DNA from: Planctomycetota bacterium | GTDB lineage: Bacteria > Planctomycetota > Planctomycetia > Gemmatales > Gemmataceae | Reading direction: 5' to 3' | Length of the DNA stretch: 64,000 nt | Assembly (NCBI GenBank): GCA_016191165.1 | Contig: JACPPF010000047.1 | Coordinates: forward strand, 1 to 64,000 | In this document: positions 1 through 64,000 of the stretch, one piece after another | How the letters are laid out: each line of letters opens with the position of its first letter | How positions within the stretch are numbered: the stretch's first letter is position 1 | Translations under genes and position numbers: made by a program | Notes under the pieces: model-generated | What the model saw: the letters and a program-made list of their open reading frames with translations, nothing else | Told to the model about the DNA's origin: nothing | The model's database searches: none

Positions 1-48
1 GAATGCACAGCCAAGCGCGCCGAGCAATTTCAGGGTCGGGTACACCAT
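1..48 (-). CDS. 5' end of an exported protein or lipoprotein gene (partial)
   Basis: On the reverse strand an ATG at 48-46 is preceded by an AGGGAG-type ribosome site about six bases upstream. It opens a reading frame (MVYPTLKLLGALGC...) that runs off the left edge after 16 codons. The start looks like a signal peptide: a lysine followed by a short hydrophobic run ending in LGALGC, which could be a lipobox. The function cannot be told from so short a piece. Confidence 0.4.
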   Translation of the reverse strand, partial: MVYPTLKLLGALGCAF

Positions 49-417
49 CGCCAACTCCCTAATGGAAAGCGAAGCCGTCTTGCGCGGTAGAATCGTCATC
101 TTCCTTATCGGTGGAAAAAGCCGCAAACTTTGCGAAGTCCGCGAATTTCTTGGCAACGTGCCGCAAACCCAGGCGCCGAGTTTGGCCAGTTTACCCAGCC
201 CAATGGTTCGACCGCGCCCCCGCACACGCCGAAGGCAAACAGTTAGCGGGTTTGACGCGACGTGGCCCAGGATCGCTTCGTTGCGTCAAAATGAAATCAG
301 GTAGATTTTTTGCAAATCAATGCGATGCCATTACGGACGCCGCCTTGCGGACGCCAATCGAATGTCCATAATAGCTCTGTCGTTGTTTTTGAAACCTGCG
401 CCGCCCTGGAGCTTCCC
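49..417. other. Intergenic region without a recognised gene
   Basis: This stretch separates the truncated reverse-strand gene from the DinB-like gene. The short frames seen in it have no ribosome site and no recognisable protein features. It probably holds the promoters of the two divergent genes, but no clear -35/-10 pair was seen. Confidence 0.5.
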
Positions 418-891
418 ATGTCCGCCTTGAAGACGCTGGTCGATCAATACCTCGAAGGCCCGAAGCAACTGCGTCAGGCTGTTGCCGGCATGTCGCCCAA
501 GCAGGCCGTCGCTCGGCCCATCGCAGGCAAGTGGAGCACGCTGGAGGTGGTAGCCCATCTCGCCGACTTCGATCCTATCCTGGCCGACCGCATGAAGCGG
601 GTCATTGCCGAGGATTCGCCAGCGTTGGTGGGCGCCGATGAGAATCGTTTCGCGGCCGTTCTGGGCTATCAAGACCGAGAGCTGGGGGAAGAATTGGCAA
701 TCATTGAATTGACGCGCAGCCAGCTGGCGCGCATCCTTCTCAAGCTGCCCGAGTCGGCTCTTCAGCGCGTCGGCCGGCACAACGAACGCGGTCCGCTCAC
801 GCTGGAGCAGTTGCTCAAGTCGGCGACAAATCACATTCCGCACCACGTCAAGTTCATTCTCGAAAAGCGCAAAGCCCTGGGGCTGGCGTGA
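418..891 (+). CDS. DinB-like four-helix protein
   Basis: The protein is 157 residues, typical of the DinB/YfiT superfamily of four-helix-bundle proteins, some of which are metal-dependent thiol or S-transferases. The N-terminal half carries the family signature of an amphipathic helix followed by GKWSTLEVVAHLADFDPILADRM-type sequence. A conserved His sits in VVAHLAD and another pair in NHIPHHVKFI near the C-terminus, matching the usual three-His metal site. I chose the ATG at 418 because family homology begins at MSALKTLVDQYLEG; an upstream in-frame start would add a 36-residue tail unlike the family. The substrate is unknown. Confidence 0.75.
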   Translation: MSALKTLVDQYLEGPKQLRQAVAGMSPKQAVARPIAGKWSTLEVVAHLADFDPILADRMKRVIAEDSPALVGADENRFAAVLGYQDRELGEELAIIELTRSQLARILLKLPESALQRVGRHNERGPLTLEQLLKSATNHIPHHVKFILEKRKALGLA

Positions 892-977
892 GCCTTGCGG
901 CGCCGGGGTTTTTCATTGTCGCGGCCGCGCGGGTCCGCTACACCTACTATTCACGCGCGCCGAGGCGAATGGTTTTT

Positions 978-1547
978 ATGAAACACCCCACCCAATTGCT
1001 GGCAAGTGAATCGGCCGTCCTGGTCGTGGACGTCCAGGAAAAACTGATGCCCAAGATTCTGGGCGCCGAGGCGCTTATTCGCAACAGCGTGTTCCTTCTC
1101 GACGCGGCGCGGCTTCTCGACGTGGCGATTCATGCGACGGAGCAATACCCGAAAGGCCTCGGCCCGACCGTGGCGCCTTTGGCACAGCGGGTTCCACATC
1201 GTCCGGAAAAGGTCGGCTTCAGTTGCTGTGCGATCCCCGAACTCACGGAGGCCTTTCGCGCGAACGGACAAACGCGAATCGTGCTCGTCGGCATCGAAAC
1301 GCACGTATGCGTACTGAACACGGCCCTCGATCTGCTGGCTGCGAATTTTCACGTATACCTGGCCATCGATGCGCTGGGCAGCCGCTACGCGATCGACCAC
1401 GAGATCGCGCTGCGGCGCCTGGAACGGGCCGGCGCGATCCTCACCACGGTGGAGACGTGCGTCTTCGAGTGGATGGGCGGCTCGCGTCACCCGGCGTTCA
1501 AGCAGATCAGCGCGCTGGTGCAGGAACGCATGAAGGCGTCTGGATAA
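978..1547 (+). CDS. Isochorismatase-family cysteine hydrolase
   Basis: About 189 residues with the isochorismatase-like fold: an N-terminal catalytic Asp in VLVVDVQEKLM, a Lys in RPEKVGFSC, and the nucleophile Cys in GIETHVCVLNTALDLL. These three residues form the Asp-Lys-Cys triad of the superfamily. The protein therefore hydrolyses an amide or vinyl-ether-like bond, but the substrate cannot be assigned. ATG codons at 969 and 978 are both possible; the homologous part begins after the second. The gene follows the DinB-like gene by about 90 bp and may be co-transcribed with it. Confidence 0.8.
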   Translation: MKHPTQLLASESAVLVVDVQEKLMPKILGAEALIRNSVFLLDAARLLDVAIHATEQYPKGLGPTVAPLAQRVPHRPEKVGFSCCAIPELTEAFRANGQTRIVLVGIETHVCVLNTALDLLAANFHVYLAIDALGSRYAIDHEIALRRLERAGAILTTVETCVFEWMGGSRHPAFKQISALVQERMKASG

Positions 1548-1554
1548 TTTTCCC

Positions 1555-1634
1555 AAGCCCCAGGATGAGCGCAGCGATTCCTGGGGATCTTCCCGCAACA
1601 CCCCCGCGAATCGCTGCGCTCATCGCGGGGCTTG
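1555..1634. repeat. Inverted repeat, family E (GAGCGCAGCGATTC)
   Basis: The left arm contains GATGAGCGCAGCGATTC and the right arm its complement GAATCGCTGCGCTCATC, separated by about 20 bases. GCCCC and GGGGC flanks extend the stem. A half copy is found at 37897-37930 after prkA. Here it lies between two same-strand genes and may also act as a stem-loop on the transcript. Confidence 0.8.
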
Positions 1635-1649
1635 CAAAGGACTCCTCCC

Positions 1650-2828
1650 GTGCCGATTCCCGGTCAACTCAATCCTTCCCCGCGTTTGTTGCTTGGTCCT
1701 GGCCCCTCCGACGTTCACCCGCGCGTGCTGACGGCGATGGCCACGCCGCTTCTGGGCCACCTTGATCCCCAGTTCCTGGCCATGATGAACGAGACGCAGG
1801 AAATGCTGCGCGAGGTTCTCGTCACCAGGAACAGCCTGACCCTCCCCATCAGCGCCACCGGCATGGCCGGCATGGAAGCCTGCATGGTCAACCTGCTCGA
1901 ACCGGGCGACAAGATCGTGGTTTGCGTTGCCGGCTTCTTCGGCACCCGCCAGGTCGAGATCGCCGGTCGCGCCGGCGCGGCCACGACGCGCCTCGATGTG
2001 CCCTGGGGAACCGTGTTCGATCTGAACCAGATTCGCGAGACGTTGACCAAGGTTCGGCCCAAGGTGCTTTCCATTGTCCATGCCGAGACTTCGACCGGCG
2101 CCTGGCAACCGATCGACCAGCTTGGCAAGCTGTGCCATGAATTCGACACGCTGCTGCTGGTGGACGCCGTCACCTCGCTGGGTTGCGTGCCCGTGAAGCT
2201 GGATGAATGGGGAATCGATGCGGTTTACAGTTGCACCCAGAAAGGCCTCGGCTGTCCGCCGGGTTTGTCGCCACTTTCGTTCAGCCCGCACGCGGTTGAA
2301 GCGATCAACAAACGCAAGACCAAGGTGCAAAGCTGGTATCTCGACATGACGATGGTTCAGCATTACTGGGACGCCGATCGCTTCTATCACCACACCGCGC
2401 CGATCACGATGATCTACGCCATTCGTGAAGGTCTGCGCCTGGTCCTGGAGGAAGGCCTCGAAGCCCGCTGGGCCCGGCATCTGAAGCACCACCGCGCGCT
2501 CAAGGCGGGGCTGAACGCGATGGGCCTGGAATACTCCGCCGCCGAGGGGCATCAATTGCCACAACTCAACGCGGTCAAGATTCCGGCCGGCGTCGATGAT
2601 TTGACGGTCCGCAAAAAGCTGTTGAACGATTTTGGCATCGAGATCGGCGGCGGGCTGGGCGATTTCAAGGGCCAGGTCTGGCGCATCGGCCTGATGGGCC
2701 ACAACTCACGCGCGGGCTGCGTCTTCCAGGTTCTGGCGGCGCTGGAGCAATGCCTGATGAGCGCCGGCTGCAAGGTGACCCCGGGGGCGGGCGTGGCGGC
2801 TGCGAATCAGGCGTATGCCGCGGCGTAA
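1650..2828 (+). CDS. Class V aminotransferase, alanine-glyoxylate type
   Basis: A 392-residue PLP enzyme of the class V family. The N-terminus LLLGPGPSDVHP and the ATGMAGMEA segment match alanine-glyoxylate and serine-pyruvate aminotransferases. The cofactor-binding Asp is in LLLVDAVTSLG, and the Schiff-base Lys is in SCTQKGLGCPP (about residue 198). The C-terminus has the usual WRIGLMGHNS motif. The likely reaction is transfer of an amino group from alanine or serine to glyoxylate. I chose the GTG at 1650 because AAAGGA lies eight bases upstream; a TTG six codons earlier has no such site. Confidence 0.85.
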   Translation: MPIPGQLNPSPRLLLGPGPSDVHPRVLTAMATPLLGHLDPQFLAMMNETQEMLREVLVTRNSLTLPISATGMAGMEACMVNLLEPGDKIVVCVAGFFGTRQVEIAGRAGAATTRLDVPWGTVFDLNQIRETLTKVRPKVLSIVHAETSTGAWQPIDQLGKLCHEFDTLLLVDAVTSLGCVPVKLDEWGIDAVYSCTQKGLGCPPGLSPLSFSPHAVEAINKRKTKVQSWYLDMTMVQHYWDADRFYHHTAPITMIYAIREGLRLVLEEGLEARWARHLKHHRALKAGLNAMGLEYSAAEGHQLPQLNAVKIPAGVDDLTVRKKLLNDFGIEIGGGLGDFKGQVWRIGLMGHNSRAGCVFQVLAALEQCLMSAGCKVTPGAGVAAANQAYAAA

Positions 2829-2948
2829 CGATTTCGGTGGGCGGTCGGCCTGGTTCAGGCTCGATGGTCTGCGAACTGGAAACGGCTATCGGGCCGATGT
2901 GGAGCGCGCTCGGCGGGGAGCCGGCGCCTGCCGATTTTTCGCGGCGTC

Positions 2949-2968
2949 GGCAGGCTTCCAGCCTGCCC
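2949..2968. repeat. Short palindrome GGCAGGCT-tcc-AGCCTGCC
   Basis: This hairpin has an eight-base perfect stem. It lies between the convergent ends of the aminotransferase gene and the anti-sigma-like gene. Its core resembles the CAGGCTTTCCAGCCTG core of the longer palindrome at 16971-17035. Confidence 0.55.
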
Positions 2969-3096
2969 CACGGCAAAAAATCACAGGCTCTTTGCGTGGT
3001 GGCATAGGTCCCAGCGCTGAAAGTGTTCAGGCCGGCCCAGCCGAACACCACCTCCGTGTTCGCAAGACGCATGGCGAGTGCGGCGCCCCAAGCAGC

Positions 3097-5280
3097 TTAC
3101 TTCTGGCCCTTGGTCTTGGGCGGCGCCATGCGCGGCGGCAGTTGCCCTGGGCGGATCAAGGTCGACCAGCGTTGCACCGCCTCCATGCGCAGCGGCGCAG
3201 GCATATCCGGGTCATAGGGAATACTCGCGCCGACCGGCGCCAAAACCAGAAGATGCCAGTGGCTCAAGGTGCGGATCGGCAACAAGTCGTTGTTCAAATC
3301 CTCGATCAAATACTGGTAGGTAACCGGTTTGGAGGCCGCCTGCACCGAGATGTAATGAAAACGCTCCATGATCTTGATCGATTCGGTTTCGCGCAGGCGA
3401 AAGTTCTTGCGCAGAATTTTCAGCAGCACGTAGTCGTTGTCGCGGTTCAACGCCAGCCATTGCTGGATGGCCTGCATGCACACCCCGCGCACGAAGATCG
3501 GCTGCTTGGGCTTCGCGAATTCCTCCCAGACATGGGCGACGTCGTCCACCGCCATTGAGCAGCGCAGAGCGTGCCGCCAAAGCGCAAGGGTCCCCTCGGA
3601 GATTTTCTTGTTCATCAGAATCTCATTCGGCACGTTTTTTTGCACGTTTTCTTCGAGCTCGGCCAGGGCGACGTCGATCCCCTTGGCATCCAGGAGCTTG
3701 GCCAGCTGCTGGTGCGCTTCCTCCGCTTTTTTGCGCATGAGCTTTTCGGCTTCCTTTTTTGGCGGGGACGTGCCCTTGAACCAGGGCGGCAACATGACGC
3801 GATCGGGCCGGGCCAGCAGCGCCGTGCGGCTTTCCCATTGCATCATCGGCAAGTTTTCCGCATCCAGCTGGTAATTGTCCCCACCCGAACGAACCCGTAC
3901 CGACGGTCCATAGGCAAACACGCGCAAATGGGCCGTCGGCCACGTGCGTTTTTTGTCCTTGGGATCCTCAACGAAGGGGTCGTCTTGATTCAGCGTGCCA
4001 AACCGCTCCACGATCACCGCGGCATCGATGCCTTGCAGGGTGAAGTCGAAATATTCTTCCTGCCCCAACGTTGGATTGGCGAAACGGACGCGCACAAACG
4101 CATCCTGGCCCGTCGCTTTCTTGTTGCGCAGGAGAATCCGACCCCGGTCCAGGGTCAGGTCGCCGTCGAGCTGGCCGGTCGCGTGGAGTGTGATGCGACT
4201 CTCGAGCGTGGCGATGTCCTGCGTGATCTCCGGCAAGTTGCCCCAGAGAATCACCTCGATGCCGCTGGCAAGCGTCACGACGCTTTTGCTGCCTGGCAGA
4301 CTGACCAGGGGCTGCCCGGACACGACATCGCTTTCGTCCTTGGTGATCCGCTTCCAGCCTCCCTTGTCGGGCTTGGTGAGGAGCACGGCGGGCGCCTTGA
4401 TTCCCAGGTCCAGGTACTTCCCGATCGGGTCAATCTTGTTGTTGGCCGGGAAATAGGGAATGCCGGGCGCGGGCTTGATCTTGACGTCTTCAATCACGAT
4501 GCCGTCTTTCTTCGCCGGCGTGATTTCCTTCTTGGAGTCCTTGTTCTTGGGCTCGTCGGGCTTTTTCTTTTTCTTGTCGTCCGCCTTGTTTTCGGGTGGT
4601 TTCTTCTGATCGGGTTCTTTCTTTTTCGAGTCGGCCTGAACGATCCGGTCGTCGCCCTTGGGTTCGATGATCCGGTCGTCGGGTTTTTTCATGATCTGCC
4701 AGACCGCGAACACCAGCAGACATGCCGCGAGGACGCCCCCGCCGGCAATGAGCAACACGTTGCGGTTCAAACCGCCAACGCCGACGGCGGGCACGCCGAG
4801 GCGCAGCGTCTCATCGTGGTTGGGCTCGATCTCGCTGGACAGGTCATTGTCGTCCTTGGAGGAGGCGCGGGCGGGCTTGCGAAAGGGAATGGCCTCGGGG
4901 CCCTTGACCAGACCGTACATGCGCTGTTTCGCGGAAGGCGGTACCAACGCCGGCTCGCCCAGCACCAGCGTCAATATCTGATGGCATGCCGCCACCTCGG
5001 CCAGGTGGACGTCCGACGCCAGGCAAATCTGTTCGACCTCCGCCGATTTCTCCGGCGTGACCTCGTTGTCGAGGTATTCGGCAATGGTGTTCGCATCCAT
5101 CCCGCCGGGCCCCGTCGTCGGCGGCGTGGTCAAGCGGCGGCGACGCGTCACCTGCTTGATCCGCTCCATCAACTCGCGCGCTTGCTCGCTCTCGGCAACC
5201 TTCGCGCCGATCTGCTTGGCCTGCGAGGGTTCCAGCGTGTCATCAAGGTAGGAAAGCAAGGTCCGCAAAGTCAAACGCAC
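3097..5280 (-). CDS. Membrane-anchored anti-sigma/FecR-like protein
   Basis: The 727-residue protein begins with two short helical segments of anti-sigma type (LLSYLDDTLEPSQA and IAEYLDNEVTPEKSAEVE). One transmembrane helix follows at about residues 174-198, then a Lys/Asp-rich low-complexity linker. A FecR-like beta region comes next (GQPLVSLPGSKSVVTLASGIEVILWG), and last an alpha-helical C-terminal domain of about 250 residues. The likely topology is cytoplasmic sensor, membrane helix, periplasmic domains. The GTG at 5280 is preferred because GGAGG sits six bases upstream. No sigma-factor gene is adjacent, so its partner, if any, is elsewhere. The function is inferred from architecture only. 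Confidence 0.6.
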   Translation of the reverse strand: MRLTLRTLLSYLDDTLEPSQAKQIGAKVAESEQARELMERIKQVTRRRRLTTPPTTGPGGMDANTIAEYLDNEVTPEKSAEVEQICLASDVHLAEVAACHQILTLVLGEPALVPPSAKQRMYGLVKGPEAIPFRKPARASSKDDNDLSSEIEPNHDETLRLGVPAVGVGGLNRNVLLIAGGGVLAACLLVFAVWQIMKKPDDRIIEPKGDDRIVQADSKKKEPDQKKPPENKADDKKKKKPDEPKNKDSKKEITPAKKDGIVIEDVKIKPAPGIPYFPANNKIDPIGKYLDLGIKAPAVLLTKPDKGGWKRITKDESDVVSGQPLVSLPGSKSVVTLASGIEVILWGNLPEITQDIATLESRITLHATGQLDGDLTLDRGRILLRNKKATGQDAFVRVRFANPTLGQEEYFDFTLQGIDAAVIVERFGTLNQDDPFVEDPKDKKRTWPTAHLRVFAYGPSVRVRSGGDNYQLDAENLPMMQWESRTALLARPDRVMLPPWFKGTSPPKKEAEKLMRKKAEEAHQQLAKLLDAKGIDVALAELEENVQKNVPNEILMNKKISEGTLALWRHALRCSMAVDDVAHVWEEFAKPKQPIFVRGVCMQAIQQWLALNRDNDYVLLKILRKNFRLRETESIKIMERFHYISVQAASKPVTYQYLIEDLNNDLLPIRTLSHWHLLVLAPVGASIPYDPDMPAPLRMEAVQRWSTLIRPGQLPPRMAPPKTKGQK

Positions 5281-5722
5281 GGCCAACCTCCGATTCAAAC
5301 AACATCCCACGGGATCCACACCCATATATGTGGGTTTCCGGCGCGGTTTTCGTACATCAATTTTCAAATTGGCGAAATTCGATGGATGTAAAGGCCTGGT
5401 TTAACTCCTATTGCTGCGCTTGCCCCCCGTCGATTTGATTGAATCTTTTTCAGTCAACGTTCCAGTTGTTTGAAAAAGCGAATTCATTTTACTCTTTAAA
5501 TCATGACGCGACTCGAATGGTTCATGGGCGGTCGGGGTATGGCATTCCCCTCACCCGGCTCCCTACCGAGCTCGGCTCGTTACGCGAATTGCGCCACCCC
5601 GGAGTAAGCCAGGCTGCAATGTCAGTTGTTCTGCCACCCCCGTCTTGTGAGAAGTCCTCGAAAAAAACGCTGTAACATCATGCTCAGTTATCGGTTATGC
5701 CTGGAGGGGGACTTCTCACTTC

Positions 5723-5862
5723 GGCCTGGTTCAAGTGAGGGTCACAGCGAGCCGCCGGGCTCGTCCCGGCGGTGCATTCCGATTCGCCTTGGTTCACCGC
5801 CGGGACAAGCCCGGCGGCTCGCTGATTGTTTGTTACCCTAAAATCGATGGATTTGAACCAGG
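5723..5862. repeat. MITE-like palindromic element, family A, copy 1
   Basis: About 140 bp. The ends are inverted repeats (GGCCTGGTTCAA at the left, TTGAACCAGGC at the right). Inside is a strong palindrome built on GCGAGCCGCCGGG, TCCCGGCGGTG and their complements. The element at 15968-16108 is nearly the same sequence in the opposite orientation. Shorter or degraded copies lie at 13650-13754 and 23606-23692. Outside the termini ACTTCTCA and TGAGAAGT extend the inverted repeat further. Confidence 0.85.
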
Positions 5863-5982
5863 CTGAGAAGTCATCAAAAAAAACGGCGCAACCGTTTTTT
5901 CCACAATCAGTTGCGGCACACATACGACAATTCACTTATTCCCCTGGTGTCGGCGGTGCATTTCGCGAATCGGGGCCTGGCA

Positions 5983-6099
5983 ACCCGGCTCGTCAAGCGG
6001 AGGGATACCAGCCCCACGCGCCGGCGTAGGGGGGTGGGCGGCCTCCCAAAACCCCCAGCTTGCGCTGGGGGCTGGCCAAGTGGTTTTCGACAAACGGTA
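5983..6099. repeat. Palindromic element, family B, copy 1
   Basis: The element carries CTCGTCAAGCGG at one side and TCGACAAACGGTAA at the other. Inside are ACCAGCCCCACGCG, CCTCCCAAAACCCC and a hairpin of the GCTTGCGCTGGGGGCTGG type. The copy at 28222-28340 shares the same order of blocks and has better terminal inverted repeats. Confidence 0.75.
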
Positions 6100-6200
6100 A
6101 TGGGTTTAACCGCGACTCGACGGGAACGCGAGCTGCCCTTGCGTCCCCTTGGCCCGCCCGGTATCGTCTTGCGCGTCTGGAAATCATGGAGGAAATCCCG

Positions 6201-7154
6201 ATGCGTTTCCCGCTTGCCCTGGCTTTGATGGCGTTCAGTCCCGCGTTCGCTTTTTCACAACTGCGCTTCGAGCGCCCGACCGCGGATCTGGGTGACCTGC
6301 GCGGCGGTCCGGTCTATCAGCATCGCTTTGCTTTCGTCAACGACTCCGCTCAAACAATTGAAATCACCGACATCCGACTCGGCTGTGGTTGCTTGCAACC
6401 GATCCTTGACAGGCGCGTTTATCGCCCCGGCGAAAAGGGGACTCTGGTTCTCAACCTACGCACGCTCGGTCAGCAGGTTGGTGCTCGCACCTGGCAGGCG
6501 ACCGTCCAATATCGCGACAGCGAACAAACGCGCGCGGCAGGCCTCATCGTCACAGCGCGGCTAACTAGCGAGGTGACGGTCGAGCCGTCGATCATCGCCA
6601 TGACCGTCGGGACAACGCTGCGGCAAGAGCTGACCATCACGGACGGACGCAAGCAAGCGCTGACGGTCGTGCGCGTGATCGCGTCGTCCCCGGCCATCCG
6701 CGTTGCCAACACGACAACGGGCCCGGGAATCACGCGCGTGACCCTGGACGTGAAGGGCGCCGATCTGAAGATGGTTCGACAAGAGGAAACGCTGACGATC
6801 TTCACGGACGATCCCCTCTACCGCCAGCTCGACGTGCCGATCACGCTCATCAAGGCCCAGGCCGCTTCCACCGTCCAGGCCACGCCGCCCGTGGTGGAAA
6901 TCTCCGCGACTGGCTCGCAGCTGGTGCGCCTGCGCGGCAGCCAGGCGCAGGTCGTGCGCATCGCGCGCGCGGACGCCGATCATCGCGCCTTGAAACTTCG
7001 CTGGGCGCCGGGGCCAGGCCAGGATGCGACGCTGCGAATCCTCTTCGACGCCAGCCAACTCGCCACACCGCCCGGAATTGCCACGGTGCGTGTCACGTTG
7101 GCGGAACCTGCGGGCGTGACGGTGACGATCCCGGTCATGATGCGGCAAGAATAG
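6201..7154 (+). CDS. DUF1573-family exported protein
   Basis: The 317-residue protein starts with a signal peptide (MRFPLALALMAFSPAFAFSQ). A DUF1573 immunoglobulin-like domain follows, recognised by FERPTADLGDLRGGPVYQHRFAFVN and the hallmark RLGCGCLQP. A second, less similar beta-rich region makes up the rest. Such proteins are abundant in planctomycetes and Bacteroidetes; their role is not established. The ATG at 6201 is preferred over one five codons upstream because GGAGG lies at 6188-6192. The gene converges on the cytochrome gene, with only 13 bases between the stop codons. Confidence 0.75.
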   Translation: MRFPLALALMAFSPAFAFSQLRFERPTADLGDLRGGPVYQHRFAFVNDSAQTIEITDIRLGCGCLQPILDRRVYRPGEKGTLVLNLRTLGQQVGARTWQATVQYRDSEQTRAAGLIVTARLTSEVTVEPSIIAMTVGTTLRQELTITDGRKQALTVVRVIASSPAIRVANTTTGPGITRVTLDVKGADLKMVRQEETLTIFTDDPLYRQLDVPITLIKAQAASTVQATPPVVEISATGSQLVRLRGSQAQVVRIARADADHRALKLRWAPGPGQDATLRILFDASQLATPPGIATVRVTLAEPAGVTVTIPVMMRQE

Positions 7155-7167
7155 CCTGGCCCACGAA

Positions 7168-8466
7168 TTAATCCGGGCTCGGCAGGCCTGGGTTCTCAAG
7201 AAGTTTCGGCACAAAACGGCGCGGGCTGAGGAAGCCGGGCTCCAGGGTGATTTCCTGGCGCCGGCGGGCGATCAGGCGTTCATGCTTTTCGTCCACCCGG
7301 TTGTTATCCCTTTTGAACTGCCTGGACGCCAGCAGCGCAAGATAGTTTTGCACCGCGTGCTCCCAGGTGGGAGGCTCCGTTGTGGCGGCACTCAATTCCA
7401 GGCCGGACAAATCCCGATGGACCTGGCCCGATTGGTGACTGGCAACGCGCAGGCGTTCGGCGGCGATTCTTGCTTTCTTGGCCAACCCCGCGCGCGTCTT
7501 CGCCGACGGGCGGACGTCGTCGAACTTGGGTCCCGAGGTGAAGTACCAGGAACTCCACGCCACGCCGCCCGGCCGCCTCGCGCCCACATGGGCTTTCTTC
7601 TGACGCCAGGTCGGACTTTGTAAGTGGTGATGGCACGCGAAGCAATCGAGTTCGGCAAATTCGGGCCACGGCTTGGCGCTGGCGGGGTCGGCGCGATGCG
7701 CCAATAACTCCAGGGCGTGCCTCGTGGAAACGATTTGCCCGATCGTCCATGCGCTGGCTTCAAAATGGACAACGCCATTCCCGTCCCGGTGGCGGCTTTT
7801 GTCCTTGGCGACATCCCAGTGAGGCGGCAGATTCGCCAGGTAGGTCGCAAACTCGAATCGCAAGGCCGGATGGCCCGCGGCAATCAGATCGTGATCGACG
7901 TTCGCCGCGGGCGTGCCGACGTGGCATCTTGCACAAATCGCCGCCCGAATCGGCAGGCTCTTGGTGTCAGCCAGGCCGAACGCTTTTTTGTCGGCCTGTT
8001 TCCAGTCGCCGCGGTAATGCGGAGTCAGCCAATCCTGGGCACTGCCATGACAACTCTCGCAGCCGACGCCGTCGGCCTTGCGGAAGTTGGGGCGGGCGTG
8101 ATCGTACTCGGGATGGACATGGCACTTCAGGCACAGCGGCGTTTCGTGCGCATACGTCTTGTCGCCCAGGAGTCGCTTCGTCATGGCCAGTGAAGCGGGC
8201 GTGAGCAGGGTGTCGTAGGCGCGTGCATGGGGATCGAGAGCGCGCCAGGTCGTCGCCTCGCTGAGCGGCTTGCCGATCTCGCTGCCGCCGTGGCACACGG
8301 ACGCCGCACAGGACGACGCTCCGACAAGCTGGCGCGGCGCCGTTACCCTGGCTGCGGGTTGCGAGGCGGGGCGCTCCTGGGCGCCAGTCAGCGTCGAACG
8401 CACTACCGCCGCGACAAGCGCAAATAGCAAGATCGCGAACAGGATGACTCGGTACTGGCCATGCAC
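7168..8466 (-). CDS. Membrane-anchored multiheme c-type cytochrome
   Basis: A 432-residue protein with an N-terminal hydrophobic segment (VILFAILLFALVAAVV) that is a signal anchor or signal peptide. Five heme attachment motifs are visible: CAASVCH (a CX4CH variant), CLKCH, CESCH, CARCH and CFACH, at about residues 53, 112, 136, 178 and 275. Extra His residues near them can be distal ligands. The layout resembles cytochrome c554-type domains in planctomycete electron-transfer proteins. The GTG at 8466 was chosen because AGGGA lies nine bases upstream and the hydrophobic segment then starts at once. The redox partner is unknown. Confidence 0.75.
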   Translation of the reverse strand: MHGQYRVILFAILLFALVAAVVRSTLTGAQERPASQPAARVTAPRQLVGASSCAASVCHGGSEIGKPLSEATTWRALDPHARAYDTLLTPASLAMTKRLLGDKTYAHETPLCLKCHVHPEYDHARPNFRKADGVGCESCHGSAQDWLTPHYRGDWKQADKKAFGLADTKSLPIRAAICARCHVGTPAANVDHDLIAAGHPALRFEFATYLANLPPHWDVAKDKSRHRDGNGVVHFEASAWTIGQIVSTRHALELLAHRADPASAKPWPEFAELDCFACHHHLQSPTWRQKKAHVGARRPGGVAWSSWYFTSGPKFDDVRPSAKTRAGLAKKARIAAERLRVASHQSGQVHRDLSGLELSAATTEPPTWEHAVQNYLALLASRQFKRDNNRVDEKHERLIARRRQEITLEPGFLSPRRFVPKLLENPGLPSPD

Positions 8467-8664
8467 GTAGTTGATCCCTGCGCATGAACTGGATACACCT
8501 GGCTTGACCTCATCATACTTCAGCGAACGCGCTCGCGACAAGGGCGACGCCTTTTTCAAATGCTAACTGCCTGGCGAGCATTGGGCAAACGCGTCAGACT
8601 TGGGTGCGATGTCAATTTCATTCCAGAAAGGATTCGCCTGTCCCGCTTGAGTACAATGTTCTGA

Positions 8665-10476
8665 ATGATGAACGATCATTGGCAACTGCGCGTCTACGAC
8701 AGCGGCCACTTGTATGTCGCCGACCTGAGCGGCGCCGCCGACATCGGCCGGCAGCAGACCAAAGAGGAAACGCAACCCTCCCACGTCAGGACCAAGGACG
8801 GCTGGCGCGTCGTCATCGCGCCGATGGAGGACATCTCCATCTCGCGCCAGCACCTCGGCGTCGAGCCGCTTGCCGATGGCCGCTTCCTCCTCACCAACAA
8901 GAGCGCCAAGCTTCTGGTCAGCCTTCCCAACAATCAAGACCTCGCTCCCGGCGAATCCAGCAAGGTCGCTCTGCCGGTGGTGGTTCGCGTAGGCCGCAAG
9001 ATGCTGCGGCTCCAACCGTTTCAAGAGGACGAACTGCTCAAGAGCCTGCCGCTGGCGACGCTGGCGCCGGGTTCGGATTCACCGCTGCCTGGTTTGCGCG
9101 TCAACTTCGGCCAGCGCGGCGCCGAGGGCATGGATGCCGATCAATTGCTGGCGTGGATTCAGGCATTTCTCGGGCTTCTGCAAAGCGCGGCCGGCTCGGA
9201 GGATTTTTACGCCAAGGCCGCCGCCGCGCTGGTTGATCTGGTCAAGCTCGATTCAGGCCGCGTCGTTTTTCGCGCCGCGGAGAAATGGGTGGAGCGTGCC
9301 GTCCACCTGAGCACGCAAAAAAAGAGCCTCGCGGAATGGCGGCCCAGCACGCGGATTCTGAACAATGTCGCGCGTGAGAAGAAGACCTTTTGGCAGGTGC
9401 CGGAGCTGGGCTCTTCGACCGTGGGTCTGGATGCCGTCGTCGCCGCGCCGATTCTGGATCGCAAGGGCGAGGTCATCGGCGCCCTGTATGGCGAGCGGCG
9501 CGTCACTGGCATCGAGGTCGGCGAGCCGCTCACTCAGGTGGAAGCCCTTCTGGTTGAAGTCCTCGCCACCGGCGTCGCCGCCGGGCTGGCCCGCGTCGAG
9601 CAGGAACAGGCCGCCCTGCGCACCCGCACCCAGATGGAACAGTTCTTCACGCCCGAACTGGCGGCCGAACTCGCCGACCACCCGGAACTCCTGGTCGGCC
9701 GCGAAACCGAAGTGACCGTCCTCTTCTGCGACATTCGTGGCTTTAGCCGAATCACCGAGAAGCTCGGCCCCGCCAAGACGGTCGAGTTGATGTCGGATGT
9801 GATGAGCGTTCTCACGCAATGCGTCCGGGATTTTAACGGCGTGGTCGTCGATTACGTGGGAGATGAGATCATGGCGATGTGGGGCGCGCCGAAGGACCAG
9901 CCCGACCATCCCACGCGCGCCTGCCGTGCCGCCCTCGCCATGTTTGAAAGCCTGCCCCTGCTCAACGAACGCTGGCATGCCACCACCGTCGAGCCGTTGA
10001 CATTTGGCATCGGCATTTCGAGCGGTTTCGCGCAGGTGGGCAATGTCGGGTCGCGCATCAAATTCAAGTACGGGGCGCTGGGCAATACCGTCAACCTCGG
10101 CAGCCGGGTGCAAGGCGCGACCAAGCACCTCAAGTCGTCCCTGCTCATCACCGGCGCGACGCAGGCCCGGCTCGACGCCAGCTTCGCCACGCGCCGCCTG
10201 TGCCAGGTTCGCGTCGTCAACATCGAACAGCCCATCACCCTACACGAACTCGTCCCGCTGAGCAAACCTAACCGCGAGGTTCTCAAGAAGGAATACGAGC
10301 AAGCCCTGGAGGAATTCAACCACGGCGAGTTTCGCCAGGCCTGCCGAATCCTCGGCCGACTGATCCTCGATCACCCCAACGACGGCCCGGCCTTGATCCT
10401 GCTATCGCGCGCCGTCGCCTGCCTGGTGGAAAAACCGAACCCATTCGACCCGGTGATGACACTGGACGGGAAATGA
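8665..10476 (+). CDS. FHA-GAF-adenylate/guanylate cyclase
   Basis: A 603-residue signalling protein. The first 120 residues have FHA-like features (ADIGRQQ and DISISRQHLGVEPL). A GAF-like domain spans about 170-310 (ending in GEVIGALYGERR). A class III nucleotide cyclase domain follows from about 345 to 530. Metal-binding aspartates are visible in FCDIRGFS (D356) and YVGDEIMAMWG (D400), and the NLGSRVQGATK segment fits the catalytic core. A short TPR-like tail ends the protein. It probably makes cAMP when ligand binds the GAF domain or phosphoprotein binds FHA. It is divergent from the cytochrome gene across 198 bp. Confidence 0.85.
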   Translation: MMNDHWQLRVYDSGHLYVADLSGAADIGRQQTKEETQPSHVRTKDGWRVVIAPMEDISISRQHLGVEPLADGRFLLTNKSAKLLVSLPNNQDLAPGESSKVALPVVVRVGRKMLRLQPFQEDELLKSLPLATLAPGSDSPLPGLRVNFGQRGAEGMDADQLLAWIQAFLGLLQSAAGSEDFYAKAAAALVDLVKLDSGRVVFRAAEKWVERAVHLSTQKKSLAEWRPSTRILNNVAREKKTFWQVPELGSSTVGLDAVVAAPILDRKGEVIGALYGERRVTGIEVGEPLTQVEALLVEVLATGVAAGLARVEQEQAALRTRTQMEQFFTPELAAELADHPELLVGRETEVTVLFCDIRGFSRITEKLGPAKTVELMSDVMSVLTQCVRDFNGVVVDYVGDEIMAMWGAPKDQPDHPTRACRAALAMFESLPLLNERWHATTVEPLTFGIGISSGFAQVGNVGSRIKFKYGALGNTVNLGSRVQGATKHLKSSLLITGATQARLDASFATRRLCQVRVVNIEQPITLHELVPLSKPNREVLKKEYEQALEEFNHGEFRQACRILGRLILDHPNDGPALILLSRAVACLVEKPNPFDPVMTLDGK

Positions 10477-10884
10477 TCTGCAATAGTTGGTGGGGATTTC
10501 CAGTTGCGCCTGGTGGAATGGAAATGACAAGAACAGCGCCCGGAACGAAAGTACCAGTTCTGCCGCAAAATTCACCGTAGGTTGTCTTATTCAATGCCAA
10601 TTGCGAATACGGACCGCCCAGGTGCGCAGGGTAAATCCGAATATTGGAAGGAATGGAAACCGCGCCAGGGAAAAGGTGTCCTTGCGACACGGCGATCGAG
10701 CGAGTTTGAAGCCTTCCGTCTGAGTTCCTTTCGTCCGCCGCCAGCGAGTCGGCCTTCCCGAGCGCATTTCCAGTTGGTTCAACACCAAGCGGGCCAAAGG
10801 CCCTCCCGCCTCATAAACCCGTGCCGCCGCGTTTTGGTGACGCCGGCGGCGTCCGTTCCCCTTCATTGCACGGAGGCATCCTCG
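10477..10884. other. Intergenic region upstream of the porin-like gene
   Basis: About 400 bases between two same-strand genes. In-frame starts upstream of the porin give sequence without protein-like features, so I treat it as non-coding leader. No clear terminator or promoter pair was seen; the GGAGG ribosome site of the next gene lies at 10872-10876. Confidence 0.5.
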
Positions 10885-12672
10885 ATGTTTTCACTCGAAA
10901 AATGGTTTGGCCGAGCCGCGCTTGGCGGCGTCCTTGCTGGAGCCTGCTTCAGCCAGTTAATGAGTGCAGGCGCTCAAGAGCCGCGGAACCCTCGGCAGGA
11001 TCGCCTGGCGGACGCGCAAGCGCCGGCGGTACTGGGCGCGCCGTCGGCGCCGGTAACGAAGACGACCGCGGTCGTCCCTACGGCGTCCAGCCCGGACAAG
11101 ACGCCAGCGCCTCCCGAGGCGAACCTCCCGGCCGCGAATCCGTCGTCCGAGGTCGCGCCAACCGAGCCGACCGGCGCCGACGCCAAGCCAGCGCCGGTGC
11201 AGGCGGCGGCGCCAAAATCGGCGTGGCTCGATCATCCGCCGCTCCACGTGCTTCCGATGCTGGGCAACGCCTTCGTACCTCCCAAGGGGCCGGGCTACTA
11301 CTCGGGGCTGGATTGGCTGCGCGGCGATTTGCAAGAAGCGGCGCCGAAGAACGCCTACCCGCCGTTCGCGCTGATGCCGCCTTCGTTTTTCGACGCTGAC
11401 TTCCGCTACGTCGATGCGCCGGGATACCAGCCGACCTGGCTGGAACAGCTTCACCGCATCCACATCGGCGATGACTGGATGGTCGGCACCGGCGGCTCGG
11501 CCTGGTGGCGCCACATGCGCGAATATAACAGCCGGCTCACTGGCGCCAACAACCAATACGACCAGCTTCGCGCTCGCGTCTTTGGCGACGTATGGTACAA
11601 GGACCGCTTCCGCATCTACGCGGAGTTCATCACGGCCCATACCTTCAGCGAGGATCTCGCTCCGCTCAAGATCGACCGGAACCGCGCCGATCTCTTGAAC
11701 CTGTTCGTCGATGTCAAGGTCGGCGAAATCGACTGCCGGCCGGTCTATGTGCGCGCAGGCCGTCAGGAGTTGCTCCTGGGCTCGCAACGGCTCATCTCCC
11801 CACTGGAATGGGCCAACACGCGCCGCACCTTTGAAGGGGTCCGCGCCTTCTGGCAGGGGGAAAAGCTCGATGTCGATCTGTTCTGGGTGCAGCCGGTCAT
11901 CATCGACAATACCCGCTTCGACTACGCCGACCACAACCAGAACTTCGCCGGCGCCTTCGTCACCTACCGCCCGGAAAAGAAAGAGGCGATCGACCTGTAC
12001 TACCTGTACCTCGACAACCACAACACGACCGCCGTCAAAGGAATTGTGACTGCGCCGACGACCGTCCACACGCTCGGCAGCCGGTACTCAGGCAATCGCG
12101 ATGGCTTCCTGTGGGATGCCGAGGGCATGTTGCAGCTGGGCGACCGCGGCAGCAGTCAAACCCGCGCCGGAGCCGTCACCGCAGGCCTGGGCAAGAACTT
12201 CGCCAACCTGCCCATGAACCCGACCGTCTGGGCTTACTACGACTGGGCTTCCGGCGACGGCAATCCCAATGCGGGAAGTTACAACACCTTCAACCAGTTG
12301 TTCCCGTTCGGTCACTACTACCTTGGCTTCATCGATCTGGTGGGCCGGCAGAACGTCCGCGACTGGAACTTTCACCTGTATCTCAACCCCGCGAAGTGGG
12401 TGACGTTTAACGCCCAGTATCACTTCCTGAGTCTTGACCGAGCCAACGACGCCCTTTATGGCGCCTCCGGAGCGCCTCTGCGTGTGAGCCCCACGGGCTC
12501 GGCCGGGGGGACCATCGGGCAGGAATTGGATCTGATTGTCAACTTCCACTTGACGCGCAACACCGACGTCCTGCTCGGGTACTCGCGCTTGAATGCCGGG
12601 AACTTCATCAACAACACCGGCCCGCACCAGTCGCCGGAGTTGATCTACATGATGTACAACATCCGGTGGTAA
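10885..12672 (+). CDS. Outer-membrane porin, alginate-export-like
   Basis: The 595-residue protein has a signal peptide (FGRAALGGVLAGACFSQLMSAGAQ), a Pro/Ala-rich linker of about 100 residues and then a long beta-barrel region rich in alternating aromatic residues. It ends in Trp (YMMYNIRW), as outer-membrane barrels often end in an aromatic. Segments such as VYVRAGRQELLLGSQRLISP and RRTFEGVRAFW resemble the alginate-export family. It is likely to be a channel for sugars or other anions; the substrate is unknown. The ATG at 10885 has GGAGG eight bases upstream. Confidence 0.75.
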   Translation: MFSLEKWFGRAALGGVLAGACFSQLMSAGAQEPRNPRQDRLADAQAPAVLGAPSAPVTKTTAVVPTASSPDKTPAPPEANLPAANPSSEVAPTEPTGADAKPAPVQAAAPKSAWLDHPPLHVLPMLGNAFVPPKGPGYYSGLDWLRGDLQEAAPKNAYPPFALMPPSFFDADFRYVDAPGYQPTWLEQLHRIHIGDDWMVGTGGSAWWRHMREYNSRLTGANNQYDQLRARVFGDVWYKDRFRIYAEFITAHTFSEDLAPLKIDRNRADLLNLFVDVKVGEIDCRPVYVRAGRQELLLGSQRLISPLEWANTRRTFEGVRAFWQGEKLDVDLFWVQPVIIDNTRFDYADHNQNFAGAFVTYRPEKKEAIDLYYLYLDNHNTTAVKGIVTAPTTVHTLGSRYSGNRDGFLWDAEGMLQLGDRGSSQTRAGAVTAGLGKNFANLPMNPTVWAYYDWASGDGNPNAGSYNTFNQLFPFGHYYLGFIDLVGRQNVRDWNFHLYLNPAKWVTFNAQYHFLSLDRANDALYGASGAPLRVSPTGSAGGTIGQELDLIVNFHLTRNTDVLLGYSRLNAGNFINNTGPHQSPELIYMMYNIRW

Positions 12673-12751
12673 TCCGTTCGGCAAGAGAACGTGGCCCGCG
12701 CGCTCCGTGTGCGGAGTTTCGGCACACGGGCGCGTGCCAACTACGATAAGA

Positions 12752-12784
12752 AGGCCCGGGGACGGCTGTCCTCGGGCTTTTTTT
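12752..12784 (+). terminator. Rho-independent terminator of the porin gene
   Basis: A GC-rich stem GCCCGGGGAC/GTCCTCGGGC with a four-base loop is followed directly by seven T residues on the plus strand. It lies about 80 bases after the porin stop and abuts the stop codon of the convergent export-lipoprotein gene. Confidence 0.9.
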
Positions 12785-13529
12785 ACGGTTCGCTGGAGGT
12801 CTTTGCCGTTTTGTTGTTCCAGACCGCCCGGTACACGCCCTTGACCCACGGCGGGATGGCGCGCTCGATCTGCGCCTTGCGCGTTTCACCGACATAGACC
12901 TGATCGTAGGGAAGCAAGCGCAGATTCGTCTTGGTATCCTGCTTCAGCACAATCGCCTGCAAATCGACATGAAAGACCTCCGGCCTTTGATGCTCACCCA
13001 GATGGGGGCGGACGACGTAAACATCGCGCGTCTCCGCGCCGCGCGTAACGCCGCCCACCCGTTGCAGCAGGTCGAGCACCGTTTCCGGTCCGCGATAATC
13101 GACGCTGCGCTGCCAGCCGATGACCTCGCCAAAAAGTAGCAAACGCTGGCTGCGATAATCGACGACGCGGAGTTGAATGGCGTCCTTGTCAACACCGACC
13201 TCCTGAGCGATCAATTTGACGACCTCGGGCACGGTTTGCCCCTCAATGCGCAGGTTGCCGTAATCGCCCAGATCGATTCGTCCATCCACCTTGATGGTGT
13301 GGCGCCCGCTCAGTTCCGGTCGCTGAGCCACGGTCAGTTCGAGCACATCCGGGCATCCGACGCGATAGCGACTCGCGACCTCGGCCGGCGGGATGCCGTT
13401 ACGCTGACTCATCAGGTTTCTTTCGACGTTGACGCGATCGAGAATGCACCCAGGCGCGCACAGCAGCAACAGCATCGCCAGGAGCGAGCCCAAAAATCCC
13501 CAGCGTGACCGAGGCGGGCCAGTCTTCAT
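12783..13529 (-). CDS. Polysaccharide export (Wza-like) lipoprotein
   Basis: The 248-residue protein has a signal sequence ending in LLLLCAPGC, a lipobox. The poly-export domain follows (YRVGCPDVLELTVAQRPELSGRHTIKVDGRIDLGDYGNLRIEG), and then an SLBB-like segment (RLLLFGEVIGWQRSVDYRGPETVLDLLQRVGG). Proteins of this kind form the outer-membrane outlet for exopolysaccharide. At 248 residues it is shorter than Escherichia coli Wza and may have only one SLBB domain. I chose the ATG at 13529, just before the hydrophobic segment; the ribosome site is weak. No glycosyltransferases or chain-length regulators are nearby, so it is an orphan of its pathway here. Confidence 0.8.
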   Translation of the reverse strand: MKTGPPRSRWGFLGSLLAMLLLLCAPGCILDRVNVERNLMSQRNGIPPAEVASRYRVGCPDVLELTVAQRPELSGRHTIKVDGRIDLGDYGNLRIEGQTVPEVVKLIAQEVGVDKDAIQLRVVDYRSQRLLLFGEVIGWQRSVDYRGPETVLDLLQRVGGVTRGAETRDVYVVRPHLGEHQRPEVFHVDLQAIVLKQDTKTNLRLLPYDQVYVGETRKAQIERAIPPWVKGVYRAVWNNKTAKTSSEP

Positions 13530-13649
13530 AGATTCACTAGATTCCAAATGCGTGCGCGAAACGACGTGACGCTCATGTGTCATCGGCGTTAAACTCGATA
13601 CATCTTGAGCGCGTCTGCTTCACGCGCCCGCCGGAGGCGGCACGCTCAA

Positions 13650-13754
13650 GGTGAATGTCACGGCGAGCCGCCGGGATTGTCCCGGCGGTGCATTCGGGTG
13701 AAACGGGGTTCACCGCCGGGACAAGCCCGGCGGCTCGCTGATCCCGGTTACAAA
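13650..13754. repeat. Family A element, copy 2 (shortened)
   Basis: This copy has the same internal palindrome as the elements at 5723 and 15968 (GCGAGCCGCCGGG, TCCCGGCGGTG, CACCGCCGGGACAAGCCCGGCGGCTCGC) but lacks the outer GGTTCAA ends. It ends immediately before the GGAGG ribosome site of the glmM-type gene, so it lies in that gene's leader. Confidence 0.8.
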
Positions 13755-13765
13755 GCGGAGGTCTC

Positions 13766-15109
13766 ATGGAACTTATCGTCAGCGTCTCCGGCGTTCGCGG
13801 CATTGTTGGCGCGGGCCTTTCGCCTGGCGTCGCGCTGGCGTTTGCGCAGGCGCTGGGGACTTATCTCCAGGGCGGGCGGATTGTCCTGTCGCGCGATTCA
13901 CGGCCCAGCGGGCAGATGCTTCGCCATGCCGTGCTCGCGGGTCTAACCTCGTGCGGGTGTGATGTGGTTGACCTGGGCATCACGCCAACGCCGACCGTGG
14001 GCCTGGCAATCCGAAAGCTGGGCGCGGCGGGCGGCATCCAGATCACGGCAAGCCATAACCCAGCTCCCTGGAACGGCATGAAACTCTTCGGCGCCGACGG
14101 CGCCGTCCTCAGCGCAACCAAGGGACTGGAGGTCAAGCATATCTTTGATGGCAATTCCTTCACCGCGGTGGCGCATGAAAATCTGGGCGCCCTGTCCGAA
14201 AGCGTGGAAGCCTTGACGTGGCACCGCGAGCGCGTAGTTGAACTCGTCGACGGCGCGCGCATCGCCGCACGCCGTTTTCGCGTCCTGCTGGATACGAACG
14301 GCGGCGCCGGGGGACCGCTTGGCGCCGCCCTGCTCGATTCACTGTCGGCTCAAGCGATTGTTCAAGGCGGAAACCCGAACGGCGAATTCGCGCATCCGCC
14401 CGAGCCGCTCGCGGAGAACCTGCAATCGATCTTGCCTCTGGTTCCGCAGCATCGAGCTGACGTTGGCTTTGTCCTCGACCCCGACGCCGACCGTTTGGCC
14501 GTCATCGACGAGCAGGGGCGTTACATCGGCGAAGAACTCACGCTCGCCCTGGCGACGCTGTGCCGACTCAAGCAACAGCGTGGGCCCGTGGTGATCAACA
14601 TGTCCAGTTCGCGCGTGACCGAGGACATTGCCAAGCGGTTCGACGTGCCGTGCCATCGCACCGCGGTTGGCGAGGCCAACGTCGTCGAAATGATGCGCAG
14701 CGTCAACGCCGTGCTGGGCGGTGAGGGAAACGGCGGCGTCATCGATCCGCGCGTCGGCTGGGTCCGCGATCCCTTCATCGGCATGGCCCTCATCCTGCAA
14801 CTCCTGGCCGACACGGGCAAGAAACTCAGTGAAGTCGTTGCCGAGTTGCCTGGCTACACGATTGTCAAGGACAAATACACGGTGCCGCGCGACCTACTGC
14901 CACGGCTGAACGCGACGCTCGCGGCGCGCTGGGCCGACGCGGCGCCGAACCGCGTGGACGGCCTGCGTCTGGATTGGCCCGATCGCTGGGTCCACGTGCG
15001 GCCCAGCAACACCGAGCCGATCGTCCGCGTCATCGCCGAGGCCCCGGAGGCCACCGATGCGGAGGCATTGTGCAAGGAAGTCGGGAAAATGTTACAGGGG
15101 ATGAAGTGA
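13766..15109 (+). CDS. glmM: Phosphoglucosamine mutase / phosphohexomutase
   Basis: A 447-residue alpha-D-phosphohexomutase. The catalytic serine loop is ITASHNPAPWNGMK, the metal loop is LDPDADRLAV, the sugar-binding loop is GEGNGGVI and the phosphate loop is RPSNTEPIVRV. The sequence is closest in style to the archaeal/alternative GlmM group, so conversion of glucosamine-6-phosphate to glucosamine-1-phosphate is likely, though a phosphomannomutase role is not excluded. The start has GGAGG five bases upstream. GlmS and a GlmU-like enzyme are encoded 10-12 kb away, which supports the glmM reading. Confidence 0.8.
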   Translation: MELIVSVSGVRGIVGAGLSPGVALAFAQALGTYLQGGRIVLSRDSRPSGQMLRHAVLAGLTSCGCDVVDLGITPTPTVGLAIRKLGAAGGIQITASHNPAPWNGMKLFGADGAVLSATKGLEVKHIFDGNSFTAVAHENLGALSESVEALTWHRERVVELVDGARIAARRFRVLLDTNGGAGGPLGAALLDSLSAQAIVQGGNPNGEFAHPPEPLAENLQSILPLVPQHRADVGFVLDPDADRLAVIDEQGRYIGEELTLALATLCRLKQQRGPVVINMSSSRVTEDIAKRFDVPCHRTAVGEANVVEMMRSVNAVLGGEGNGGVIDPRVGWVRDPFIGMALILQLLADTGKKLSEVVAELPGYTIVKDKYTVPRDLLPRLNATLAARWADAAPNRVDGLRLDWPDRWVHVRPSNTEPIVRVIAEAPEATDAEALCKEVGKMLQGMK

Positions 15110-15145
15110 GGCCCTGAGAACCCAGAGACGTGCATCCCTGGGCTC

Positions 15146-15808
15146 TCAAGAAAAAAACAGGCTCCGATTCGAACGCAGGTCTTCCACGACCCCCGCGATC
15201 TCCCCATCGGCGATCGACTGAAAACCGCCGCGGTCATGCCGGGCGGCCACCACGCACGCCTCGGCGCTTTGCCAAATCGCCAGGTGCGGCTTCTTGAAGG
15301 TCGGCGGATACTCGCGCATTTGAAAGTCGGCGCCGAGCATTTCGCGCAACGCCTCGATCTGGATGCGGACGCGTTCGGATTTGTCGAGGTAATCCAGCGT
15401 CAGTACATCAATTCTCGGATCGGAATTCTTCGCACAGAAGATAACCTTGTGTACGTCGCGCGTCATCAGGGCGCGAAGGTCTTTTCCCCGGGGCGGTTCG
15501 GTCGCAGGGGCCGGCGTTTCCGCCGCGACGAGTTTGCCGCTGCCGGGGCAGATTTTGCGAACCGCGCCTGCATAGTGAGGCACGAACTTTCGCGCGTCCC
15601 CGCTGGGACGAATCTCCACCAGCTGTTGACAGGACGGACAGCGTGCCGCCGAGCCGGCGCGAATCAACTCGTTCGCCTCGTCCACCGCCGTGCGCGCCAC
15701 AGCGCCGACGAAGCCGATGTCCTGGCCGCAATGGGCACACACCAGCATCCGGCCCGGAACCTGTTCATGTTCGAGCGTTTGGCCACAGTGGGGGCAGAAA
15801 TCGAACAT
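15146..15808 (-). CDS. Zinc-ribbon protein of unknown function
   Basis: 220 residues. The N-terminus has two Cys pairs (CPHCGQTL and CAHCGQDIGF) that form a zinc ribbon, and a third pair (CPSCQQLV) at about residue 57 with a later Cys in KICPGSG. The C-terminal half looks like a globular alpha/beta domain without recognised catalytic residues. It converges on the glmM-type gene. Proteins starting with a zinc ribbon are common in this window (also at 28660 and 60323). The function is unknown. Confidence 0.6.
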   Translation of the reverse strand: MFDFCPHCGQTLEHEQVPGRMLVCAHCGQDIGFVGAVARTAVDEANELIRAGSAARCPSCQQLVEIRPSGDARKFVPHYAGAVRKICPGSGKLVAAETPAPATEPPRGKDLRALMTRDVHKVIFCAKNSDPRIDVLTLDYLDKSERVRIQIEALREMLGADFQMREYPPTFKKPHLAIWQSAEACVVAARHDRGGFQSIADGEIAGVVEDLRSNRSLFFS

Positions 15809-16160
15809 GGTTTGACGCCCCTGGCGTGAACGAAGCGATTTGAGGATACCATAGCGGGAAGAAGCTCATACGGGAATACTTCGCCGTGAGCGCGAAGCCG
15901 GGATATCCTTGCTATCCGTTGACAGCCCGGCTAGAATGGGGTAGAAGGTAAGTTAGCGAGATTGTGGGTCTGGTTCAAATCCATCGGGTTTACGGTAACA
16001 AACAATCCGCGAGCCGCCGGGTTTGTCCCGGCGGTGAACCAAGGCGGGTCGGGATGCACCGCCGGGACAAGCCCGGCGGCTCGCCGTGACCCTCACTTGA
16101 ACGAGGCCAGATTGTGGAACGAATAACCTGTCGAGCACATTCAAAATAAAGGAGACGTCC
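15809..16160. other. Divergent intergenic region carrying a family A insertion
   Basis: This 352-base region lies between divergently transcribed genes. Most of its right half is the element at 15968-16108. Nothing else was recognised apart from the AGGAG ribosome site just before 16161. Confidence 0.6.
15968..16108. repeat. MITE-like element, family A, copy 3, with target-site duplication
   Basis: About 141 bp, the reverse-complement orientation of the copy at 5723 and of almost the same length. Its ends are imperfect inverted repeats (GTCTGGTTCAA and TTGAACGAGGCC). It is flanked by the 9-bp direct repeat AGATTGTGG at 15959-15967 and 16109-16117, as expected for transposition. It has no coding capacity of its own. 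Confidence 0.85.
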
Positions 16161-16898
16161 ATGCGTTACGAAATGGCTCCGCTGGCGATTGAGTCCGATC
16201 GCAGCGAACGGGCCGCGTTCATTCGACGGACCTACGGGCATCTCGCCATCGCGGTGCTGGCGTTTGTCGCGCTGGAGGCGGCCATCTTCGGCGTGCTGCG
16301 CCCGCTGACGGATGGCGGCTTCGACCGGGCGATGTTCACCATGTTTCAGGGCCGGTTTTCCTGGCTCATCGTCATGCTGGCTTTCATGGGCGTCAGCTAT
16401 CTGGCCCGTTACTGGGCGTTCAACGGCGGCTCCGCCGCGCTTCAGTATGCAGGTCTGAGTTTGTACGTCGTCGCCGAGGCGTTGATTTTCGTGCCGATCC
16501 TCTACGTCGCGATGTATCTGATTCCATCGGCGCCAGATCGTCAGTTCGATTTGGTGGGCCAGGCAGGAATTCTGACGCTGTGCCTGTTCGCGGGATTGAC
16601 CGCCGTGGTGTTCATCACGGGTAAGGACTTTTCCTTTATCGGGCCGATCCTGTCGATTGCCTTCTTCGTCGCGCTGGGCGTCATCATCTGCGCGATCCTG
16701 TTTGGGTTCTCACTTGGCCTGTGGTTCTCGCTGGCGATGATCGTGCTGGCGGCAGGTTCGATCCTGTACAACACCTCCGGCATCATGCACGAGTTCCGCA
16801 CGGATCAACACGTCGCGGCCTCGCTGATCCTGTTCGCGTCCGTGGCGATGTTGTTCTACTACATCCTGCTGGCGTTGATGCAGAGCCGGCGCAGTTAA
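16161..16898 (+). CDS. Bax inhibitor-1/YccA-family membrane protein
   Basis: 245 residues with seven hydrophobic segments, the usual number for the Bax inhibitor-1 (TMBIM/YccA) family. The first helix begins at RRTYGHLAIAVLAFVALEAAI, and the C-terminal half has the family pattern ILYNTSGIMHEF near the last two helices. Family members are pH-sensitive calcium-leak channels or interact with membrane proteases. An AGGAG site six bases before the ATG supports the start. A strong terminator follows, so the gene is probably a single transcription unit. Confidence 0.85.
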   Translation: MRYEMAPLAIESDRSERAAFIRRTYGHLAIAVLAFVALEAAIFGVLRPLTDGGFDRAMFTMFQGRFSWLIVMLAFMGVSYLARYWAFNGGSAALQYAGLSLYVVAEALIFVPILYVAMYLIPSAPDRQFDLVGQAGILTLCLFAGLTAVVFITGKDFSFIGPILSIAFFVALGVIICAILFGFSLGLWFSLAMIVLAAGSILYNTSGIMHEFRTDQHVAASLILFASVAMLFYYILLALMQSRRS

Positions 16899-16915
16899 CA
16901 TGACTGGTTTCTTGA

Positions 16916-16948
16916 AAGCCCAGGGTCCATCGGCCCTGGGCTTTTTTC
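16916..16948 (+). terminator. Rho-independent terminator of the Bax-inhibitor-like gene
   Basis: A stem AAGCCCAGGG/CCCTGGGCTT with an eight-base loop is followed by six T residues. It lies 20 bases after the stop codon. Confidence 0.9.
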
Positions 16949-16970
16949 GTTAGGGCGTCGAAAAAAAAAA

Positions 16971-17035
16971 GACGTAGGTCAGGCTTTTCAGCCGGACGCC
17001 AGGCTGACGTCAGGCTGGAAAGCCTGACCTACGTC
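16971..17035. repeat. Long palindrome, family D (GACGTAGGTCAGGCTT)
   Basis: The two arms (GACGTAGGTCAGGCTTTTCAGCC at the left and its near-complement at the right) can form a stem of about 27 bp with few mismatches. It fills the space between the terminator of the Bax-inhibitor-like gene and the stop codon of the BBP7 gene. Confidence 0.8.
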
Positions 17036-17040
17036 TCAGG

Positions 17041-18669
17041 TTAGTATTTGTATTCCAGGCCAAGGTTAATGCCTTGAGCCCAGAAGTTGGTCGGGTTGGC
17101 GAGGTAGGCCGGGTTGGTCGGAGCGATGCCGCCGCCGAATCCCGGGCTGGTCGGGAACTGCGCGGCCAGGTTGATTTGCCGATCAATCTGCCCGCTGGCG
17201 CGCTCAATGCGGGTCCAGTACAGCAGGTTATAGCCGGCAAACACCCGGATAGCGCGTGTCAGCTGGAAGCCTGCCGATGCGTTCAACTCAGGGACGACCG
17301 AGAAGCGCGTGTTGGAATATCGGCCGATGTTACTGGACTGTGCCAGGACGCCCCCGGGAAAGGTCGTGCTCGCACCACCAGCGTTCAGCGTGCTGGCGCC
17401 GTCGATGATGACCACGTCCGCGTTGACGCCGAAGGCGACCTTGGCGGTGGCGCCGAAATCGAAACGCCTCCAGGCACGGTTGATGCGGGCGCCGATTTGT
17501 CCGCCGTAAAATCGGGTGGTGGTCTTGAAGGAGTCGCTGATCAAGATATTCGCTCCGGCCGGTTGTCCGACGCCGTTGAACGGAAACGCTCCGGCGCCGC
17601 CCGCGAGAACGGTGATGTTCTGGTCCATGGCCAGCGCGTCGTTCAGGTAGAGGTACCGGGCGCCGTAGAGGAAATCGAAGGACCAACAATTCAAGCGATA
17701 GATATTTCGGCCAAAGTTCAGCTCGAGGCCGTGAAGCTCCATGTCGGTGCGGACATTGAGGGTGCCGGAAAAATCTCCGGGGAACGAGATGGGGATACCG
17801 CCCTCGTCGGGGAAGCGTAACGGCTGGATGATCGGTGGATTGCCGGCGGCATCGGGAAAAAGGGAGAAGGTTCGGCTGCGTGGGGCGAGCCAGAAGCCGC
17901 CGACCTCGATGAACTTGATGCGTTCGCGATCGAGCCAGGTGCCGAGGGTGAGTTGGGCGCCGGAGAATTCGCGTGGTGCGGTGCTGCCGCCCAGGAGGAG
18001 GGCGGTGTCTGGATTGCCGAGGGCCCCGGTGTTCGGGCTGGCCGGGTCGCCGGTGGTGGCCAGGGGCGGCGCCGTATCACGGCGCGTCCAGTAATGCAAG
18101 AAACTTCCCTGTATCCAGGTATTGCCGTTCTCCAGACGCACCTCGGCCCCATACCGGAGCCCCTCGTATGTCGTGAAGGGCTCGCTTGGATTATCCGGCA
18201 CCATGGCCTGCACCAGGCGAATGAACGATTCCCCCACCCCTCCGGAGGTGGTAGGCTCGGTTGGCGTTGGCGGTGTTTTTGCCTTGCCCGTCGGCGTGCT
18301 CGGGACCTTGTCCGGGAGCATCAGAGGATGGGTGGCGTTTTTATCGGGCTGCGGATCGACCGGGAGCTCCGGGCCGGTCGGCACGCGATAGGGCTCGGCG
18401 GGCGGCATTTTCGGTACCGAGCCATAGGGATTGCCCGGCATCGTCGTCGGCATACCCTGGAGGTACGGCACCATCGGCTGGGCATATCCAGGGTGCGGGA
18501 TGAAAGGCCGCTGCGGGTCGTAGGCGGGCATCGGATAGCCGGGGTAGCCATACCCACCCTGTCCGCCATAAGGCGATGGCGGCGGGCCGTACGGCAGGGG
18601 CTGCTGCGCGGAAGCCCACGTTCCGCATGCCAACCCCAACGCCGCGATCCAGCCAGCTATTCGCACCAT
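17041..18669 (-). CDS. BBP7-family outer-membrane beta-barrel protein
   Basis: The 542-residue protein has a signal peptide (IAGWIAALGLACGTWASAQ), then a Pro/Gly/Tyr-rich linker of about 90 residues, and then a barrel-like region. That region contains GAEVRLENGNTWIQGSFLHYW, FLYGARYLYLND and RFYGGQIGARI, the pattern of planctomycete BBP7 proteins. It ends in the aromatic YKY, like other outer-membrane barrels. The role in the family is unknown beyond an outer-membrane location. The ATG at 18669 has GGAG seven bases upstream; the upstream in-frame ATG lacks one. Confidence 0.85.
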   Translation of the reverse strand: MVRIAGWIAALGLACGTWASAQQPLPYGPPPSPYGGQGGYGYPGYPMPAYDPQRPFIPHPGYAQPMVPYLQGMPTTMPGNPYGSVPKMPPAEPYRVPTGPELPVDPQPDKNATHPLMLPDKVPSTPTGKAKTPPTPTEPTTSGGVGESFIRLVQAMVPDNPSEPFTTYEGLRYGAEVRLENGNTWIQGSFLHYWTRRDTAPPLATTGDPASPNTGALGNPDTALLLGGSTAPREFSGAQLTLGTWLDRERIKFIEVGGFWLAPRSRTFSLFPDAAGNPPIIQPLRFPDEGGIPISFPGDFSGTLNVRTDMELHGLELNFGRNIYRLNCWSFDFLYGARYLYLNDALAMDQNITVLAGGAGAFPFNGVGQPAGANILISDSFKTTTRFYGGQIGARINRAWRRFDFGATAKVAFGVNADVVIIDGASTLNAGGASTTFPGGVLAQSSNIGRYSNTRFSVVPELNASAGFQLTRAIRVFAGYNLLYWTRIERASGQIDRQINLAAQFPTSPGFGGGIAPTNPAYLANPTNFWAQGINLGLEYKY

Positions 18670-18962
18670 GGCAGAACTCCAATTCAGGTCCAATTCCCAG
18701 ATTGGCATCGGCCAAACTCGCTCAAACGCATCATACTTTCCGCATCAGCCGCATACCCGCGAAACCGCGCAAAGCCGATACATGCGCCAAACCTTACCCC
18801 AGTTCTCCACCTTGACGCCAGCAAGAGGATTACGCAAGTCGCGCCAGAAACGCCGGCTGGCGCGGTTTTTCCGCTCATGCCGACATTTCGTGAGCTATGG
18901 TTTGGTAAGCGGCTCGCGTGGAAGCGGCCGCGCGAACCAGCCTTCCCGGCGGTGACGAGGCC

Positions 18963-20699
18963 ATGGCAACCCGACGCAACACCCTGGTGAACCAGCCCGC
19001 CTTGATTCCAATCGCGGGCGGCCACGATCGCAAGCCGCGCGTGCTCGATCGCGACGTGACCACGATCGGCCGGGCGCGCGGCAGCGACCTGTGCATGGAA
19101 GCGAACGAGATCTCCGTCGTCCATTGCATCATCTTCCGCACGCCCGAGGGCTATCGCATCCGCGATTGCAATAGCCGTAGCGGAACGCGCGTGAATGGAG
19201 AATCGGTGCGCCAGGCCTTGCTGCACGATGCCGACGTTGTCAATGTTGGGCCTTTCAGCTTTGAGTTTCATGTGCCCGCGGCGCTATTTCCCAAAGAGGA
19301 GGCACGGCCCGATCCGGTGCTGGTGGACCACTGGAAAGAATCGCGGCGCCGGCTGGCCCAGCTGGCGCTGAAACTGCGCCGGCGGCTGCAAAGCACCGAG
19401 GCCGTCTCGCCGCGCCAGCAGGAATGGGCCCAAAAAGCCCACCTGCTCAAGGAAAAGATCCGTTGCTATGACCAGCGGCTTGGCGAACTCGAGGCGGCCG
19501 AGGAGGAATTGACCCAGGAACGCCAGCAGCTCGCCATCGAGGGCGAAAAACAGCGGCAGCGTGTTCAAGAAATCGAGCAACGCCTGTCGGTGCGCCTGAA
19601 CGAAGCGGAGGAGGAGATTCGCGAACGCTGGCGGGTCTTCCAGCAGCGCTGCCAGGCCGAGGAAGCCCGCATGGCCAGCCAGCTGGCGACGCGTGCCCTT
19701 GCCGCGGCGGACGAGGCTGACTCCCAGGCCGCCTTGCCCCGCCAGGAGGCCCGCGATCAGGCTCAGCACCTGCGCGAACGGGAAGAGCAGCTGAAACGAC
19801 AATACGAACATCTGCAGCGCGAACAACAGGAGTTTTCCACCATGAGACAGCAATGGGCCACCGACCAGGCCAGAACCTCCGCCAATCTCGACGAGCAACA
19901 GGCGGCCATCGCCCAGCAAAAGGCCGAACTGCTGCGCTTGATGGCTGAATTGAAGAAGATGCAGGAAAACCTGCGCAAGCACGCCAAGCCTGACGTCCAG
20001 GCCCTTCATGACGCGATCGAGCAGCTGGAGGCGGAGAATGCCGAGCTTCGCGAGCACCTTCACGCCGCGGCCACACCCCAGGCCGATGACGAGACACAAC
20101 GCCAGATCGAAGACTTGCGCACCGAAGTCAACCTCCTGAGGGAGGACCTCGACGCCAAGGAGGAGGCCCTGCTCACGCTGCAAAACGGCACGGCTCCGTC
20201 CGACGCACCACTGCGGTCGGAGAACGACCTGCTCAAGAAACTCCTCGAGGAAAAGAACCGTCTCGTCGAGCAGTTAACCGCCCAGACCAAGGGCGTGCCG
20301 AAGTCCGAAAACGACCTGGAGCGTTATGAGACCGAATTGAATGAATTCCGCCGGCAGCTGGAAGGTGATCGCGCCAAGTTGAACCGCGAACTCGAGATGC
20401 TGCGGGAACGCAACAAGGAAATGGACGAAACCATCCGCGATATGGAAATGGAAATGTCCAAGGAACGAGCCGAGCTGGCGCGCGAACGAATGCGTCTGGA
20501 TCGGGTGCGCGAAGAAGTAAAATCCGACAGCGAGCGCCTGCAGCGCGAGCAATCGGTGCGCGATTCGCTCGCCCCCGTGCAAAAACTGCGCGACGAACTG
20601 GCCCAGAAACATCCGTCAGCCAAGGCGGAAAAGCCTCTCAACGATCGGCTCAAAGGGATACGCAATCAACTTTCAGATACGCCGACGGCGGGGTCGTGA
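18963..20699 (+). CDS. FHA-domain protein with a long coiled coil
   Basis: 578 residues. The N-terminal 100 residues are an FHA domain: TTIGRARGSDLCM, then VVHCIIF and RIRDCNSRSGTRVNGE, which contains the Ser/Asn phosphothreonine-binding pattern. The remaining 450 residues are almost entirely Glu/Gln/Arg/Leu-rich heptads, a long coiled coil. A scaffold that binds a phosphorylated partner of a Ser/Thr kinase is the plausible role. No membrane segment is visible. Homology begins at MATRRNT, so the ATG at 18963 was chosen over one 15 codons upstream. Confidence 0.8.
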   Translation: MATRRNTLVNQPALIPIAGGHDRKPRVLDRDVTTIGRARGSDLCMEANEISVVHCIIFRTPEGYRIRDCNSRSGTRVNGESVRQALLHDADVVNVGPFSFEFHVPAALFPKEEARPDPVLVDHWKESRRRLAQLALKLRRRLQSTEAVSPRQQEWAQKAHLLKEKIRCYDQRLGELEAAEEELTQERQQLAIEGEKQRQRVQEIEQRLSVRLNEAEEEIRERWRVFQQRCQAEEARMASQLATRALAAADEADSQAALPRQEARDQAQHLREREEQLKRQYEHLQREQQEFSTMRQQWATDQARTSANLDEQQAAIAQQKAELLRLMAELKKMQENLRKHAKPDVQALHDAIEQLEAENAELREHLHAAATPQADDETQRQIEDLRTEVNLLREDLDAKEEALLTLQNGTAPSDAPLRSENDLLKKLLEEKNRLVEQLTAQTKGVPKSENDLERYETELNEFRRQLEGDRAKLNRELEMLRERNKEMDETIRDMEMEMSKERAELARERMRLDRVREEVKSDSERLQREQSVRDSLAPVQKLRDELAQKHPSAKAEKPLNDRLKGIRNQLSDTPTAGS

Positions 20700-20715
20700 T
20701 TGGAACGATGAAAAA

Positions 20716-20780
20716 CTAGCCCCCGGCGCAAGCCGGGGGAGTATTGCCGTCAAACCACCCCGGCTTGCGCCGGGGGCTAA
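20716..20780. repeat. Palindrome, family G (CTAGCCCCCGGCGCAAGCCGGGG)
   Basis: The arms CTAGCCCCCGGCGCAAGC and GCTTGCGCCGGGGGCTAA are complementary over about 20 bases and are separated by a loop of about 20. It lies between the convergent ends of the FHA gene and the small secreted-protein gene. Confidence 0.85.
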
Positions 20781-20785
20781 TTGCG

Positions 20786-21187
20786 CTACTCGGCATCTTT
20801 CTTCTTTTTCTTCTTTTTGCCGCCGAAGACCATGATCTGGGTAACCTTGTCCCCTTCGGTGGTGATGCGGGCGAAGACACCCTTCTTTTGGCTGGCATTC
20901 TTGAAAATCTCGGCGTTCAGGCCGCCTTCGATCGCCGTGCCGGCTTCCAGTTTCTTGGTTTCTTTGTTTTTCTTGCCGGTCACGATCTTGGCGTCCGTGG
21001 CCAGCGAAATCGTCACCGGGTCGCCGTCCTTCTCGACTTTCTTTTCTCCCTTCACCTTCTTCTTGAATTTCTGGTAGGTGATCTTGCCATCGCCCGCCTT
21101 GGTGATCACCGCCGTGAACTCGTCGGCAAAGGTGAATCCGATAGCGACGGTCATCACAAACACTGCACATGCCATTTTGCGAATCAT
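20786..21187 (-). CDS. Small lysine-rich secreted protein
   Basis: 133 residues. A signal peptide (KMACAVFVMTVAIGFTFA) is followed by a beta-rich region (FTAVITKAGDGKITYQKF, DPVTISLATDAKIVTG) and a Lys-rich tail. Similar short exported proteins with an alternating Lys/Thr pattern occur in planctomycetes; the function is unknown. The start is the only ATG with a hydrophobic segment behind it. Confidence 0.6.
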   Translation of the reverse strand: MIRKMACAVFVMTVAIGFTFADEFTAVITKAGDGKITYQKFKKKVKGEKKVEKDGDPVTISLATDAKIVTGKKNKETKKLEAGTAIEGGLNAEIFKNASQKKGVFARITTEGDKVTQIMVFGGKKKKKKKDAE

Positions 21188-21325
21188 TGCACACTCCTGA
21201 GGTCAATCCAAATGGAGACGCCCACAACGCGCGGACACATCTCCGGTATTGTTGTAACCCCGCCGCGCAAACGCAAGCGGCAAGTTTTCATTTTTTTTTC
21301 ATTAGCGCCGGCCCAGGCACACGCA

Positions 21326-22006
21326 TCAAGCAAGCGGAATTCGGTGTTTCTCTTCCATTTTGACGCGGAGGTGGCCGAAATACTCACGCAAATCGACCTT
21401 GCTGGACCCGCAGGTGGAACAACCGCCGCCCGTGCTACAGGTCGAGCAACCGCCGCCCGCGCCGCGGCCGCAATCGGGCTTGTCGCAGCCGTGATTCGTC
21501 TCTTCGTGTGCCGTGGGCGCGGCCAGGTTTTCCAGCCGGATTGGCAGCTCGAATTTTTGTTCCAGCGTCACCGCGAGTTTTTCGGCGTCGGCATCCGGGC
21601 CGACAAACTGCACGATCGCCAGGGAGCCATCGAACAGCAATTCGACATCCAGGACTTCGACATCAAGGCCATCGCGCGCCGCCCAGGCGCGGCTCTTGGT
21701 GAAGATTTCCTGTTCGACGAGTAGGAGCCGGCCTCTCAGAGCCTCGTCATCGGCGTTCACGCTGCGCAGCAGCTGGCCATCGGACGTGGTGTGCAAAAGC
21801 ATGGCCTGCCGGGAATTGGCGGGACCGAGCACGGTTCCGGTTTCGATGCCGCGCTGAGTTCGCACCAGCACGCGCTGACCGCGTCGAAACGGTTGGAACG
21901 CGACGGCCGTGAAAATGCCCAGCGCGCCGCTCCTGCCATGGCTCACGACAAACTGAACCGGCGCGTCAATCGCCCCGGGCGTGGAAGATGACAATGGGAA
22001 CGTCAT
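21326..22006 (-). CDS. PSP1-domain protein with a cysteine-rich tail
   Basis: 226 residues. The central region (RGQRVLVRTQRGIETGTVLGP, then VLDVELLFDGSLAIVQFVGPDAD) matches the PSP1 C-terminal domain of the YaaT type, which in Bacillus subtilis belongs to the Y-complex that affects RNA processing and phosphorelay. The C-terminal 50 residues carry a Cys/Gly tail (CDKPDCGRGAGGGCSTC and a repeat of GGCSTC), a possible metal site. The start overlaps the stop of the TPR-YggX gene by ATGA, so the two are translationally coupled. The overlap is the main support for a shared process. Confidence 0.75.
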   Translation of the reverse strand: MTFPLSSSTPGAIDAPVQFVVSHGRSGALGIFTAVAFQPFRRGQRVLVRTQRGIETGTVLGPANSRQAMLLHTTSDGQLLRSVNADDEALRGRLLLVEQEIFTKSRAWAARDGLDVEVLDVELLFDGSLAIVQFVGPDADAEKLAVTLEQKFELPIRLENLAAPTAHEETNHGCDKPDCGRGAGGGCSTCSTGGGCSTCGSSKVDLREYFGHLRVKMEEKHRIPLA

Positions 22007-22617
22007 GACAGTCCCAGCGTTTCGCGCATGACCTGATCGTACATTTGGACGCCTTGTTCGGTGCTCAGGTCGAGGCGCATTTCATTGATGACCTTGATGC
22101 TGAGGTCGCGCAGCCAGTAATCCCAGCAGCGCGAGCAGACCCGTTCAAAAATGAGCTGGCCGGCTTCGTCGTTCATGGGTGGCTTGGCGAGTTGGCGGGC
22201 GTGCGCACCCTCCAGGCAGCCGGGGCGCTGACAGCGGAATCCGCTGGCGCCGCTTGCCGGGTCGGCGGCGGCCGACTTTTTCGACACCGGCGCCGCCTCC
22301 CCGAGTCCGACGAGGAGCTTCGCCATTTCGTCGCGCGGGATGTTGTCGCCGCGTTCGTCGGCGACGGCGAATCCGTCGCGCAACACTTGCACGGCATCAT
22401 CGCGCCGGCCGAGCTTGATCAGGCACGCGCCCAGAAGTTGAAACACTTTCGAGAACTGCGGACTCAATTCGAGGGTGCGCCGAAACGACCTGGCCGCCTC
22501 CTCGAATTGCCCATCCTCCATCAAAAGCTGGCCAAGGCGAAAATGCCCCAACTCGTTGTCGGGGTCGTCATTGGCCATTTTGCGAAACTGCGTTATGCGT
22601 TCATTTAGGGGGTTCAT
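22003..22617 (-). CDS. TPR protein fused to a YggX-like Fe(II)-trafficking domain
   Basis: 204 residues in two parts. Residues 1-100 are TPR repeats (NELGHFRLGQLLMEDGQFEEAARSF). Residues 128-204 resemble YggX, the small Fe(2+)-trafficking protein: a Cys near the start, RVCSRCWDYWLRD, then KVINEMRLDLSTEQG and YDQVMRETL. Ordinary YggX is about 90 residues and stands alone. Four Cys (129, 134, 161, 164) could bind metal, more than YggX has. The ATG at 22617 begins the TPR homology. The gene overlaps the PSP1 gene by four bases. Confidence 0.7.
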   Translation of the reverse strand: MNPLNERITQFRKMANDDPDNELGHFRLGQLLMEDGQFEEAARSFRRTLELSPQFSKVFQLLGACLIKLGRRDDAVQVLRDGFAVADERGDNIPRDEMAKLLVGLGEAAPVSKKSAAADPASGASGFRCQRPGCLEGAHARQLAKPPMNDEAGQLIFERVCSRCWDYWLRDLSIKVINEMRLDLSTEQGVQMYDQVMRETLGLS

Positions 22618-22640
22618 GATTGGTGACTCTTTACATCGAC

Positions 22641-22679
22641 ACCCGCTAACCAGCCCCACGCGCAAGCGTTGGGATTGTA
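22641..22679. repeat. Fragment of a family B palindrome
   Basis: ACCAGCCCCACGCGCAAGCGTTGGG matches the left arm of the family B elements at 5983 and 28222. It lies between two reverse-strand genes. Confidence 0.6.
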
Positions 22680-23474
22680 TTATCTGCCGACCAGGCTGCT
22701 CACGTCGAGAACGGTCAACTTGTAGCGGAATTCCCGCGTTTTCTTGGCGATCTTGTCCGTGGCGCTTACCTCGACGGTATACTGACCCGGGCGATTCAGA
22801 TACACCGGGAAGTTAAGAGGCACGAAATTCGCCTCGGCCAGGTTGACCCCGGCGGGCATTTGCTGAGGCAAAAAAATCTTGACCGTTGACGCCACCGCCT
22901 TGCCGTTTTCGAGGATGCGGTAGCTGACCTCGACATCGGGATCCTTCTTGGCGTTGACGGCCAAGTTCACGAGCGCAAACCCGGTGACGTGATGCTGTCC
23001 GGGCAAAGCGATACCCGGCGCCGCCACGCCGACGCACCCGAAGCCGGCCGATTCGACCTCGAACGGAAAGCTGAAACGCTTGGCGTTGTCCGCCAGCTTG
23101 TCGTGCACGGTCAAGCGCACCGAGTATTTACCGGCCGGCTGCTTGGGAGGCATGATGACATGCAGGTCGCCCGGCATGCGCGTGCCGCCGAGTTGCGGCA
23201 AAACGTCGTTGGGCGTTTTTTTCTCGAAGATCACCTTGCCCTTTTCATCGAGCAATTCCAGCGTGGTGTCATATTTGGCCTTGCCGGTCTTGGCGTCGAT
23301 TTTCAGGTCTTCGATGTCGTAGGTCATGAACAGCACGTCGCCCGGCAAGCAGGTCGTGTTTATCCGCGTCGCCCCGAGCGGGCCGAAGCAGGGCCGGACG
23401 TTCTTGATCTCAACCGCATGGGAGAGACCGGGAACCAGACCAACGAGCGCCGCAGCCACGAGCAATCGATACAT
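22680..23474 (-). CDS. Exported protein of unknown function, immunoglobulin-like fold likely
   Basis: 264 residues. A signal peptide (YRLLVAAALVGLVPGLSHA) precedes three beta-rich segments of 70-90 residues each (for example GKYSVRLTVHDKLADNAKRF and GQYTVEVSATDKIAKKTREF), which look like repeated immunoglobulin-like modules. Nothing catalytic is visible. The ATG at 23474 has AGGAG upstream. It is the first gene in a run of four reverse-strand genes. Confidence 0.6.
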   Translation of the reverse strand: MYRLLVAAALVGLVPGLSHAVEIKNVRPCFGPLGATRINTTCLPGDVLFMTYDIEDLKIDAKTGKAKYDTTLELLDEKGKVIFEKKTPNDVLPQLGGTRMPGDLHVIMPPKQPAGKYSVRLTVHDKLADNAKRFSFPFEVESAGFGCVGVAAPGIALPGQHHVTGFALVNLAVNAKKDPDVEVSYRILENGKAVASTVKIFLPQQMPAGVNLAEANFVPLNFPVYLNRPGQYTVEVSATDKIAKKTREFRYKLTVLDVSSLVGR

Positions 23475-23605
23475 ATTGGACTCCTGCAAACCAACGGATC
23501 CACCGGGTTGTTACCTTGGTCCATTCACCTCATTGCTATTGTGCCCGCTTTGCTTGCGAAAGGCCAGTGGAATTTCGGAAACGGTCTGGCCTTGCCGGCG
23601 GTTTC

Positions 23606-23692
23606 ACACTTTCCGCGAGCCGGCGGGCTTGTCGCGCCGGTGTGCCGCCCAGGGCAAATCCGCCGAGACAAGCCTGGCGGTTCGCCACCTTT
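23606..23692. repeat. Degraded family A palindrome
   Basis: GCGAGCCGGCGGGCTTGTCGCGCCGG and GAGACAAGCCTGGCGGTTCGCC keep the outline of the family A core with several mismatches. It lies between the divergent exported-protein gene and glmS. Confidence 0.55.
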
Positions 23693-23763
23693 ATTTTTGC
23701 TCCATGACCTGATTTCGCGACCTATACTTGCTGCGCAACCTCTCCGGGCGAAAGGGAAAATCC

Positions 23764-25587
23764 ATGTGTGGAATCGTGGGCTATACCGGAAATCGTGAGG
23801 CGCAACCCATTCTGCTGGAAGGGCTTGCACGCCTGGAATATCGCGGTTATGACAGCTCCGGGCTGGCGACTGTCAATGGCAAGCTCTATCTCAAAAAGGC
23901 CGTGGGACGCATCGCCCAGCTGCGAAACCTGCTCAACGGCCATCCGCTGGCGGGCAATTCCGGCATCTGCCATACCCGCTGGGCGACCCACGGCGGCGTC
24001 AACGACGCCAACGCCCATCCCCACCTGGGTGGGAACGGCGAGGTCGCCGTCGTACACAATGGCGTCATTGAAAACTACGATATCCTCAAGCGGCAACTTG
24101 AGGCACAGGGGTTCCAATTCAAAAGTCAAACCGATAGCGAGGTCATCGCCCATCTCATCGCGTCCTATCTGGAAAACGATCTGGTTCAGGCTGTCCGCAA
24201 GGCCTTGCCCCGGCTCAAGGGAACCTATGGCCTGGCGGTCGTCAGCCCGCGTTTCCCTGGCATTCTCGTCGGCGCCAGGCTCGGAAGCCCGCTGGTGGTT
24301 GGCATTGGCGATAACGAGATGTTCCTCGCCAGCGACGCCAGCGCACTCGGCGGATTTGCCAAGCGGGTCGTGTACCTGGAGGATCGACAGATTTGCGTCC
24401 TGACGCCCGAACGCTGGGAAATCCTCGATGCCGACAACGCGACGTTTGACCCGGAGGTTCACGCCCTGGATTGGCAACCAGCCGATCAGGAACTGGGCAC
24501 GTTCGCTCACTACATGCTCAAGGAAATCTACGAACAGCCCGAGGTGCTGGGCCGGGCGTTGGCGGGACGCCTCGACATCGGCGAAGCCACCGCCCATTTC
24601 GGCGGGCTGAATCTCGACGCGCAGGAACTACGCCAGATCGACCGCATCATCATGACCGCGTGCGGCACCAGTTATCACGCGGCGCTCATCGGCGAGCATC
24701 TCATCGAGCAATTCGCGCGCATCCCGGTCGAGGTGGAGTACGCGTCCGAGTTTCGGTATCGCAATCCGCCCGTGGAAAAAAACACCATCATCGTCGGCAT
24801 CACGCAATCGGGCGAGACCGCCGACACGCTGGCGGCGCTGCGTGAATCGAAACGCAAGGGACAACGGACGCTCGGCCTGTGCAACGTCGTCGGTTCAAGC
24901 ATCGCCCGCGAGGTGGACGGCGGCGTCTTCCTCCACGCCGGGCCTGAGATCGGCGTTGCCAGCACCAAGGCTTTCACGGCCCAGGTCGCCGTGCTGACGC
25001 TGCTCGCGGTGCATCTGGGTCGGACGAGGCACCTGTCGTATCAGGCTGGCGCTCGCATCCTCGACGAACTGCAAGCGATGCCGGACATACTACGCGAGAC
25101 CCTGAGGTGCCACGATCGGGTCGCCGCCATTGCTCAGAAATACCATCAGGCGTCGAACATGCTCTATCTGGGTCGGCAATATCTCTTCCCGATGGCGCTG
25201 GAAGGCGCGCTCAAATTGAAGGAGATCAGCTACATCCACGCGGAAGGCTACCCCGCCGCCGAGATGAAGCATGGGCCGATCGCGCTGGTGGATGAGAACA
25301 CGCCCTCGGTGTTCTTGATTCCTCACGGCTCCGTGTACGACAAGGTGATGAGCAACCTCGAAGAGATCAAGGCGCGCGGCGGGCCGGTCATCGCCATCGC
25401 CTGTGCGGATGATGGTCTGGTCGAAGCGAAGGCGGACGATGTCATTCACGTGCCCAATGTGCCCGAGTACCTCCAGCCGCTGGTCGTGGCGATCCCGCTG
25501 CAACTGCTGGCGTATCACATCGCCCTGTTGCGCGGCTGCGACATCGACAAGCCGCGGAATCTCGCGAAAAGCGTGACGGTGGAGTGA
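23764..25587 (+). CDS. glmS: Glutamine-fructose-6-phosphate aminotransferase
   Basis: 607 residues, the usual GlmS length. The N-terminal glutaminase domain begins with the nucleophile Cys (MCGIVGYTG) and contains HTRWATHGG and VVHNGVIENY. Two SIS isomerase domains follow, with MTACGTSYHA, ITQSGETADTL, ASTKAFTAQ and the late AEMKHGPIALVDE. The last residues KSVTVE match the family end. It makes glucosamine-6-phosphate, the first step to UDP-GlcNAc. The ATG at 23764 gives Cys at position 2 as required. A GlmU-like gene follows 23 bases later, and a glmM-type gene is at 13766. Confidence 0.95.
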   Translation: MCGIVGYTGNREAQPILLEGLARLEYRGYDSSGLATVNGKLYLKKAVGRIAQLRNLLNGHPLAGNSGICHTRWATHGGVNDANAHPHLGGNGEVAVVHNGVIENYDILKRQLEAQGFQFKSQTDSEVIAHLIASYLENDLVQAVRKALPRLKGTYGLAVVSPRFPGILVGARLGSPLVVGIGDNEMFLASDASALGGFAKRVVYLEDRQICVLTPERWEILDADNATFDPEVHALDWQPADQELGTFAHYMLKEIYEQPEVLGRALAGRLDIGEATAHFGGLNLDAQELRQIDRIIMTACGTSYHAALIGEHLIEQFARIPVEVEYASEFRYRNPPVEKNTIIVGITQSGETADTLAALRESKRKGQRTLGLCNVVGSSIAREVDGGVFLHAGPEIGVASTKAFTAQVAVLTLLAVHLGRTRHLSYQAGARILDELQAMPDILRETLRCHDRVAAIAQKYHQASNMLYLGRQYLFPMALEGALKLKEISYIHAEGYPAAEMKHGPIALVDENTPSVFLIPHGSVYDKVMSNLEEIKARGGPVIAIACADDGLVEAKADDVIHVPNVPEYLQPLVVAIPLQLLAYHIALLRGCDIDKPRNLAKSVTVE

Positions 25588-25610
25588 AAGTGTTTGTGGG
25601 GGATAAACCC

Positions 25611-26885
25611 ATGCGAATCTGCATATACGAGGACGCCGGCGCCGGGCGCCTGGAGCCGATCGCCTTGACGCGCCCGGTCTTCGCGCTCTGGTGTGGGGCT
25701 CAAAGATTGTTTGAACGTCAGCAGCGGCATTTCACGGCAGGCGACGTTGGGTTTTGGACCCGCACCGAACAGGCGGCACTGTGGCGAATGGAGCAACCGG
25801 GCCATCCGGTCAACGACGCGGAATGGGCTCGCGCACAATCGACCGCCTGGATCAATGGCCGCTGGCTCCCTTCGGCCGATTGCGAACCCTTTTCAACCGA
25901 TCCACATGTCGGAATCGCTGGCAAGCAAATTGCCTATGCGGTCTTGCCAGCGGGTGAACATCCGAATGGCGAAGGAATTGATGCCTGGTTCGAGCGGTGG
26001 ACGGCGCGGCTTTCGAATCGACCCGCAGGCGGCGTGATGCTTGATTTCCTCTGGGACGTGGTCGATCAAAACGCCGCGGCCGTGGCGGAGGACTTCCACT
26101 GGTTTCAGGCCGCGCATGGGTCTCGCCCGCGGCCTGCGCAGATCGCGGTGACCGGTCCCGCTGATCGACTCGTCGTCGCGCCGGGGGCCACCATTGATCC
26201 GTTCGTCTTTGCCGACACGCGCGGCGGACCGGTGCTGATTGATCGCGATGCCGTTGTCCATTCCTTCAGCAGGCTGGAGGGGCCGTGCTATGTCGGGCAG
26301 GAGAGCTGGATTCTCGGCGCCAAGCTGCGCGCCGGCAGTTCCATCGGACCTTGCACGCGTGTTGGCGGCGAGGTGGAAGCAAGCATCATGCAGGGCTTCA
26401 GCAACAAGTATCACGACGGTTTCCTGGGACACTCCTATGTCGGCGAATGGGTGAACCTCGCCGCCGCCACGCAGACCAGCGACCTCCGCAACGACTACGA
26501 TGTGGTTCGCGTCAGCATTGATGGGCAACGCATCGTGACCGGCAAGAACAAGATCGGCTCCTACTTCGGCGATCACGCCAAAACCGGGCTGGGCGCCCTC
26601 CTCAACACCGGCTCCACGGTCGGGCCGTTCGCCAACGTCCTCCCCGCTGGCGCCCTGCTGCCGCAGGTGATTCCCGCCTTCTGCTTGACCCAGCGCGGCG
26701 ATCTACGTGAAATCACTGATTTGCGCAAAACCTTCTCCACCGCCGCTCGGGCCATGCAACGGCGCGGCAAGACGCTCACGGATACCCATCGCGAACTCTA
26801 CGACTGGGTTTTTGAAACGACCGCTGAGCGCCGCCGGCAGTTCATTCGCGAAGGCGAAATGCGGCGACTGCGCAAGAGCGTTTGA
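25611..26885 (+). CDS. Alternative GlmU-like sugar nucleotidyltransferase/acetyltransferase
   Basis: 424 residues. The first 200 resemble the atypical nucleotidyltransferase part of the alternative bacterial GlmU family (ICIYEDAGAGRLEPIALTRPVFALWCGAQ). The rest is a left-handed beta-helix of hexapeptide repeats (VLIDRDAVVHSFSRLEGPCYVG, then VGEWVNLAAATQTSDLRNDYD), as in GlmU acyltransferase domains. It is expected to acetylate glucosamine-1-phosphate and form UDP-GlcNAc. I prefer the ATG at 25611, with GGGGGAT upstream; a GTG at 25584 overlapping the glmS stop is possible. The adjacency to glmS supports the call. Confidence 0.8.
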   Translation: MRICIYEDAGAGRLEPIALTRPVFALWCGAQRLFERQQRHFTAGDVGFWTRTEQAALWRMEQPGHPVNDAEWARAQSTAWINGRWLPSADCEPFSTDPHVGIAGKQIAYAVLPAGEHPNGEGIDAWFERWTARLSNRPAGGVMLDFLWDVVDQNAAAVAEDFHWFQAAHGSRPRPAQIAVTGPADRLVVAPGATIDPFVFADTRGGPVLIDRDAVVHSFSRLEGPCYVGQESWILGAKLRAGSSIGPCTRVGGEVEASIMQGFSNKYHDGFLGHSYVGEWVNLAAATQTSDLRNDYDVVRVSIDGQRIVTGKNKIGSYFGDHAKTGLGALLNTGSTVGPFANVLPAGALLPQVIPAFCLTQRGDLREITDLRKTFSTAARAMQRRGKTLTDTHRELYDWVFETTAERRRQFIREGEMRRLRKSV

Positions 26886-27005
26886 TCAAGAAAAAACCTT
26901 GCGAAAGTTCCTCGAATAAAAAAAGATACGCCCCTTGACCTGGCGCCTACAATGACACGGGAAGAACTGGCGTCCTGGTTTTCGCACCAAAAAAGGGGTC
27001 ATCTC

Positions 27006-27410
27006 ATGCAACGTTTCGCGATCTTGTTCGGCGCGGCCTTGATCGGCTTTGCGGCCGTGCCAACGGTGAGTCAGGCTCAAGTAATCGTGCAGTTTGGCAG
27101 GCCCTACGCACCCCCGCCCGTGATCTTGACGCAGCCGTCCTATTATGTGGCGCCAAGCTACTACGCGGCCCCGTCGATCCCGACGTACAGTTCCAACTAT
27201 TCCGCGACCTATTCGTACTACCCGCCGGGCACGACCGTTTACTCCGCGCCGCCGCCGGTGGTCACCTATTCCGCGCCGCCCTACGTTACCTATTCCGCCC
27301 CGGCTCCAGTGCTGGTGCAGCGGCCTGGCGTCGTGGAGACGCGAACTTTTTACGGGTACGGTATTTTCCGGCCCCGCGGCTACTACACGCAGACCCGAAT
27401 CTTGCCGTAG
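27006..27410 (+). CDS. Tyr/Pro-rich secreted protein
   Basis: 134 residues. A signal peptide (RFAILFGAALIGFAAVPTVSQAQ) is followed by low-complexity sequence dominated by Tyr, Pro, Ser and Ala (APSYYAAPSIPTYSSNYSA). It ends with FYGYGIFRPRGYYTQTRIL. This composition suggests a disordered envelope or surface protein. AAAGGGG lies eight bases before the ATG at 27006. Confidence 0.55.
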   Translation: MQRFAILFGAALIGFAAVPTVSQAQVIVQFGRPYAPPPVILTQPSYYVAPSYYAAPSIPTYSSNYSATYSYYPPGTTVYSAPPPVVTYSAPPYVTYSAPAPVLVQRPGVVETRTFYGYGIFRPRGYYTQTRILP

Positions 27411-27422
27411 GTTTTCCGTTGT

Positions 27423-27451
27423 TTAGCCGCTTGCCTTTGGCGAGCGGCTAA
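27423..27451. other. Hairpin between convergent genes
   Basis: TTAGCCGCTTGC and GCGAGCGGCTAA can pair around a short loop. No T run follows on either strand, so it is a stem-loop rather than a proven terminator. It lies between the Tyr/Pro-rich gene and pdxJ. Confidence 0.5.
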
Positions 27452-27456
27452 GCCGT

Positions 27457-28182
27457 TCAATCGCACGCCGCCCGGATCGCGTCTTTCATTTCTCGCACGG
27501 CCCTTTCCATGCCGACCAGCACGGCCCGCGATACGATGCTATGTCCGATGTTGAGTTCTTCCACGCCAGGAATCTGCGCGATCGCGCGCACGTTTTCGTA
27601 GTTGAGCCCATGCCCCATGTGGACATTGAGGCCGATCTGCCTGGCGAATTCGGTCGATTCCTGAAGGGCGTTCAATTCGATTTGCCGCGCTGCGTGGGTT
27701 TTTGCCTCGGCGTAGCGCGCGGTTTGGATTTCGATGGCTCGTGCGCCGAGAATCTTGGCGATTTCGATCTGTCGGTTGTCCGGGTCGATGAAGAGAGCGA
27801 CGGCGATGCCGGCTTCGTGGAGTTTTTTCATCGCCGCGGCGACGGCGGTCTGATGGGTAACGATGTCCAACCCGCCTTCGGTCGTCAATTCTTCGCGCTT
27901 CTCGGGAACCAGTGTCGCCTGCTCGGGCTTGATTTCACAGGCGATGGCGACGATCTCGTCGGCGACCGAAAGTTCCAGATTCAAGATCGTTGTCACCACT
28001 TGCCGCAAGAGGCGCACGTCGCGGTCGTTGATATGCCGACGATCCTCGCGCAGGTGAATGGTGATGCCGTCGGCGCCCCCAAGCGTTGCCAGCACGGCAG
28101 CGGCGACCGGGTCCGGCTCAAGGGCTCGTCGAGCTTGCCGCACGGTCGCAACGTGATCGATATTGACACCCAGACGAATCAT
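27457..28182 (-). CDS. pdxJ: Pyridoxine 5'-phosphate synthase
   Basis: 241 residues, the family length. The start [19 protein letters not shown] is diagnostic, as are [25 protein letters not shown]-like (here [18 protein letters not shown]) and the phosphate loop region [18 protein letters not shown]. It condenses 3-amino-1-hydroxyacetone phosphate with deoxyxylulose-5-phosphate to make pyridoxine 5'-phosphate in vitamin B6 synthesis. The ATG at 28182 begins the conserved N-terminus and AAGGA lies about 10 bases upstream. Confidence 0.95.
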
Positions 28183-28221
28183 GGCCCACGGTTCCTTGAC
28201 GTACGGTGTGTCCACATCCAG

Positions 28222-28340
28222 TACCGTTCGTCAAGCGAAGGGCTACCAGCCCCACGCGCAAGCGTGGAGGTTTGGGCAGCCTCCCAAAACCCCGACGCTT
28301 GCGCGCGTGGGGCTGGTCAAATGCTCCGCGACGAACGGTA
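28222..28340. repeat. Palindromic element, family B, copy 2
   Basis: The ends TACCGTTCGTC and GACGAACGGTA are perfect 11-bp inverted repeats. The interior shares ACCAGCCCCACGCGCAAGCGTGG, CCTCCCAAAACCCC and a complementary right arm with the copy at 5983-6099. It lies between pdxJ and the Trm112-like gene and carries no gene. Confidence 0.85.
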
Positions 28341-28346
28341 TGGTGT

Positions 28347-28577
28347 CTACACCGGTGCCGATTTTGCGTTGTCACTGCGCTGGCACGGGAGTTGGGCTAT
28401 GCTTTCGCAGCCCGCGGGCAGTTCGGCTTCCTCGACGATCAACGCCGGGAAGCCATCCTTGATCTGAAACCGCAGCGCGCAGCGCTCGCATTCCAGGTTC
28501 TCGCCTTGCATTCGCAGGCGAACATTGCTGGGATCGAGCGGGCAGCGCAGTATTTCAAGCAGGTCCTGGCTGATCAT
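28347..28577 (-). CDS. Trm112-family zinc protein
   Basis: 76 residues. The N-terminus MISQDLLEILRCPLDP and the later LECERCALRFQIKDGFPALI match the Trm112/YcaR family, whose zinc ribbon uses the Cys in RCP and the CxxC pair. Bacterial members are small single-domain proteins often near lipid A or methyltransferase genes. GGAG lies nine bases before the chosen ATG. An ATG eight codons upstream is also possible. Confidence 0.75.
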   Translation of the reverse strand: MISQDLLEILRCPLDPSNVRLRMQGENLECERCALRFQIKDGFPALIVEEAELPAGCESIAQLPCQRSDNAKSAPV

Positions 28578-28659
28578 CCCTTCGGACTCCGGTCGGTTCA
28601 ATCCGTTTCCTCGCCTGCGGCCCCCGCCTGGGAACGAGGCCTCTTTCAGTTGCTGACGG

Positions 28660-29910
28660 TCATTCTTCCAACTCGTTCTTCGGGTTGATCCGGTCGTACA
28701 AGATCGCCCGGCATTTCATGATCAGCATGGCATACCGCAGGATGAACAGCAACAGGAAAAAAAACCACAGACAGTACAAAACGCGCAGCACGATCACCAG
28801 CACGGGAGACGCGCCACAGATGCTGAGCAAATGATATGCGACCAGGATGAACAACGCGCCCAGGCTCATCTGTGTCAGGCCCTTGCCACCGGACTCCAGG
28901 CCTTCGTCTTTGATCGATGTGCCGATCGACCAGATAAAGACACAGCCCATCGTTGGCTGGAGGTAGAGGGTGAACAAGAGGAGGAGGTTGAGAAAGTTCT
29001 CCCAGAACGGCGCCCCGCTCCACATGATCTGGATGGGAACGCGCCGCTCCATGTTGTATTCCGTCATCGGGAGTTCCGGCGTGACGTAAGGAGTCAGCAC
29101 GTAACCGATCGCGCCGACCACTGGTAGAAACTTGAAGAAGAACTGAAAGAAGAAATTCAAAAGCCCTGCCGACAGGCTGATAATGAGCTGGGTGAACGTG
29201 CCAAAGCGGCGCGGCACTGGCAGGCAGACCACATGCCCGATGGCCCAGGCGATTGCCTGAAAGAAATAAAAGATCGATGCGGTCACGATGCAGAAGCGAG
29301 CGTAGCCCTGAAAATCACTCCCCGCGATCATCCCCAGGTAAACCTCGATCAAGGGGATGTCCCAGAATTCACCCCCACGTGGCAACGGGTCGTCTCCGCC
29401 ACGGTTTTGCAGGTTGAGCGCAACGAGCTTGGCATATTCGGGAAGCTCAACGGTGCCGATCAGGACGAACGAGCCTTGAAGCAGGTGAGTGAAGAACCAG
29501 ATCCACACGCCGACCGAGACGATCAACAGGCCGACGCGAACCTTCTGCCAGGACTTGGCGTCCGGAATGGCGCGGGTCTTGCGCGTGACCTTGGGGAGCT
29601 TCTTGCGGTCTTTTTTTTTGCCCCGGGTCTCCTCTTCGGCCTGCATCGCCTTGCGCCGCTCTTCGAGCTCGGGGTCGGTGTAGACGCCGTAGTTTTCTTC
29701 CTCCTCCGGCGGGGCAGCGGTCACGGCAGGCGCGGCCGTCACGGCGGCCGCGGGATTGTCGGCAGCAGCGGCGATATTGGTATCGGGCTCTTCTGCTTTG
29801 ATGAGGTTGATCGCGTCGCACTTGGGGCATTTCGCCCGTTTCCCCGCCTTTTCCAGGGAGAACTTCATCGCGTGCTTGCACATCTTGCAGCGTACGACAA
29901 TCGTGTCCAT
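28660..29910 (-). CDS. Zinc-ribbon multi-pass membrane protein
   Basis: 416 residues. A zinc ribbon at the start (VRCKMCKHAMKF and AKCPKCDAINLIKAE) is followed by a Pro/Ala/Glu-rich linker and a Lys-rich patch. About seven to eight hydrophobic segments follow from residue 120 (VGLLIVSVGVWIWFFTHLLQG to LLFILRYAMLIMKC). The layout, a cytoplasmic zinc finger before a membrane domain, recurs in planctomycetes. The function is unknown. Confidence 0.6.
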   Translation of the reverse strand: MDTIVVRCKMCKHAMKFSLEKAGKRAKCPKCDAINLIKAEEPDTNIAAAADNPAAAVTAAPAVTAAPPEEEENYGVYTDPELEERRKAMQAEEETRGKKKDRKKLPKVTRKTRAIPDAKSWQKVRVGLLIVSVGVWIWFFTHLLQGSFVLIGTVELPEYAKLVALNLQNRGGDDPLPRGGEFWDIPLIEVYLGMIAGSDFQGYARFCIVTASIFYFFQAIAWAIGHVVCLPVPRRFGTFTQLIISLSAGLLNFFFQFFFKFLPVVGAIGYVLTPYVTPELPMTEYNMERRVPIQIMWSGAPFWENFLNLLLLFTLYLQPTMGCVFIWSIGTSIKDEGLESGGKGLTQMSLGALFILVAYHLLSICGASPVLVIVLRVLYCLWFFFLLLFILRYAMLIMKCRAILYDRINPKNELEE

Positions 29911-30043
29911 AGAGTTCGGCGCGAATAGGGGCCAAGTTCCAAAGATTACAAGGGTCGATCAACTTCCATTGTATGGCTGCCACTTGACGACGCAACATGA
30001 CCTTGTCGCGTTCGTAAAAGGCCCCTTGGGCTCCTGAACCTTG

Positions 30044-31780
30044 TCATTTGAACAGGCCCGCCGGTACCGGGAATATCGCATCCCGCGGGGCGGGGATGCC
30101 GAGCGCCTCCGCAAGAATGCTCGCCAGCGCCTGCGGCGCGATACGCTCGTCGCGCGTCCCACTCTGAACGCGTGGCCCCATCACCAGCAACGGCACATGC
30201 GTATCGTAAGCATGCGGCGTGCCATGCGACGTGCGATAGGCGGGGCTTTTCTCCGGGTTCTTCGACAGCGTGGGCGACGACCAAAGGTGATACGGTTTCA
30301 GAATCACCATCACGTCCCCGCTGCCATCGGGATGAAAGGAACGCTGCACAGCGTCAAAGAGCTCCGCCGAGTCCTTCTTTTTGGGGCCCATCAATTCGGT
30401 GCGCGTGAAGGCGTGCTCGATTCCTGCCTGGCCGTTGAACCATTCCGCGAGAGCTTTCTCCACGTCTGGCTGGGGAAGCTTCAGCTCCTTGAGCGCGGCG
30501 CGATTGAAGTAGACCCACGAATTGCTACGACCGGGTTGCTCGAACCACATCGCCTTCTTACCGGCTGGCAGGAATTTTTGGTTTAGAAAAACCTCGGCCC
30601 TGGTCGTAAGCAAATCGGGATCGATGCGGGCCGCCGTCTTTCCCTTGGTTCGCGCGAACTCCGGTAGCGGGCACACGCCGTGGTCGGCGCTCACGGCGAA
30701 ATAATAGTTGTTCTTGCCAACCTTCGCATCGAGGAATTCCAGCAAGTCCTTCACCAAACGGTCGGAACGCAAAGTAACGTCGAGCACCTCTTGTGAATCC
30801 GGACCCCAGGCGTGGCCGATCAGATCGTTCGAGGAGAAGCCCAGAAAGAGCAGATCGACCGAATCGGACTGCCCGAGCTTTTCGTTGACGATCGCCGTCT
30901 TTGCGAATTCAACCAGCATCTCGCTGCCCATTGGCGAACAGGTGACGGCGTTGTAGTAGATTTGCTTATTCAGCTTCTCGTCCTTGAGCTTACCGAGCTG
31001 GAACGGGTGGGGAAAGGTTCGGCCCTGGAGGTATCCGGTGCCTTCGGCGGAGAAATCGTCCGGCCCGCTAAACTTGGCGTAGTCGAGTTGTTTGTCGAAG
31101 CGGTTCCATTCCTTGCCAAGCCAGCGATCCGCCATGCGAGTTTTGTTGAACTTGGTGACCCAGCGATGCGGATCGGGGCGATAGTAGGGCGAGGTCACGA
31201 AGTTGCCGGAGGAAGTGCTGAACCAATAGCAGATCTGGGCGCGCAGGGCCGCCATCAGGATGGCGGCACGGTCCTTGATCCCGAGCGAGGCAACTCGGCC
31301 CTTGCCCAGCAGCACGCGCAGCAGGACATCGCCCAGGGATTCCGACATGCGGCGGTAGGGTCCGGGCCCCTTGGTGCGCTCCTCCGGCGGCGGCGTCACC
31401 GAGGATACGCTCTCGCGGGTGGCGCGATCGTACCAGTCGTTGGCGACGATGCCGTGTTTGGACGGCGGCGTTCCCGTGACCAGCGAGGTGTGCCCTGGCG
31501 CGGTCAACGTGTAGGCATAGGGATAGTGGCATTCGGTGAACCAGGCGCCGTCCTTTTGCAAGCGCTTGAATCCGCCATCGCCGAAAAGCGGCTGCCATTT
31601 CTTGAGATAGTCGCCACGCATCTGATCGAAGACGACAAGTACGACCAGCTTGGGTTTTCCCTTGAGGTCGGCTGCTGCGACCGGGGCTGGTTGTTCGTCT
31701 CTCAGCAGATACCAAAGGGACACGATTATTACAGCAAAGGCTGCCGCGGCACTGCCGAGCCAGACCCAGGGGTTTCGCAT
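30044..31780 (-). CDS. PafA-like alkaline phosphatase / type I phosphodiesterase
   Basis: 578 residues with an N-terminal signal anchor (WLGSAAAAFAVIIVSLWYLL). The catalytic domain has the metal-binding Asp in VVFDQMRGDYL, the Thr nucleophile in TAPGHTSLVTGTPPSKHGI, an SADHGVCPLP motif and a late HGTPHAYDTHVPLL motif that places the remaining His and Asp metal ligands. The order and spacing match PafA-type phosphatases. It is expected to act outside the cytoplasm on phosphomonoesters. A half-size TauE/SafE gene lies immediately upstream on the same strand. Confidence 0.85.
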   Translation of the reverse strand: MRNPWVWLGSAAAAFAVIIVSLWYLLRDEQPAPVAAADLKGKPKLVVLVVFDQMRGDYLKKWQPLFGDGGFKRLQKDGAWFTECHYPYAYTLTAPGHTSLVTGTPPSKHGIVANDWYDRATRESVSSVTPPPEERTKGPGPYRRMSESLGDVLLRVLLGKGRVASLGIKDRAAILMAALRAQICYWFSTSSGNFVTSPYYRPDPHRWVTKFNKTRMADRWLGKEWNRFDKQLDYAKFSGPDDFSAEGTGYLQGRTFPHPFQLGKLKDEKLNKQIYYNAVTCSPMGSEMLVEFAKTAIVNEKLGQSDSVDLLFLGFSSNDLIGHAWGPDSQEVLDVTLRSDRLVKDLLEFLDAKVGKNNYYFAVSADHGVCPLPEFARTKGKTAARIDPDLLTTRAEVFLNQKFLPAGKKAMWFEQPGRSNSWVYFNRAALKELKLPQPDVEKALAEWFNGQAGIEHAFTRTELMGPKKKDSAELFDAVQRSFHPDGSGDVMVILKPYHLWSSPTLSKNPEKSPAYRTSHGTPHAYDTHVPLLVMGPRVQSGTRDERIAPQALASILAEALGIPAPRDAIFPVPAGLFK

Positions 31781-31798
31781 GAATGGTCGCTCCGTTGT

Positions 31799-32326
31799 TT
31801 AGATTTGGTAGTCCGGATTGTTGGGGGGTTGATCGTATCGTTCGTGGTTTTTTTGGCGCAGCCCGGGCTTTTGCAGATTCCGCTTCCCCAGTGATTTCAG
31901 GCCCCAATATATGACCATCGCCAACCCGGCCGACATGAGCCCTGCCGCCGCGCTTGCGGCTTCCGAATCGGAATCGACAATGAGCCGCATGGCCACGAAA
32001 ATCATGAGGATGCCGAAGCCGAGGCGAAACCAAAAATCCGGGACATTTTCCACCAACCCGCGGCTGGCAAAAGCTCCCAGACAAAAGGCCCCGGCGATCC
32101 ACAGGGCGGCTGGTAAATCAACGTGGCCCATGTTGTAGGCTCGCCACGCAGCGGGTAATCCGATGGGGGGAATCAGGATTGCCAACGTCGTCCCGGCGGC
32201 GCGGTGCGGGTCCATGCGACACAACCAAACCAGCGCAGGCACCAACAACACGCCCCCGCCGATCCCCATCACGCCGCTGATTCCGCCCACTGCCAGGCCG
32301 ATGACAACGTATAACACAATCTGCAT
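31799..32326 (-). CDS. Half-size TauE/SafE-family permease
   Basis: 175 residues with about four hydrophobic segments, starting with QIVLYVVIGLAVGGISGVMGIGGG, the signature of TauE/SafE sulfite or organosulfonate exporters, followed by VPALVWLCRMDPHRAAGTTLAI. Full members have about 250 residues and seven to eight helices in two repeats; here only the first repeat is present. It may act as a dimer or be a remnant. The ATG at 32326 has GGTGG upstream. Confidence 0.65.
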   Translation of the reverse strand: MQIVLYVVIGLAVGGISGVMGIGGGVLLVPALVWLCRMDPHRAAGTTLAILIPPIGLPAAWRAYNMGHVDLPAALWIAGAFCLGAFASRGLVENVPDFWFRLGFGILMIFVAMRLIVDSDSEAASAAAGLMSAGLAMVIYWGLKSLGKRNLQKPGLRQKNHERYDQPPNNPDYQI

Positions 32327-32451
32327 GATCCACCGGCTTTCCGGACAAGTACAGCCTTGCACAACGAGCACCAGGCGAGAGTCGCGGCCATGCCCGAAAA
32401 TCAAGGCGCCGCATTATTGCTGGGAACCTGCCCATTCCTTTTTCCTGTCGT

Positions 32452-33291
32452 TCATCCTCGGTGGAAGGTCAAACCCTTGAATCGCCGTACGCAATTCGTG
32501 ATCGCGACCTCCGTCGGCAAGCGCTCCACGCTCGACGCGCCGTAGAAGCCGACCACGCCCTCGGTGTGCTCCAGAATGTACTGTGCGTCCTCCGGCTCCG
32601 AGATCGGCCCGCCGTGGCACAATACGAGGATATACTTATTCACTTTCTTGGCCGCGTCGTGCATCGCTTGCACGCTTCTGGCGGCATCGTTGAGCGTCAT
32701 GGCCGTCTGAGCGCCAATCGAGCCCTTGGTGGTCAGCCCCATGTGCGGGATGAGGATGTCCGCGCCGGCTTTCGCCATCGCGCTCGCTTCATCCGGGTTG
32801 AACGCATAGGGCGTCGTCAAGAGGCCCATTTCGTGGGCGAGGCGAATCATATCGACTTCCAGGCCGAAACCCATGCCGGTCTCTTCGAGGTTCTGGCGAA
32901 ACTTGCCGTCGTATAGCCCGACCGTGGGAAAATTCTGCACGCCGGAAAAGCCGGCGGTGATGACATCGCGCAAGAAAAACTTCATGATGCGAAACGGATC
33001 GGTGCCGCACACGCCCGCCAGCACCGGAGTGTGCTTGACGACGGGCAGCACCTCGCGCGCCATGTCCATGACGATCTGGTTGGCGTCGCCATAGGGCATC
33101 ATGCCCGAAAGCGAGCCACGGCCCGCCATGCGGAATCGCCCGGAGTTGTAGATGATGAGCAGATCGATCCCGCCCGCCTCGGCACATTTTGCGGAGATGC
33201 CCGTGCCCGCCCCGCCGCCGACAATCGGTGTGCCAGCGGCGACCTGGGCTCGCAGGCGCTGGAGGATTTCGTCTCGCGAAATGAGGCTCAT
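32452..33291 (-). CDS. Phosphoenolpyruvate hydrolase-like TIM-barrel protein
   Basis: 279 residues. The sequence ([66 protein letters not shown]) matches the PEP-hydrolase-like family (PF09370), which takes the isocitrate lyase/PEP mutase TIM-barrel fold. In other genomes this family is fused or next to the Tm-1-like ATP-binding family, as here. The actual reaction is uncertain. It is transcribed divergently from that gene across 159 bases. Confidence 0.8.
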
Positions 33292-33450
33292 GGTTGCACC
33301 CAGGTCTTAGCGGGAATTTGAAGATTTTATATCATCTTCGCGAGACAACGTATAAGAAATGGAAAACGCCTGGACCGCGTTTAGCGGCCCCAGTGAAGCG
33401 CGAATCGCTCGACGCTTCTTCGCGAACGCTAAACGAAGAGAAAAATCGCC

Positions 33451-34737
33451 ATGACCATCATTTTGCTCGGCACCCTCGACACAAAAGGCGTCGAATACCA
33501 GTTCGTGCGCGACCTGCTGAAGGCGCAAGGTCTCGAAACGCTCGTCATCGACGCCGGCGTCATCGGACCGCCGCATCTTACGCCGGACATCACGCGCGAC
33601 CAAATCTTCGCCGCCGCCGGTACAACCCTCGACGCCGTCGTCAAGGCTAACGACCGCGGCCAGGCCGTCGAACTCGCGGCGAAGGGGGCAGCCAAGCTTG
33701 TCGCCGATTTGCACGCTCAGGGCAAGGTGGACGGCATCCTCGGACTGGGTGGCTCCGCGGGAACCACCATCGCCACCGCCGCGATGCGAGCTCTCCCCTT
33801 CGGCTTGCCCAAACTCATGGTCTCCACGCTAGCGAGCGGGCAGGTCAAATCGTTCGTCGGCGTGCGCGACATCATGATGATGCACTCCGTCGTCGATATT
33901 TCGGGGATCAATCGAATCACCCGGGTTGTGTTGACGAACGCCGCCAACGCGATGGCGGGTATGGCGCCCTTTCTCCCCTCTCCCCTTGTGGGAGAGGGGT
34001 TGGGGGTGAGGGGTGGGAGTATGCCAAACACCCTCACCCCCAACCCCTCTCCCGGAGGGAGAGGGGAGAAGGGCGACAAACCCCTCATCGCAGCCACCAT
34101 GTTCGGCGTCACGACCCCCTGCGTCGAGGCGGCACGCAAGCAAATCGAATGCGCCGGCTACGAGGTCCTCGTTTTTCACGCGACTGGTACCGGCGGTATG
34201 ACCATGGAATCGTTCATCAAGGACGGCATGATCGAAGGCGTGCTCGATATCACCACCACGGAGTTAGCGGACGAACTGGTCGGCGGCATCCTCTCGGCCG
34301 GCAAGGACCGCCTCACCGCGGCGGCGATTCGCGGCGTGCCACAGGTGGTCTCCGTCGGCGCGCTCGACATGGTCAACTTCGGTCCACGCGACACCGTGCC
34401 CGAGAAATTCCAGGACCGAAAGTTCTACATCCACAACTCGAACGTGACCTTGATGCGCACGACACCCGCGGAAAACGACCGGCTTGGCAAGGAGATCGCC
34501 GAGAAGGCCAGCGCCGCGACCGGGCCGACGGCGCTCCTCCTACCGCTACGAGGTGTCTCGGCGATTGATCGCGACGGGCAGCCGTTCTGGTGGCCCGAGG
34601 CGGATCAGGCGTTGTTTCAAAGCATCCGCAACTGGGTGGGGCCGCAAGTGAAAGTGATCGAACTGGATTTGCACATCAACGATCCCGAATTCGCGCGGAT
34701 TGCCGCGGAGACTCTTCTTGCGATGGTGCGGGCATGA
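33451..34737 (+). CDS. Tm-1-like ATP-binding protein (UPF0261) with an in-frame repeat insertion
   Basis: 428 residues, slightly longer than usual. The N-terminus TIILLGTLDTKGVEYQFVRDLL, the glycine-rich ILGLGGSAGTTIATAAM and PLIAATMFGVTTPCV identify the UPF0261/Tm-1-like family. Between MAGMAP and DKPLIAATMFG lies an extra stretch of about 33 residues (LVGEGLGVRGG, LTPNPSPGGRGE) encoded by a palindromic repeat at 33972-34069, without loss of frame. The rest of the protein appears intact, ending EFARIAAETLLAMVRA. It is probably still functional. The start at 33451 gives the family N-terminus. Confidence 0.85.
   Translation: MTIILLGTLDTKGVEYQFVRDLLKAQGLETLVIDAGVIGPPHLTPDITRDQIFAAAGTTLDAVVKANDRGQAVELAAKGAAKLVADLHAQGKVDGILGLGGSAGTTIATAAMRALPFGLPKLMVSTLASGQVKSFVGVRDIMMMHSVVDISGINRITRVVLTNAANAMAGMAPFLPSPLVGEGLGVRGGSMPNTLTPNPSPGGRGEKGDKPLIAATMFGVTTPCVEAARKQIECAGYEVLVFHATGTGGMTMESFIKDGMIEGVLDITTTELADELVGGILSAGKDRLTAAAIRGVPQVVSVGALDMVNFGPRDTVPEKFQDRKFYIHNSNVTLMRTTPAENDRLGKEIAEKASAATGPTALLLPLRGVSAIDRDGQPFWWPEADQALFQSIRNWVGPQVKVIELDLHINDPEFARIAAETLLAMVRA
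33972..34069. repeat. Palindromic element, family C, inside a coding sequence
   Basis: The sequence CTCCCCTCTCCC...GGGAGAGGGGTTGGGGGTGAGGG and its complement CCCTCACCCCCAACCCCTCTCCC...GGGAGAGGGGAG form a long inverted repeat with a loop of about 17 bases. It is wholly inside the Tm-1-like gene. A similar element at 57825-57910 is intergenic. Confidence 0.9.
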
Positions 34738-34797
34738 ACGCCGTTTGCGGTTTCGCATGCCCGCGCCGCTACCTGCGCGAAACCGCAAGCGCCTGGT

Positions 34798-35166
34798 TTA
34801 TTTGTTGCCGGGAAAACTCGGCGGCGGGGGCGGGGGGATGATCCTTGGCGTGCCGTCGGGGTTGAATTCAATTGGCGCTCCGCTCGGCGGCGCCGGCAGA
34901 CTTGGGACGATGCCTTGTTTGTCGCCGACATTGCGTTGGAAGCCCGTGGGCTGCCCCTCGACTTTGTCTTGATTGTTGAGCACGCCGCCGACTGCATCGC
35001 GGCCTTTGTTCAGGTCGCTTTTGATTTTTCCGGTGTTCACGTCCACGTTGATCTTGCGATGCCCGTCTTGCGAAGGTTCGGTGCCGACCTGATACCACCC
35101 GAGGTACCACCCGAGACCAACGACGAGCACGACCACCGCACCGACCAGAGCCAAGAGATTACGCAT
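34798..35166 (-). CDS. Small single-pass membrane protein
   Basis: 122 residues. The N-terminus is a hydrophobic anchor (NLLALVGAVVVLVVGLGWYLGWY). After it come KINVDVNTGKIKSDLNKGRDAVGG, then a Pro-rich tail (IIPPPPPPSFPG). GGAGG lies before the ATG at 35166, which removes a 16-residue upstream extension. No function is recognised. Confidence 0.6.
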   Translation of the reverse strand: MRNLLALVGAVVVLVVGLGWYLGWYQVGTEPSQDGHRKINVDVNTGKIKSDLNKGRDAVGGVLNNQDKVEGQPTGFQRNVGDKQGIVPSLPAPPSGAPIEFNPDGTPRIIPPPPPPSFPGNK

Positions 35167-35843
35167 GGCTTGAGCCTCCTTGCAAAAAAGACGACAGCGG
35201 CGAGGGTGTACCATGCCGCGCCTTTTTGATCCAGCCCAACCCAGGGCGTATCGTTTTTATCTCGAATCCATCAACTCGGCGCAGTTTCGCCAAATTCACG
35301 AACCCGCAAAACCGGTCTTGACAAGCCCCCCTGTTTTTCGCGATGCTGGAGGGTAGTAGTCGCGACGGCGCTCGATTTACTGGGCAGCCGGCGGAAGGCG
35401 TGAACCGCACGCCGTGAAATGTCGCCCCTTTCGCGCAACTATCCGCGCGACGAATCGTTGTAACATTGAGAAGGTAAATCGCTCGCGGAGGGTCCGCCTT
35501 CCCATGCGAGCGTAAAGGCTCGAACTGAGCCGAATACCCGCAAGCCCTGGGCAAGGTGTATAATGTAGTAGCGGTCGGATCCGCAACGTGTAGGAATCAC
35601 TCGCACAAGCAAAAGCGGCCAGGAGCCGAATGCTAAACGAAAACGACGAGAGCCGCGTTTCAATTTCAAACCTCTAGCGAGCGAGTGGACCGACCGAGTT
35701 CGTTAAACGCCAGCCACCGGGTCATCCCAGCGACCCGCACCCGGAACCTTCTCACCTTTTTCCTCGTTCTTTGTCAACACAACCTGGCACTAGGCCGATA
35801 ATCGACGCCCCGGAAGCGTCGTATTTACGGGAGGTAGATACCC
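35167..35843. other. Long leader region upstream of prkA
   Basis: 677 bases with no convincing gene. A perfect TATAAT at 35559-35564 is a candidate -10 box, but no good -35 lies 16-18 bases before it. GGGAGG sits just before the prkA start. No tRNA or repeat element was seen here. The unusual length suggests a long 5' UTR or distant promoter. Confidence 0.45.
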
Positions 35844-37892
<2,049 letters not shown>

Positions 37893-37896
37893 CCGC

Positions 37897-37930
37897 AAGC
37901 CCCGGGATGAGCGCAGCGATTCCCGGGGAT
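37897..37930. repeat. Half copy of family E repeat
   Basis: AAGCCCCGGGATGAGCGCAGCGATTCCCGGGG matches the left arm of the element at 1555-1634 and is itself a palindrome of CCCCGGG/CCCGGGG ends. It begins four bases after the prkA stop codon. Confidence 0.75.
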
Positions 37931-37965
37931 AAGGACAAATTGTTAGGCAACAAAAGGTTTCAACG

Positions 37966-38157
37966 ATGAATCGTCAAATGCCTAAAAAGGAACCTTTGAG
38001 CTGGTCCACCAACGATGAAGGCAAAAACCGAATCGTATCGCGTTACAAGAAAACCAGGGGAATCCCGGATGGAGAGGACCCAATGGAAATGATCGGAACG
38101 CTCATCCGGGGGGAGATGATCCCGGCCATTCTAGACCATGAATACCCGAAAAATTGA
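37966..38157 (+). CDS. Small hypothetical protein between prkA and yeaH
   Basis: 63 residues, Lys-rich, with no recognised domain (KKEPLSWSTNDEGKNRIVSRY, MEMIGTLIRGEMIPAIL). It lies 70 bases after prkA and 39 before the HicB-like gene on the same strand. The ribosome site is weak. It does not resemble HicA toxin. Reality is likely but not certain. Confidence 0.45.
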   Translation: MNRQMPKKEPLSWSTNDEGKNRIVSRYKKTRGIPDGEDPMEMIGTLIRGEMIPAILDHEYPKN

Positions 38158-38196
38158 CAGCTCGGCAGAAACAGAACCTCAACAGCGAGACGGTGT

Positions 38197-38382
38197 ATGA
38201 AATTCCAAGTAACAATCGATCGTGACGAGGACAGCGTCTGGATCGTCGAATGCCCCGCAATCCCTGGCTGTGTCAGTCAGGGAGATACGCGCGCCGAAGC
38301 TCTGCTCAACGTTGAGCAAGCAATCAAACTGTGCCTTGAGGTACGGGCTGAACGTGGTATGCCGTTAACTGTGGCCGATTGA
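38197..38382 (+). CDS. HicB-like antitoxin-family protein
   Basis: 61 residues. The core FQVTIDRDEDSVWIVECPAIPGCVSQGDTRAEALLNVEQAIKLCLE is the partial RNase-H-like fold of HicB-family proteins, which normally inhibit HicA mRNA interferases. The C-terminal DNA-binding part found in long HicB proteins is missing. No HicA gene is adjacent. An orphan HicB-like regulator is therefore the best description. Confidence 0.75.
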   Translation: MKFQVTIDRDEDSVWIVECPAIPGCVSQGDTRAEALLNVEQAIKLCLEVRAERGMPLTVAD

Positions 38383-38415
38383 TTATGGTTGGGCATATAT
38401 CAGGAGCCAGCCAAT

Positions 38416-38736
38416 ATGCACCAACCCCCCTTGGTCGGATTTGACGCCTCCGAAGACGGGATGATTCGATTCGCACTGGATGCCTTGAATCAGGCGGGCT
38501 ACGATACCGGAGTTTTTCAGGAGTTGATAAAGGTAGACATGCCCAAAGGATTCCGGGCAATGTCTCTTGACGGTGGGGCGGCCCTTGGAAAGGAAGCGTT
38601 TGAATCGCAGGAGTGGTTAATTCACGTTATGGAGGAGGAACTTCTCCATTTGATCCAAAAGGCTGCGGGTTTGACACAGGAATTCGCGCGCGGCACCGCC
38701 CTAGTGTTCTTGAACCGCGAAACTCATGGCGATTGA
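38416..38736 (+). CDS. Hypothetical protein in the prkA-yeaH interval
   Basis: 106 residues. It contains a helical segment WLIHVMEEELLHLIQKAAG that looks like a changed HEXXH helix (EELLH in place of HExxH), but catalytic function is not supported. AGGAG lies eight bases before the ATG at 38416. It follows the HicB-like gene by 33 bases and may share its transcript. Confidence 0.55.
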   Translation: MHQPPLVGFDASEDGMIRFALDALNQAGYDTGVFQELIKVDMPKGFRAMSLDGGAALGKEAFESQEWLIHVMEEELLHLIQKAAGLTQEFARGTALVFLNRETHGD

Positions 38737-38746
38737 GTCAAGTTTG

Positions 38747-38819
38747 CATACTAGCCCGAAGCGTTAGCGAGGTTTTCCGTTGCAAGCGATCCCTCGCTTA
38801 CGCTTCGGGCTAGTATGCG
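38747..38819. repeat. Palindrome, family F (ACTAGCCCGAAGCGT)
   Basis: The arms GCATACTAGCCCGAAGCG and CGCTTCGGGCTAGTATGC are perfectly complementary and continue as AGCGAGG/CCTCGCT, with a loop of about 18 bases. It lies between the small prkA-yeaH genes and yeaH. Confidence 0.9.
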
Positions 38820-39011
38820 TGGGTTGCTTTGGTCTGAGGGCGTTGTCCGCAATGTGAAAATAAAACGGTCTCCGTCTATTTCACGCGGCCGACACCGGCG
38901 GAGTATCATACGTGGTTCGTTTGTTCTAACTGCGATTTCTCCATGCGTGCCCAAAATAGTTCGAGGCCGGATTACTACAGCGAAGATCGAGATCGAACCG
39001 GGAAGAAGGCC

Positions 39012-39042
39012 GTTGCTGCTTCTAGCGAAGAGTAGCAGCAAC
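39012..39042 (+). promoter_or_regulatory. Leader hairpin upstream of the yeaH start
   Basis: GTTGCTGCT and AGCAGCAAC can form a perfect nine-base stem around a 13-base loop. The stem ends six bases before the AGG that is the best ribosome site for the GTG start at 39063. It could affect translation of yeaH. Confidence 0.5.
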
Positions 39043-39062
39043 ATTTCAGGTTGGGTGTTATC

Positions 39063-40163
39063 GTGAGCCAAAAAATCGAACGCGATCATCAACGCTTTCG
39101 CAAGATCGTGCGCGGCAAGGTCAAGAGCGGCCTTTCCAAGTACATCTCGCGCGGGGAGATGATCGGCAAAAAGGGACGCGACTTTGTCTCGATCCCGCTG
39201 CCGCAGATCGAACTGCCCCAGTTCCGCTACGGGCAGAAAAACTCTGGCGGCGTCGGCCAGGGCGACGGCGAACCCGGTCAGCCGTTGACCCAACCGCAAG
39301 AGGACGGCGAATCCGGCGCCGGCGAGGCGCCAGGCGCCCACATCCTCGAAGTCGATCTGACGCTCGAGGAACTCGCGGACATCCTTGGTGAAGAACTCGC
39401 ACTGCCCCGCATCGAGCCCAAGGGCAAAAAGAACATCGTCACCACCAAGGACAAATACACCGGCATCCGACAGACCGGACCCGAATCCTTGCGCCATTTC
39501 AAGCGCACCTACAAACGGGCCATGAAACGACAGATCGCGTCCGGAACCTACAACCCGGCCGACCCGATCGTCGTCCCCATCCGCGAGGACAAGCAATACC
39601 GAAGCTGGAAGGAAGTCGCCAAGCCCGATGCCGTCGCCTGTCTCATCTACATGATGGACGTCTCCGGCTCCATGACCGACGAGCAAAAAGAAATCGTCCG
39701 CATCGAGGCGTTCTGGATCGACACGTGGATCAAGAAGCACTACAAGGGGGTCGAAAACGTCTACATCATCCATGACGCCGACGCCAAGGAGGTGGATGAG
39801 CACACGTTCTACCATACCCGTGAATCGGGAGGCACCAAGATCAGCACCGCTTACGAACTTGCGAACAAGATCATCGACACACGCTACCCGCCCTCGGAGT
39901 GGAACATCTACGCGTTTCACTTCTCCGACGGCGACAACTGGGGCGACGACAGCCCGCATTGCGTCCAGTTCCTTCAGGACACGCTCCTGCCCAAGCTGAA
40001 TCTCTTCGGCTACGGCCAGGTCGAAAGCCCCTACGGCTCGGGGGAGTTCTACGAATACATCACCGAGCTTCTGGAAAAGAAGGACAACGTCGTCGCCACC
40101 CGCATCCCCGATCGCGAAGCGATCTTGGGCTCGATCAAGGAGTTTTTGAGCACTGGGAAATAG
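39063..40163 (+). CDS. yeaH: YeaH-type DUF444 protein
   Basis: 366 residues. DUF444 features are present: [22 protein letters not shown] at the start, [16 protein letters not shown] with a MIDAS-like DxSxS metal site (von Willebrand A fold), then [32 protein letters not shown] and [13 protein letters not shown]. It functions with PrkA and SpoVR in a conserved stress operon. The GTG at 39063 gives the expected MSQ start; an upstream TTG does not match the family. It lies 1.17 kb from prkA. Confidence 0.95.
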
Positions 40164-40186
40164 CATGGAATTAACGGGAGATCCGC

Positions 40187-40708
40187 ATGGGTCGTGTCAG
40201 CCCTCTTGTGGACCGCCTGGCGCCCGACACGATCAATCGCTTGGAGCGCGCGGCGGAAATGCGTCATCACGACGCGCTCCACCTTTTGCCCAGTGGAAGA
40301 GGGCTTAGCGCCGTCTATCTGTTTGGCTACAGCGTGGAAATGTGTTTAGCGGCGGCCTATTATCGAGGCGTCGGCTTCTCGCCAAACATGCCAATCGATC
40401 GAGACGCGCGCCAGCGATTCATGGCGCAGGCGCGGAGACCTCAGGCGGGGACTGGAAGGCCGTTGATGGACAGCGACCCCCATCCGCTTGTTGGATGGGC
40501 TCGTTTCCTAGAATCGCAAAGGTTGGCGCGTGGAAATCTGTCCGTCCACGAAGCCCAACGGCTACAGGAAGCGATCAACAAAGCCGCGTTAGTCTATAAG
40601 CATTGGCGGCCTGAATTGCGTTACAAAACTATCGATGTATCGCAGGTCCAAGTCGCTGAGGTCCGCAAAGCGAGTGCATGGTTTATTCAACAGCGAGGCC
40701 GACTTTAG
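40187..40708 (+). CDS. HEPN-like domain protein between yeaH and spoVR
   Basis: 173 residues. The N-terminal helices (RHHDALHLLPSGRGLSAVYLFGYSVEMCLAAAYY) resemble HEPN domains, where a similar GYAxEMxLKA helix is typical. The catalytic RX4-6H motif of HEPN ribonucleases is not clearly present. It lies 23 bases after yeaH and 11 bases before the next gene, so it is likely in the same transcript. The function is unknown. Confidence 0.6.
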   Translation: MGRVSPLVDRLAPDTINRLERAAEMRHHDALHLLPSGRGLSAVYLFGYSVEMCLAAAYYRGVGFSPNMPIDRDARQRFMAQARRPQAGTGRPLMDSDPHPLVGWARFLESQRLARGNLSVHEAQRLQEAINKAALVYKHWRPELRYKTIDVSQVQVAEVRKASAWFIQQRGRL

Positions 40709-40719
40709 GAGTATGACAC

Positions 40720-41232
40720 ATGCCGGTCATTCGAGGCGAAATGAAATGGACGGTTTTGACAAACAACCAACGCAAGGCTCTATTAAAATCCCTGGTCAGT
40801 GAGCTCGCCGGAAAGTCGTCACCGAACGGCCCGGTAATCTATGAGATTCCGCTCGAACTTTCGGACCGCGTGGATATCCTCGTGGTCTGGGATGAGTTTC
40901 GCGAACTTCGCTCCGAAGATCGCACGACGCTGATTTTGGACGCCTATAAGGACCGCAAGGCCAAAATAGCGCAAGCTCTGGGTGTCACTCGTGAAGAGGC
41001 CTTGCAGCAATACTTGCTTCTTTATGAGGTGAAACCCATATCACACAGCGGATTCGCCGGAGTGGACATGGGCAAAGTACGCAAGGCAATGTTGGAGGAG
41101 GGTGGTTTTCCACTTGGCGAAGATAGAATCGCTCTGCGTTTTCCCACGCAGGCGATGGCAGAAGAGGCATCCCATCGCCTCATGCAGCAAGTGCCGCAAG
41201 TGACCTGGTACATCGAGCAAGTGAACTCGTAA
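40720..41232 (+). CDS. Conserved protein of unknown function between yeaH and spoVR
   Basis: 170 residues. A central segment DRVDILVVWDEFRELRSEDRTTLILDAYKDRKAKIAQALGVTREEA looks like a conserved alpha/beta domain with a helix-turn-helix-like end. The C-terminal part (RIALRFPTQAMAEEASHRLM) is a beta-alpha unit. The AGGAG site overlaps the stop of the HEPN-like gene, so the two are tightly coupled and probably work as a pair. Confidence 0.6.
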   Translation: MPVIRGEMKWTVLTNNQRKALLKSLVSELAGKSSPNGPVIYEIPLELSDRVDILVVWDEFRELRSEDRTTLILDAYKDRKAKIAQALGVTREEALQQYLLLYEVKPISHSGFAGVDMGKVRKAMLEEGGFPLGEDRIALRFPTQAMAEEASHRLMQQVPQVTWYIEQVNS

Positions 41233-41255
41233 GAATTCTCGGGGTTTGACTAACC

Positions 41256-42809
41256 ATGACCTTCCCCTACGACACCCGCCTGCCTCCCGAACTGCGCGAT
41301 CTCAAGGTCGAGATCGAGGCCCACGCGCGCCAGTTCGGGCTCGATTTCTACGAGACCATCTTCGAGGTCGTCGAGGCCGACGATCTCAACGAGATCGCCT
41401 CCTATGGCGGGTTCCCCACCCGCTACCCGCACTGGTCCTTCGGCATGGCCTACGAGGAACTCAAGAAGGGCTACGAGTACGGCCTGTCGAAAATCTACGA
41501 GATGGTCATCAACAACGACCCGTGCTACGCCTACCTGATGCGCTGTAATCACACCGTCGATCAGAAGCTGGTGATGGCGCACGTTTATGGCCACTGCGAC
41601 TTCTTCAAGAACAACGCCTACTTCGCGCATACCTCGCGCAAGATGATGGACGAGATGGCCAACCACGGCGTGCGTATCCGCCGCTATGTCGAGAAATATG
41701 GCGAGGACGAGGTCGAGGCCTTCATGGACCGCTGCATGTCCGTGGATGACCTCATCGACCTGCACCTCCCCGGCATCAAACGCCACGAGGAATCAGCGCG
41801 GTTCGATTTCAAGGAGGCGGTCGAAGACGAGGGCGACCACCTGACCCGCTTCCAGAGCAAGGACTACATGTCCGATTACATCAACCCGCCTGAAGCACTG
41901 CGGGCCGAGGAGGAAGAAAACAAGAAAAAGCAGCAAGCGATCGAGCGGTCCTTCCCCGAACGCCCGGAAAAGGACGTCCTCCAGTTCCTGATCGAATTCG
42001 CCCCCCTGAAGCCCTGGCAGCGCGACGTGCTGTCGATCGTCCGTGACGAAGCCTATTACTTCGCGCCGCAGGGGCAGACCAAGATCATCAACGAAGGTTG
42101 GGCCAGCTACTGGCACTCCACCATTATGACCGAGCGTGCCCTCGAATCCTGGGAGTGCATCGACTATGCCGATCACCACTCCGGCACCATGGCGATGTCG
42201 CGCGGCCGGCTCAATCCCTACAAGCTCGGCATCGAGCTTCTGCGCGACATCGAACGCCGGTGGAACATGGGGCAGTTTGGCAAGGAATGGGAAGAATGTG
42301 ATAATCTTGACGAAAAACGGGCCTGGAACTTGAATCTCGGACTGGGACGCAAAAAAATCTTCGAGGTCCGCAAGATTCATAACGATGTTACTTTCATCGA
42401 CACCTTCCTGACGCCGGAGTTCTGCAAGGAGCACAAGTTGTTCTCGTTTGCCCACAACGAATCGGACAATAACTATGTCATCGAATCGCGGGAATTCCAG
42501 AAGGTGAAGCAACGATTGCTATTCAGCTTGACGAACCACGGCAGGCCGTTTATCTACGTCGTGGATGGAAACTTCAAGAACCGGGGCGAATTGCTGCTCC
42601 GGCACGAGTATAATGGGATAGAGTTGCGTATGGACCGCGCGGTGGATACGCTGGCGAACCTTCAGGCCCTGTGGGGCCGGCCGGTGCACCTGCAAACGAT
42701 TGTCGAAAGCAAACCAGTCCTGATCTCGCACGACGGAACAGCGCCGACACAAAAGACCCTGGGAGAGGCCGATGACCCTAGAAAAAACGCTCCGCCAGCA
42801 ACTAAATGA
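41256..42809 (+). CDS. spoVR: SpoVR-family protein
   Basis: 517 residues, the usual length. The family is recognised by LDFYETIFEVVEADDLNEIASYGGFPTRYPHW, the MAHVYGHCDFFKNN segment and INEGWASYWHSTIMT with its conserved His residues. SpoVR (YcgB in Escherichia coli) is needed for spore cortex formation in Bacillus and is regularly linked to PrkA and YeaH. The last 38 bases overlap the next gene. The ribosome site is weak, and coupling to upstream genes is likely. Confidence 0.95.
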   Translation: MTFPYDTRLPPELRDLKVEIEAHARQFGLDFYETIFEVVEADDLNEIASYGGFPTRYPHWSFGMAYEELKKGYEYGLSKIYEMVINNDPCYAYLMRCNHTVDQKLVMAHVYGHCDFFKNNAYFAHTSRKMMDEMANHGVRIRRYVEKYGEDEVEAFMDRCMSVDDLIDLHLPGIKRHEESARFDFKEAVEDEGDHLTRFQSKDYMSDYINPPEALRAEEEENKKKQQAIERSFPERPEKDVLQFLIEFAPLKPWQRDVLSIVRDEAYYFAPQGQTKIINEGWASYWHSTIMTERALESWECIDYADHHSGTMAMSRGRLNPYKLGIELLRDIERRWNMGQFGKEWEECDNLDEKRAWNLNLGLGRKKIFEVRKIHNDVTFIDTFLTPEFCKEHKLFSFAHNESDNNYVIESREFQKVKQRLLFSLTNHGRPFIYVVDGNFKNRGELLLRHEYNGIELRMDRAVDTLANLQALWGRPVHLQTIVESKPVLISHDGTAPTQKTLGEADDPRKNAPPATK

Positions 42810-43236
42810 ACCGGGAACCGGCGGATTCCACGTCCATGCCGACGGCTGGGCCGTCACGCTTGTCTCCGAGAAAGCGGATAGCCTGAGCTGCGCCCTGAAG
42901 GACCTGACGCTCGACCGCGCCGAACCGATCGGCGAGGATCTGAGCGCGTGGGCCGCTCGCGTCGCACGGCAGGTGACGGGCCTATTAGAGCCGCTGCGGG
43001 TCCTGGAGGTGGACACCCCGCGCGGGACCGCCCTGCTGCGCAGCGACGCCCCGGCGTCGCGCGATGGCAAGGCGCTCTACTACGAACTCCTCCTGACGCG
43101 AACCGACCGCACCCGCGCCAACCTGCGCCGATATGCCGGCGACCCCGCCGGTGCCGCCAGACGCGAGCCGGTGGCGTTCGTGCTGACGCACGATGCCATT
43201 GTCAAACTGGTCAACGACCTCGGCAACGTGAAATAG
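42772..43236 (+). CDS. Unknown protein overlapping the spoVR end
   Basis: 154 residues (TLEKTLRQQLNEPGTGGFHVHADGW...). No known domain is recognised. The ATG lies 38 bases inside spoVR, in a different frame, so translation is likely coupled. The product may belong to the PrkA-YeaH-SpoVR system. A hairpin at 43272-43302 follows. Confidence 0.65.
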   Translation: MTLEKTLRQQLNEPGTGGFHVHADGWAVTLVSEKADSLSCALKDLTLDRAEPIGEDLSAWAARVARQVTGLLEPLRVLEVDTPRGTALLRSDAPASRDGKALYYELLLTRTDRTRANLRRYAGDPAGAARREPVAFVLTHDAIVKLVNDLGNVK

Positions 43237-43271
43237 GATCGCGATTGCTCGCTCGGCGAGATGCGAATCAC

Positions 43272-43302
43272 CAAGGCCCAGCGACGTAGGTCTCTGGGCC
43301 TT
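43272..43302 (+). terminator. Probable terminator after the spoVR operon
   Basis: AAGGCCCAG and CTGGGCCTT form a nine-base stem with a 13-base loop, followed by a modest pyrimidine run (CTTGC). It lies 36 bases after the last gene of the operon. Confidence 0.7.
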
Positions 43303-43420
43303 CTTGCTGGCTTCAGGTCAAAGCGCCTGCCCCTCGACGTGTGCTGGGTACGATCAATCCGCTCACCCATCGCCTTTTCTCGGAGCGGTTACAGGAGTCT
43401 GTCATGGGTTGGCCTTGTGG

Positions 43421-44353
43421 TCAGTCGGATTTCTTGAAAAGATCCAGGAAGCGATCCTCGTAGTCCTTGAAAACCCGCAGGCGGTCAAGCTCCTGTTTCA
43501 ACTCGAACGCCTTCGACCGATCCTTCTGGGCCTGCTGAAATAGCTCTTCGATGCGCTGCTGGTCGGTGGAACTGAGGCGTTCCTCTTCCGCCGGCTCCGC
43601 GCGATAGCCTTCGTCCGCCTCGCCGGGAAACTGAGGTCCATATTCCTCTTCAACCTGCGAGAGAAGTTTGCCGAGTTGCTGGTCCACCTCTTGGACCTGC
43701 TCGGCAAGCTCGGTAAAGTCAAGTTGAATTCCCGCGATGGTAGTGAAAACCTCCAGGATCGCCAGCGAGGCTTTGGGGAAGGGGAGCTGGCTAAAAATGT
43801 GCGGCATCTCGCCCAGCAAGCACGTGCCGCGCAGTCCGCTCGCGGCGGCAGCTCCCAGGAGCACGCCGTTGAGGCCGCCAATGTGGCCATCGGCAAGAAG
43901 TTCCAGTTCGAGGCGTTTCAATTCCTCAAGACTCTGCCCGTCGGTCGCGGCGCCGAAGACCCGCGATGGGCGGTCCGGGTGCATCTGCGTGGCCATGGCG
44001 GCGAATGTGAAAACACGTTCGATGCCGAGTTCCTGGGAATACTCGATGAGTTTGTGGCAAAATGGGAATTTGCCGATGGGAGGCTGGGCTTCGCCCAGGA
44101 ACACCACGATGTCATGTTTCTGATTTGGATCCGTCCATTGAAAAAAACGATTGCGGGGGAGGCTGACCGGCTGAATCAGTCCGGCATTTACCTCGACATG
44201 TTCCACATCGAAGAGGTTGGCCACTTCAAATTCGGCGATCACGTGCATTCCGAGTTTGGCCAGCAAATAGTAACCGGCATTGAGGGCCACATGGCCCATT
44301 CCGGGCCAGACCGCGACCAGCCACGGATGATTGAGGTTGAGTTTCTCGGCCAT
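43421..44353 (-). CDS. PAC2-domain protein
   Basis: 310 residues. The first 210 (LVAVWPGMGHVALNAGYYLLAKLGMHVIAEFE, then GLNGVLLGAAAASGLRGTCLLGEMPHIFSQLPFPKASLAILEVF) match the PAC2 (proteasome assembly chaperone 2) family found in archaea and some bacteria. The C-terminal 100 residues are Glu/Gln-rich and likely coiled coil. AGGAAAG precedes the ATG at 44353; an upstream extension of 126 codons is not protein-like. Confidence 0.8.
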   Translation of the reverse strand: MAEKLNLNHPWLVAVWPGMGHVALNAGYYLLAKLGMHVIAEFEVANLFDVEHVEVNAGLIQPVSLPRNRFFQWTDPNQKHDIVVFLGEAQPPIGKFPFCHKLIEYSQELGIERVFTFAAMATQMHPDRPSRVFGAATDGQSLEELKRLELELLADGHIGGLNGVLLGAAAASGLRGTCLLGEMPHIFSQLPFPKASLAILEVFTTIAGIQLDFTELAEQVQEVDQQLGKLLSQVEEEYGPQFPGEADEGYRAEPAEEERLSSTDQQRIEELFQQAQKDRSKAFELKQELDRLRVFKDYEDRFLDLFKKSD

Positions 44354-44727
44354 GGGGTATTCGCTTTCCTGAAAAAGTCTCGGCCACGGAAACTGGAATG
44401 TCAACACGGCTCGTCCATCGGGCACGCCGAATCCGCGTGAAAAAAAAACGGCTGCCGGGCGGGCGACCTTCTTCAGCGTGCTCGACTCCTGCCTCAACCA
44501 GTTGGCGGCGCCACTTCGGCCCAACCCGTTGGAGAAGGTTTGGCTTCTTGGTTGCGTATGCCGTTTCCAGGATGCCACGCCGTCACACCCTCTTATTCGA
44601 ATCCTACTGACCGTTGCCCAAATCGCGCAGATGTCAATAGGCCAAGCTTTGCGGGGGTTGCCGTTCCGGCCCGCCACGCCTGCGGCAAGGTCCAGTGCCG
44701 AAATGCACTCCGCGTTCGGTGGCTCGT
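44354..44727. other. Intergenic region upstream of the PAC2 gene
   Basis: 374 bases between the PAC2 gene and the stop of the large kinase gene. It stays open in frame upstream of PAC2, but the translation is not protein-like. No repeats or clear promoter were seen. Confidence 0.4.
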
Positions 44728-47700
44728 TCAAGAAGTGGGCGCCTGATCGAGCGCGAAATCCGCACCTAGCGAAGCCAGGGCCTGGCGGGCGGTCATCAGG
44801 TCTCGTTCCGCGTCCGGCCAGCCGTACTGTTGACCGAGTCGGCCGCGTGCGAGCATTGATTGGGCATGCTCGAAACGCGCCTGTTGTCGTTCCGCGACAG
44901 CGAGGCTTTCGTCGAGGTCCTGGCGTGCCTTACCAGGCCTGCCCTGCAGCGCGGCAATGAGGCCGCGTTCCCGTAACGCATGCGGCAAGTCGTTTTGAAA
45001 TGCGCGAGCGGTGCGTAAAGCCTGCCCGGCGATCTTGCCAGCCCGCTTGAGCAAGGCCACACGATCGCCTGAATGCACGTCTGGCATCTGCTCGGCCTGT
45101 CGGCGCAAGGCCGTGGCCAGCCAGGGCAGGATCGGAGCAACATAGGTGTTTTTGATGTCTGCGCCCGCCGCGATTTGCCGGGCCTTCTCGAATACATTTG
45201 CTGCTTCTTCGGGACGAGCCAAATAGAAGAGGCGCACGCCCTCGGCCAATAATACCTGGGCGCTTGCCTGGGGGTCATGCCGGGGACGCTGGAGTTCGGT
45301 CTGAACGGCATCGGTTGCCACCTCGCCTGGAGCGGCCCGTACCCACACATCCAAACTTATTCCCGAGGACTGAATATCACCTATTTCAAGACCGGATTGG
45401 TGAATCCATTTCGCTTCCGCGACGGCGCCGCGAAGATCGCCAAGACGATAGAGGCTGGCGGCCGTTTGGTATCGCGCAATATTGACCTCCCACGAATCTC
45501 CGGCACGCTCCAGGAGTTTTACCGATTCACGGCACCTCTCCACGCAATCCGTGAACCGCGAAGCGGCATAGAGGACCACGCCATAGAAATGGAGAGCCTG
45601 ACCTTGCCCCCACAAATCGCCGAGTGCCTGGTAGATGGCAAACGATTTCTCGGCGTAGGCGATGCCTCGAGAAAAGTAAGGCAGGAGGCTCATGACCGGG
45701 GCGTGAATCGAATAGGCGTGAGCCAATTCCTTGGTTGCTGGAAAACGCTCGGCCAGGTTTAGCCCGCGCATATGAGTCCAGAGACACGGGACCTTGCCGC
45801 CACCAAACCAGTAGGGGTAGGTCAAGCGGTTGTGCAACCGGATGGTGAGCAACTGGTTCTCCGCCCCGTCCTGTTGCTTGCGCGCCAGGAACAAGCGTGG
45901 CAAGAGAGAATGGAACACCTGCACCACCGTTTCCCGCAGAAGTCCGAAAAGGAATGAAACAGACCAGCGTGGCACTCGATTGCCGAGCATTCGCAAGGCG
46001 CGCTCGATGGCTTCGATGGCAGTCTTCATATCGCCGCATTTGAAGGCTAACTCGCCTAACTTGCCCTCAATCTGTGCCTGCGTGAACGCATCCGTGGTCA
46101 GCGCCAGAACGGCTTTGAACCGGAGCGCCGCCTCGGGATATTTGCCGCGTAGCATCAACACATCGCCCAAACTCTCGGCGACTCGATGGCGCGTGGCGTT
46201 ATCCATTTTCTCCGCGCCGCGCTCGGCGATACGATAGAGTTGCTCGGCAATTTCAAGGGCATATTGCTCGCGCGCCTGATCGGCCATCGCCAGCGCATAG
46301 GGGAAGGCGCGCTCGCTATCTCCGGCGGCATCGAAATGGTAAGCAAGATCGAAGACTCGTTTCGACGTGGGCGTTTTCAAGGCGCCGGATTCTTCACGTG
46401 CGGAGGTCGCGGTCGTGGACGATGGCGCCACCGCGAGGGGGGCGCCGCCTGGATTTGCTGCGGCGGTTGCCGATTCCAGGACGACGGCGATTCGGCAATG
46501 GAGGTCCATCACGACATCGCCAGGCAAGTGGCTGAGAATCGTCTCACGAACGCGGTCGTGATAGGTCTCGACTTCTTCCAGGTCGACCGAGCCGCTGCTG
46601 CGGATCAGCCGGCCCGAGCGCAAGGCGGCCAGGGCGCCCTGTTCATCCGCGATGAAACCCGCAGCCTGGCGTGCATCGGCGCGTTTCAGGGGCTGGCCTG
46701 AGACAGCGATCACCTCCAGCAAACGGCGCGGTTCGTCTGGCAACGTCTGAATACGCGCCCAGAGCACCTCGTCGAGAGCCAACGCCCCCGCCGCCGGACT
46801 CTCGGCAACTGTCACGCTGGCGCCAACGCATTGCACCAGGACCTGCACGAAAAACGGATTGCCTCCCGATTCCCGCGCGATGGTGTCAGCCTGTGCCTCA
46901 CTGGCAGAGTCGCGCCGACCCAGCAGCGCCAGCGCCAACTCGCGCGCTTCGTAGTGACTGAGCGGCTCGACAACCAGTTGACGCTGGTCCAGCGCCGGGC
47001 CAGCCCGTTCCAGCGCTCGCTGAAGAATCCCAAGACACGGACTCGTGTCCGCGTCTTCACTCCGGTAGCAGGCGAGCAACATCACCGCCGGCGCTTCGGG
47101 AGGCCGCAGCAATTCAGTCAACTGCGTCGCGCCATCCAGGTCGCCCCATTGCAGGTCATCGATGAACAGGACCAGCGGGTTGCGATCGCTGAGCCGGGCC
47201 AACAGTTCACGCAGGGCCGCGAAGGCGCGCCGGCGCACCTCGTGTGGATCCACGATCTCCGCCGCCCGTCCCGGGGCTTCCATCACGGCGGCCACCCGCT
47301 GAAGAACGGGGAAGACGCGGGCAAGTAAATGGACCTCCCGCGGCAGCAGGGCTTGTGCCGCCAGGGTTGGCAGACGTCGGAGATATCGGCTCAGCGCGTC
47401 AATCAAACTATCCAGGGCCTTGTACGGGACCGACTCGCGTTCGTAGCATTTGCCTGCCAACACCACCGCCTCGCCGCGCCGCATGAGGGAATCGAGAAAA
47501 TGCTGGGCCAGAACACTCTTGCCGGCGCCGGATCGACCTTGCAAGCGGACGACGGTCGCGTGGCCCTTCCGCATGGCTTGAAACGCCTGATTCAGCGAGG
47601 CCAAATTCACTTCGCGGCCGACAAACGACGCTTTTTGCGCTGGCGTCGGGCGCACCCTGAGGGTCTCCTCCGCTGCCAGGTTGTCCGCCAGTCGTTGCAC

Positions 47701-48810
47701 CACTTCGGGCCCGGATGGCCGACTTTCGGGGGCTCGACTCAGCAAGGCCACGCACAAGCTTTCGAGGTCCTCAGGAAGCCCTGGTGCGATTTCGCTCGGC
47801 GCCGGCGCGATACGCTGCTGCTTGTCCATGAGGACCTGAAACGGTGTGCCGATGAAGGGGAGTCGGCCCGTGAGGGCCTCAAAGAGCATGACGCCGACGC
47901 TGTACCAATCGCTGGCAGGAGACTGCGCCTGACTGGCCGCCTGCTCGGGCGCCATATAGGCGATGGTCCCCGTGACATGCTGCTCCGTGCTCTGATGGAG
48001 GCCGGCGTAATCCAACTCGGCGGCCAAGCCGAAGTCCATGAGCACAACGCGCCCCTCCCTGGTCACCATGACGTTCGACGGCTTGATGTCGCGGTGCAGT
48101 TTCCCCAGCGCGTGCAGGGCCAAGATTCCTTGCGCCAACTGGCGAAGCGCCGCGCGCAGACGGTCATATTGCAGCGGTGACAGAGCGTAGGACGTTGCCG
48201 GCTTGATAGCCGCGTCCACCGTTTCCTGCACCAGCCCGGCGGCGGCGTCCCGATGAGATGGGACGAAATCGATTGTTTGATGCGACGGCGTGCCGCCGCC
48301 TGAGCGGAGGTACGCAAGAAAATGGTCTCCGTCGATCAACTCCATGGCGATGAAGATTTGGTGTCCCGAGGAGATCAGTTCATGGAGTTTCACCAGGTTG
48401 GGGTGACTGACCTCAGCCAGGGCGCGGAATTCTTGCTTGAGGCGATAAAGCGAGGACGGGTCGAGCCGTTGCAAGGTCTTCAGGGCGACCATCTCTTGAC
48501 GTTTGCGATCGTAGGCCTGATAAACCACCCCCATGCCGCCGCGCCCCAATTCGCCAAGGACTTGATAGTCGCCAACCGCGGGCAAACCAGGCCCTGTCAC
48601 CTGCATTGGGGCCGGCGCCGCTGACCCCACGGCTTCCTGCGGTGTGCCATAAAGTGTGTGGATCGTTTGCACCGCGCGGATTCCCTTGACCACTTCCTCC
48701 AGGAGGTCCGGGCAATCGCCACACAGTTCTTCGGGAGTAATGAGCTGACCTCGGGCACGAAGTTCTTCCCAACGCAACAGCAGATCGGCTATTCGGGCGT
48801 CGAGCATCAT
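44728..48810 (-). CDS. Large Ser/Thr protein kinase with AAA-ATPase and TPR regions
   Basis: 1360 residues. A Hanks-type kinase domain occupies about 80-380: glycine loop LGRGGMGVVYQA, catalytic HRDIKPSN, DFG and APEQ, with an insertion of about 50 residues before the catalytic loop. An AAA_16-like ATPase follows (FVGREVNLASLNQAF, Walker A GRSGAGKS, Walker B LVLFIDDLQWGD). The last 600 residues are TPR-like. Such kinases with ATPase and TPR are typical of planctomycetes and resemble the STAND/PknK design. The true start is uncertain: a TTG 11 codons upstream is possible, but no ribosome site was seen for either. Confidence 0.85.
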   Translation of the reverse strand: MMLDARIADLLLRWEELRARGQLITPEELCGDCPDLLEEVVKGIRAVQTIHTLYGTPQEAVGSAAPAPMQVTGPGLPAVGDYQVLGELGRGGMGVVYQAYDRKRQEMVALKTLQRLDPSSLYRLKQEFRALAEVSHPNLVKLHELISSGHQIFIAMELIDGDHFLAYLRSGGGTPSHQTIDFVPSHRDAAAGLVQETVDAAIKPATSYALSPLQYDRLRAALRQLAQGILALHALGKLHRDIKPSNVMVTREGRVVLMDFGLAAELDYAGLHQSTEQHVTGTIAYMAPEQAASQAQSPASDWYSVGVMLFEALTGRLPFIGTPFQVLMDKQQRIAPAPSEIAPGLPEDLESLCVALLSRAPESRPSGPEVVQRLADNLAAEETLRVRPTPAQKASFVGREVNLASLNQAFQAMRKGHATVVRLQGRSGAGKSVLAQHFLDSLMRRGEAVVLAGKCYERESVPYKALDSLIDALSRYLRRLPTLAAQALLPREVHLLARVFPVLQRVAAVMEAPGRAAEIVDPHEVRRRAFAALRELLARLSDRNPLVLFIDDLQWGDLDGATQLTELLRPPEAPAVMLLACYRSEDADTSPCLGILQRALERAGPALDQRQLVVEPLSHYEARELALALLGRRDSASEAQADTIARESGGNPFFVQVLVQCVGASVTVAESPAAGALALDEVLWARIQTLPDEPRRLLEVIAVSGQPLKRADARQAAGFIADEQGALAALRSGRLIRSSGSVDLEEVETYHDRVRETILSHLPGDVVMDLHCRIAVVLESATAAANPGGAPLAVAPSSTTATSAREESGALKTPTSKRVFDLAYHFDAAGDSERAFPYALAMADQAREQYALEIAEQLYRIAERGAEKMDNATRHRVAESLGDVLMLRGKYPEAALRFKAVLALTTDAFTQAQIEGKLGELAFKCGDMKTAIEAIERALRMLGNRVPRWSVSFLFGLLRETVVQVFHSLLPRLFLARKQQDGAENQLLTIRLHNRLTYPYWFGGGKVPCLWTHMRGLNLAERFPATKELAHAYSIHAPVMSLLPYFSRGIAYAEKSFAIYQALGDLWGQGQALHFYGVVLYAASRFTDCVERCRESVKLLERAGDSWEVNIARYQTAASLYRLGDLRGAVAEAKWIHQSGLEIGDIQSSGISLDVWVRAAPGEVATDAVQTELQRPRHDPQASAQVLLAEGVRLFYLARPEEAANVFEKARQIAAGADIKNTYVAPILPWLATALRRQAEQMPDVHSGDRVALLKRAGKIAGQALRTARAFQNDLPHALRERGLIAALQGRPGKARQDLDESLAVAERQQARFEHAQSMLARGRLGQQYGWPDAERDLMTARQALASLGADFALDQAPTS

Positions 48811-49005
48811 GTCTGACGGACTCGTCGGAGTGGCTTGTTTCAAATCGGGTGATTATAAACATGTTGGCAAAGAAAAGTCAAAATAAAAAATAGCCTGATC
48901 TCGTCTCAAAGTGGTAGACTTCTGAACCAATAAAGGTCCGAAGCCGAATACTACGAAATGAAAAACCGTATTTTTCGATCCCCGATCCCCTTTAATGCGG
49001 CTTCG

Positions 49006-50220
49006 TCACAACGCCGCTTCGAAGATGCGTAGGATATCTGCTTCGGTCACTGGCCGGGGATTGAATCGCGCGGTCCATTGCTGGGCGGCTTCCTCGGCCA
49101 GCAGCGGGAGGATGCCGCGACTCACGCCGCAGGAGGACAGCGTCGTCGGCAGGTGCGCCAATCGCATGAGCCGAACGATGTGCTGCGCCAGCGTTTCCGC
49201 GGCGTGCTCGACGTGGCCGTTTTGCAGGCCCGCTTCCTCGATGAGGTCCTCGTAAAGGTGCGGCACGGTTCGCGCGTTGAAGTGGATCACGTGAGGCAGC
49301 ATGACGCCGATCGCCAACCCGTGCGTGATGCCGTAATGGGCGGTGAGCGGGTTGGCGCACGAATGGCAAACGCCGAGCATGGAGTTTTCGATGGCGGTGC
49401 CTGCCAGGAAGGCGCCCATTTGCATCGCGCCGCGCGCTTCGAGGTCCGTGGGGTTGTGCAACACTTTTTCGAGGTTGACTTCGAGCAACTTCCACGCCTC
49501 GCGGGCGAACATTTGCGACACGGGATTGCGGCGGGTCGTCACGTAGGATTCGACGGCATGAGAAAGCGCGTCGATGCCGGTCAGGGCTGTGACCTTGATC
49601 GGCTGGGTGACGGTGACTTCCGGGTCGAGAATGGCGGTGGCGAAGGCGACCTTGCGATCGCCGCAGGCCATCTTGAGGTGGGATTTTTCGTCCGCGATCA
49701 GGGCGTAGGATTGCGCTTCGCTGCCGGTCCCCGCGGTGGTGGGGACGCCGATGGAGGGGAGCATCGGCTTTTTCGCTTTGCCGAAGCCCTTGTAGTCGGA
49801 CATCGTGCCGCCGTTGGTCAGGATGAAGTTGATCCCCTTGGCGCAGTCCATGGAGCTGCCGCCGCCGACGGAGACGATCAGGTTGATGTTGAGCGGTTTC
49901 GCGAAGCGAACGCCGACCTCGACATGCTTGCTGGTGGGGTTTTCTTCGACATCGTCAAAAACGAAAACTTCCAGGCCGGCATGTTTGAGCGAATCCTGCG
50001 CCCGTTGGGGGTGTCCGGCCGCCTCCAGGCCCGGGTCGGTGACAAGAAGCGCGCGCGTGGCGCCCAACTCGCGCGCCAACTCGCCCAGCCGATTGAGCGT
50101 GCCGGGGCCGAACATCACGCGCGTCGGCGTGTGAAAATCGAACGGCTGCAACGGCATCGGCGCCGCGGGGAACAAACGCGGCGTGCTCGGTATCGCGATG
50201 GGGGTGATGGTGGATGACAT
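49006..50220 (-). CDS. Iron-containing alcohol dehydrogenase
   Basis: 404 residues. NAD-binding GGGSSMDCAKG, VPTTAGTGSEAQSYALI, the metal-site helix GIDALSHAVESYVTT and the late HYGITHGLAIGVMLPHVIHFN with metal-binding His residues fit group III Fe-dependent alcohol dehydrogenases. The substrate is unknown (1,3-propanediol, lactaldehyde or butanol types all share these motifs). The ATG at 50220 begins the homologous sequence and leaves out a low-quality 92-codon extension. Confidence 0.85.
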   Translation of the reverse strand: MSSTITPIAIPSTPRLFPAAPMPLQPFDFHTPTRVMFGPGTLNRLGELARELGATRALLVTDPGLEAAGHPQRAQDSLKHAGLEVFVFDDVEENPTSKHVEVGVRFAKPLNINLIVSVGGGSSMDCAKGINFILTNGGTMSDYKGFGKAKKPMLPSIGVPTTAGTGSEAQSYALIADEKSHLKMACGDRKVAFATAILDPEVTVTQPIKVTALTGIDALSHAVESYVTTRRNPVSQMFAREAWKLLEVNLEKVLHNPTDLEARGAMQMGAFLAGTAIENSMLGVCHSCANPLTAHYGITHGLAIGVMLPHVIHFNARTVPHLYEDLIEEAGLQNGHVEHAAETLAQHIVRLMRLAHLPTTLSSCGVSRGILPLLAEEAAQQWTARFNPRPVTEADILRIFEAAL

Positions 50221-50519
50221 AATTCTTCGGGGGCGGGAGTGCCGGGGCTGGCTTACCCCTTGATTATACGCATTTCGCCGCGGGGCGGGAGTTGAAATTT
50301 CCAAGCGAGCCGAGGCGGCGGCATGGTTAATTGATAGACGGGCGGGAGCGTCGTTTATTCGGGGATGCGCGGTGACCGGGTGCCGGGATGCTTGCACATG
50401 TCGGCCTTTTCGAACAATTCGGATTTGGCTTGCAGACCGCGGAAAGGCGCGGGAAGATAAACCTTGCGCGCCGGCGCCTGGCTCGTGTTGAAACATTCCT
50501 TGCCTGAGGTTGGTGCACC
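50221..50519. other. Divergent intergenic region
   Basis: 299 bases between the alcohol dehydrogenase and beta-propeller genes. No repeat, RNA gene or clear promoter was recognised. Confidence 0.4.
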
Positions 50520-51671
50520 ATGCGATATTTTCTGTTGGCCTCCTGCGTTGTGCTGATCGTGATTCAATCAGCCCTTGCCCAGGTTGTCCTCGAAAAAACT
50601 CCCAATCGCGGCATTCAGCCGCAGGTCGTTGTGGATGGGAAAGGCGTCGTCCATCTGCTCTATTACGAGGGCGACCCGCGCGCCGGCAACCTGATGTACG
50701 TGCGACGCAAAGCCGGCGCGACGGAATTCTCCGCGCCGCTGCGAGTCAACAGCCAACCCGGCAGCGCCATCGCCGTCGGTACCATTCGCGGCGGGCAGAT
50801 CGCCCTCGGGAAGGACGGCCGGGTTCATGTCGCCTGGAATGGCTCCATGAAAGCAATGCCCAAGAATCCAATCCAGGGCATGCCCATGCTCTACGCCCGG
50901 CTCAACGACAAGCGCACTGCCTTTGAGCCGCAACGCAATTTGATGACGAAATCAGCCGTCCTCGATGGCGGCGGCACGGTCGCGGCGGATGTAAAGGGCA
51001 ACGTCTATGTCGCCTGGCACGGCGCGGACGAGACGCTGCGCAAAGGAGAAGGCTTTCGCAAAGTGTGGGTCGCCCTTTCCGCCGACGAGGGCAAAACCTT
51101 CGGCCCCGAACGCATCGCCAGCGCCAACACCGGCTGTTGTCCCTGCTGTGGCATGAAGGGCTTTGTGGATGCGCAAGGGAACGCGTTTTTCCTTTACCGC
51201 GCGGCATCTGAAAAGGTCAACCGTGGCATGTACGTACTCTCGTCCGTGGATCAGGGCAAAAATTTTCTGGGCGAGCAACAGGACAACTGGAAGATCGACA
51301 CGTGCCCCATGAGTTCACAGGCGTTTGCCGAGCACCCCGCCGGCGGTGTTTATGGGGCCTGGGACAACGACGGGCAGATTTTCTTTCGACTCATTCAGAA
51401 CCCGCGCAAAAAAAACGATCCGACCCTGTACGCGGCGCCTGGGAAAGGGGGGACGCGCAAGCACCCGGCCCTGGCGTTCAACAAGAACGGCGAGATGATC
51501 CTGGTTTGGACGGAAGGCACCGGCTGGCAGCGCGGCGGCGCCCTGGCGTGGCAGGTCTATGACAAAAACTTGCAGCCCACCACGTCTGGCCGTCGTGCTG
51601 GCGCGGTCCCGGTGTGGGGCTTGCCAGCGGTATTCGCGGATGCGGAGGGGCGGTTCACGATTTTGCATTGA
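50520..51671 (+). CDS. Secreted BNR/sialidase-like beta-propeller protein
   Basis: 383 residues. A signal peptide (YFLLASCVVLIVIQSALAQ) precedes repeated blades of the sialidase/BNR type (PQVVVDGKGVVHLLYYEGD, IALGKDGRVHVAWNGS, AADVKGNVYVAWHG, SADEGKTFGPERI). An unusual cysteine cluster GCCPCCGMKGF lies near residue 205. No clear sialidase catalytic arginine triad or Asp-box quartet was confirmed, so enzymatic activity is uncertain. Confidence 0.7.
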   Translation: MRYFLLASCVVLIVIQSALAQVVLEKTPNRGIQPQVVVDGKGVVHLLYYEGDPRAGNLMYVRRKAGATEFSAPLRVNSQPGSAIAVGTIRGGQIALGKDGRVHVAWNGSMKAMPKNPIQGMPMLYARLNDKRTAFEPQRNLMTKSAVLDGGGTVAADVKGNVYVAWHGADETLRKGEGFRKVWVALSADEGKTFGPERIASANTGCCPCCGMKGFVDAQGNAFFLYRAASEKVNRGMYVLSSVDQGKNFLGEQQDNWKIDTCPMSSQAFAEHPAGGVYGAWDNDGQIFFRLIQNPRKKNDPTLYAAPGKGGTRKHPALAFNKNGEMILVWTEGTGWQRGGALAWQVYDKNLQPTTSGRRAGAVPVWGLPAVFADAEGRFTILH

Positions 51672-51731
51672 AAGCCCGCCGGCAATCCGACGCGGTCTTC
51701 GACAGCAAACAAAGCGACCAGGGCAGGCACG

Positions 51732-52112
51732 ATGGCCAAACCGAATTACGATGACGACCTGCCTGAGCCTGACATCCGCAAGCGGCAACAGCCCAACATC
51801 GGACAGGATGCGGGCATGAGAATGTAGCTGCAGGTGGGGCGATCGGGTTGGGCTATCGCGGCGGGTTACCTGGCCTTGTTCTCGGTGCTTTGCTTACCGG
51901 CGCCGTTCACGCTCCTGGCGGGAATCCTGGCTTTACGTGAAATTCGCCGCGATCCGACCAAGCACGGCATGGGGCGAGCGATCTTCGGCATCATCATGGG
52001 TGGGATCGGGACGGCGCTCCCGCTGGCATGGGATTCCGCTTGTCGTCACAGGATTCGCCAGGTAGCTGGCAATCAACGTGCGTACAACGTGCTTTGGCGA
52101 GGCCGTCAATAA
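51732..52112 (+). pseudogene. DUF4190-like membrane protein gene broken by an in-frame TAG
   Basis: The ATG at 51732 encodes AKPNYDDDLPEPDIRKRQQ and continues in the same frame across a TAG at 51825-51827 into GRSGWAIAAGYLALFSVLCLP and GMGRAIFGIIMGGIGTAL. This is the pattern of short planctomycete DUF4190-like proteins: a charged N-terminus followed by two membrane segments. Without the TAG it would be one protein of about 125 residues. The C-terminal 25 residues are not family-like, so a further lesion is possible. A restart at the GTG at 51834 would give 92 residues but has no obvious ribosome site. Confidence 0.6.
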
Positions 52113-52426
52113 ACGTCCAACGGGAACGACGTCAGCCAAATGTCCTTTTGTTGAAACCGGGACTTAAGTGTTTCTTTGTATTCACGAAAGAACTGCCGGT
52201 TTTCTTCGGTGTCAGCCACATCGATGAAGAGCCGCATCAAATGGTCACGATAGGCCTGCCCTTCCTGCCGCCACGTGCCGCGAATGAGTTGGGTTTCGGC
52301 GGAAACGCTGCCGAAGCGGTTTTCCAATTCAAGTTCCACCTCGACGATCAAATCCTCGCTGACAGGTTGGCCATCGTTAAACCGCAGGGGCAGCCGGATC
52401 TCGAACCGCCGGAATGAGATGTTCAT
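52106..52426 (-). CDS. Small conserved protein of unknown function
   Basis: 106 residues. The sequence FRRFEIRLPLRFNDGQPV, EVELELENRFGSVSAETQ and VADTEENRQFFREYKETLKSRFQQKDIWLT resembles a small uncharacterised family found in cyanobacteria and planctomycetes. It overlaps the preceding gene (52377-52598) by 50 bases and converges on the DUF4190-like pseudogene, overlapping it by seven bases. Confidence 0.6.
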   Translation of the reverse strand: MNISFRRFEIRLPLRFNDGQPVSEDLIVEVELELENRFGSVSAETQLIRGTWRQEGQAYRDHLMRLFIDVADTEENRQFFREYKETLKSRFQQKDIWLTSFPLDVY

Positions 52427-52598
52427 AGGTGGCGGGCCCCTCCACGTTGAACGTGATCCCTTCGCCAGTCAGGTGGGATAAAACGTCCTCGGAAACCATC
52501 ATCTCACCGTTTGACCAGCTCTTGAAGGCAAATCGGCCAGAGAGGTAACCAAGTGCGCGACGTTTGTTCGCGTCATCAAGAAAGGTAATGATCACCAT
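52377..52598 (-). CDS. Small protein overlapping the next gene
   Basis: 73 residues (VIITFLDDANKRRALGYLSGRFAFKSW...). No family is recognised. Its 3' end overlaps the start of the 106-residue gene in another frame. The pair could form a two-gene unit of the toxin-antitoxin type, but there is no motif to support this. Confidence 0.5.
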   Translation of the reverse strand: MVIITFLDDANKRRALGYLSGRFAFKSWSNGEMMVSEDVLSHLTGEGITFNVEGPATYEHLIPAVRDPAAPAV

Positions 52599-52680
52599 GA
52601 TGGTATTATAGGGGCATTCCTCGTGTTTCACAACGAGCCGATCGTTTTGAGTTCACGTTTTGCCAGGTATCGGCGCCAGA

Positions 52681-53895
52681 TCACGCCGCCTTCAGGATCA
52701 GGCACGTATTACTGCCGCCAAAGCCGAAGGAGTTCGATGCGGTCACGCGCACGCGATGATGCTCGGCGTGATTGGGCACGTGGCGCAACGGGCACTCGGG
52801 GTCGGGGTTACGCAGATTGATTGTCGGCGGCACCGTCTGGCGATCCAGGGCGATGACGCACGCCAGCGCCTCCACGGCTGCCGCTGCTGTCAGGAGATGT
52901 CCCGTCATACTTTTCGTCGAACTGACTGGCAAGTTTTCGATGTGGCTTCCGAAAACGGATTGCAACACTTTCGCCTCGGCGGAATCGCCGACTGGCGTGC
53001 TGGTCGCATGGGCATTAACGTAATCGACGTCGCTTGGATCGCACCGGGCGTCGGTCAGGGCTTGGCGCATGGCGGCGATGGCCGGTTCGGGATGCGGACT
53101 GGGAATGACCATGTGGTAAGCATCGCTGGAGGCGCCGCAGCCGGCGACCTCGGCGTAGACGCGCGTGCCGCGCTGCCGGGCCTGGGCGGCGCGTTCGAGA
53201 ACAAACATGGCGCCGCCCTCGCCCATGACGAAGCCATCGCGATCGGCGTCGAAAGGGCGCGAGGCCGCTTGCGGATCGTCGTTGCGCCGTGACAGGGCGC
53301 GCAGGTTGCCGAAGCCCGCCAGAGTCATCGGCGTGATCGCCATGTCGCAGGCGCCGGCGAGGCAGACATCGACCCAGCCCATCTGGAGCCAGCGCCGTGC
53401 CAGGGCGATGGCGTAGTTGCCGCTGGCACAGGCGGCGGACATGCTGACCGCCGGTCCGGTCAAGGCCAGGTGCTGGCGCGTCCGGTGAACCAGTGGTTCA
53501 ACGTGGCTTTGCGTTTGGTAGATCTGCTGGCCGCCGGTGAGGGCGTCGTTTTCCCAGAGTGATTCCCAGGCCGCGGCACTTCCCAGGACGATGCCGACGC
53601 GCGCGTCGGAACGGCGCCCCCACCAGCCCGCGTCTTGCAAGGCCTGGGTGCAGGACACGAGCGTGACCTGATCGACGCGCGGCAATTCGGCGAGTTGATC
53701 GGCGTCCCAAACATCGGGGCAGGGGAATTCCGTGACCGTCGCGCCGATCTGGGCGAGGTGATCCGCTACCGGAAACTCAGTGATGGAACGCACTCCCGAA
53801 ACGCCCGCGAGCAGGCGCTCGGTGATTGTTTGGTAACTGCCCCCGAGCGGCGTCACCGCGCCGACACCGGTGATATAGATAGGTTCCAGCTTCAT
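52681..53895 (-). CDS. Beta-ketoacyl synthase
   Basis: 404 residues, the size of FabF. The nucleophile Cys is in MSAACASGNY (C156), and the two catalytic His residues are in VNAHATSTPVGD (H296) and TKSMTGHLLTAAA (H333). SNSFGFGGSNTCLIL closes the fold. It should condense an acyl primer with an ACP-bound malonyl unit. Its start overlaps the stop of the truncated ketosynthase-like gene by ATGA. An ACP gene is 3.6 kb away in the same neighbourhood. Confidence 0.9.
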   Translation of the reverse strand: MKLEPIYITGVGAVTPLGGSYQTITERLLAGVSGVRSITEFPVADHLAQIGATVTEFPCPDVWDADQLAELPRVDQVTLVSCTQALQDAGWWGRRSDARVGIVLGSAAAWESLWENDALTGGQQIYQTQSHVEPLVHRTRQHLALTGPAVSMSAACASGNYAIALARRWLQMGWVDVCLAGACDMAITPMTLAGFGNLRALSRRNDDPQAASRPFDADRDGFVMGEGGAMFVLERAAQARQRGTRVYAEVAGCGASSDAYHMVIPSPHPEPAIAAMRQALTDARCDPSDVDYVNAHATSTPVGDSAEAKVLQSVFGSHIENLPVSSTKSMTGHLLTAAAAVEALACVIALDRQTVPPTINLRNPDPECPLRHVPNHAEHHRVRVTASNSFGFGGSNTCLILKAA

Positions 53896-54710
53896 GACAG
53901 ATTCTTTTCCACGCCGAGCACGGCCTCGAATTCGATCCAGTGGGAATCGCTCAATCGCCATCGACCCTCCGGCAGCCGGCACGGGTCGGACATTTCTTCG
54001 GCAAGCAGTTCAAGGCTGAACGCCGGCGACATCTCCAGCGGGCTTTCCTTTTCTGCTTGGGGCCCGGCGGACCCGAACCGAAGCCTCGTTCCCGAAGCGT
54101 TTTCGTCTGGCGTCAAGGCGACGGCCAGCGCCTGGCAGGCGGGCGCCGTCGGATGTTGCCCATCGGCGGCGGGGATCCACTCGGTTTCATATCCCGTCAA
54201 CGCCAGCCAAAGACCGGGGAGCTGACCATCGTATAGCATGGCGGCGGCAAGAAGCAAGGCGTCTGGGCCGGCACACGGCTCTGCTCCGACGCCAAAGTTG
54301 GGGCCATGAATTCTTAACGCCTGGCTGATCGTACCCGACATGGCGTGCAACGATTGATGCGGAATCAACTGCGGTGAGATGCCCCACGCCCCTTCCTGGT
54401 GATAACGCCGAACGCTCTGAGCGATGCTGAGTCGGCCAAAGAAACTGGGCGAGGCAATCACACCCCAGGAATCGAACGAGCGATCCTGCAAGTCGGCTGT
54501 TTCGATTGCTTCCAGCACGGTCCACAATGCCAGTACCGTTTGCTCATCCGCATGCTTCAGAAAGGAGATGGGCAACTTCTCGCCGCCAAACGCGACCGGC
54601 TGCCGACGAGCCTGCGCAATCTGGTCGGCGTTCCAGCGCAACCATTTGACGGCGCCGATTTGGCAACTCAGGGCGATTCGCGAATCTGGGGTACAGACGG
54701 CGGATTTCAA
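53892..54710 (-). CDS. Truncated beta-ketoacyl synthase-like partner
   Basis: About 272 residues, similar in layout to the N-terminal half of a ketosynthase (RIHGPNFGVGAEPCAGPDALLLAAAML at the position of the active-site loop). The second half with both catalytic His residues is absent. It may be a chain-length-factor-like subunit or a decaying copy. The best start is the TTG at 54710 with AGGA nine bases upstream. It overlaps the full ketosynthase gene by four bases, so the two are coupled. Confidence 0.6.
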   Translation of the reverse strand: MKSAVCTPDSRIALSCQIGAVKWLRWNADQIAQARRQPVAFGGEKLPISFLKHADEQTVLALWTVLEAIETADLQDRSFDSWGVIASPSFFGRLSIAQSVRRYHQEGAWGISPQLIPHQSLHAMSGTISQALRIHGPNFGVGAEPCAGPDALLLAAAMLYDGQLPGLWLALTGYETEWIPAADGQHPTAPACQALAVALTPDENASGTRLRFGSAGPQAEKESPLEMSPAFSLELLAEEMSDPCRLPEGRWRLSDSHWIEFEAVLGVEKNLS

Positions 54711-54909
54711 AACCAGGATTCCTTTCCTGCGTGTCAATGACGAATATCGCCATCCTGCCCATCCTGTGCGGCATGGTCGATTTGGCCAGGCGAAATCGTC
54801 AGTCCATCTTGAATCTGCGCGGGGTTTTTGGTCTATATCATCGCCCAACCAACAGGACAAGCATGAGATAAAACGCTTACAAATATCTAACGTTCCCTGC
54901 GAGGCTCGC
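54711..54909. promoter_or_regulatory. Divergent promoter region of the condensing-enzyme cluster
   Basis: These 199 bases separate the reverse-strand ketosynthase pair from the forward-strand oxoamine synthase gene, so both transcripts must start here or inside the flanking codons. No clear -35/-10 pair was assigned. Confidence 0.4.
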
Positions 54910-56172
54910 ATGTCCGTCCTTCCGATGCACAATCTGGCCCAGGCCATTCGCCAGCACGGTCTCGTGCGCTTCATCGAACATTACGCCCGGGAATTCCCCG
55001 ACACGCATCTCAAGGACCTGGTGGTCGATCGCCTCGGACCAAACCGCGAAATGGACGTGAACGGACGGCAGGTCGTCAACTTCGGCTCCGATAGCTTTTT
55101 GGGTCTGGATCAAGATCCGCGCGTGCAGGCGGCGCTCGTGGGCGGCGTGTCGCGCTGGGGGAGCCACAACGGCGCCTCGCGGGCCTTCTCGTCCGTGCGC
55201 TCCAACGTGGAAGCCGAGGAAAAACTGGCCAGCTGGCTCGGCACCGAGGCCGTTCTGATTTATCCTTCGGTAAGCCTGGCCAACCTGGGCGCCTTGCCGG
55301 GCCTGGTTAGCAAGCGCGACCTCCTCGTCCTCGATGAACACGCGCATAATTCGATGCAGGAAGGCGCGAAGATCGCCCAGGCCAACGGCGTCCGCGCCGC
55401 GATGTTCGCCGATGGCGACCCCGCTGACCTGGAACGCATCCTTGACGAGGCGGGCGAATATCGCGTCGCCGTCGTCGCCGTTGACGGCGTCTACAGCATG
55501 ACCGGCGCTTTGCCTCGCCTGGCGGAGCTCAACGAAGTCTGCCTGCGCCGCAATGCCGTCCTCTACGTGGACGACGCCCACGCCACCGGCGTCCTCGGCC
55601 CCCACGGCCGCGGGACCGTTCTGGACGCGCTTGGCAGCTACGACAATACGCTCGTCGTCGGTTCGCTCTCGAAAGGGTTTTCCTGCTTCGGCGGATTCGT
55701 CGGCTGTTCCGAGGAATTCAAACGCCTCTTGAAGATTCGTTCCACGACGTTCATCTTCGGCGGCCCCGTCCCGCCGCCGTATCTCGATGCCATCTGCGTC
55801 GTGTGCGACATTCTCAATTCGGACGAATACGCGGTCATCCACGCCCGGCTGCAAAGCAACCTCCGGGACCTCGCTCACGGCGCGGAACAGCTAGGTTACG
55901 TGGTCCTCGGCGGACAGACACCGATTCTTTCGCTGCTCACGGGGGATGAAGAGATCACGCTCCAGGCGGGGCGCTTCCTGTTTGAGAAGGGATTCTACGT
56001 GCAATCGGTGACGTTCCCGGCCGTGCCGTACCATGCTGGCGTGCTGCGGATTCAGGCGAACGCGAATCACCAGCCGGAGGCGATTGACGGCTTGCTCGGC
56101 GCCCTGGCGGAGTTACAGCGCCGCTTCGCCCTGCCGACGACGCGCCAGCCGGGGCTGCGCATCGCGGCGTAA
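54910..56172 (+). CDS. Alpha-oxoamine synthase (BioF/serine palmitoyltransferase-type)
   Basis: 420 residues of the PLP-dependent acyl-CoA/ACP transferase family. DEHAHNS (residues 142-148), VDDAHATGVLG (about 220-230) and the Schiff-base Lys in GSLSKGFSCFGG (K255) are present. Such enzymes condense an amino acid with an acyl thioester (8-amino-7-oxononanoate, 2-amino-3-ketobutyrate or 3-ketosphinganine). The neighbouring ACP and ketosynthases favour an acyl-ACP substrate. The ATG at 54910 has GAGG five bases upstream. The last 11 codons and stop region are repeated at 57414-57456. Confidence 0.85.
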   Translation: MSVLPMHNLAQAIRQHGLVRFIEHYAREFPDTHLKDLVVDRLGPNREMDVNGRQVVNFGSDSFLGLDQDPRVQAALVGGVSRWGSHNGASRAFSSVRSNVEAEEKLASWLGTEAVLIYPSVSLANLGALPGLVSKRDLLVLDEHAHNSMQEGAKIAQANGVRAAMFADGDPADLERILDEAGEYRVAVVAVDGVYSMTGALPRLAELNEVCLRRNAVLYVDDAHATGVLGPHGRGTVLDALGSYDNTLVVGSLSKGFSCFGGFVGCSEEFKRLLKIRSTTFIFGGPVPPPYLDAICVVCDILNSDEYAVIHARLQSNLRDLAHGAEQLGYVVLGGQTPILSLLTGDEEITLQAGRFLFEKGFYVQSVTFPAVPYHAGVLRIQANANHQPEAIDGLLGALAELQRRFALPTTRQPGLRIAA

Positions 56173-56179
56173 GCGCTTG
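56137..56179 (+). repeat. Direct repeat, copy 1 (3' end of the oxoamine synthase gene)
   Basis: 43 bases starting ACGACGCGCCAGCC and ending AGCGCTTG, including the last codons and stop of the gene. A copy with 41 of 43 bases identical lies at 57414-57456, encoding the same C-terminal residues TTRQPGLRIAA in open frame. Confidence 0.9.
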
Positions 56180-56318
56180 ACCGACCTGCCATCATTTTTC
56201 TTGACCAAATATTTTTTCTGAAAAAATCGACATTCTGCTTGACAATCGCGAGGGGGGTGGGGAGTAAGGTGGTGATGGTTCAGACTCAAATCATTCCTCC
56301 CAGAAAGCGAAACCACAA

Positions 56319-56876
56319 ATGGCGGACGTTGAAGCGAAATTCGCGAGGGTTACCTCAGTCACTGCCAATTCCGGCGGTGGGGAAACGCGTTTGTTGAGCC
56401 CGGGCACCGCGAACACGGATTACAAAGGCGTTCTGATCATTCCCCGCGGGGGGATTAACGTGGGAGATGTTTTCAGGATTATTGCTTGGGGAAGGACGAC
56501 CAATGCTGGTATGATGAACGGCACAGCTCGCCTGAAACTTTATTTCAACCCAAACGCGGCCTTGAACAATCCGATTGCCGACTCTGGCGCCACCGGGCCG
56601 GTGTTGACGCTCGGAATCTCGAATACTGAATGGCACTTTTTCGCTCAGATTACCATCAGAACCCTCGGCGCAAATGTTACGGCGTGGTGTGACAGCATGT
56701 TTGAAAACCTACGGCCCCCAAATAATGATTACAACTGGATGTGTGGCCTGGGAGCCATGGCCATCGACACAACCGTCGACACTAACAAGTTTGAACTGAC
56801 GGCTAACGTTGCGAATAACGGCTCGTTCGTTTTGGACCAATGCTCGATTGAACGGTTGCCGTTTCCCACGGGTTGA
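56319..56876 (+). CDS. Hypothetical protein in the direct-repeat-flanked insert
   Basis: 185 residues. Beta-rich with Asn/Thr/Gly, no signal peptide and no recognised domain; the style (VTANSGGGETRLLS, FELTANVANNGSFVLDQ) is like a structural or carbohydrate-binding fold. Codon use looks more AT-rich than its neighbours. It lies inside the insert between the 43-bp direct repeats. Confidence 0.6.
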   Translation: MADVEAKFARVTSVTANSGGGETRLLSPGTANTDYKGVLIIPRGGINVGDVFRIIAWGRTTNAGMMNGTARLKLYFNPNAALNNPIADSGATGPVLTLGISNTEWHFFAQITIRTLGANVTAWCDSMFENLRPPNNDYNWMCGLGAMAIDTTVDTNKFELTANVANNGSFVLDQCSIERLPFPTG

Positions 56877-56899
56877 ATCGTCCTGAATAGGAGAACACT

Positions 56900-57313
56900 A
56901 TGATCCGGAAAGCAAGCGGTGTGTGCCTAGTTTTGATCTCCCTTTTTGGTTTGGCAGCCACCGAGAATTCGGTTTGGGCACAAGTTGATGTAAAAGAGTT
57001 CCATAAGAAACCAATTCTCTTTGGAAGAAAGGCATTGACCATACCGCCCGCGTCGAACGAGGAAAAGAGACTCCACATCGGGTTGTATAATGAGCGGCTT
57101 GCCATCACGGAGGATGCGTACAGGCTTTTTTTTCGAGGAGATCGTCACGTAAGCCGGTTGGACTGCGATACAGTTTTCGTGCCGGCACGTCGGCTCAGGT
57201 CCAGCGGCATGGAGGTTCTTGATTGCGAGGCCGAGAAGATCAACTTTTTGGCACACCTTCTTGAACTGGCGGATCGGGTGGATTTCGTCGTTGCGGTCCG
57301 AGTACCTTTTTAA
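56900..57313 (+). CDS. Hypothetical exported protein in the insert
   Basis: 137 residues with a signal peptide (ASGVCLVLISLFGLAATENSVWA). The mature part is not recognised. AGGAG precedes the ATG. Like its upstream neighbour it appears less GC-rich than the surrounding genes and lies between the direct repeats. Confidence 0.6.
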   Translation: MIRKASGVCLVLISLFGLAATENSVWAQVDVKEFHKKPILFGRKALTIPPASNEEKRLHIGLYNERLAITEDAYRLFFRGDRHVSRLDCDTVFVPARRLRSSGMEVLDCEAEKINFLAHLLELADRVDFVVAVRVPF

Positions 57314-57413
57314 TGCAACTACGAAAGGTCCGCGAGTTCCGATTGGAAGTGCAAATCGAACTTGCCAGGCTGAAAAAAGCCGCGAAATGCAAGACGAAAC
57401 AAGCAAAAAAATA

Positions 57414-57456
57414 ACGACGCGCCAGCCGGGCCTGCGCATCGCGGCGTGAGCGCTTG
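57414..57456 (+). repeat. Direct repeat, copy 2
   Basis: This is the second copy of the oxoamine synthase 3' end, 41 of 43 bases identical to 56137-56179, with TGA instead of TAA as the stop. It is followed by GCTTGCGGTTTG...CAAACCACAAGCGGC, an imperfect palindrome of the sequence between this gene end and the ACP gene. Confidence 0.9.
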
Positions 57457-57514
57457 CGGTTTGGCGCTTGCATGGCGGCGTGCGAGCGACAAACCACAAG
57501 CGGCAAATCGGGGG

Positions 57515-57790
57515 CTACGCCGCCTTCGACGACGCGGCTTCCGCTTCCTTCAACTTCGCTTGCAACAGATCGAGCACATCCCCGACCGTGGCCAGCTTTT
57601 CCAGGTCTTGCTGCGTGAGCCGAACGCGGAAGCGGCGTTCCACCTGGGAGACGATGCTGACGACGTCCACCGAATCGAGCCCGAGATCGGTGCGCAGCAT
57701 TTTCGCGTCGTCGACGTCGGCGTAGCTGTTGCCCGTATCAGCTTCCATCAGCTCGATTAGCGTTTGGCGAATGGTGTTGCGGTCTTGCAT
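57515..57790 (-). CDS. Acyl carrier protein
   Basis: 91 residues, the usual size. The phosphopantetheine attachment Ser lies in DLGLDSVDVVSIV (S40). Surrounding helices (IRQTLIELM, VERRFRVRLTQQDLEKLATVGDVLDLL) are acidic. It converges on the oxoamine synthase gene across the insert. It probably serves the ketosynthase and oxoamine synthase here rather than housekeeping fatty acid synthesis, but this is inferred from position alone. Confidence 0.9.
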   Translation of the reverse strand: MQDRNTIRQTLIELMEADTGNSYADVDDAKMLRTDLGLDSVDVVSIVSQVERRFRVRLTQQDLEKLATVGDVLDLLQAKLKEAEAASSKAA

Positions 57791-57824
57791 GATCGATTCC
57801 TTTCCATCGCTTTTAAGAATTCTA

Positions 57825-57910
57825 CTCCCCTCTCCCTCTGGGAGAGGGGCTGGGGGGTGAGGGCCGGGGTTGTACCCTCACCCCCGACCCCTCTCCCAGA
57901 GGGAGAGGGA
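57825..57910. repeat. Palindromic element, family C, intergenic copy
   Basis: The same palindrome as 33972-34069 (CTCCCCTCTCCC, GGGAGAGGGGC, CCCTCACCCCC, GACCCCTCTCCC). It begins 35 bases from the ACP start and ends eight bases before the DUF6134 stop. Confidence 0.9.
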
Positions 57911-57917
57911 AGGCGGC

Positions 57918-58595
57918 TCAGCGGCGAACGGTGACCAGTTGCACGATGGTCTTGTGCCCCGATTCGGTGAACTCCTGACGCACCAGGCGATGATATCGAT
58001 CGTACCACAAATCGATCGGCCCCGGCGCGGCGGTGACCAGGAAGTGGTAGCAATCCTGAAGCTGGTTGCCGACTTTCAGTTTTTCCTGGCCGACATATTT
58101 GAGATCGGAATTGAATTCTCGGCCCGAATCCACTTCGAGGATTGGCACCTGCTTGTTGTGAAAGCGGGCGTCGGCCAGCTTCCAGTAGGTGGACGTCCAG
58201 GAATCAGCGCGCCGAAGCAGCTCCTTGCCGTTGACGCGAACGCGGAGCTGGTTGTTGTCGGCGGCGACGGTGACATCGACTTTCTTGCCGTTCTCGCTAC
58301 CAGAGGTTTTCATGCCGATCAGCCGGCCTTGCTTCCACCATTCCTGGGTGTCGATCTTGACGATGTAATCGCCCAGCAAGACGCGAAACTTGACATCGGC
58401 GCTGCCGGACATGTAGGTAGTGCCGTCGTTTTTCTGCACGATGGTCATGCGCGAGACGCCGGCGGGTTTGCCGTTGACGACCACCGAGTATTCGCGCAGC
58501 TCGGTGTCATCCGCGCGCGAAATGGCAGGCGCGGCAAGTAAGGCAAGCAAGGCGGTAGATTGGGCAAGGCGTTTCCAATATCCCTGGCGCGACAT
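57918..58595 (-). CDS. DUF6134-like exported protein
   Basis: 225 residues. A signal peptide (LAQSTALLALLAAPAISRA) is followed by ELREYSVVVNGKPAGVSRMTIVQKNDGTTYM and GPIDLWYDRYHRLVRQEFTESGHKTI, the layout of the DUF6134 family. AAGGAG lies six bases before the ATG. The function is unknown; its place next to the ACP is suggestive of envelope-lipid work. Confidence 0.7.
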   Translation of the reverse strand: MSRQGYWKRLAQSTALLALLAAPAISRADDTELREYSVVVNGKPAGVSRMTIVQKNDGTTYMSGSADVKFRVLLGDYIVKIDTQEWWKQGRLIGMKTSGSENGKKVDVTVAADNNQLRVRVNGKELLRRADSWTSTYWKLADARFHNKQVPILEVDSGREFNSDLKYVGQEKLKVGNQLQDCYHFLVTAAPGPIDLWYDRYHRLVRQEFTESGHKTIVQLVTVRR

Positions 58596-58765
58596 GAACC
58601 ACTCCTTTGGCGTTTCCGAGGCATCCTGCCAGCCTGCGCAACCTGCATGCGATTCTCTTCTTGCCTGCACTGCCGGCTTGTGAAACAATGCGTACAGTTC
58701 AACTGCGCGGAGTATAGCAAAACGGGGCCGCGCAAGCCAAGACGAAGTGAGCCGTGGAATCGGAT

Positions 58766-60208
58766 ATGAGTCAACTTTTGATCGTTGATGACGAGGAAGC
58801 CGTCTGCTGGGCGCTGAAAAAAGCGCTGACGAAGTTGGGCCATCGCGTCGAGGTGGCCGCGTCCGCGGAGGAGGCGTTTCAGCGTGCCGAGAAAGAACCG
58901 CCCGAGGCGATCGTGCTCGACGTGCGGTTGCCCGGCCTCGATGGGCTGTCCGCTCTGGGGCGACTAAAGGAACTCAGCGGCGACGCGCCGGTGATCGTCG
59001 TGACGGCCTTCGGCAATCTCTCGACGGCGGTCCGCGCCGTGGAGGGGGGGGCGTTCGACTACCTCGCCAAACCGTTCGATCTCGATCAGGCGCTCGACAC
59101 GATCGCGCGGGCCCTCAAGCAGCGGGCGCTCGCGCAAGCCCGGGAAGAGGAAACGTCTTCCGAGCCGGCGGCGGTATCACCGGAGGAAATCATCGGCGCC
59201 AGTTCCGCCATGCAGACGGTCTTCAAGCGCATCGCCATGGTGGCGCCGCGCGACGCCTGCGTCCTGATCACGGGCGAAAGCGGCACCGGCAAGGAACTGG
59301 TCGCCCGCGCTCTGCACCGCTACAGCACGCGCCGCGATCGGCCTTTTCTGCCCGTTCACGTCGCTGCCCTGAATCCCAACCTGGTCGAGAGCGAGTTGTT
59401 CGGCCACGTCAAGGGCGCCTTCACCGGCGCCGCGCAGGCGAAGCCGGGCCTGTTGTCGCTCGCGGATGGCGGCACCGTGTTCCTCGACGAATTGGCTGAC
59501 ATCCCGCTATCCGTTCAGGTCAAGCTGCTGCGCGTCCTGGAGCACAACGAGGTCACGCCCGTCGGCAGCAATCAGCCCAGCCCGCTCGACATTCGCATCC
59601 TCACCGCGACCCATCAGGACCTCGAACGCAAGATCGCCGAGGGCGCCTTTCGGCACGATCTGTTCTTTCGTTTGAACGTCTTCCAGATTCATCTGCCGCC
59701 CCTTCGGCAGCGGCGCGACGACGTGGTCCCGCTGGCCGAGCATTTTTTGCGCCGCCTCGATGCGAGGCTTTTGCCCCTGCTGCCTCAAACCGCGGAATTT
59801 CTCATCAATCAATCGTGGCTGGGAAACGTGCGCGAGCTGCGCAATGCGCTGGAGCACGCGGTGATCGTGGCGCGCGGCGGGCCGCTTCTACCTGAGCATC
59901 TGCCCGCGGCCTCGGGCATCCGCGCGACGAGCCCGAAAGACCAACTTGCCGCGGCGGTGTTGAATTGGCTGTTGGACCGCATCGATTCGGCGGACGGCCA
60001 CGCGCCGGCGAACCTGTACGAAGAATTGCTGAGCTGCGTCGAGCCGCCGATGCTTGAGGAGCTGATGCGCCGCCTGCAAGGCAACCGCGTGATCGCATCC
60101 CAATGGCTGGGGCTCAACCGAGCAACCGTGCGCAAGAAGTTGACGGAGTATGGGTTGGCGGACGTGCATCGGCCAGCGCAGAAAACGGCGGATGACGACG
60201 ACGAATGA
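58766..60208 (+). CDS. Sigma-54-dependent response regulator (NtrC family)
   Basis: 480 residues. A receiver domain has phospho-acceptor D52 ([11 protein letters not shown]) and Lys102 (LAKPFD). The AAA+ domain has Walker [15 protein letters not shown] at 217-222 (sigma-54 contact) and FRLNVF. A Fis-type helix-turn-helix lies at the end ([26 protein letters not shown]). It activates sigma-54 promoters when phosphorylated. No histidine kinase is adjacent, so its sensor is elsewhere. A GTG four codons earlier is possible. Confidence 0.95.
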
Positions 60209-60229
60209 TTAGCAGCCGACAACCTTCTC

Positions 60230-60292
60230 ACCCTCGTTCCCAGGCTCTGCCTGGGAACGCACGGCTTTGCAGGCTCCGCCTGCGGAATTTGC
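60230..60292. repeat. Palindromic pair, family H
   Basis: CGTTCCCAGGCTCTGCCTGGGAACG is a perfect hairpin, followed by GCAGGCTCCGCCTGC, a second hairpin. Both lie between the convergent response-regulator and mosaic zinc-ribbon genes and could help terminate both transcripts. Confidence 0.75.
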
Positions 60293-60322
60293 TTGGGGTG
60301 GCTCGCGGCACGACGGCGTCGA

Positions 60323-63118
60323 TCACTTGAACTTGACCGAATCAACAAATTTCAAGAAGTTCCCCTTCTCGCGATTCGCAAGCACCGGGTCGCCTGCCAG
60401 TTTGAAGAACCAGGCATCCCGTTCACGAAAGACGATCACGCCCAGGAGAGTCGAGGGCTGGCCGCCTTTTTCACCCGTGAACTCGACATGATAGCCAGCG
60501 ATTCGATCGACCTTGCGTTTCTTCATCGCCTTGGCCAGTTCGTCTTCCGACCACTCCGGCAGCTTCAACTGGGCGCGCCAGCGATTCACGTTCGCGATCA
60601 ACCCACCCCCCATGCCGTTGAGGACGCTCACGGTCACGGCGACTTGCTTGCCCTTGTCTTGCACGTCAAACGCGGCCACCGTGAAAGGATTTCCCTTGGC
60701 TTTCTTCCAGCCCTTCGGCACTTTCCAGGTTGCTGGTGCTGAGTCTTGCACGAACACAACCGGCGCCAGAATTCGCCAAGAGTTGTCGGCGGACAGCTTT
60801 TTGGTGGGTTCTTTTTTGTCAAGATCCTTGTCGCTCTTTTTTTCCTTCGGTTTGAAATCCTTTTCCTTGTCCTTTCCCGTGTTGGCCTTGGGATCAAGCG
60901 GTGCCCGCGGCATCCCGTTATCGCACGTGAGGTAGGGCCGCAAAACGGCTTCCGCCACCTGGGAGCCAATGAACCGGACGCTGGCGTCGGCGAACATCGC
61001 ATGGAAACCGGCGGGGATGACGCCGAACTTGGGCAGCGGACCCTTGGGGTCATAGGGGAGGTCGTCCGGCTTGGTCCAGATGGTCGGGTCTTTCGCCTCG
61101 ACGACCATGATGACATTCGAGGTGCCGTCGGGCACCTTGGCCAACGTGTACTTGGCGATCAGTTTGCCGTCCGGCCCTTTTTGCGGATTGAGAAGCGTGC
61201 CCGGTCCGACCAGGGTGCGATAGTGCGTCATGCCTTCCTTGGCGCTCACGCCGGGGACCATGAATAGCTTCGGCATCTTGGCGACGAGTTTGAGGTTGTG
61301 TGGATCGTCCCACGCCTTGTTGAGATCGAACTCTTTGTAGAGGTCAAGTTGTTCGATGTAAGGAAGGATGGCAACGCGCCAGCTCAGGAGCGGCTTCCCG
61401 GTGGGATCCTTGTCGCCGCTGCTCGCCGCGGGGGGCAGGATTTTGTACTGATCGTGGTGGTTGAGAATGGCGATGCCGATTTGCCTGAGGTTATTCGAAC
61501 TTTGGCTGCGGGAGTAGCGTGAATCGTCCTTGGTGGCGCGGCGAAGGACAAGAAGGAAGCTCTCCTTGGCGTCGAATGTTTTGGGCCGCTGGGTGGAATC
61601 CTTGCCGCCGGGGGCGCACAGGACGAGCTTTGCGCCATCGAATTTCAGGATCGCGGCAACGGTGATATTCGGTGCGGGCTTCACGTCGAACCAGGCCGGG
61701 TCGTTGGCGCCGTTCACGCTGTAGGGCGCCGAGTTGGGACCCGCGAGGCCCGTAACCTTGCCGTTGGCGAATTCGATGAACTCGCCTTGCATCTGGTCGT
61801 TGGTTTTTCCGTTGGCGAGCGCGGATTCGACGACCCACGCGCCCAGGAGTTTGGTCGCGTCGAGCCCTTTGCCCTTGGGAGGCGTCTTGTCTTTATCCTT
61901 TTTGTCCTTTTCTTTGTCCTTGATGTCGGGGGTCTTGTTGTCGTCTTTCTTTTCGCGTTTCATCACAACGAGGACGCCTTGCTTGGCGTCGAATTTCGTC
62001 GGCCGTTCGCCGACCTCCCAGATGTCTTCGCCGCCGGATTTTTTTTTCTGGGGAATTGCCCAGCAGCAGGTCAGCGTGTTTTCGTCGAGCGTGTAAATGG
62101 CGACAAGGTTGGCCCTTACGGCGGTGGGAAATTCGATCCATTTGGGATTCTTGTTGGCATCCAGTTTGAAGGGGCCAAAGGCCGGCTCGGGGGTCGTTAC
62201 ATTGGTGCCTGCGAAGATGAACTTGTGCCCCGTCATCGCAACGGGCCCACTGGCCTGCGCGGCGGATTCCACGATCCAGGTTCCTTGCAGAGCGTCGATG
62301 TCCTTCTCGTTTTCGATGTCAGCCTTTTTGTTTTCCTTGGCGGTTTTCTCGTCCTTGGCGCCGTCCTTGCGAATGACGAATGGCGTTTTCTTGGCGGAGC
62401 CGTCGGAAACGGGGATGCCGAGGTTTTTGGCCAGGGGAAAGTAGTCAAGGAAAGAAACCAGGAAAAGCCCGCAGTAGACCAGCAACAAAAAAACGACAAA
62501 GAGATTCGCCAGCAACCGGCTCGGGTAGACCGGCGTCTCGTCAGGCTCATCGTCATCATCGCGCCGTTGCGGCGGCCTGGCTTTCGATGCTTTCGATGCT
62601 TTCGATTTGGGCGGCGCCCAATCGTCCTGTTCGTCGTCGTCGCTTTTCTTGGCTCTGGCCCTGGGCTTGGTTTCCTCTACTTCGTCGTCGCCGGCGGATT
62701 GTCCCTGGGCAAACATGAAGAGATCGTCCTCGTCCGTTTTGGCCGGTTTTGTCTTGGCCCTGGGCTTGACAACCTCTTCCTCGTCGTCGTCAACCGCCAC
62801 GACGACGGGGGGCGTTTTTTTCACAGTTTTGGCAGGAGGTTCCTCTTCCTCGGCCGCCGCGATGAAGACACTCGCGCACTTGGGGCACTTCATCTTTTTG
62901 CCGAGCGACGTCGCCGCCACTTTGAGCTTGGCCGAGCATTCGGTGCATTCGACCATGACCTTGTCGCCCGCGGCCACGGGTGCGGGTCTGGCGGGCGCCG
63001 CGGCCTCGGCCTCCTGAGCAACGAAGACGTTGCCGCAGGTACACTTCACCTTCTTGCCAAGCGACGTGTCGGCGACTTTGAGTTTCTTGCTGCAATCGGA
63101 ACAGGTGACAATAGCCAT
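60323..63118 (-). CDS. Mosaic membrane protein: zinc ribbons, two TIGR03067-like and one DUF1559-like domain
   Basis: 931 residues. Two zinc ribbons at the start (VTCSDCSKKLKV...CTCGN and VECTECSAKLKV...CPKCAS) are followed by an acidic/Lys linker, one membrane helix at about 205-230, two TIGR03067-like segments (LQGTWIVESAAQ and LLGAWVVESALANG) and a DUF1559-like domain (NNLRQIGIAILNHHDQY, VIPAGFHAMFADASVRFIG). The last 130 residues are a separate domain. The N-terminal pilin-like helix normal for DUF1559 is missing. Such mosaics appear specific to planctomycetes. Confidence 0.75.
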   Translation of the reverse strand: MAIVTCSDCSKKLKVADTSLGKKVKCTCGNVFVAQEAEAAAPARPAPVAAGDKVMVECTECSAKLKVAATSLGKKMKCPKCASVFIAAAEEEEPPAKTVKKTPPVVVAVDDDEEEVVKPRAKTKPAKTDEDDLFMFAQGQSAGDDEVEETKPRARAKKSDDDEQDDWAPPKSKASKASKARPPQRRDDDDEPDETPVYPSRLLANLFVVFLLLVYCGLFLVSFLDYFPLAKNLGIPVSDGSAKKTPFVIRKDGAKDEKTAKENKKADIENEKDIDALQGTWIVESAAQASGPVAMTGHKFIFAGTNVTTPEPAFGPFKLDANKNPKWIEFPTAVRANLVAIYTLDENTLTCCWAIPQKKKSGGEDIWEVGERPTKFDAKQGVLVVMKREKKDDNKTPDIKDKEKDKKDKDKTPPKGKGLDATKLLGAWVVESALANGKTNDQMQGEFIEFANGKVTGLAGPNSAPYSVNGANDPAWFDVKPAPNITVAAILKFDGAKLVLCAPGGKDSTQRPKTFDAKESFLLVLRRATKDDSRYSRSQSSNNLRQIGIAILNHHDQYKILPPAASSGDKDPTGKPLLSWRVAILPYIEQLDLYKEFDLNKAWDDPHNLKLVAKMPKLFMVPGVSAKEGMTHYRTLVGPGTLLNPQKGPDGKLIAKYTLAKVPDGTSNVIMVVEAKDPTIWTKPDDLPYDPKGPLPKFGVIPAGFHAMFADASVRFIGSQVAEAVLRPYLTCDNGMPRAPLDPKANTGKDKEKDFKPKEKKSDKDLDKKEPTKKLSADNSWRILAPVVFVQDSAPATWKVPKGWKKAKGNPFTVAAFDVQDKGKQVAVTVSVLNGMGGGLIANVNRWRAQLKLPEWSEDELAKAMKKRKVDRIAGYHVEFTGEKGGQPSTLLGVIVFRERDAWFFKLAGDPVLANREKGNFLKFVDSVKFK

Positions 63119-63182
63119 GGCAAAATACCTGAAGAGAGGTCAAGCCTTCACGATGCGCGGAACGATTCGCGAAGCGGGATCG

Positions 63183-63575
63183 TCAATCGTCGTGGTCGTC
63201 AGGGTCCTTTTTCGGGGTGTTGATCGGCAACGGACCGACAAAGACAGCGAGGAGAGCGGAGAACGCCTGCAGCCCGGAAAAGATGAGGGACACCGGGTGA
63301 ATGACGGCGGCGCCAATCGTCGGCACGAGCATCAGCGCCGCGCCTTGTTTACCGCGGCGCAGGAACGCCATCAGCATCCCCACGAAGCCAAACGCGGCAG
63401 CGATCCACAAGAAGAGGCCGGCCTCCGCGTTGGCTTCATTCAAGAGCGTCGGCAGTGTGACTTCCATTTCTTGCTCGATCATGCGGCCGACCTGCTCGAG
63501 GTACAAGAAGAATGCGCCGCCCACAGCGGTCAGGAGGATGCCGACAAAGCCAAACAGCAGCACGACGAAGCGCAT
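63183..63575 (-). CDS. Small multi-pass membrane protein
   Basis: 130 residues. Three to four hydrophobic segments (RFVVLLFGFVGILLTAVGGAFF, AGLFLWIAAAFGFVGMLMAFL, ALMLVPTIGAAVIHPVSLIF) and an acidic tail (KDPDDHDD). It lies 64 bases before the mosaic zinc-ribbon gene on the same strand and is probably co-transcribed. Confidence 0.65.
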   Translation of the reverse strand: MRFVVLLFGFVGILLTAVGGAFFLYLEQVGRMIEQEMEVTLPTLLNEANAEAGLFLWIAAAFGFVGMLMAFLRRGKQGAALMLVPTIGAAVIHPVSLIFSGLQAFSALLAVFVGPLPINTPKKDPDDHDD

Positions 63576-63813
63576 GGCAAGCTCCGAAACAATGAGAAAC
63601 GCTGGAATTGGTGGTTAAAAAAAACGTAGGTGCTGGGTGGTCTCGAAATACTCTAGTGCATTCGCAGCGCAATTCCAAGCATGAAATCGCTTGGAAAACG
63701 AAAATTGATAGGGTCGTTTCGCCAAATATTCACGAAAGGTGAATGTATTGCGATTGCCCGCCAGCCGCTCACCTTTGGCGAGCGCGCCTCGGAATGGCGT
63801 GCGCGCCCCAATA

Positions 63814-64000
63814 TCAACTGGCGCGCACAAGGACCACCGTCGCGTTATCGGTTGCACCGCGCAGGTTGACGAGGTTTAGCAGACGCCGGGCGGCCTCCTC
63901 CGCGGAGTTGGACGCCTCGCGCGTCAGCATCGTCTCCAGTTCCTTGTTGGTGATGTGATTCGACAGGCCATCGGAACACACCAGCACCCAGTCGCCGCGT
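63814..64000 (-). CDS. C-terminal end of a PP2C-type protein phosphatase (partial)
   Basis: The reverse-strand frame entering from the right edge reads RGDWVLVCSDGLSNHITNKELE and ends ATDNATVVLVRAS with a TGA at 63814-63816. GDWVLVCSDGLS is the PP2C metal-binding motif, and TDNATVVLV is the typical final motif. About 62 codons are seen, the rest being outside the window. It likely opposes the Hanks-type kinases of this organism. Confidence 0.85.
   Translation of the reverse strand, partial: RGDWVLVCSDGLSNHITNKELETMLTREASNSAEEAARRLLNLVNLRGATDNATVVLVRAS

Follow-up and report, generated by a model that had tools for sequence, protein, structure and literature searches.

The window, by which we mean the whole 64,000-nucleotide stretch analyzed here, carries at 15967-16108 a MITE of 142 bp that is very probably served by a DDE-type transposase. 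On this reading its parent insertion sequence (IS), 1.7-1.8 kb long, is found in relatives of the host, its interior is REP-like, and it has landed behind the promoter of a Bax1-I family gene.

Structure of the element at 15967-16108

The element and its flanks comprise the following features.

15959-15966: target-site duplication, left copy, 8 bp, AGATTGTG
15967-16108, plus strand: MITE copy, 142 bp
15967-15978, plus strand: left terminal inverted repeat (TIR), GGTCTGGTTCAA, family consensus GGCCTGGTTCAA
15994-15999, plus strand: inner motif GGTAAC, 15 bases inside the left end
16009-16036, plus strand: palindrome arm 1, itself a hairpin CCGCCGGG-N5-CCCGGCGG, REP-like
16057-16084, plus strand: palindrome arm 2
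16086-16091, minus strand: inner motif GGTCAC (GTGACC on the plus strand), 5 bases inside the right end
16097-16108, minus strand: right TIR, GGCCTCGTTCAA
16109-16116: target-site duplication, right copy, 8 bp, AGATTGTG

The original prediction had described a gene-less element of 141 bp with a 9-bp duplication, imperfect inverted ends and a large interior palindrome. The direct repeats are indeed present, but they span 8 bp, and the element measures 142 bp. The ninth base that had been counted, a G, opens the element itself on the left, whereas on the right it is simply flanking sequence. The imperfect ends and the palindrome were described correctly. The latter consists of two 28-nt arms, 96% complementary and separated by a 20-nt spacer, with each arm forming a hairpin of its own. 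The folded strand reaches -86.7 kcal/mol (z = -7.7), a value as low as which was seen in none of 200 shuffles. As expected for a MITE, the element is short and has no coding capacity, its interior being the palindrome. Rfam at gathering scores gave no match in the 64-kb window.

Two further copies lie in the window.

5723-5864, minus strand: second copy, 142 bp, inverted, without target-site duplication
13651-13742, minus strand: third copy, palindrome core kept, ends decayed

The copy at 5723 had been announced as inverted, near-identical and 140 bp long. It is real and inverted, but it is 142 bp long and its identity to the element at 15967-16108 is 92% over 139 bp. Its flanks, CTCACTTC and GAGAAGTC, are mismatched at five of eight positions and thus form no duplication. 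This copy sits between two pieces of a separate repeat with ends GTGAGAAGTCC and GGACTTCTCAC and an A-rich interior, found at 5643-5720 and 5861-5900. The separate repeat is nested with the MITEs and is also contained in copies L012, L014, L021, L071 and L074 of the 235-bp family described below. A second REP-like palindrome family (ACCAGCCC / ACTAGCCC...) occurs in the window at 6007, 20715, 22649, 28245 and 38750-38814.

The MITE family across the host genome

Collecting all copies genome-wide and defining their termini had been proposed along with the original prediction. In the host genome (7.2 Mb in 183 contigs), the 142-bp MITE occurs at least 50 times, each copy having flanks of its own. 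A similarity search returned 147 first-look candidates, 40 of which were scored, and the exact ends GGCCTGGTTCAA occur 90 times, versus 3 times for a reversed-letter control. From the loci retrieved, 74 TIR pairs were assembled; 50 of them, with 50 distinct flanks, fall into the 138-150 bp class (A-size). Duplications were counted in the A-size pairs and in pairs of 225-240 bp (B-size), leaving out the 19 pairs of other sizes, some of which are chance or cross-element pairs.

Perfect 8-bp duplications border 19 of the 50 A-size copies, a further 17 have one mismatch and 14 have at least two. Duplications with 0-1 mismatch therefore accompany 36 of 50 copies, versus 10 of 2,450 (0.4%) mismatched pairings of left and right flanks. 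Family-wide, the duplications keep to an 8-bp register, and a 9-bp length was rejected. The target has an A/T-rich center and G/C at its edges, with a symmetry that is imposed by the pooling of both strands. The TIR is 12 bp long, and GGCCTGGTTCAA is the consensus at both ends in 44 aligned 142-bp copies; because copies were found by similarity or by exact TIR, this conservation is inflated and decayed copies are under-counted. The median pairwise difference among copies is 11%. In a group around L004, copies differ by 2-5 bases, the 5723 copy by 2. The closest copies thus still differ at 2 of 142 bases, which gives no evidence of present-day movement.

The same ends also delimit a second MITE family of about 235 bp, with another interior and the same spacing of the inner motifs; three of its five pairs have perfect duplications. 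Both families obey one rule: 5 bases separate a GGTNAC motif from one end, and 15 bases separate such a motif from the other. One member of the 235-bp family, at L063:1291-1611, has the perfect duplication GAATTCCA and owes its length of 321 bp to an internal insertion with another palindrome in it (GTAGACCTCACGC...). At L014:1-427 (C128) and L012:1501-1885 (C165), MITE copies stand head to tail with the same 8 bases between them (GTCTTGGG/GCCTTGGG; GACTATTC three times), as if one copy had inserted into the duplication of another or the arrays had originated from an end-to-end circle.

Two places in the host genome were considered and rejected as sources of an autonomous element. A TIR at C69:1-163 suggested an IS end there, but the sequence belongs to another repeat or IS, whose end (97-137) recurs elsewhere, beside a MITE end. 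On C44, two TIRs enclose 1,396 bp of ordinary genes, with no recognizable transposase among them. The element end TTGACTCATGCGCTATGAGTTTTTTGGATTAAGTAACCTA was observed at C69:1-140, C67:1-140, on C70 and in at least 11 other places (L141-L157); on C69 an ORF ends ahead of it and a MITE end borders it.

A probable parent insertion sequence in related genomes

A search for a transposase gene with the same ends had likewise been suggested, and such a gene was found in relatives and not in the host assembly. Using the pattern GGCSTGGTTCAA-N15-GGTAAC with one mismatch allowed, matches were obtained in 27 of 397 genomes; its reversed-letter control matched once each in six. Several of the matches in relatives are MITEs with unrelated interiors and 8-bp duplications. 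Among eight same-ended pairs of 150-219 bp, seven (L182, L184, L186, L190, L192, L193 and L195) have a duplication with 0-1 mismatch, the exception being L209. The cargo of L184, from genome G017, is a palindrome related to the ACCAGCCC / ACTAGCCC family of the window. In G006, a genome of the same genus, L187:644-1533 is an 890-bp element with the same ends and a 7/8 duplication (GAGAAATA/GAGAAATC). It was dismissed as a transposase carrier, since it holds a small XRE-like HTH gene (1080-1319) instead, and in appearance it is a mobile insertion cassette belonging to the family of the IS described next.

Two pattern matches in the single-contig genome G047 are ends of an IS. One copy of it, 1,796 bp long, is flanked on both sides by TGGAAGTC, and an IS of 1,733 bp in G038 is flanked on both sides by GCTTTTTC; both are perfect 8-bp duplications. 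The partner transposon of the MITEs is thus 1.7-1.8 kb long in relatives and has the same 12-bp ends and the same asymmetric GGTNAC motifs. The gene of the G047 copy encodes a protein of 518 aa. This transposase is present in 12 of the 397 genomes, and eight of these 12 are among the 27 pattern-positive ones (Fisher p = 6.5e-8), counting G131, whose pattern match may be due to chance.

We then compared the surroundings of 19 transposase loci. Two of them (L245 and L246), distant homologues at 25-26% identity, have no such ends and were kept apart from the 17 close ones. Ends were scanned over 600 bp with up to three mismatches, and a locus was testable where contig and gene reach the end. The downstream end (TIR + N15 + GGTNAC) was present at 14 of 14 testable loci and the upstream end (TIR + N5 + GGTNAC) at 10 of 14, versus 2/380 and 1/380, respectively, in a shuffled control. 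Counted as misses were L256, whose upstream end lies 672 bp away and hence beyond the scanned range, and L216, in which the spacing is 4 bases. Therefore, ends and inner motifs travel with the transposase across phyla. A perfect duplication was seen in only two of the eight ISs for which both ends and both flanks were available (L204, L205, L239, L240, L258, L267, L270 and L268, the last read over the origin of its record). The IS at L216, with its looser upstream end, has no duplication either.

Metagenome-assembled genomes (MAGs) that bear the transposase are labeled Planctomyces, Planctomycetota, Planctomycetaceae, Verrucomicrobia and Candidatus Nealsonbacteria, labels and bins that may be wrong. 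The transposase is further encoded on plasmids of Acaryochloris, Burkholderia latens, Caballeronia and Leptolyngbya. Among 72,556 plasmid records, 14 match it, and in three the match extends over 80% or more of the query. Viral contigs gave 67 pattern matches, with no relative among them, and phage records gave none. In the four plasmid records inspected, the gene is annotated "hypothetical protein", so that genome annotation probably overlooks such ISs and the MITEs that go with them. No match to the transposase was obtained in the host assembly, a draft of 183 contigs and 95% completeness for which three of ten first-look candidates were scored, nor in the six congeners of the host. We infer a past source copy in the host lineage.

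Affinity of the transposase

The transposase of about 518 aa has no confident family match in Pfam or NCBIfam. Five of ten members match the NCBIfam IS256 model NF033543 at E ≤ 1, the best of them, one in ten, at E = 1.6e-4 and far under the 150-bit cut-off. Weak matches to Pfam Transposase_mut (0.094) and to a PHROG transposase (0.018) fall in the same region of one member. A profile search of the PDB likewise gave weak matches only; 6xg8, a Mutator-family transposase, was found at E = 0.93 with A1 as query and was not recovered with A4. The AlphaFold2 model, at a mean pLDDT of 43.1, is too poor for recognizing an RNase H fold with helical insertion, as in the Mutator/IS256 superfamily. In an alignment of seven proteins, including the two distant ones, D171, D225, D246xxH249 and E448 are invariant and presumably catalytic. 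The D(2)H element lies 21 residues after the second D, and 222 residues separate that D from the E.

For Mutator-like prokaryotic transposases (p-MULT), Guerillot et al. (PMC3942029) give as a signature D, D and E with a C/D(2)H 11-19 residues after the second D and an insert of 99-138 aa. Compared with that description, the present system is similar in its 8-bp duplications, in ends that start with G (a terminal C on the other strand), in a weakly HTH-like N-terminus and in a D-D-E triad whose second D and E enclose a D(2)H. It differs in the distance of about 222 residues from the second D to the E, in the D(2)H placed 21 residues past the second D, in the lack of an NCBIfam transposase match above cut-off and in its two asymmetric GGTNAC motifs. 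We therefore take the transposase to operate like a Mutator/IS256 enzyme but, because the spacings do not fit, assign it to none of the five p-MULT families. With ISCth4 and the IS256 family (PMC7780238), it shares a DDE with a C/DxxH motif, a subterminal motif and A/T-rich 8-bp duplications, but its IS256 model score sets it apart. We tentatively place the protein near the Mutator/IS256 group on the strength of these sequence features.

The REP-like core

The hairpin GCGAGCCGCCGGG-CTTGT-CCCGGCGG also exists in relatives without MITE ends, alone or within other palindromes, e.g., in G006 and G042. At E ≤ 0.001 the element matches 18 of 149 genomes (G000 included), and the matches listed for the other 17 genomes cover mostly the core. 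G017, in turn, has a MITE in which these ends surround another palindrome, of the type AGCCCGAAGCG..., which in the window stands alone at 38746-38818. A REP-like sequence captured by transposon ends would account for this composite make-up. REPs and REPINs (PMC3733652) are inverted pairs of small G+C-rich palindromes, mostly intergenic. The core resembles them in this respect and differs in being bounded by transposon ends and target duplications, and nothing seen in the copies points to a tyrosine transposase.

Of 36 copies with at least one exact TIR, taken from the 44 aligned ones, 33 without a flipped core were used to compare divergence. It amounts to 4.4% in the core arms versus 10.8% in the rest of the element (Wilcoxon p = 3e-5). 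The likeness of the arms may be caused by selection on the hairpin or by repair between the arms. Changes between the arms fall into seven cells with a paired double change, seven with an unpaired double change and 84 with a single change; covariation thus gives no proof of an RNA role. In three of the 44 aligned copies (L055, L063 at 1691-1832, and L069), the spacer between the arms is inverted relative to the ends.

Insertion sites and the Bax1-I locus

The element lies between a promoter and a gene.

15909-15937, plus strand: sigma-70-like promoter TTGCTA-17-TAGAAT, upstream of the element, aligned with sister-species orthologues
16161-16898, plus strand: Bax1-I family gene; the element lies in its presumed 5' leader

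The promoter-like block is conserved, reading TTGCTATCCGTTGACA...TAGAAT here, with TACAAT in G006 and TATAAT in G002. Upstream of the Bax1-I orthologues in the sister species G006, G002, G005 and G003 there is no element. Once the element and one duplication are subtracted, TTGACA and the start codon are 93 bases apart, compared with 76 in G006 and 92 in G002. The -10 hexamer ends at 15937 and the element starts 30 positions further downstream, at 15967, so that it probably falls into the leader of the Bax1-I transcript and is probably transcribed there as a long hairpin. No T-tract terminator is present at the site.

For the joined flanks of other copies, uninterrupted paralogous sites were found in repeats elsewhere in the genome (L095 versus L023, 64/82 bases; L028 versus L155, 44/50). 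Of the empty sites named beforehand as a sign of mobility, uninterrupted paralogous and orthologous ones were recovered, whereas the intergenic DNA of the sister species has diverged too far to show the exact site with a single AGATTGTG.

Discussion

The proposal that this is a MITE moved by a transposase encoded elsewhere is borne out by at least 50 copies, by duplications at 36 of 50 of them, by uninterrupted sites and by an IS in relatives that shares its ends. Mobilization would occur in trans by DDE chemistry: a DDE-type transposase would bind the 12-bp ends together with the GGTNAC motifs located 5 and 15 bases further inside and insert the element into A/T-centered 8-bp targets, which would thereby be duplicated. 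The enzyme would stem from the IS of about 1.7-1.8 kb seen intact in relatives, which is tentatively assigned to a distant branch of the Mutator/IS256 superfamily. Inside the MITE lies no IS sequence but an inverted pair of REP-like hairpins of the kind also found alone in related genomes, and the copy studied here came to rest just downstream of a conserved promoter.

Could the palindrome itself be the mobile unit, i.e., a REP/REPIN-type repeat copied by a tyrosine (RAYT/Y1) transposase with the terminal repeats as incidental flanks? The core is an inverted hairpin pair, its hairpin occurs in G006 and G042 without the ends, and its arms diverge less than the rest of the copies. However, the repeating unit of this genome is delimited by defined 12-bp ends and flanked by 8-bp target duplications, and such duplications are the mark of a DDE-type reaction and not of Y1 transposases. 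The same ends moreover enclose unrelated interiors, and by eye no GTAG/GGAG tag is present at the hairpin foot. We regard this explanation as very unlikely. Still harder to sustain is a stationary regulatory or terminator hairpin spread by recombination, with the direct repeats arising by chance. The very stable fold between promoter and gene would suit such a role, but the repeats are far more frequent among the copies than the 0.4% of mismatched pairings, orthologous sites lack the element, and a T-tract is missing. Duplications and empty sites already contradict it, leaving it a negligible probability.

A MITE of another, named IS family (ISL3, IS1595 or an IS5/IS903 type with 8-9 bp duplications) that escaped notice in the assembly would agree with the ends and the duplications, as ends starting with G and duplications of 8-9 bp are common to several IS families. 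The genome does contain five DDE_Tnp_1 (IS4/IS5) matches, but none of these loci is bounded by the present ends, and for ISL3 and IS1595 transposases it gave no match at all, so that all three were discarded as the source. Precisely these ends and inner motifs do accompany a transposase, one that gives no match above cut-off to the models of those families. This origin is accordingly highly improbable, and a MITE served by the DDE-type transposase of the IS in relatives remains the preferred reading.

As a class, MITEs, among them Nezha, NEMIS and MITEAba12 (compare PMC3733652), are 70-300 bp long, have TIRs, lack coding capacity, produce target duplications and occur in many intergenic copies, all of which applies here. 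Unlike those, the present element has as its interior a REP-like hairpin pair that also exists independently, and its parent IS lies outside the named families as far as Pfam and NCBIfam models show. A literature search with the exact TIR string brought up unrelated papers only, and among the papers listed for planctomycete MITEs and for ISs and MITEs of Acaryochloris none deals with this element. New are the correction of the duplication to 8 bp, a parent IS and the rule for its inner motifs, the wide range over which that IS occurs unannotated, and a cargo that is REP-like.

With somewhat less than even confidence, we suggest that the parent IS represents an unnamed Mutator-like lineage outside p-MULT 1-5, present in Planctomycetes, Verrucomicrobia, Cyanobacteria and Burkholderiales and annotated as hypothetical on plasmids. 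Its ends might have captured REP-like palindromes repeatedly (GAGCCGCCGGG here, GAAGCGTCAGCGAGG in G017), making DDE-mobile elements that insert into leaders.

An orphan repeat family is thus linked to a transposase gene that the four plasmid records list as a "hypothetical protein". The inner-motif rule, GGTNAC at 5 and 15 bases, offers a simple search pattern for further members, and enclosure by the ends of a DDE-type transposon provides one way for REP-like palindromes to spread.

Follow-up and report, generated by a model that had tools for sequence, protein, structure and literature searches.

An in-frame palindromic repeat in a Tm-1-like gene of a Gemmataceae planctomycete and the occupation of the same protein linker by unrelated repeat families

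How does a long inverted repeat come to lie inside an otherwise complete gene, and what becomes of it there? The question is raised by a Tm-1-like (UPF0261) gene in a freshwater Gemmataceae planctomycete, an identification drawn from congener loci that carry the labels Gemmataceae and Planctomycetota. The 64,000-nucleotide window analyzed here comes from a draft assembly of 183 contigs and contains 13 strong palindromes (57451-57502 is one), which belong to several families and mostly lie outside called genes. A first-pass annotation had placed one repeat, here family C, wholly inside the gene with neither frameshift nor stop, which the uninterrupted reading frame and the Pfam domains on both sides bear out (Table 1); a related intergenic copy, reported at 57825-57910, is real, at 57825-57912. 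The two arms of the insert (39 nt, 85% complementary, spacer of 18 nt) give a single-stranded DNA fold of -55.8 kcal/mol compared to a shuffle mean of -24.4 (z = -10.9), and the hairpin core pattern has one match in the window and none in 100 shuffles. Rfam returned only sub-threshold matches of the microRNA-precursor type for the hairpin, and no real family.

Table 1. Features of the Tm-1-like locus and of the second family C doublet (positions in the window).
Feature	Position	Strand	Basis
Tm-1-like/UPF0261 gene, insert host	33451..34737	+	One uninterrupted ORF, 428 codons/aa; Pfam; fold match
UPF0261 N-terminal domain, residues 2-172, 5' of insert	33454..33966	+	Pfam; pLDDT mostly >90
Family C doublet, 96 nt, two inverted 39-nt hairpin units, ~32 residues	33974..34069	+	Inverted-repeat, profile, fold
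Family C unit 1, hairpin plus tail	33974..34012	+	Profile match
Family C unit 2, inverted	34031..34069	-	Profile match
UPF0261_C domain, residues 210-425, 3' of insert	34078..34725	+	Pfam; pLDDT >90
Imperfect GTTTAGC/GCTAAAC-tipped palindrome, directly upstream of Tm-1-like gene	33378..33435	.	
TTGCGGTTTCGC-type palindrome, directly 3' of Tm-1-like stop codon	34742..34791	.	
Second family C doublet of the window, intergenic	57825..57912	.	Inverted-repeat, DNA search, profile

Homologues of the Tm-1-like gene are present in 35 of 41 related genomes, the fold of the protein matches plant Tm-1 structures, and by Pfam the insert falls exactly between both UPF0261 domains. An AlphaFold2 model built with 51 homologues has a mean pLDDT of 91.8, with values below 50 only at residues 181-206 (33991-34068), within the insert; the model thus predicts a disordered link, with an intact domain on either side. 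The peptide encoded by the insert includes GEGLGVRGGSMPN, and the open frame and intact domains suggest that the insert is translated. From the conserved GM to ATMFGVTT the linker has 43 codons, compared to mostly 15-24 in homologues outside the genus, which span many phyla and lack the insert, as the first-pass annotation had expected of UPF0261 relatives. Judging by these lengths, the gene seems to have lost some of its native linker or to have had it replaced. The earlier figure of about 33 added residues is thus right for the element itself, which encodes 32-33 codons, and too high for the net lengthening. Two Tm-1 linkers outside the genus (L022:2195-2223 and L092:3543-3564) hold short tandem repeats instead (AGTCAGAAGTC; CAATTGACAATTG) that give QKSEVRSQKSEV and QIDNCKLTIDN; dispersed copies of them were not seen among the stretches examined. 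In a related planctomycete, the matched Tm-1-like frame (L107:2446-3698) has three stops, possibly an assembly frameshift or a decayed copy.

Family C is dispersed through its own genome, where a DNA search returned 94 matches, spread over roughly 40 places, and a profile made from both arms found 57 places in 0.8 Mb. This census covers the window and 40 stretches picked for family C or transposase matches, with genes called by a home-made hexamer gene caller. The unit is 39 nt long (TCTCCCCTCTCCCTCTGGGAGAGGGGTCGGGGGTGAGGG), carries CCCTCACCCCC and has a nearly invariant tail, GGGGGTGAGGG. Twenty of the 57 places are inverted doublets with their tails inward, 33 are single and four are tandem. 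Mapping the copies, as the first-pass annotation had advised, put 33 of the 57 places wholly inside predicted genes. By our reading, 24 of the 31 host genes tested have Pfam domains that flank the insert or extend across it, among them PrmC, MutL, FBPase, KdpA, Lhr and XPD-like helicases, asparaginase, an AcrB-like protein and a TPP enzyme. These results support the annotation's comparison to palindromic elements inserted in frame in Rickettsia: the insert is a member of a dispersed family, often in frame in domain-supported genes. Family C also has a larger in-gene share among strong palindromes than the rest (7/19 versus 28/273; P = 0.003). Single units lie in genes more often than doublets do (24/33 versus 6/20; P = 0.004), and 14 of the 20 doublets are intergenic. 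Median profile scores are 37.2 bits for single places and 38.1 for multi-unit ones (P = 0.17). A putative subfamily with a CCTTGY loop showed no significant preference for genes (P = 0.25).

The 37 family C units that could be assigned a frame use all five stop-free frames (12, 11, 6, 5 and 3 units) and never the frame containing TGA, an outcome with a probability of ~0.001 under random use of six frames. Because genes cut by the TGA frame would escape the gene caller too, this pattern shows tolerance rather than preference. Across families, in-gene frequency was not predictable from the number of open frames (rho = -0.12; P = 0.75).

A feature of the locus beyond the first-pass annotation is that in sister species the Tm-1 linker is filled mostly by unrelated repeat families. 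An inserted repeat is present in all six congeners, or 7/7 with the genome of the window (G000), and none is empty. The family C doublet of G000 corresponds to a single, decayed family C unit in G001, with little structure left (z = -1.0), a GCCGCTTGCGGC palindrome in G002, GTTTAGCCGCTCGCCTTTGGCGAGCG in G003 and G005, and CGTTTAGCG..CGCTAAACG in G004 and G006, which have left flank and tips in common and whose family assignment comes mainly from the tips. The annotation had named one extra peptide encoded by nonpalindromic DNA in many lineages as the pattern that would speak against an insertion; the peptides of the congeners differ and are encoded by different repeats. In a tree of the Tm-1 gene minus its linker (a single gene, with moderate support), G004, G006 and G002, which have other types, fall between G001 and G000, both with family C. 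No fewer than three to four gains or replacements are needed. Such event counts are conservative, and the congeners are draft metagenome assemblies. The linkers of G003 and G005 differ at 1 of 99 nt; this low divergence was considered as a special feature and dismissed, other windows of the gene being equally low. Just 3' of the gene, the palindrome family also differs between the close species G003 and G005 (L018:1874-1934; L019, just past the stop codon).

Reuse of a site is seen in other genes as well. In MutL, the site after the ATPase domain holds family C in the own genome, a AAAGCCCAGGG type in G006 and a long GGGAGA type in G001; G005 is empty, and MutL of G002 has no insert as far as its prematurely ending contig reads. 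The site between the helicase domains of Lhr holds family C in the own genome and GGCGAGGCTCCCGCC, GAGCCTGAAGCG and GGGGGAGAATGG types in G006, G002 and G001, respectively, with G003 and G005 empty. The XPD-like gene has family C in the own genome, G002 and G006, and four congeners are empty. Asparaginase has it in the own genome and G001 (empty in 4/5 congeners), PrmC in the own genome only (empty in 5/5), and FBPase has a doublet that is absent from 2/2 congeners, the difference being exactly 96 nt. For KdpA, no congener orthologue was found. Summed over seven genes, the site is occupied in 14 of 33 congener orthologues, and in at least eight of these the family is a different one. Strong palindromes occur at 284 per Mb, compared to none in 127 kb of shuffled sequence; those within genes amount to one per ~8300 codons and hence to 0.003 per 25-codon site, and the chance expectation is ~0.1 occupied among the 33. 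The sites were chosen for occupancy in the own genome, a choice that leaves the congener counts unaffected. The examined contigs of G002, G003, G004, G005 and G006 have no strong palindrome within a gene other than that of the Tm-1 linker. The G001 inserts in MutL and Lhr (L214 and L266) are both long GGGGGAGAATGGGAG-type palindromes, of which no copies were found in the stretches examined.

About ten hairpin families besides family C occur in the genus, and all seven members encode Y1_Tnp genes. The linker type of G003/G005 lies on both sides of a Y1_Tnp gene in G003 (L186); in the own genome it neighbors one (L202), and in G005 a same-tipped relative surrounds one (L187). The linker type of G002 adjoins Y1_Tnp genes in three congeners, on both sides in G001 (L190) and also in G003 (L182) and G004 (L181), and the Lhr insert of G002 matches palindromes on both sides of L189 in the same genome. 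As the same palindromes flank Y1_Tnp genes, two linker families and one helicase insert are tied to RAYT-type transposases. No family C unit flanked a RAYT gene in the 63 RAYT loci scanned, a subset of those in 13 genomes. The motif GGGGWSAS, from TIR-flanked transposases, fits the family C tail and was rejected as a clue to a cognate enzyme: it occurs on both sides of one RAYT locus only, within an unrelated palindrome.

Among known systems, Rickettsia palindromic elements (RPEs; Ogata et al. 2000, 2002) form several dispersed families that lie in frame in genes and are read as extra peptide (PMC10969869). The Tm-1 insert resembles them by description as an in-frame palindrome that homologues lack, set in a gene that is otherwise complete. 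It differs in phylum, in its smaller unit (39 nt single, ~96 nt doublet) and in that unrelated families sit here in the same protein loop of sister species. Intragenic GTAG/CGTC REPs lie inside ORFs as singles and dimers and add 20-30 residues, and Planctomycetes are among REP hosts (Di Nocera et al. 2013, PMC3733652). In recB of two Xanthomonas species, different REPs occupy approximately the same site, while other genes have different sites (PMC3733652). Family C lacks a terminal GTAG or CGTC tag, its consensus ending in the tail given above, and reuse here spans Tm-1, MutL and Lhr, up to seven species and several unrelated families. REPINs are dispersed elements, described as extragenic, in which two inverted REP units form one long hairpin and doublets are better conserved than singlets (Bertels and Rainey 2011, PMC3116915). 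Family C is like a REPIN in its inverted doublets with tails inward (20/57 places), and other hairpin families here flank Y1 transposase genes as REPINs do. In contrast, family C is not mainly extragenic (33/57 in genes, mostly as single units), its doublet units are not better conserved than singlets, and it has no flanking RAYT in the 63 loci. With tag, RAYT neighbor, extragenic bias and doublet conservation all lacking, it is REPIN-like and not a REPIN.

We consider it probable that family C is a REP/REPIN-like mobile hairpin that entered the Tm-1-like gene at its flexible interdomain linker and is translated there as ~32 disordered residues, in-frame copies surviving selection in permissive loops that unrelated families refill. 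IS200/IS605 HUH transposases act on single-stranded DNA. From this biology and the RAYT link, HUH/Y1 (RAYT-type) transposases would spread such hairpins as single strands. The hairpins would land widely, selection would act as a filter that purges gene-breaking insertions, and the survivors within genes would be those in frame, stop-free and in floppy or permissive loops. Because permissive loops would be few, unrelated families would fill the same ones repeatedly. What sits least well with this proposal is the lack of a RAYT beside family C in the loci scanned, the conservation of its single units at the level of multi-unit ones, unlike decaying REPIN remnants, and the failure of frame openness to bear on in-gene frequency.

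Complete occupancy of the Tm-1 linker could also reflect one ancient hairpin in the genus ancestor that was later overwritten by others, with the resident attracting or recombining with the next (hairpin-targeted insertion). The shared left flank and tips of G004 and G006 would fit such a history, as would the family swap between G003 and G005 3' of the gene, but nested remnants were not seen, and in MutL, Lhr and the XPD-like gene occupied and empty congeners stand side by side, so that a resident hairpin is not needed; we regard this history as rather unlikely. A hairpin kept because it is useful, either by slowing the ribosome at a domain boundary as an mRNA structure or by altering the protein through a longer linker, would explain why an exceptionally stable hairpin lies exactly at that boundary and why every congener retains some repeat there. 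Families, lengths and peptides nevertheless vary freely among congeners, most homologues are insert-free, the G001 copy is nearly structureless and the G003/G005 linker divergence, though low, is ordinary for the gene, which makes a selected function quite improbable. An assembly or binning artefact of repeats would come to mind with a fragmented draft host and metagenome-assembled congeners, yet the unique coding flanks, the 57 consistent copies and the orthologous sites that are occupied, or cleanly empty, in independent assemblies leave it scarcely credible. Within the mobile-hairpin proposal, we tentatively raise the possibility, which we would not yet favor, that some loops are genus-wide shared landing sites for unrelated hairpins, with transposases favoring resident hairpins or particular sites. 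The 7/7 occupancy of Tm-1 suggests that a resident hairpin attracts the next; the empty sisters of Lhr and MutL do not need that. If true, small transposons would continuously supply core proteins, MutL, Lhr and the Tm-1-like protein among them, with family-swapping linker sequence.

In-frame coding palindromes have so far been seen as a Rickettsia speciality plus scattered REP cases. In-frame hairpin insertion itself is a known kind of event (Rickettsia RPEs, REP-decorated ORFs); what is new is that unrelated families recurrently reuse one loop, for which recB is the one precedent. A planctomycete genus that has many coding-hairpin families, and in which orthologous sites can be found empty, filled or filled by another family, opens to test how often selfish hairpins turn into protein sequence and how far site choice by the transposase or selection on the protein decides where they remain. 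For annotators, recurrent LTPNPSPxGRGE or SPLxGEGxGVRG peptides are predicted to be translated repeats and not protein motifs; no mention of the "LTPNPSP" peptide was found in the literature searched. In-frame reading extends to a further palindrome family, GTAGGTCAGGCTTTCCAGCCTGAC (L204:1565-1615, L052:650-727, L066:33-95 and L076:11516-11578), which gives recurrent VGQAFQPD...VRLESLTY-type peptides and adjoins RAYT genes in L012 and L171.
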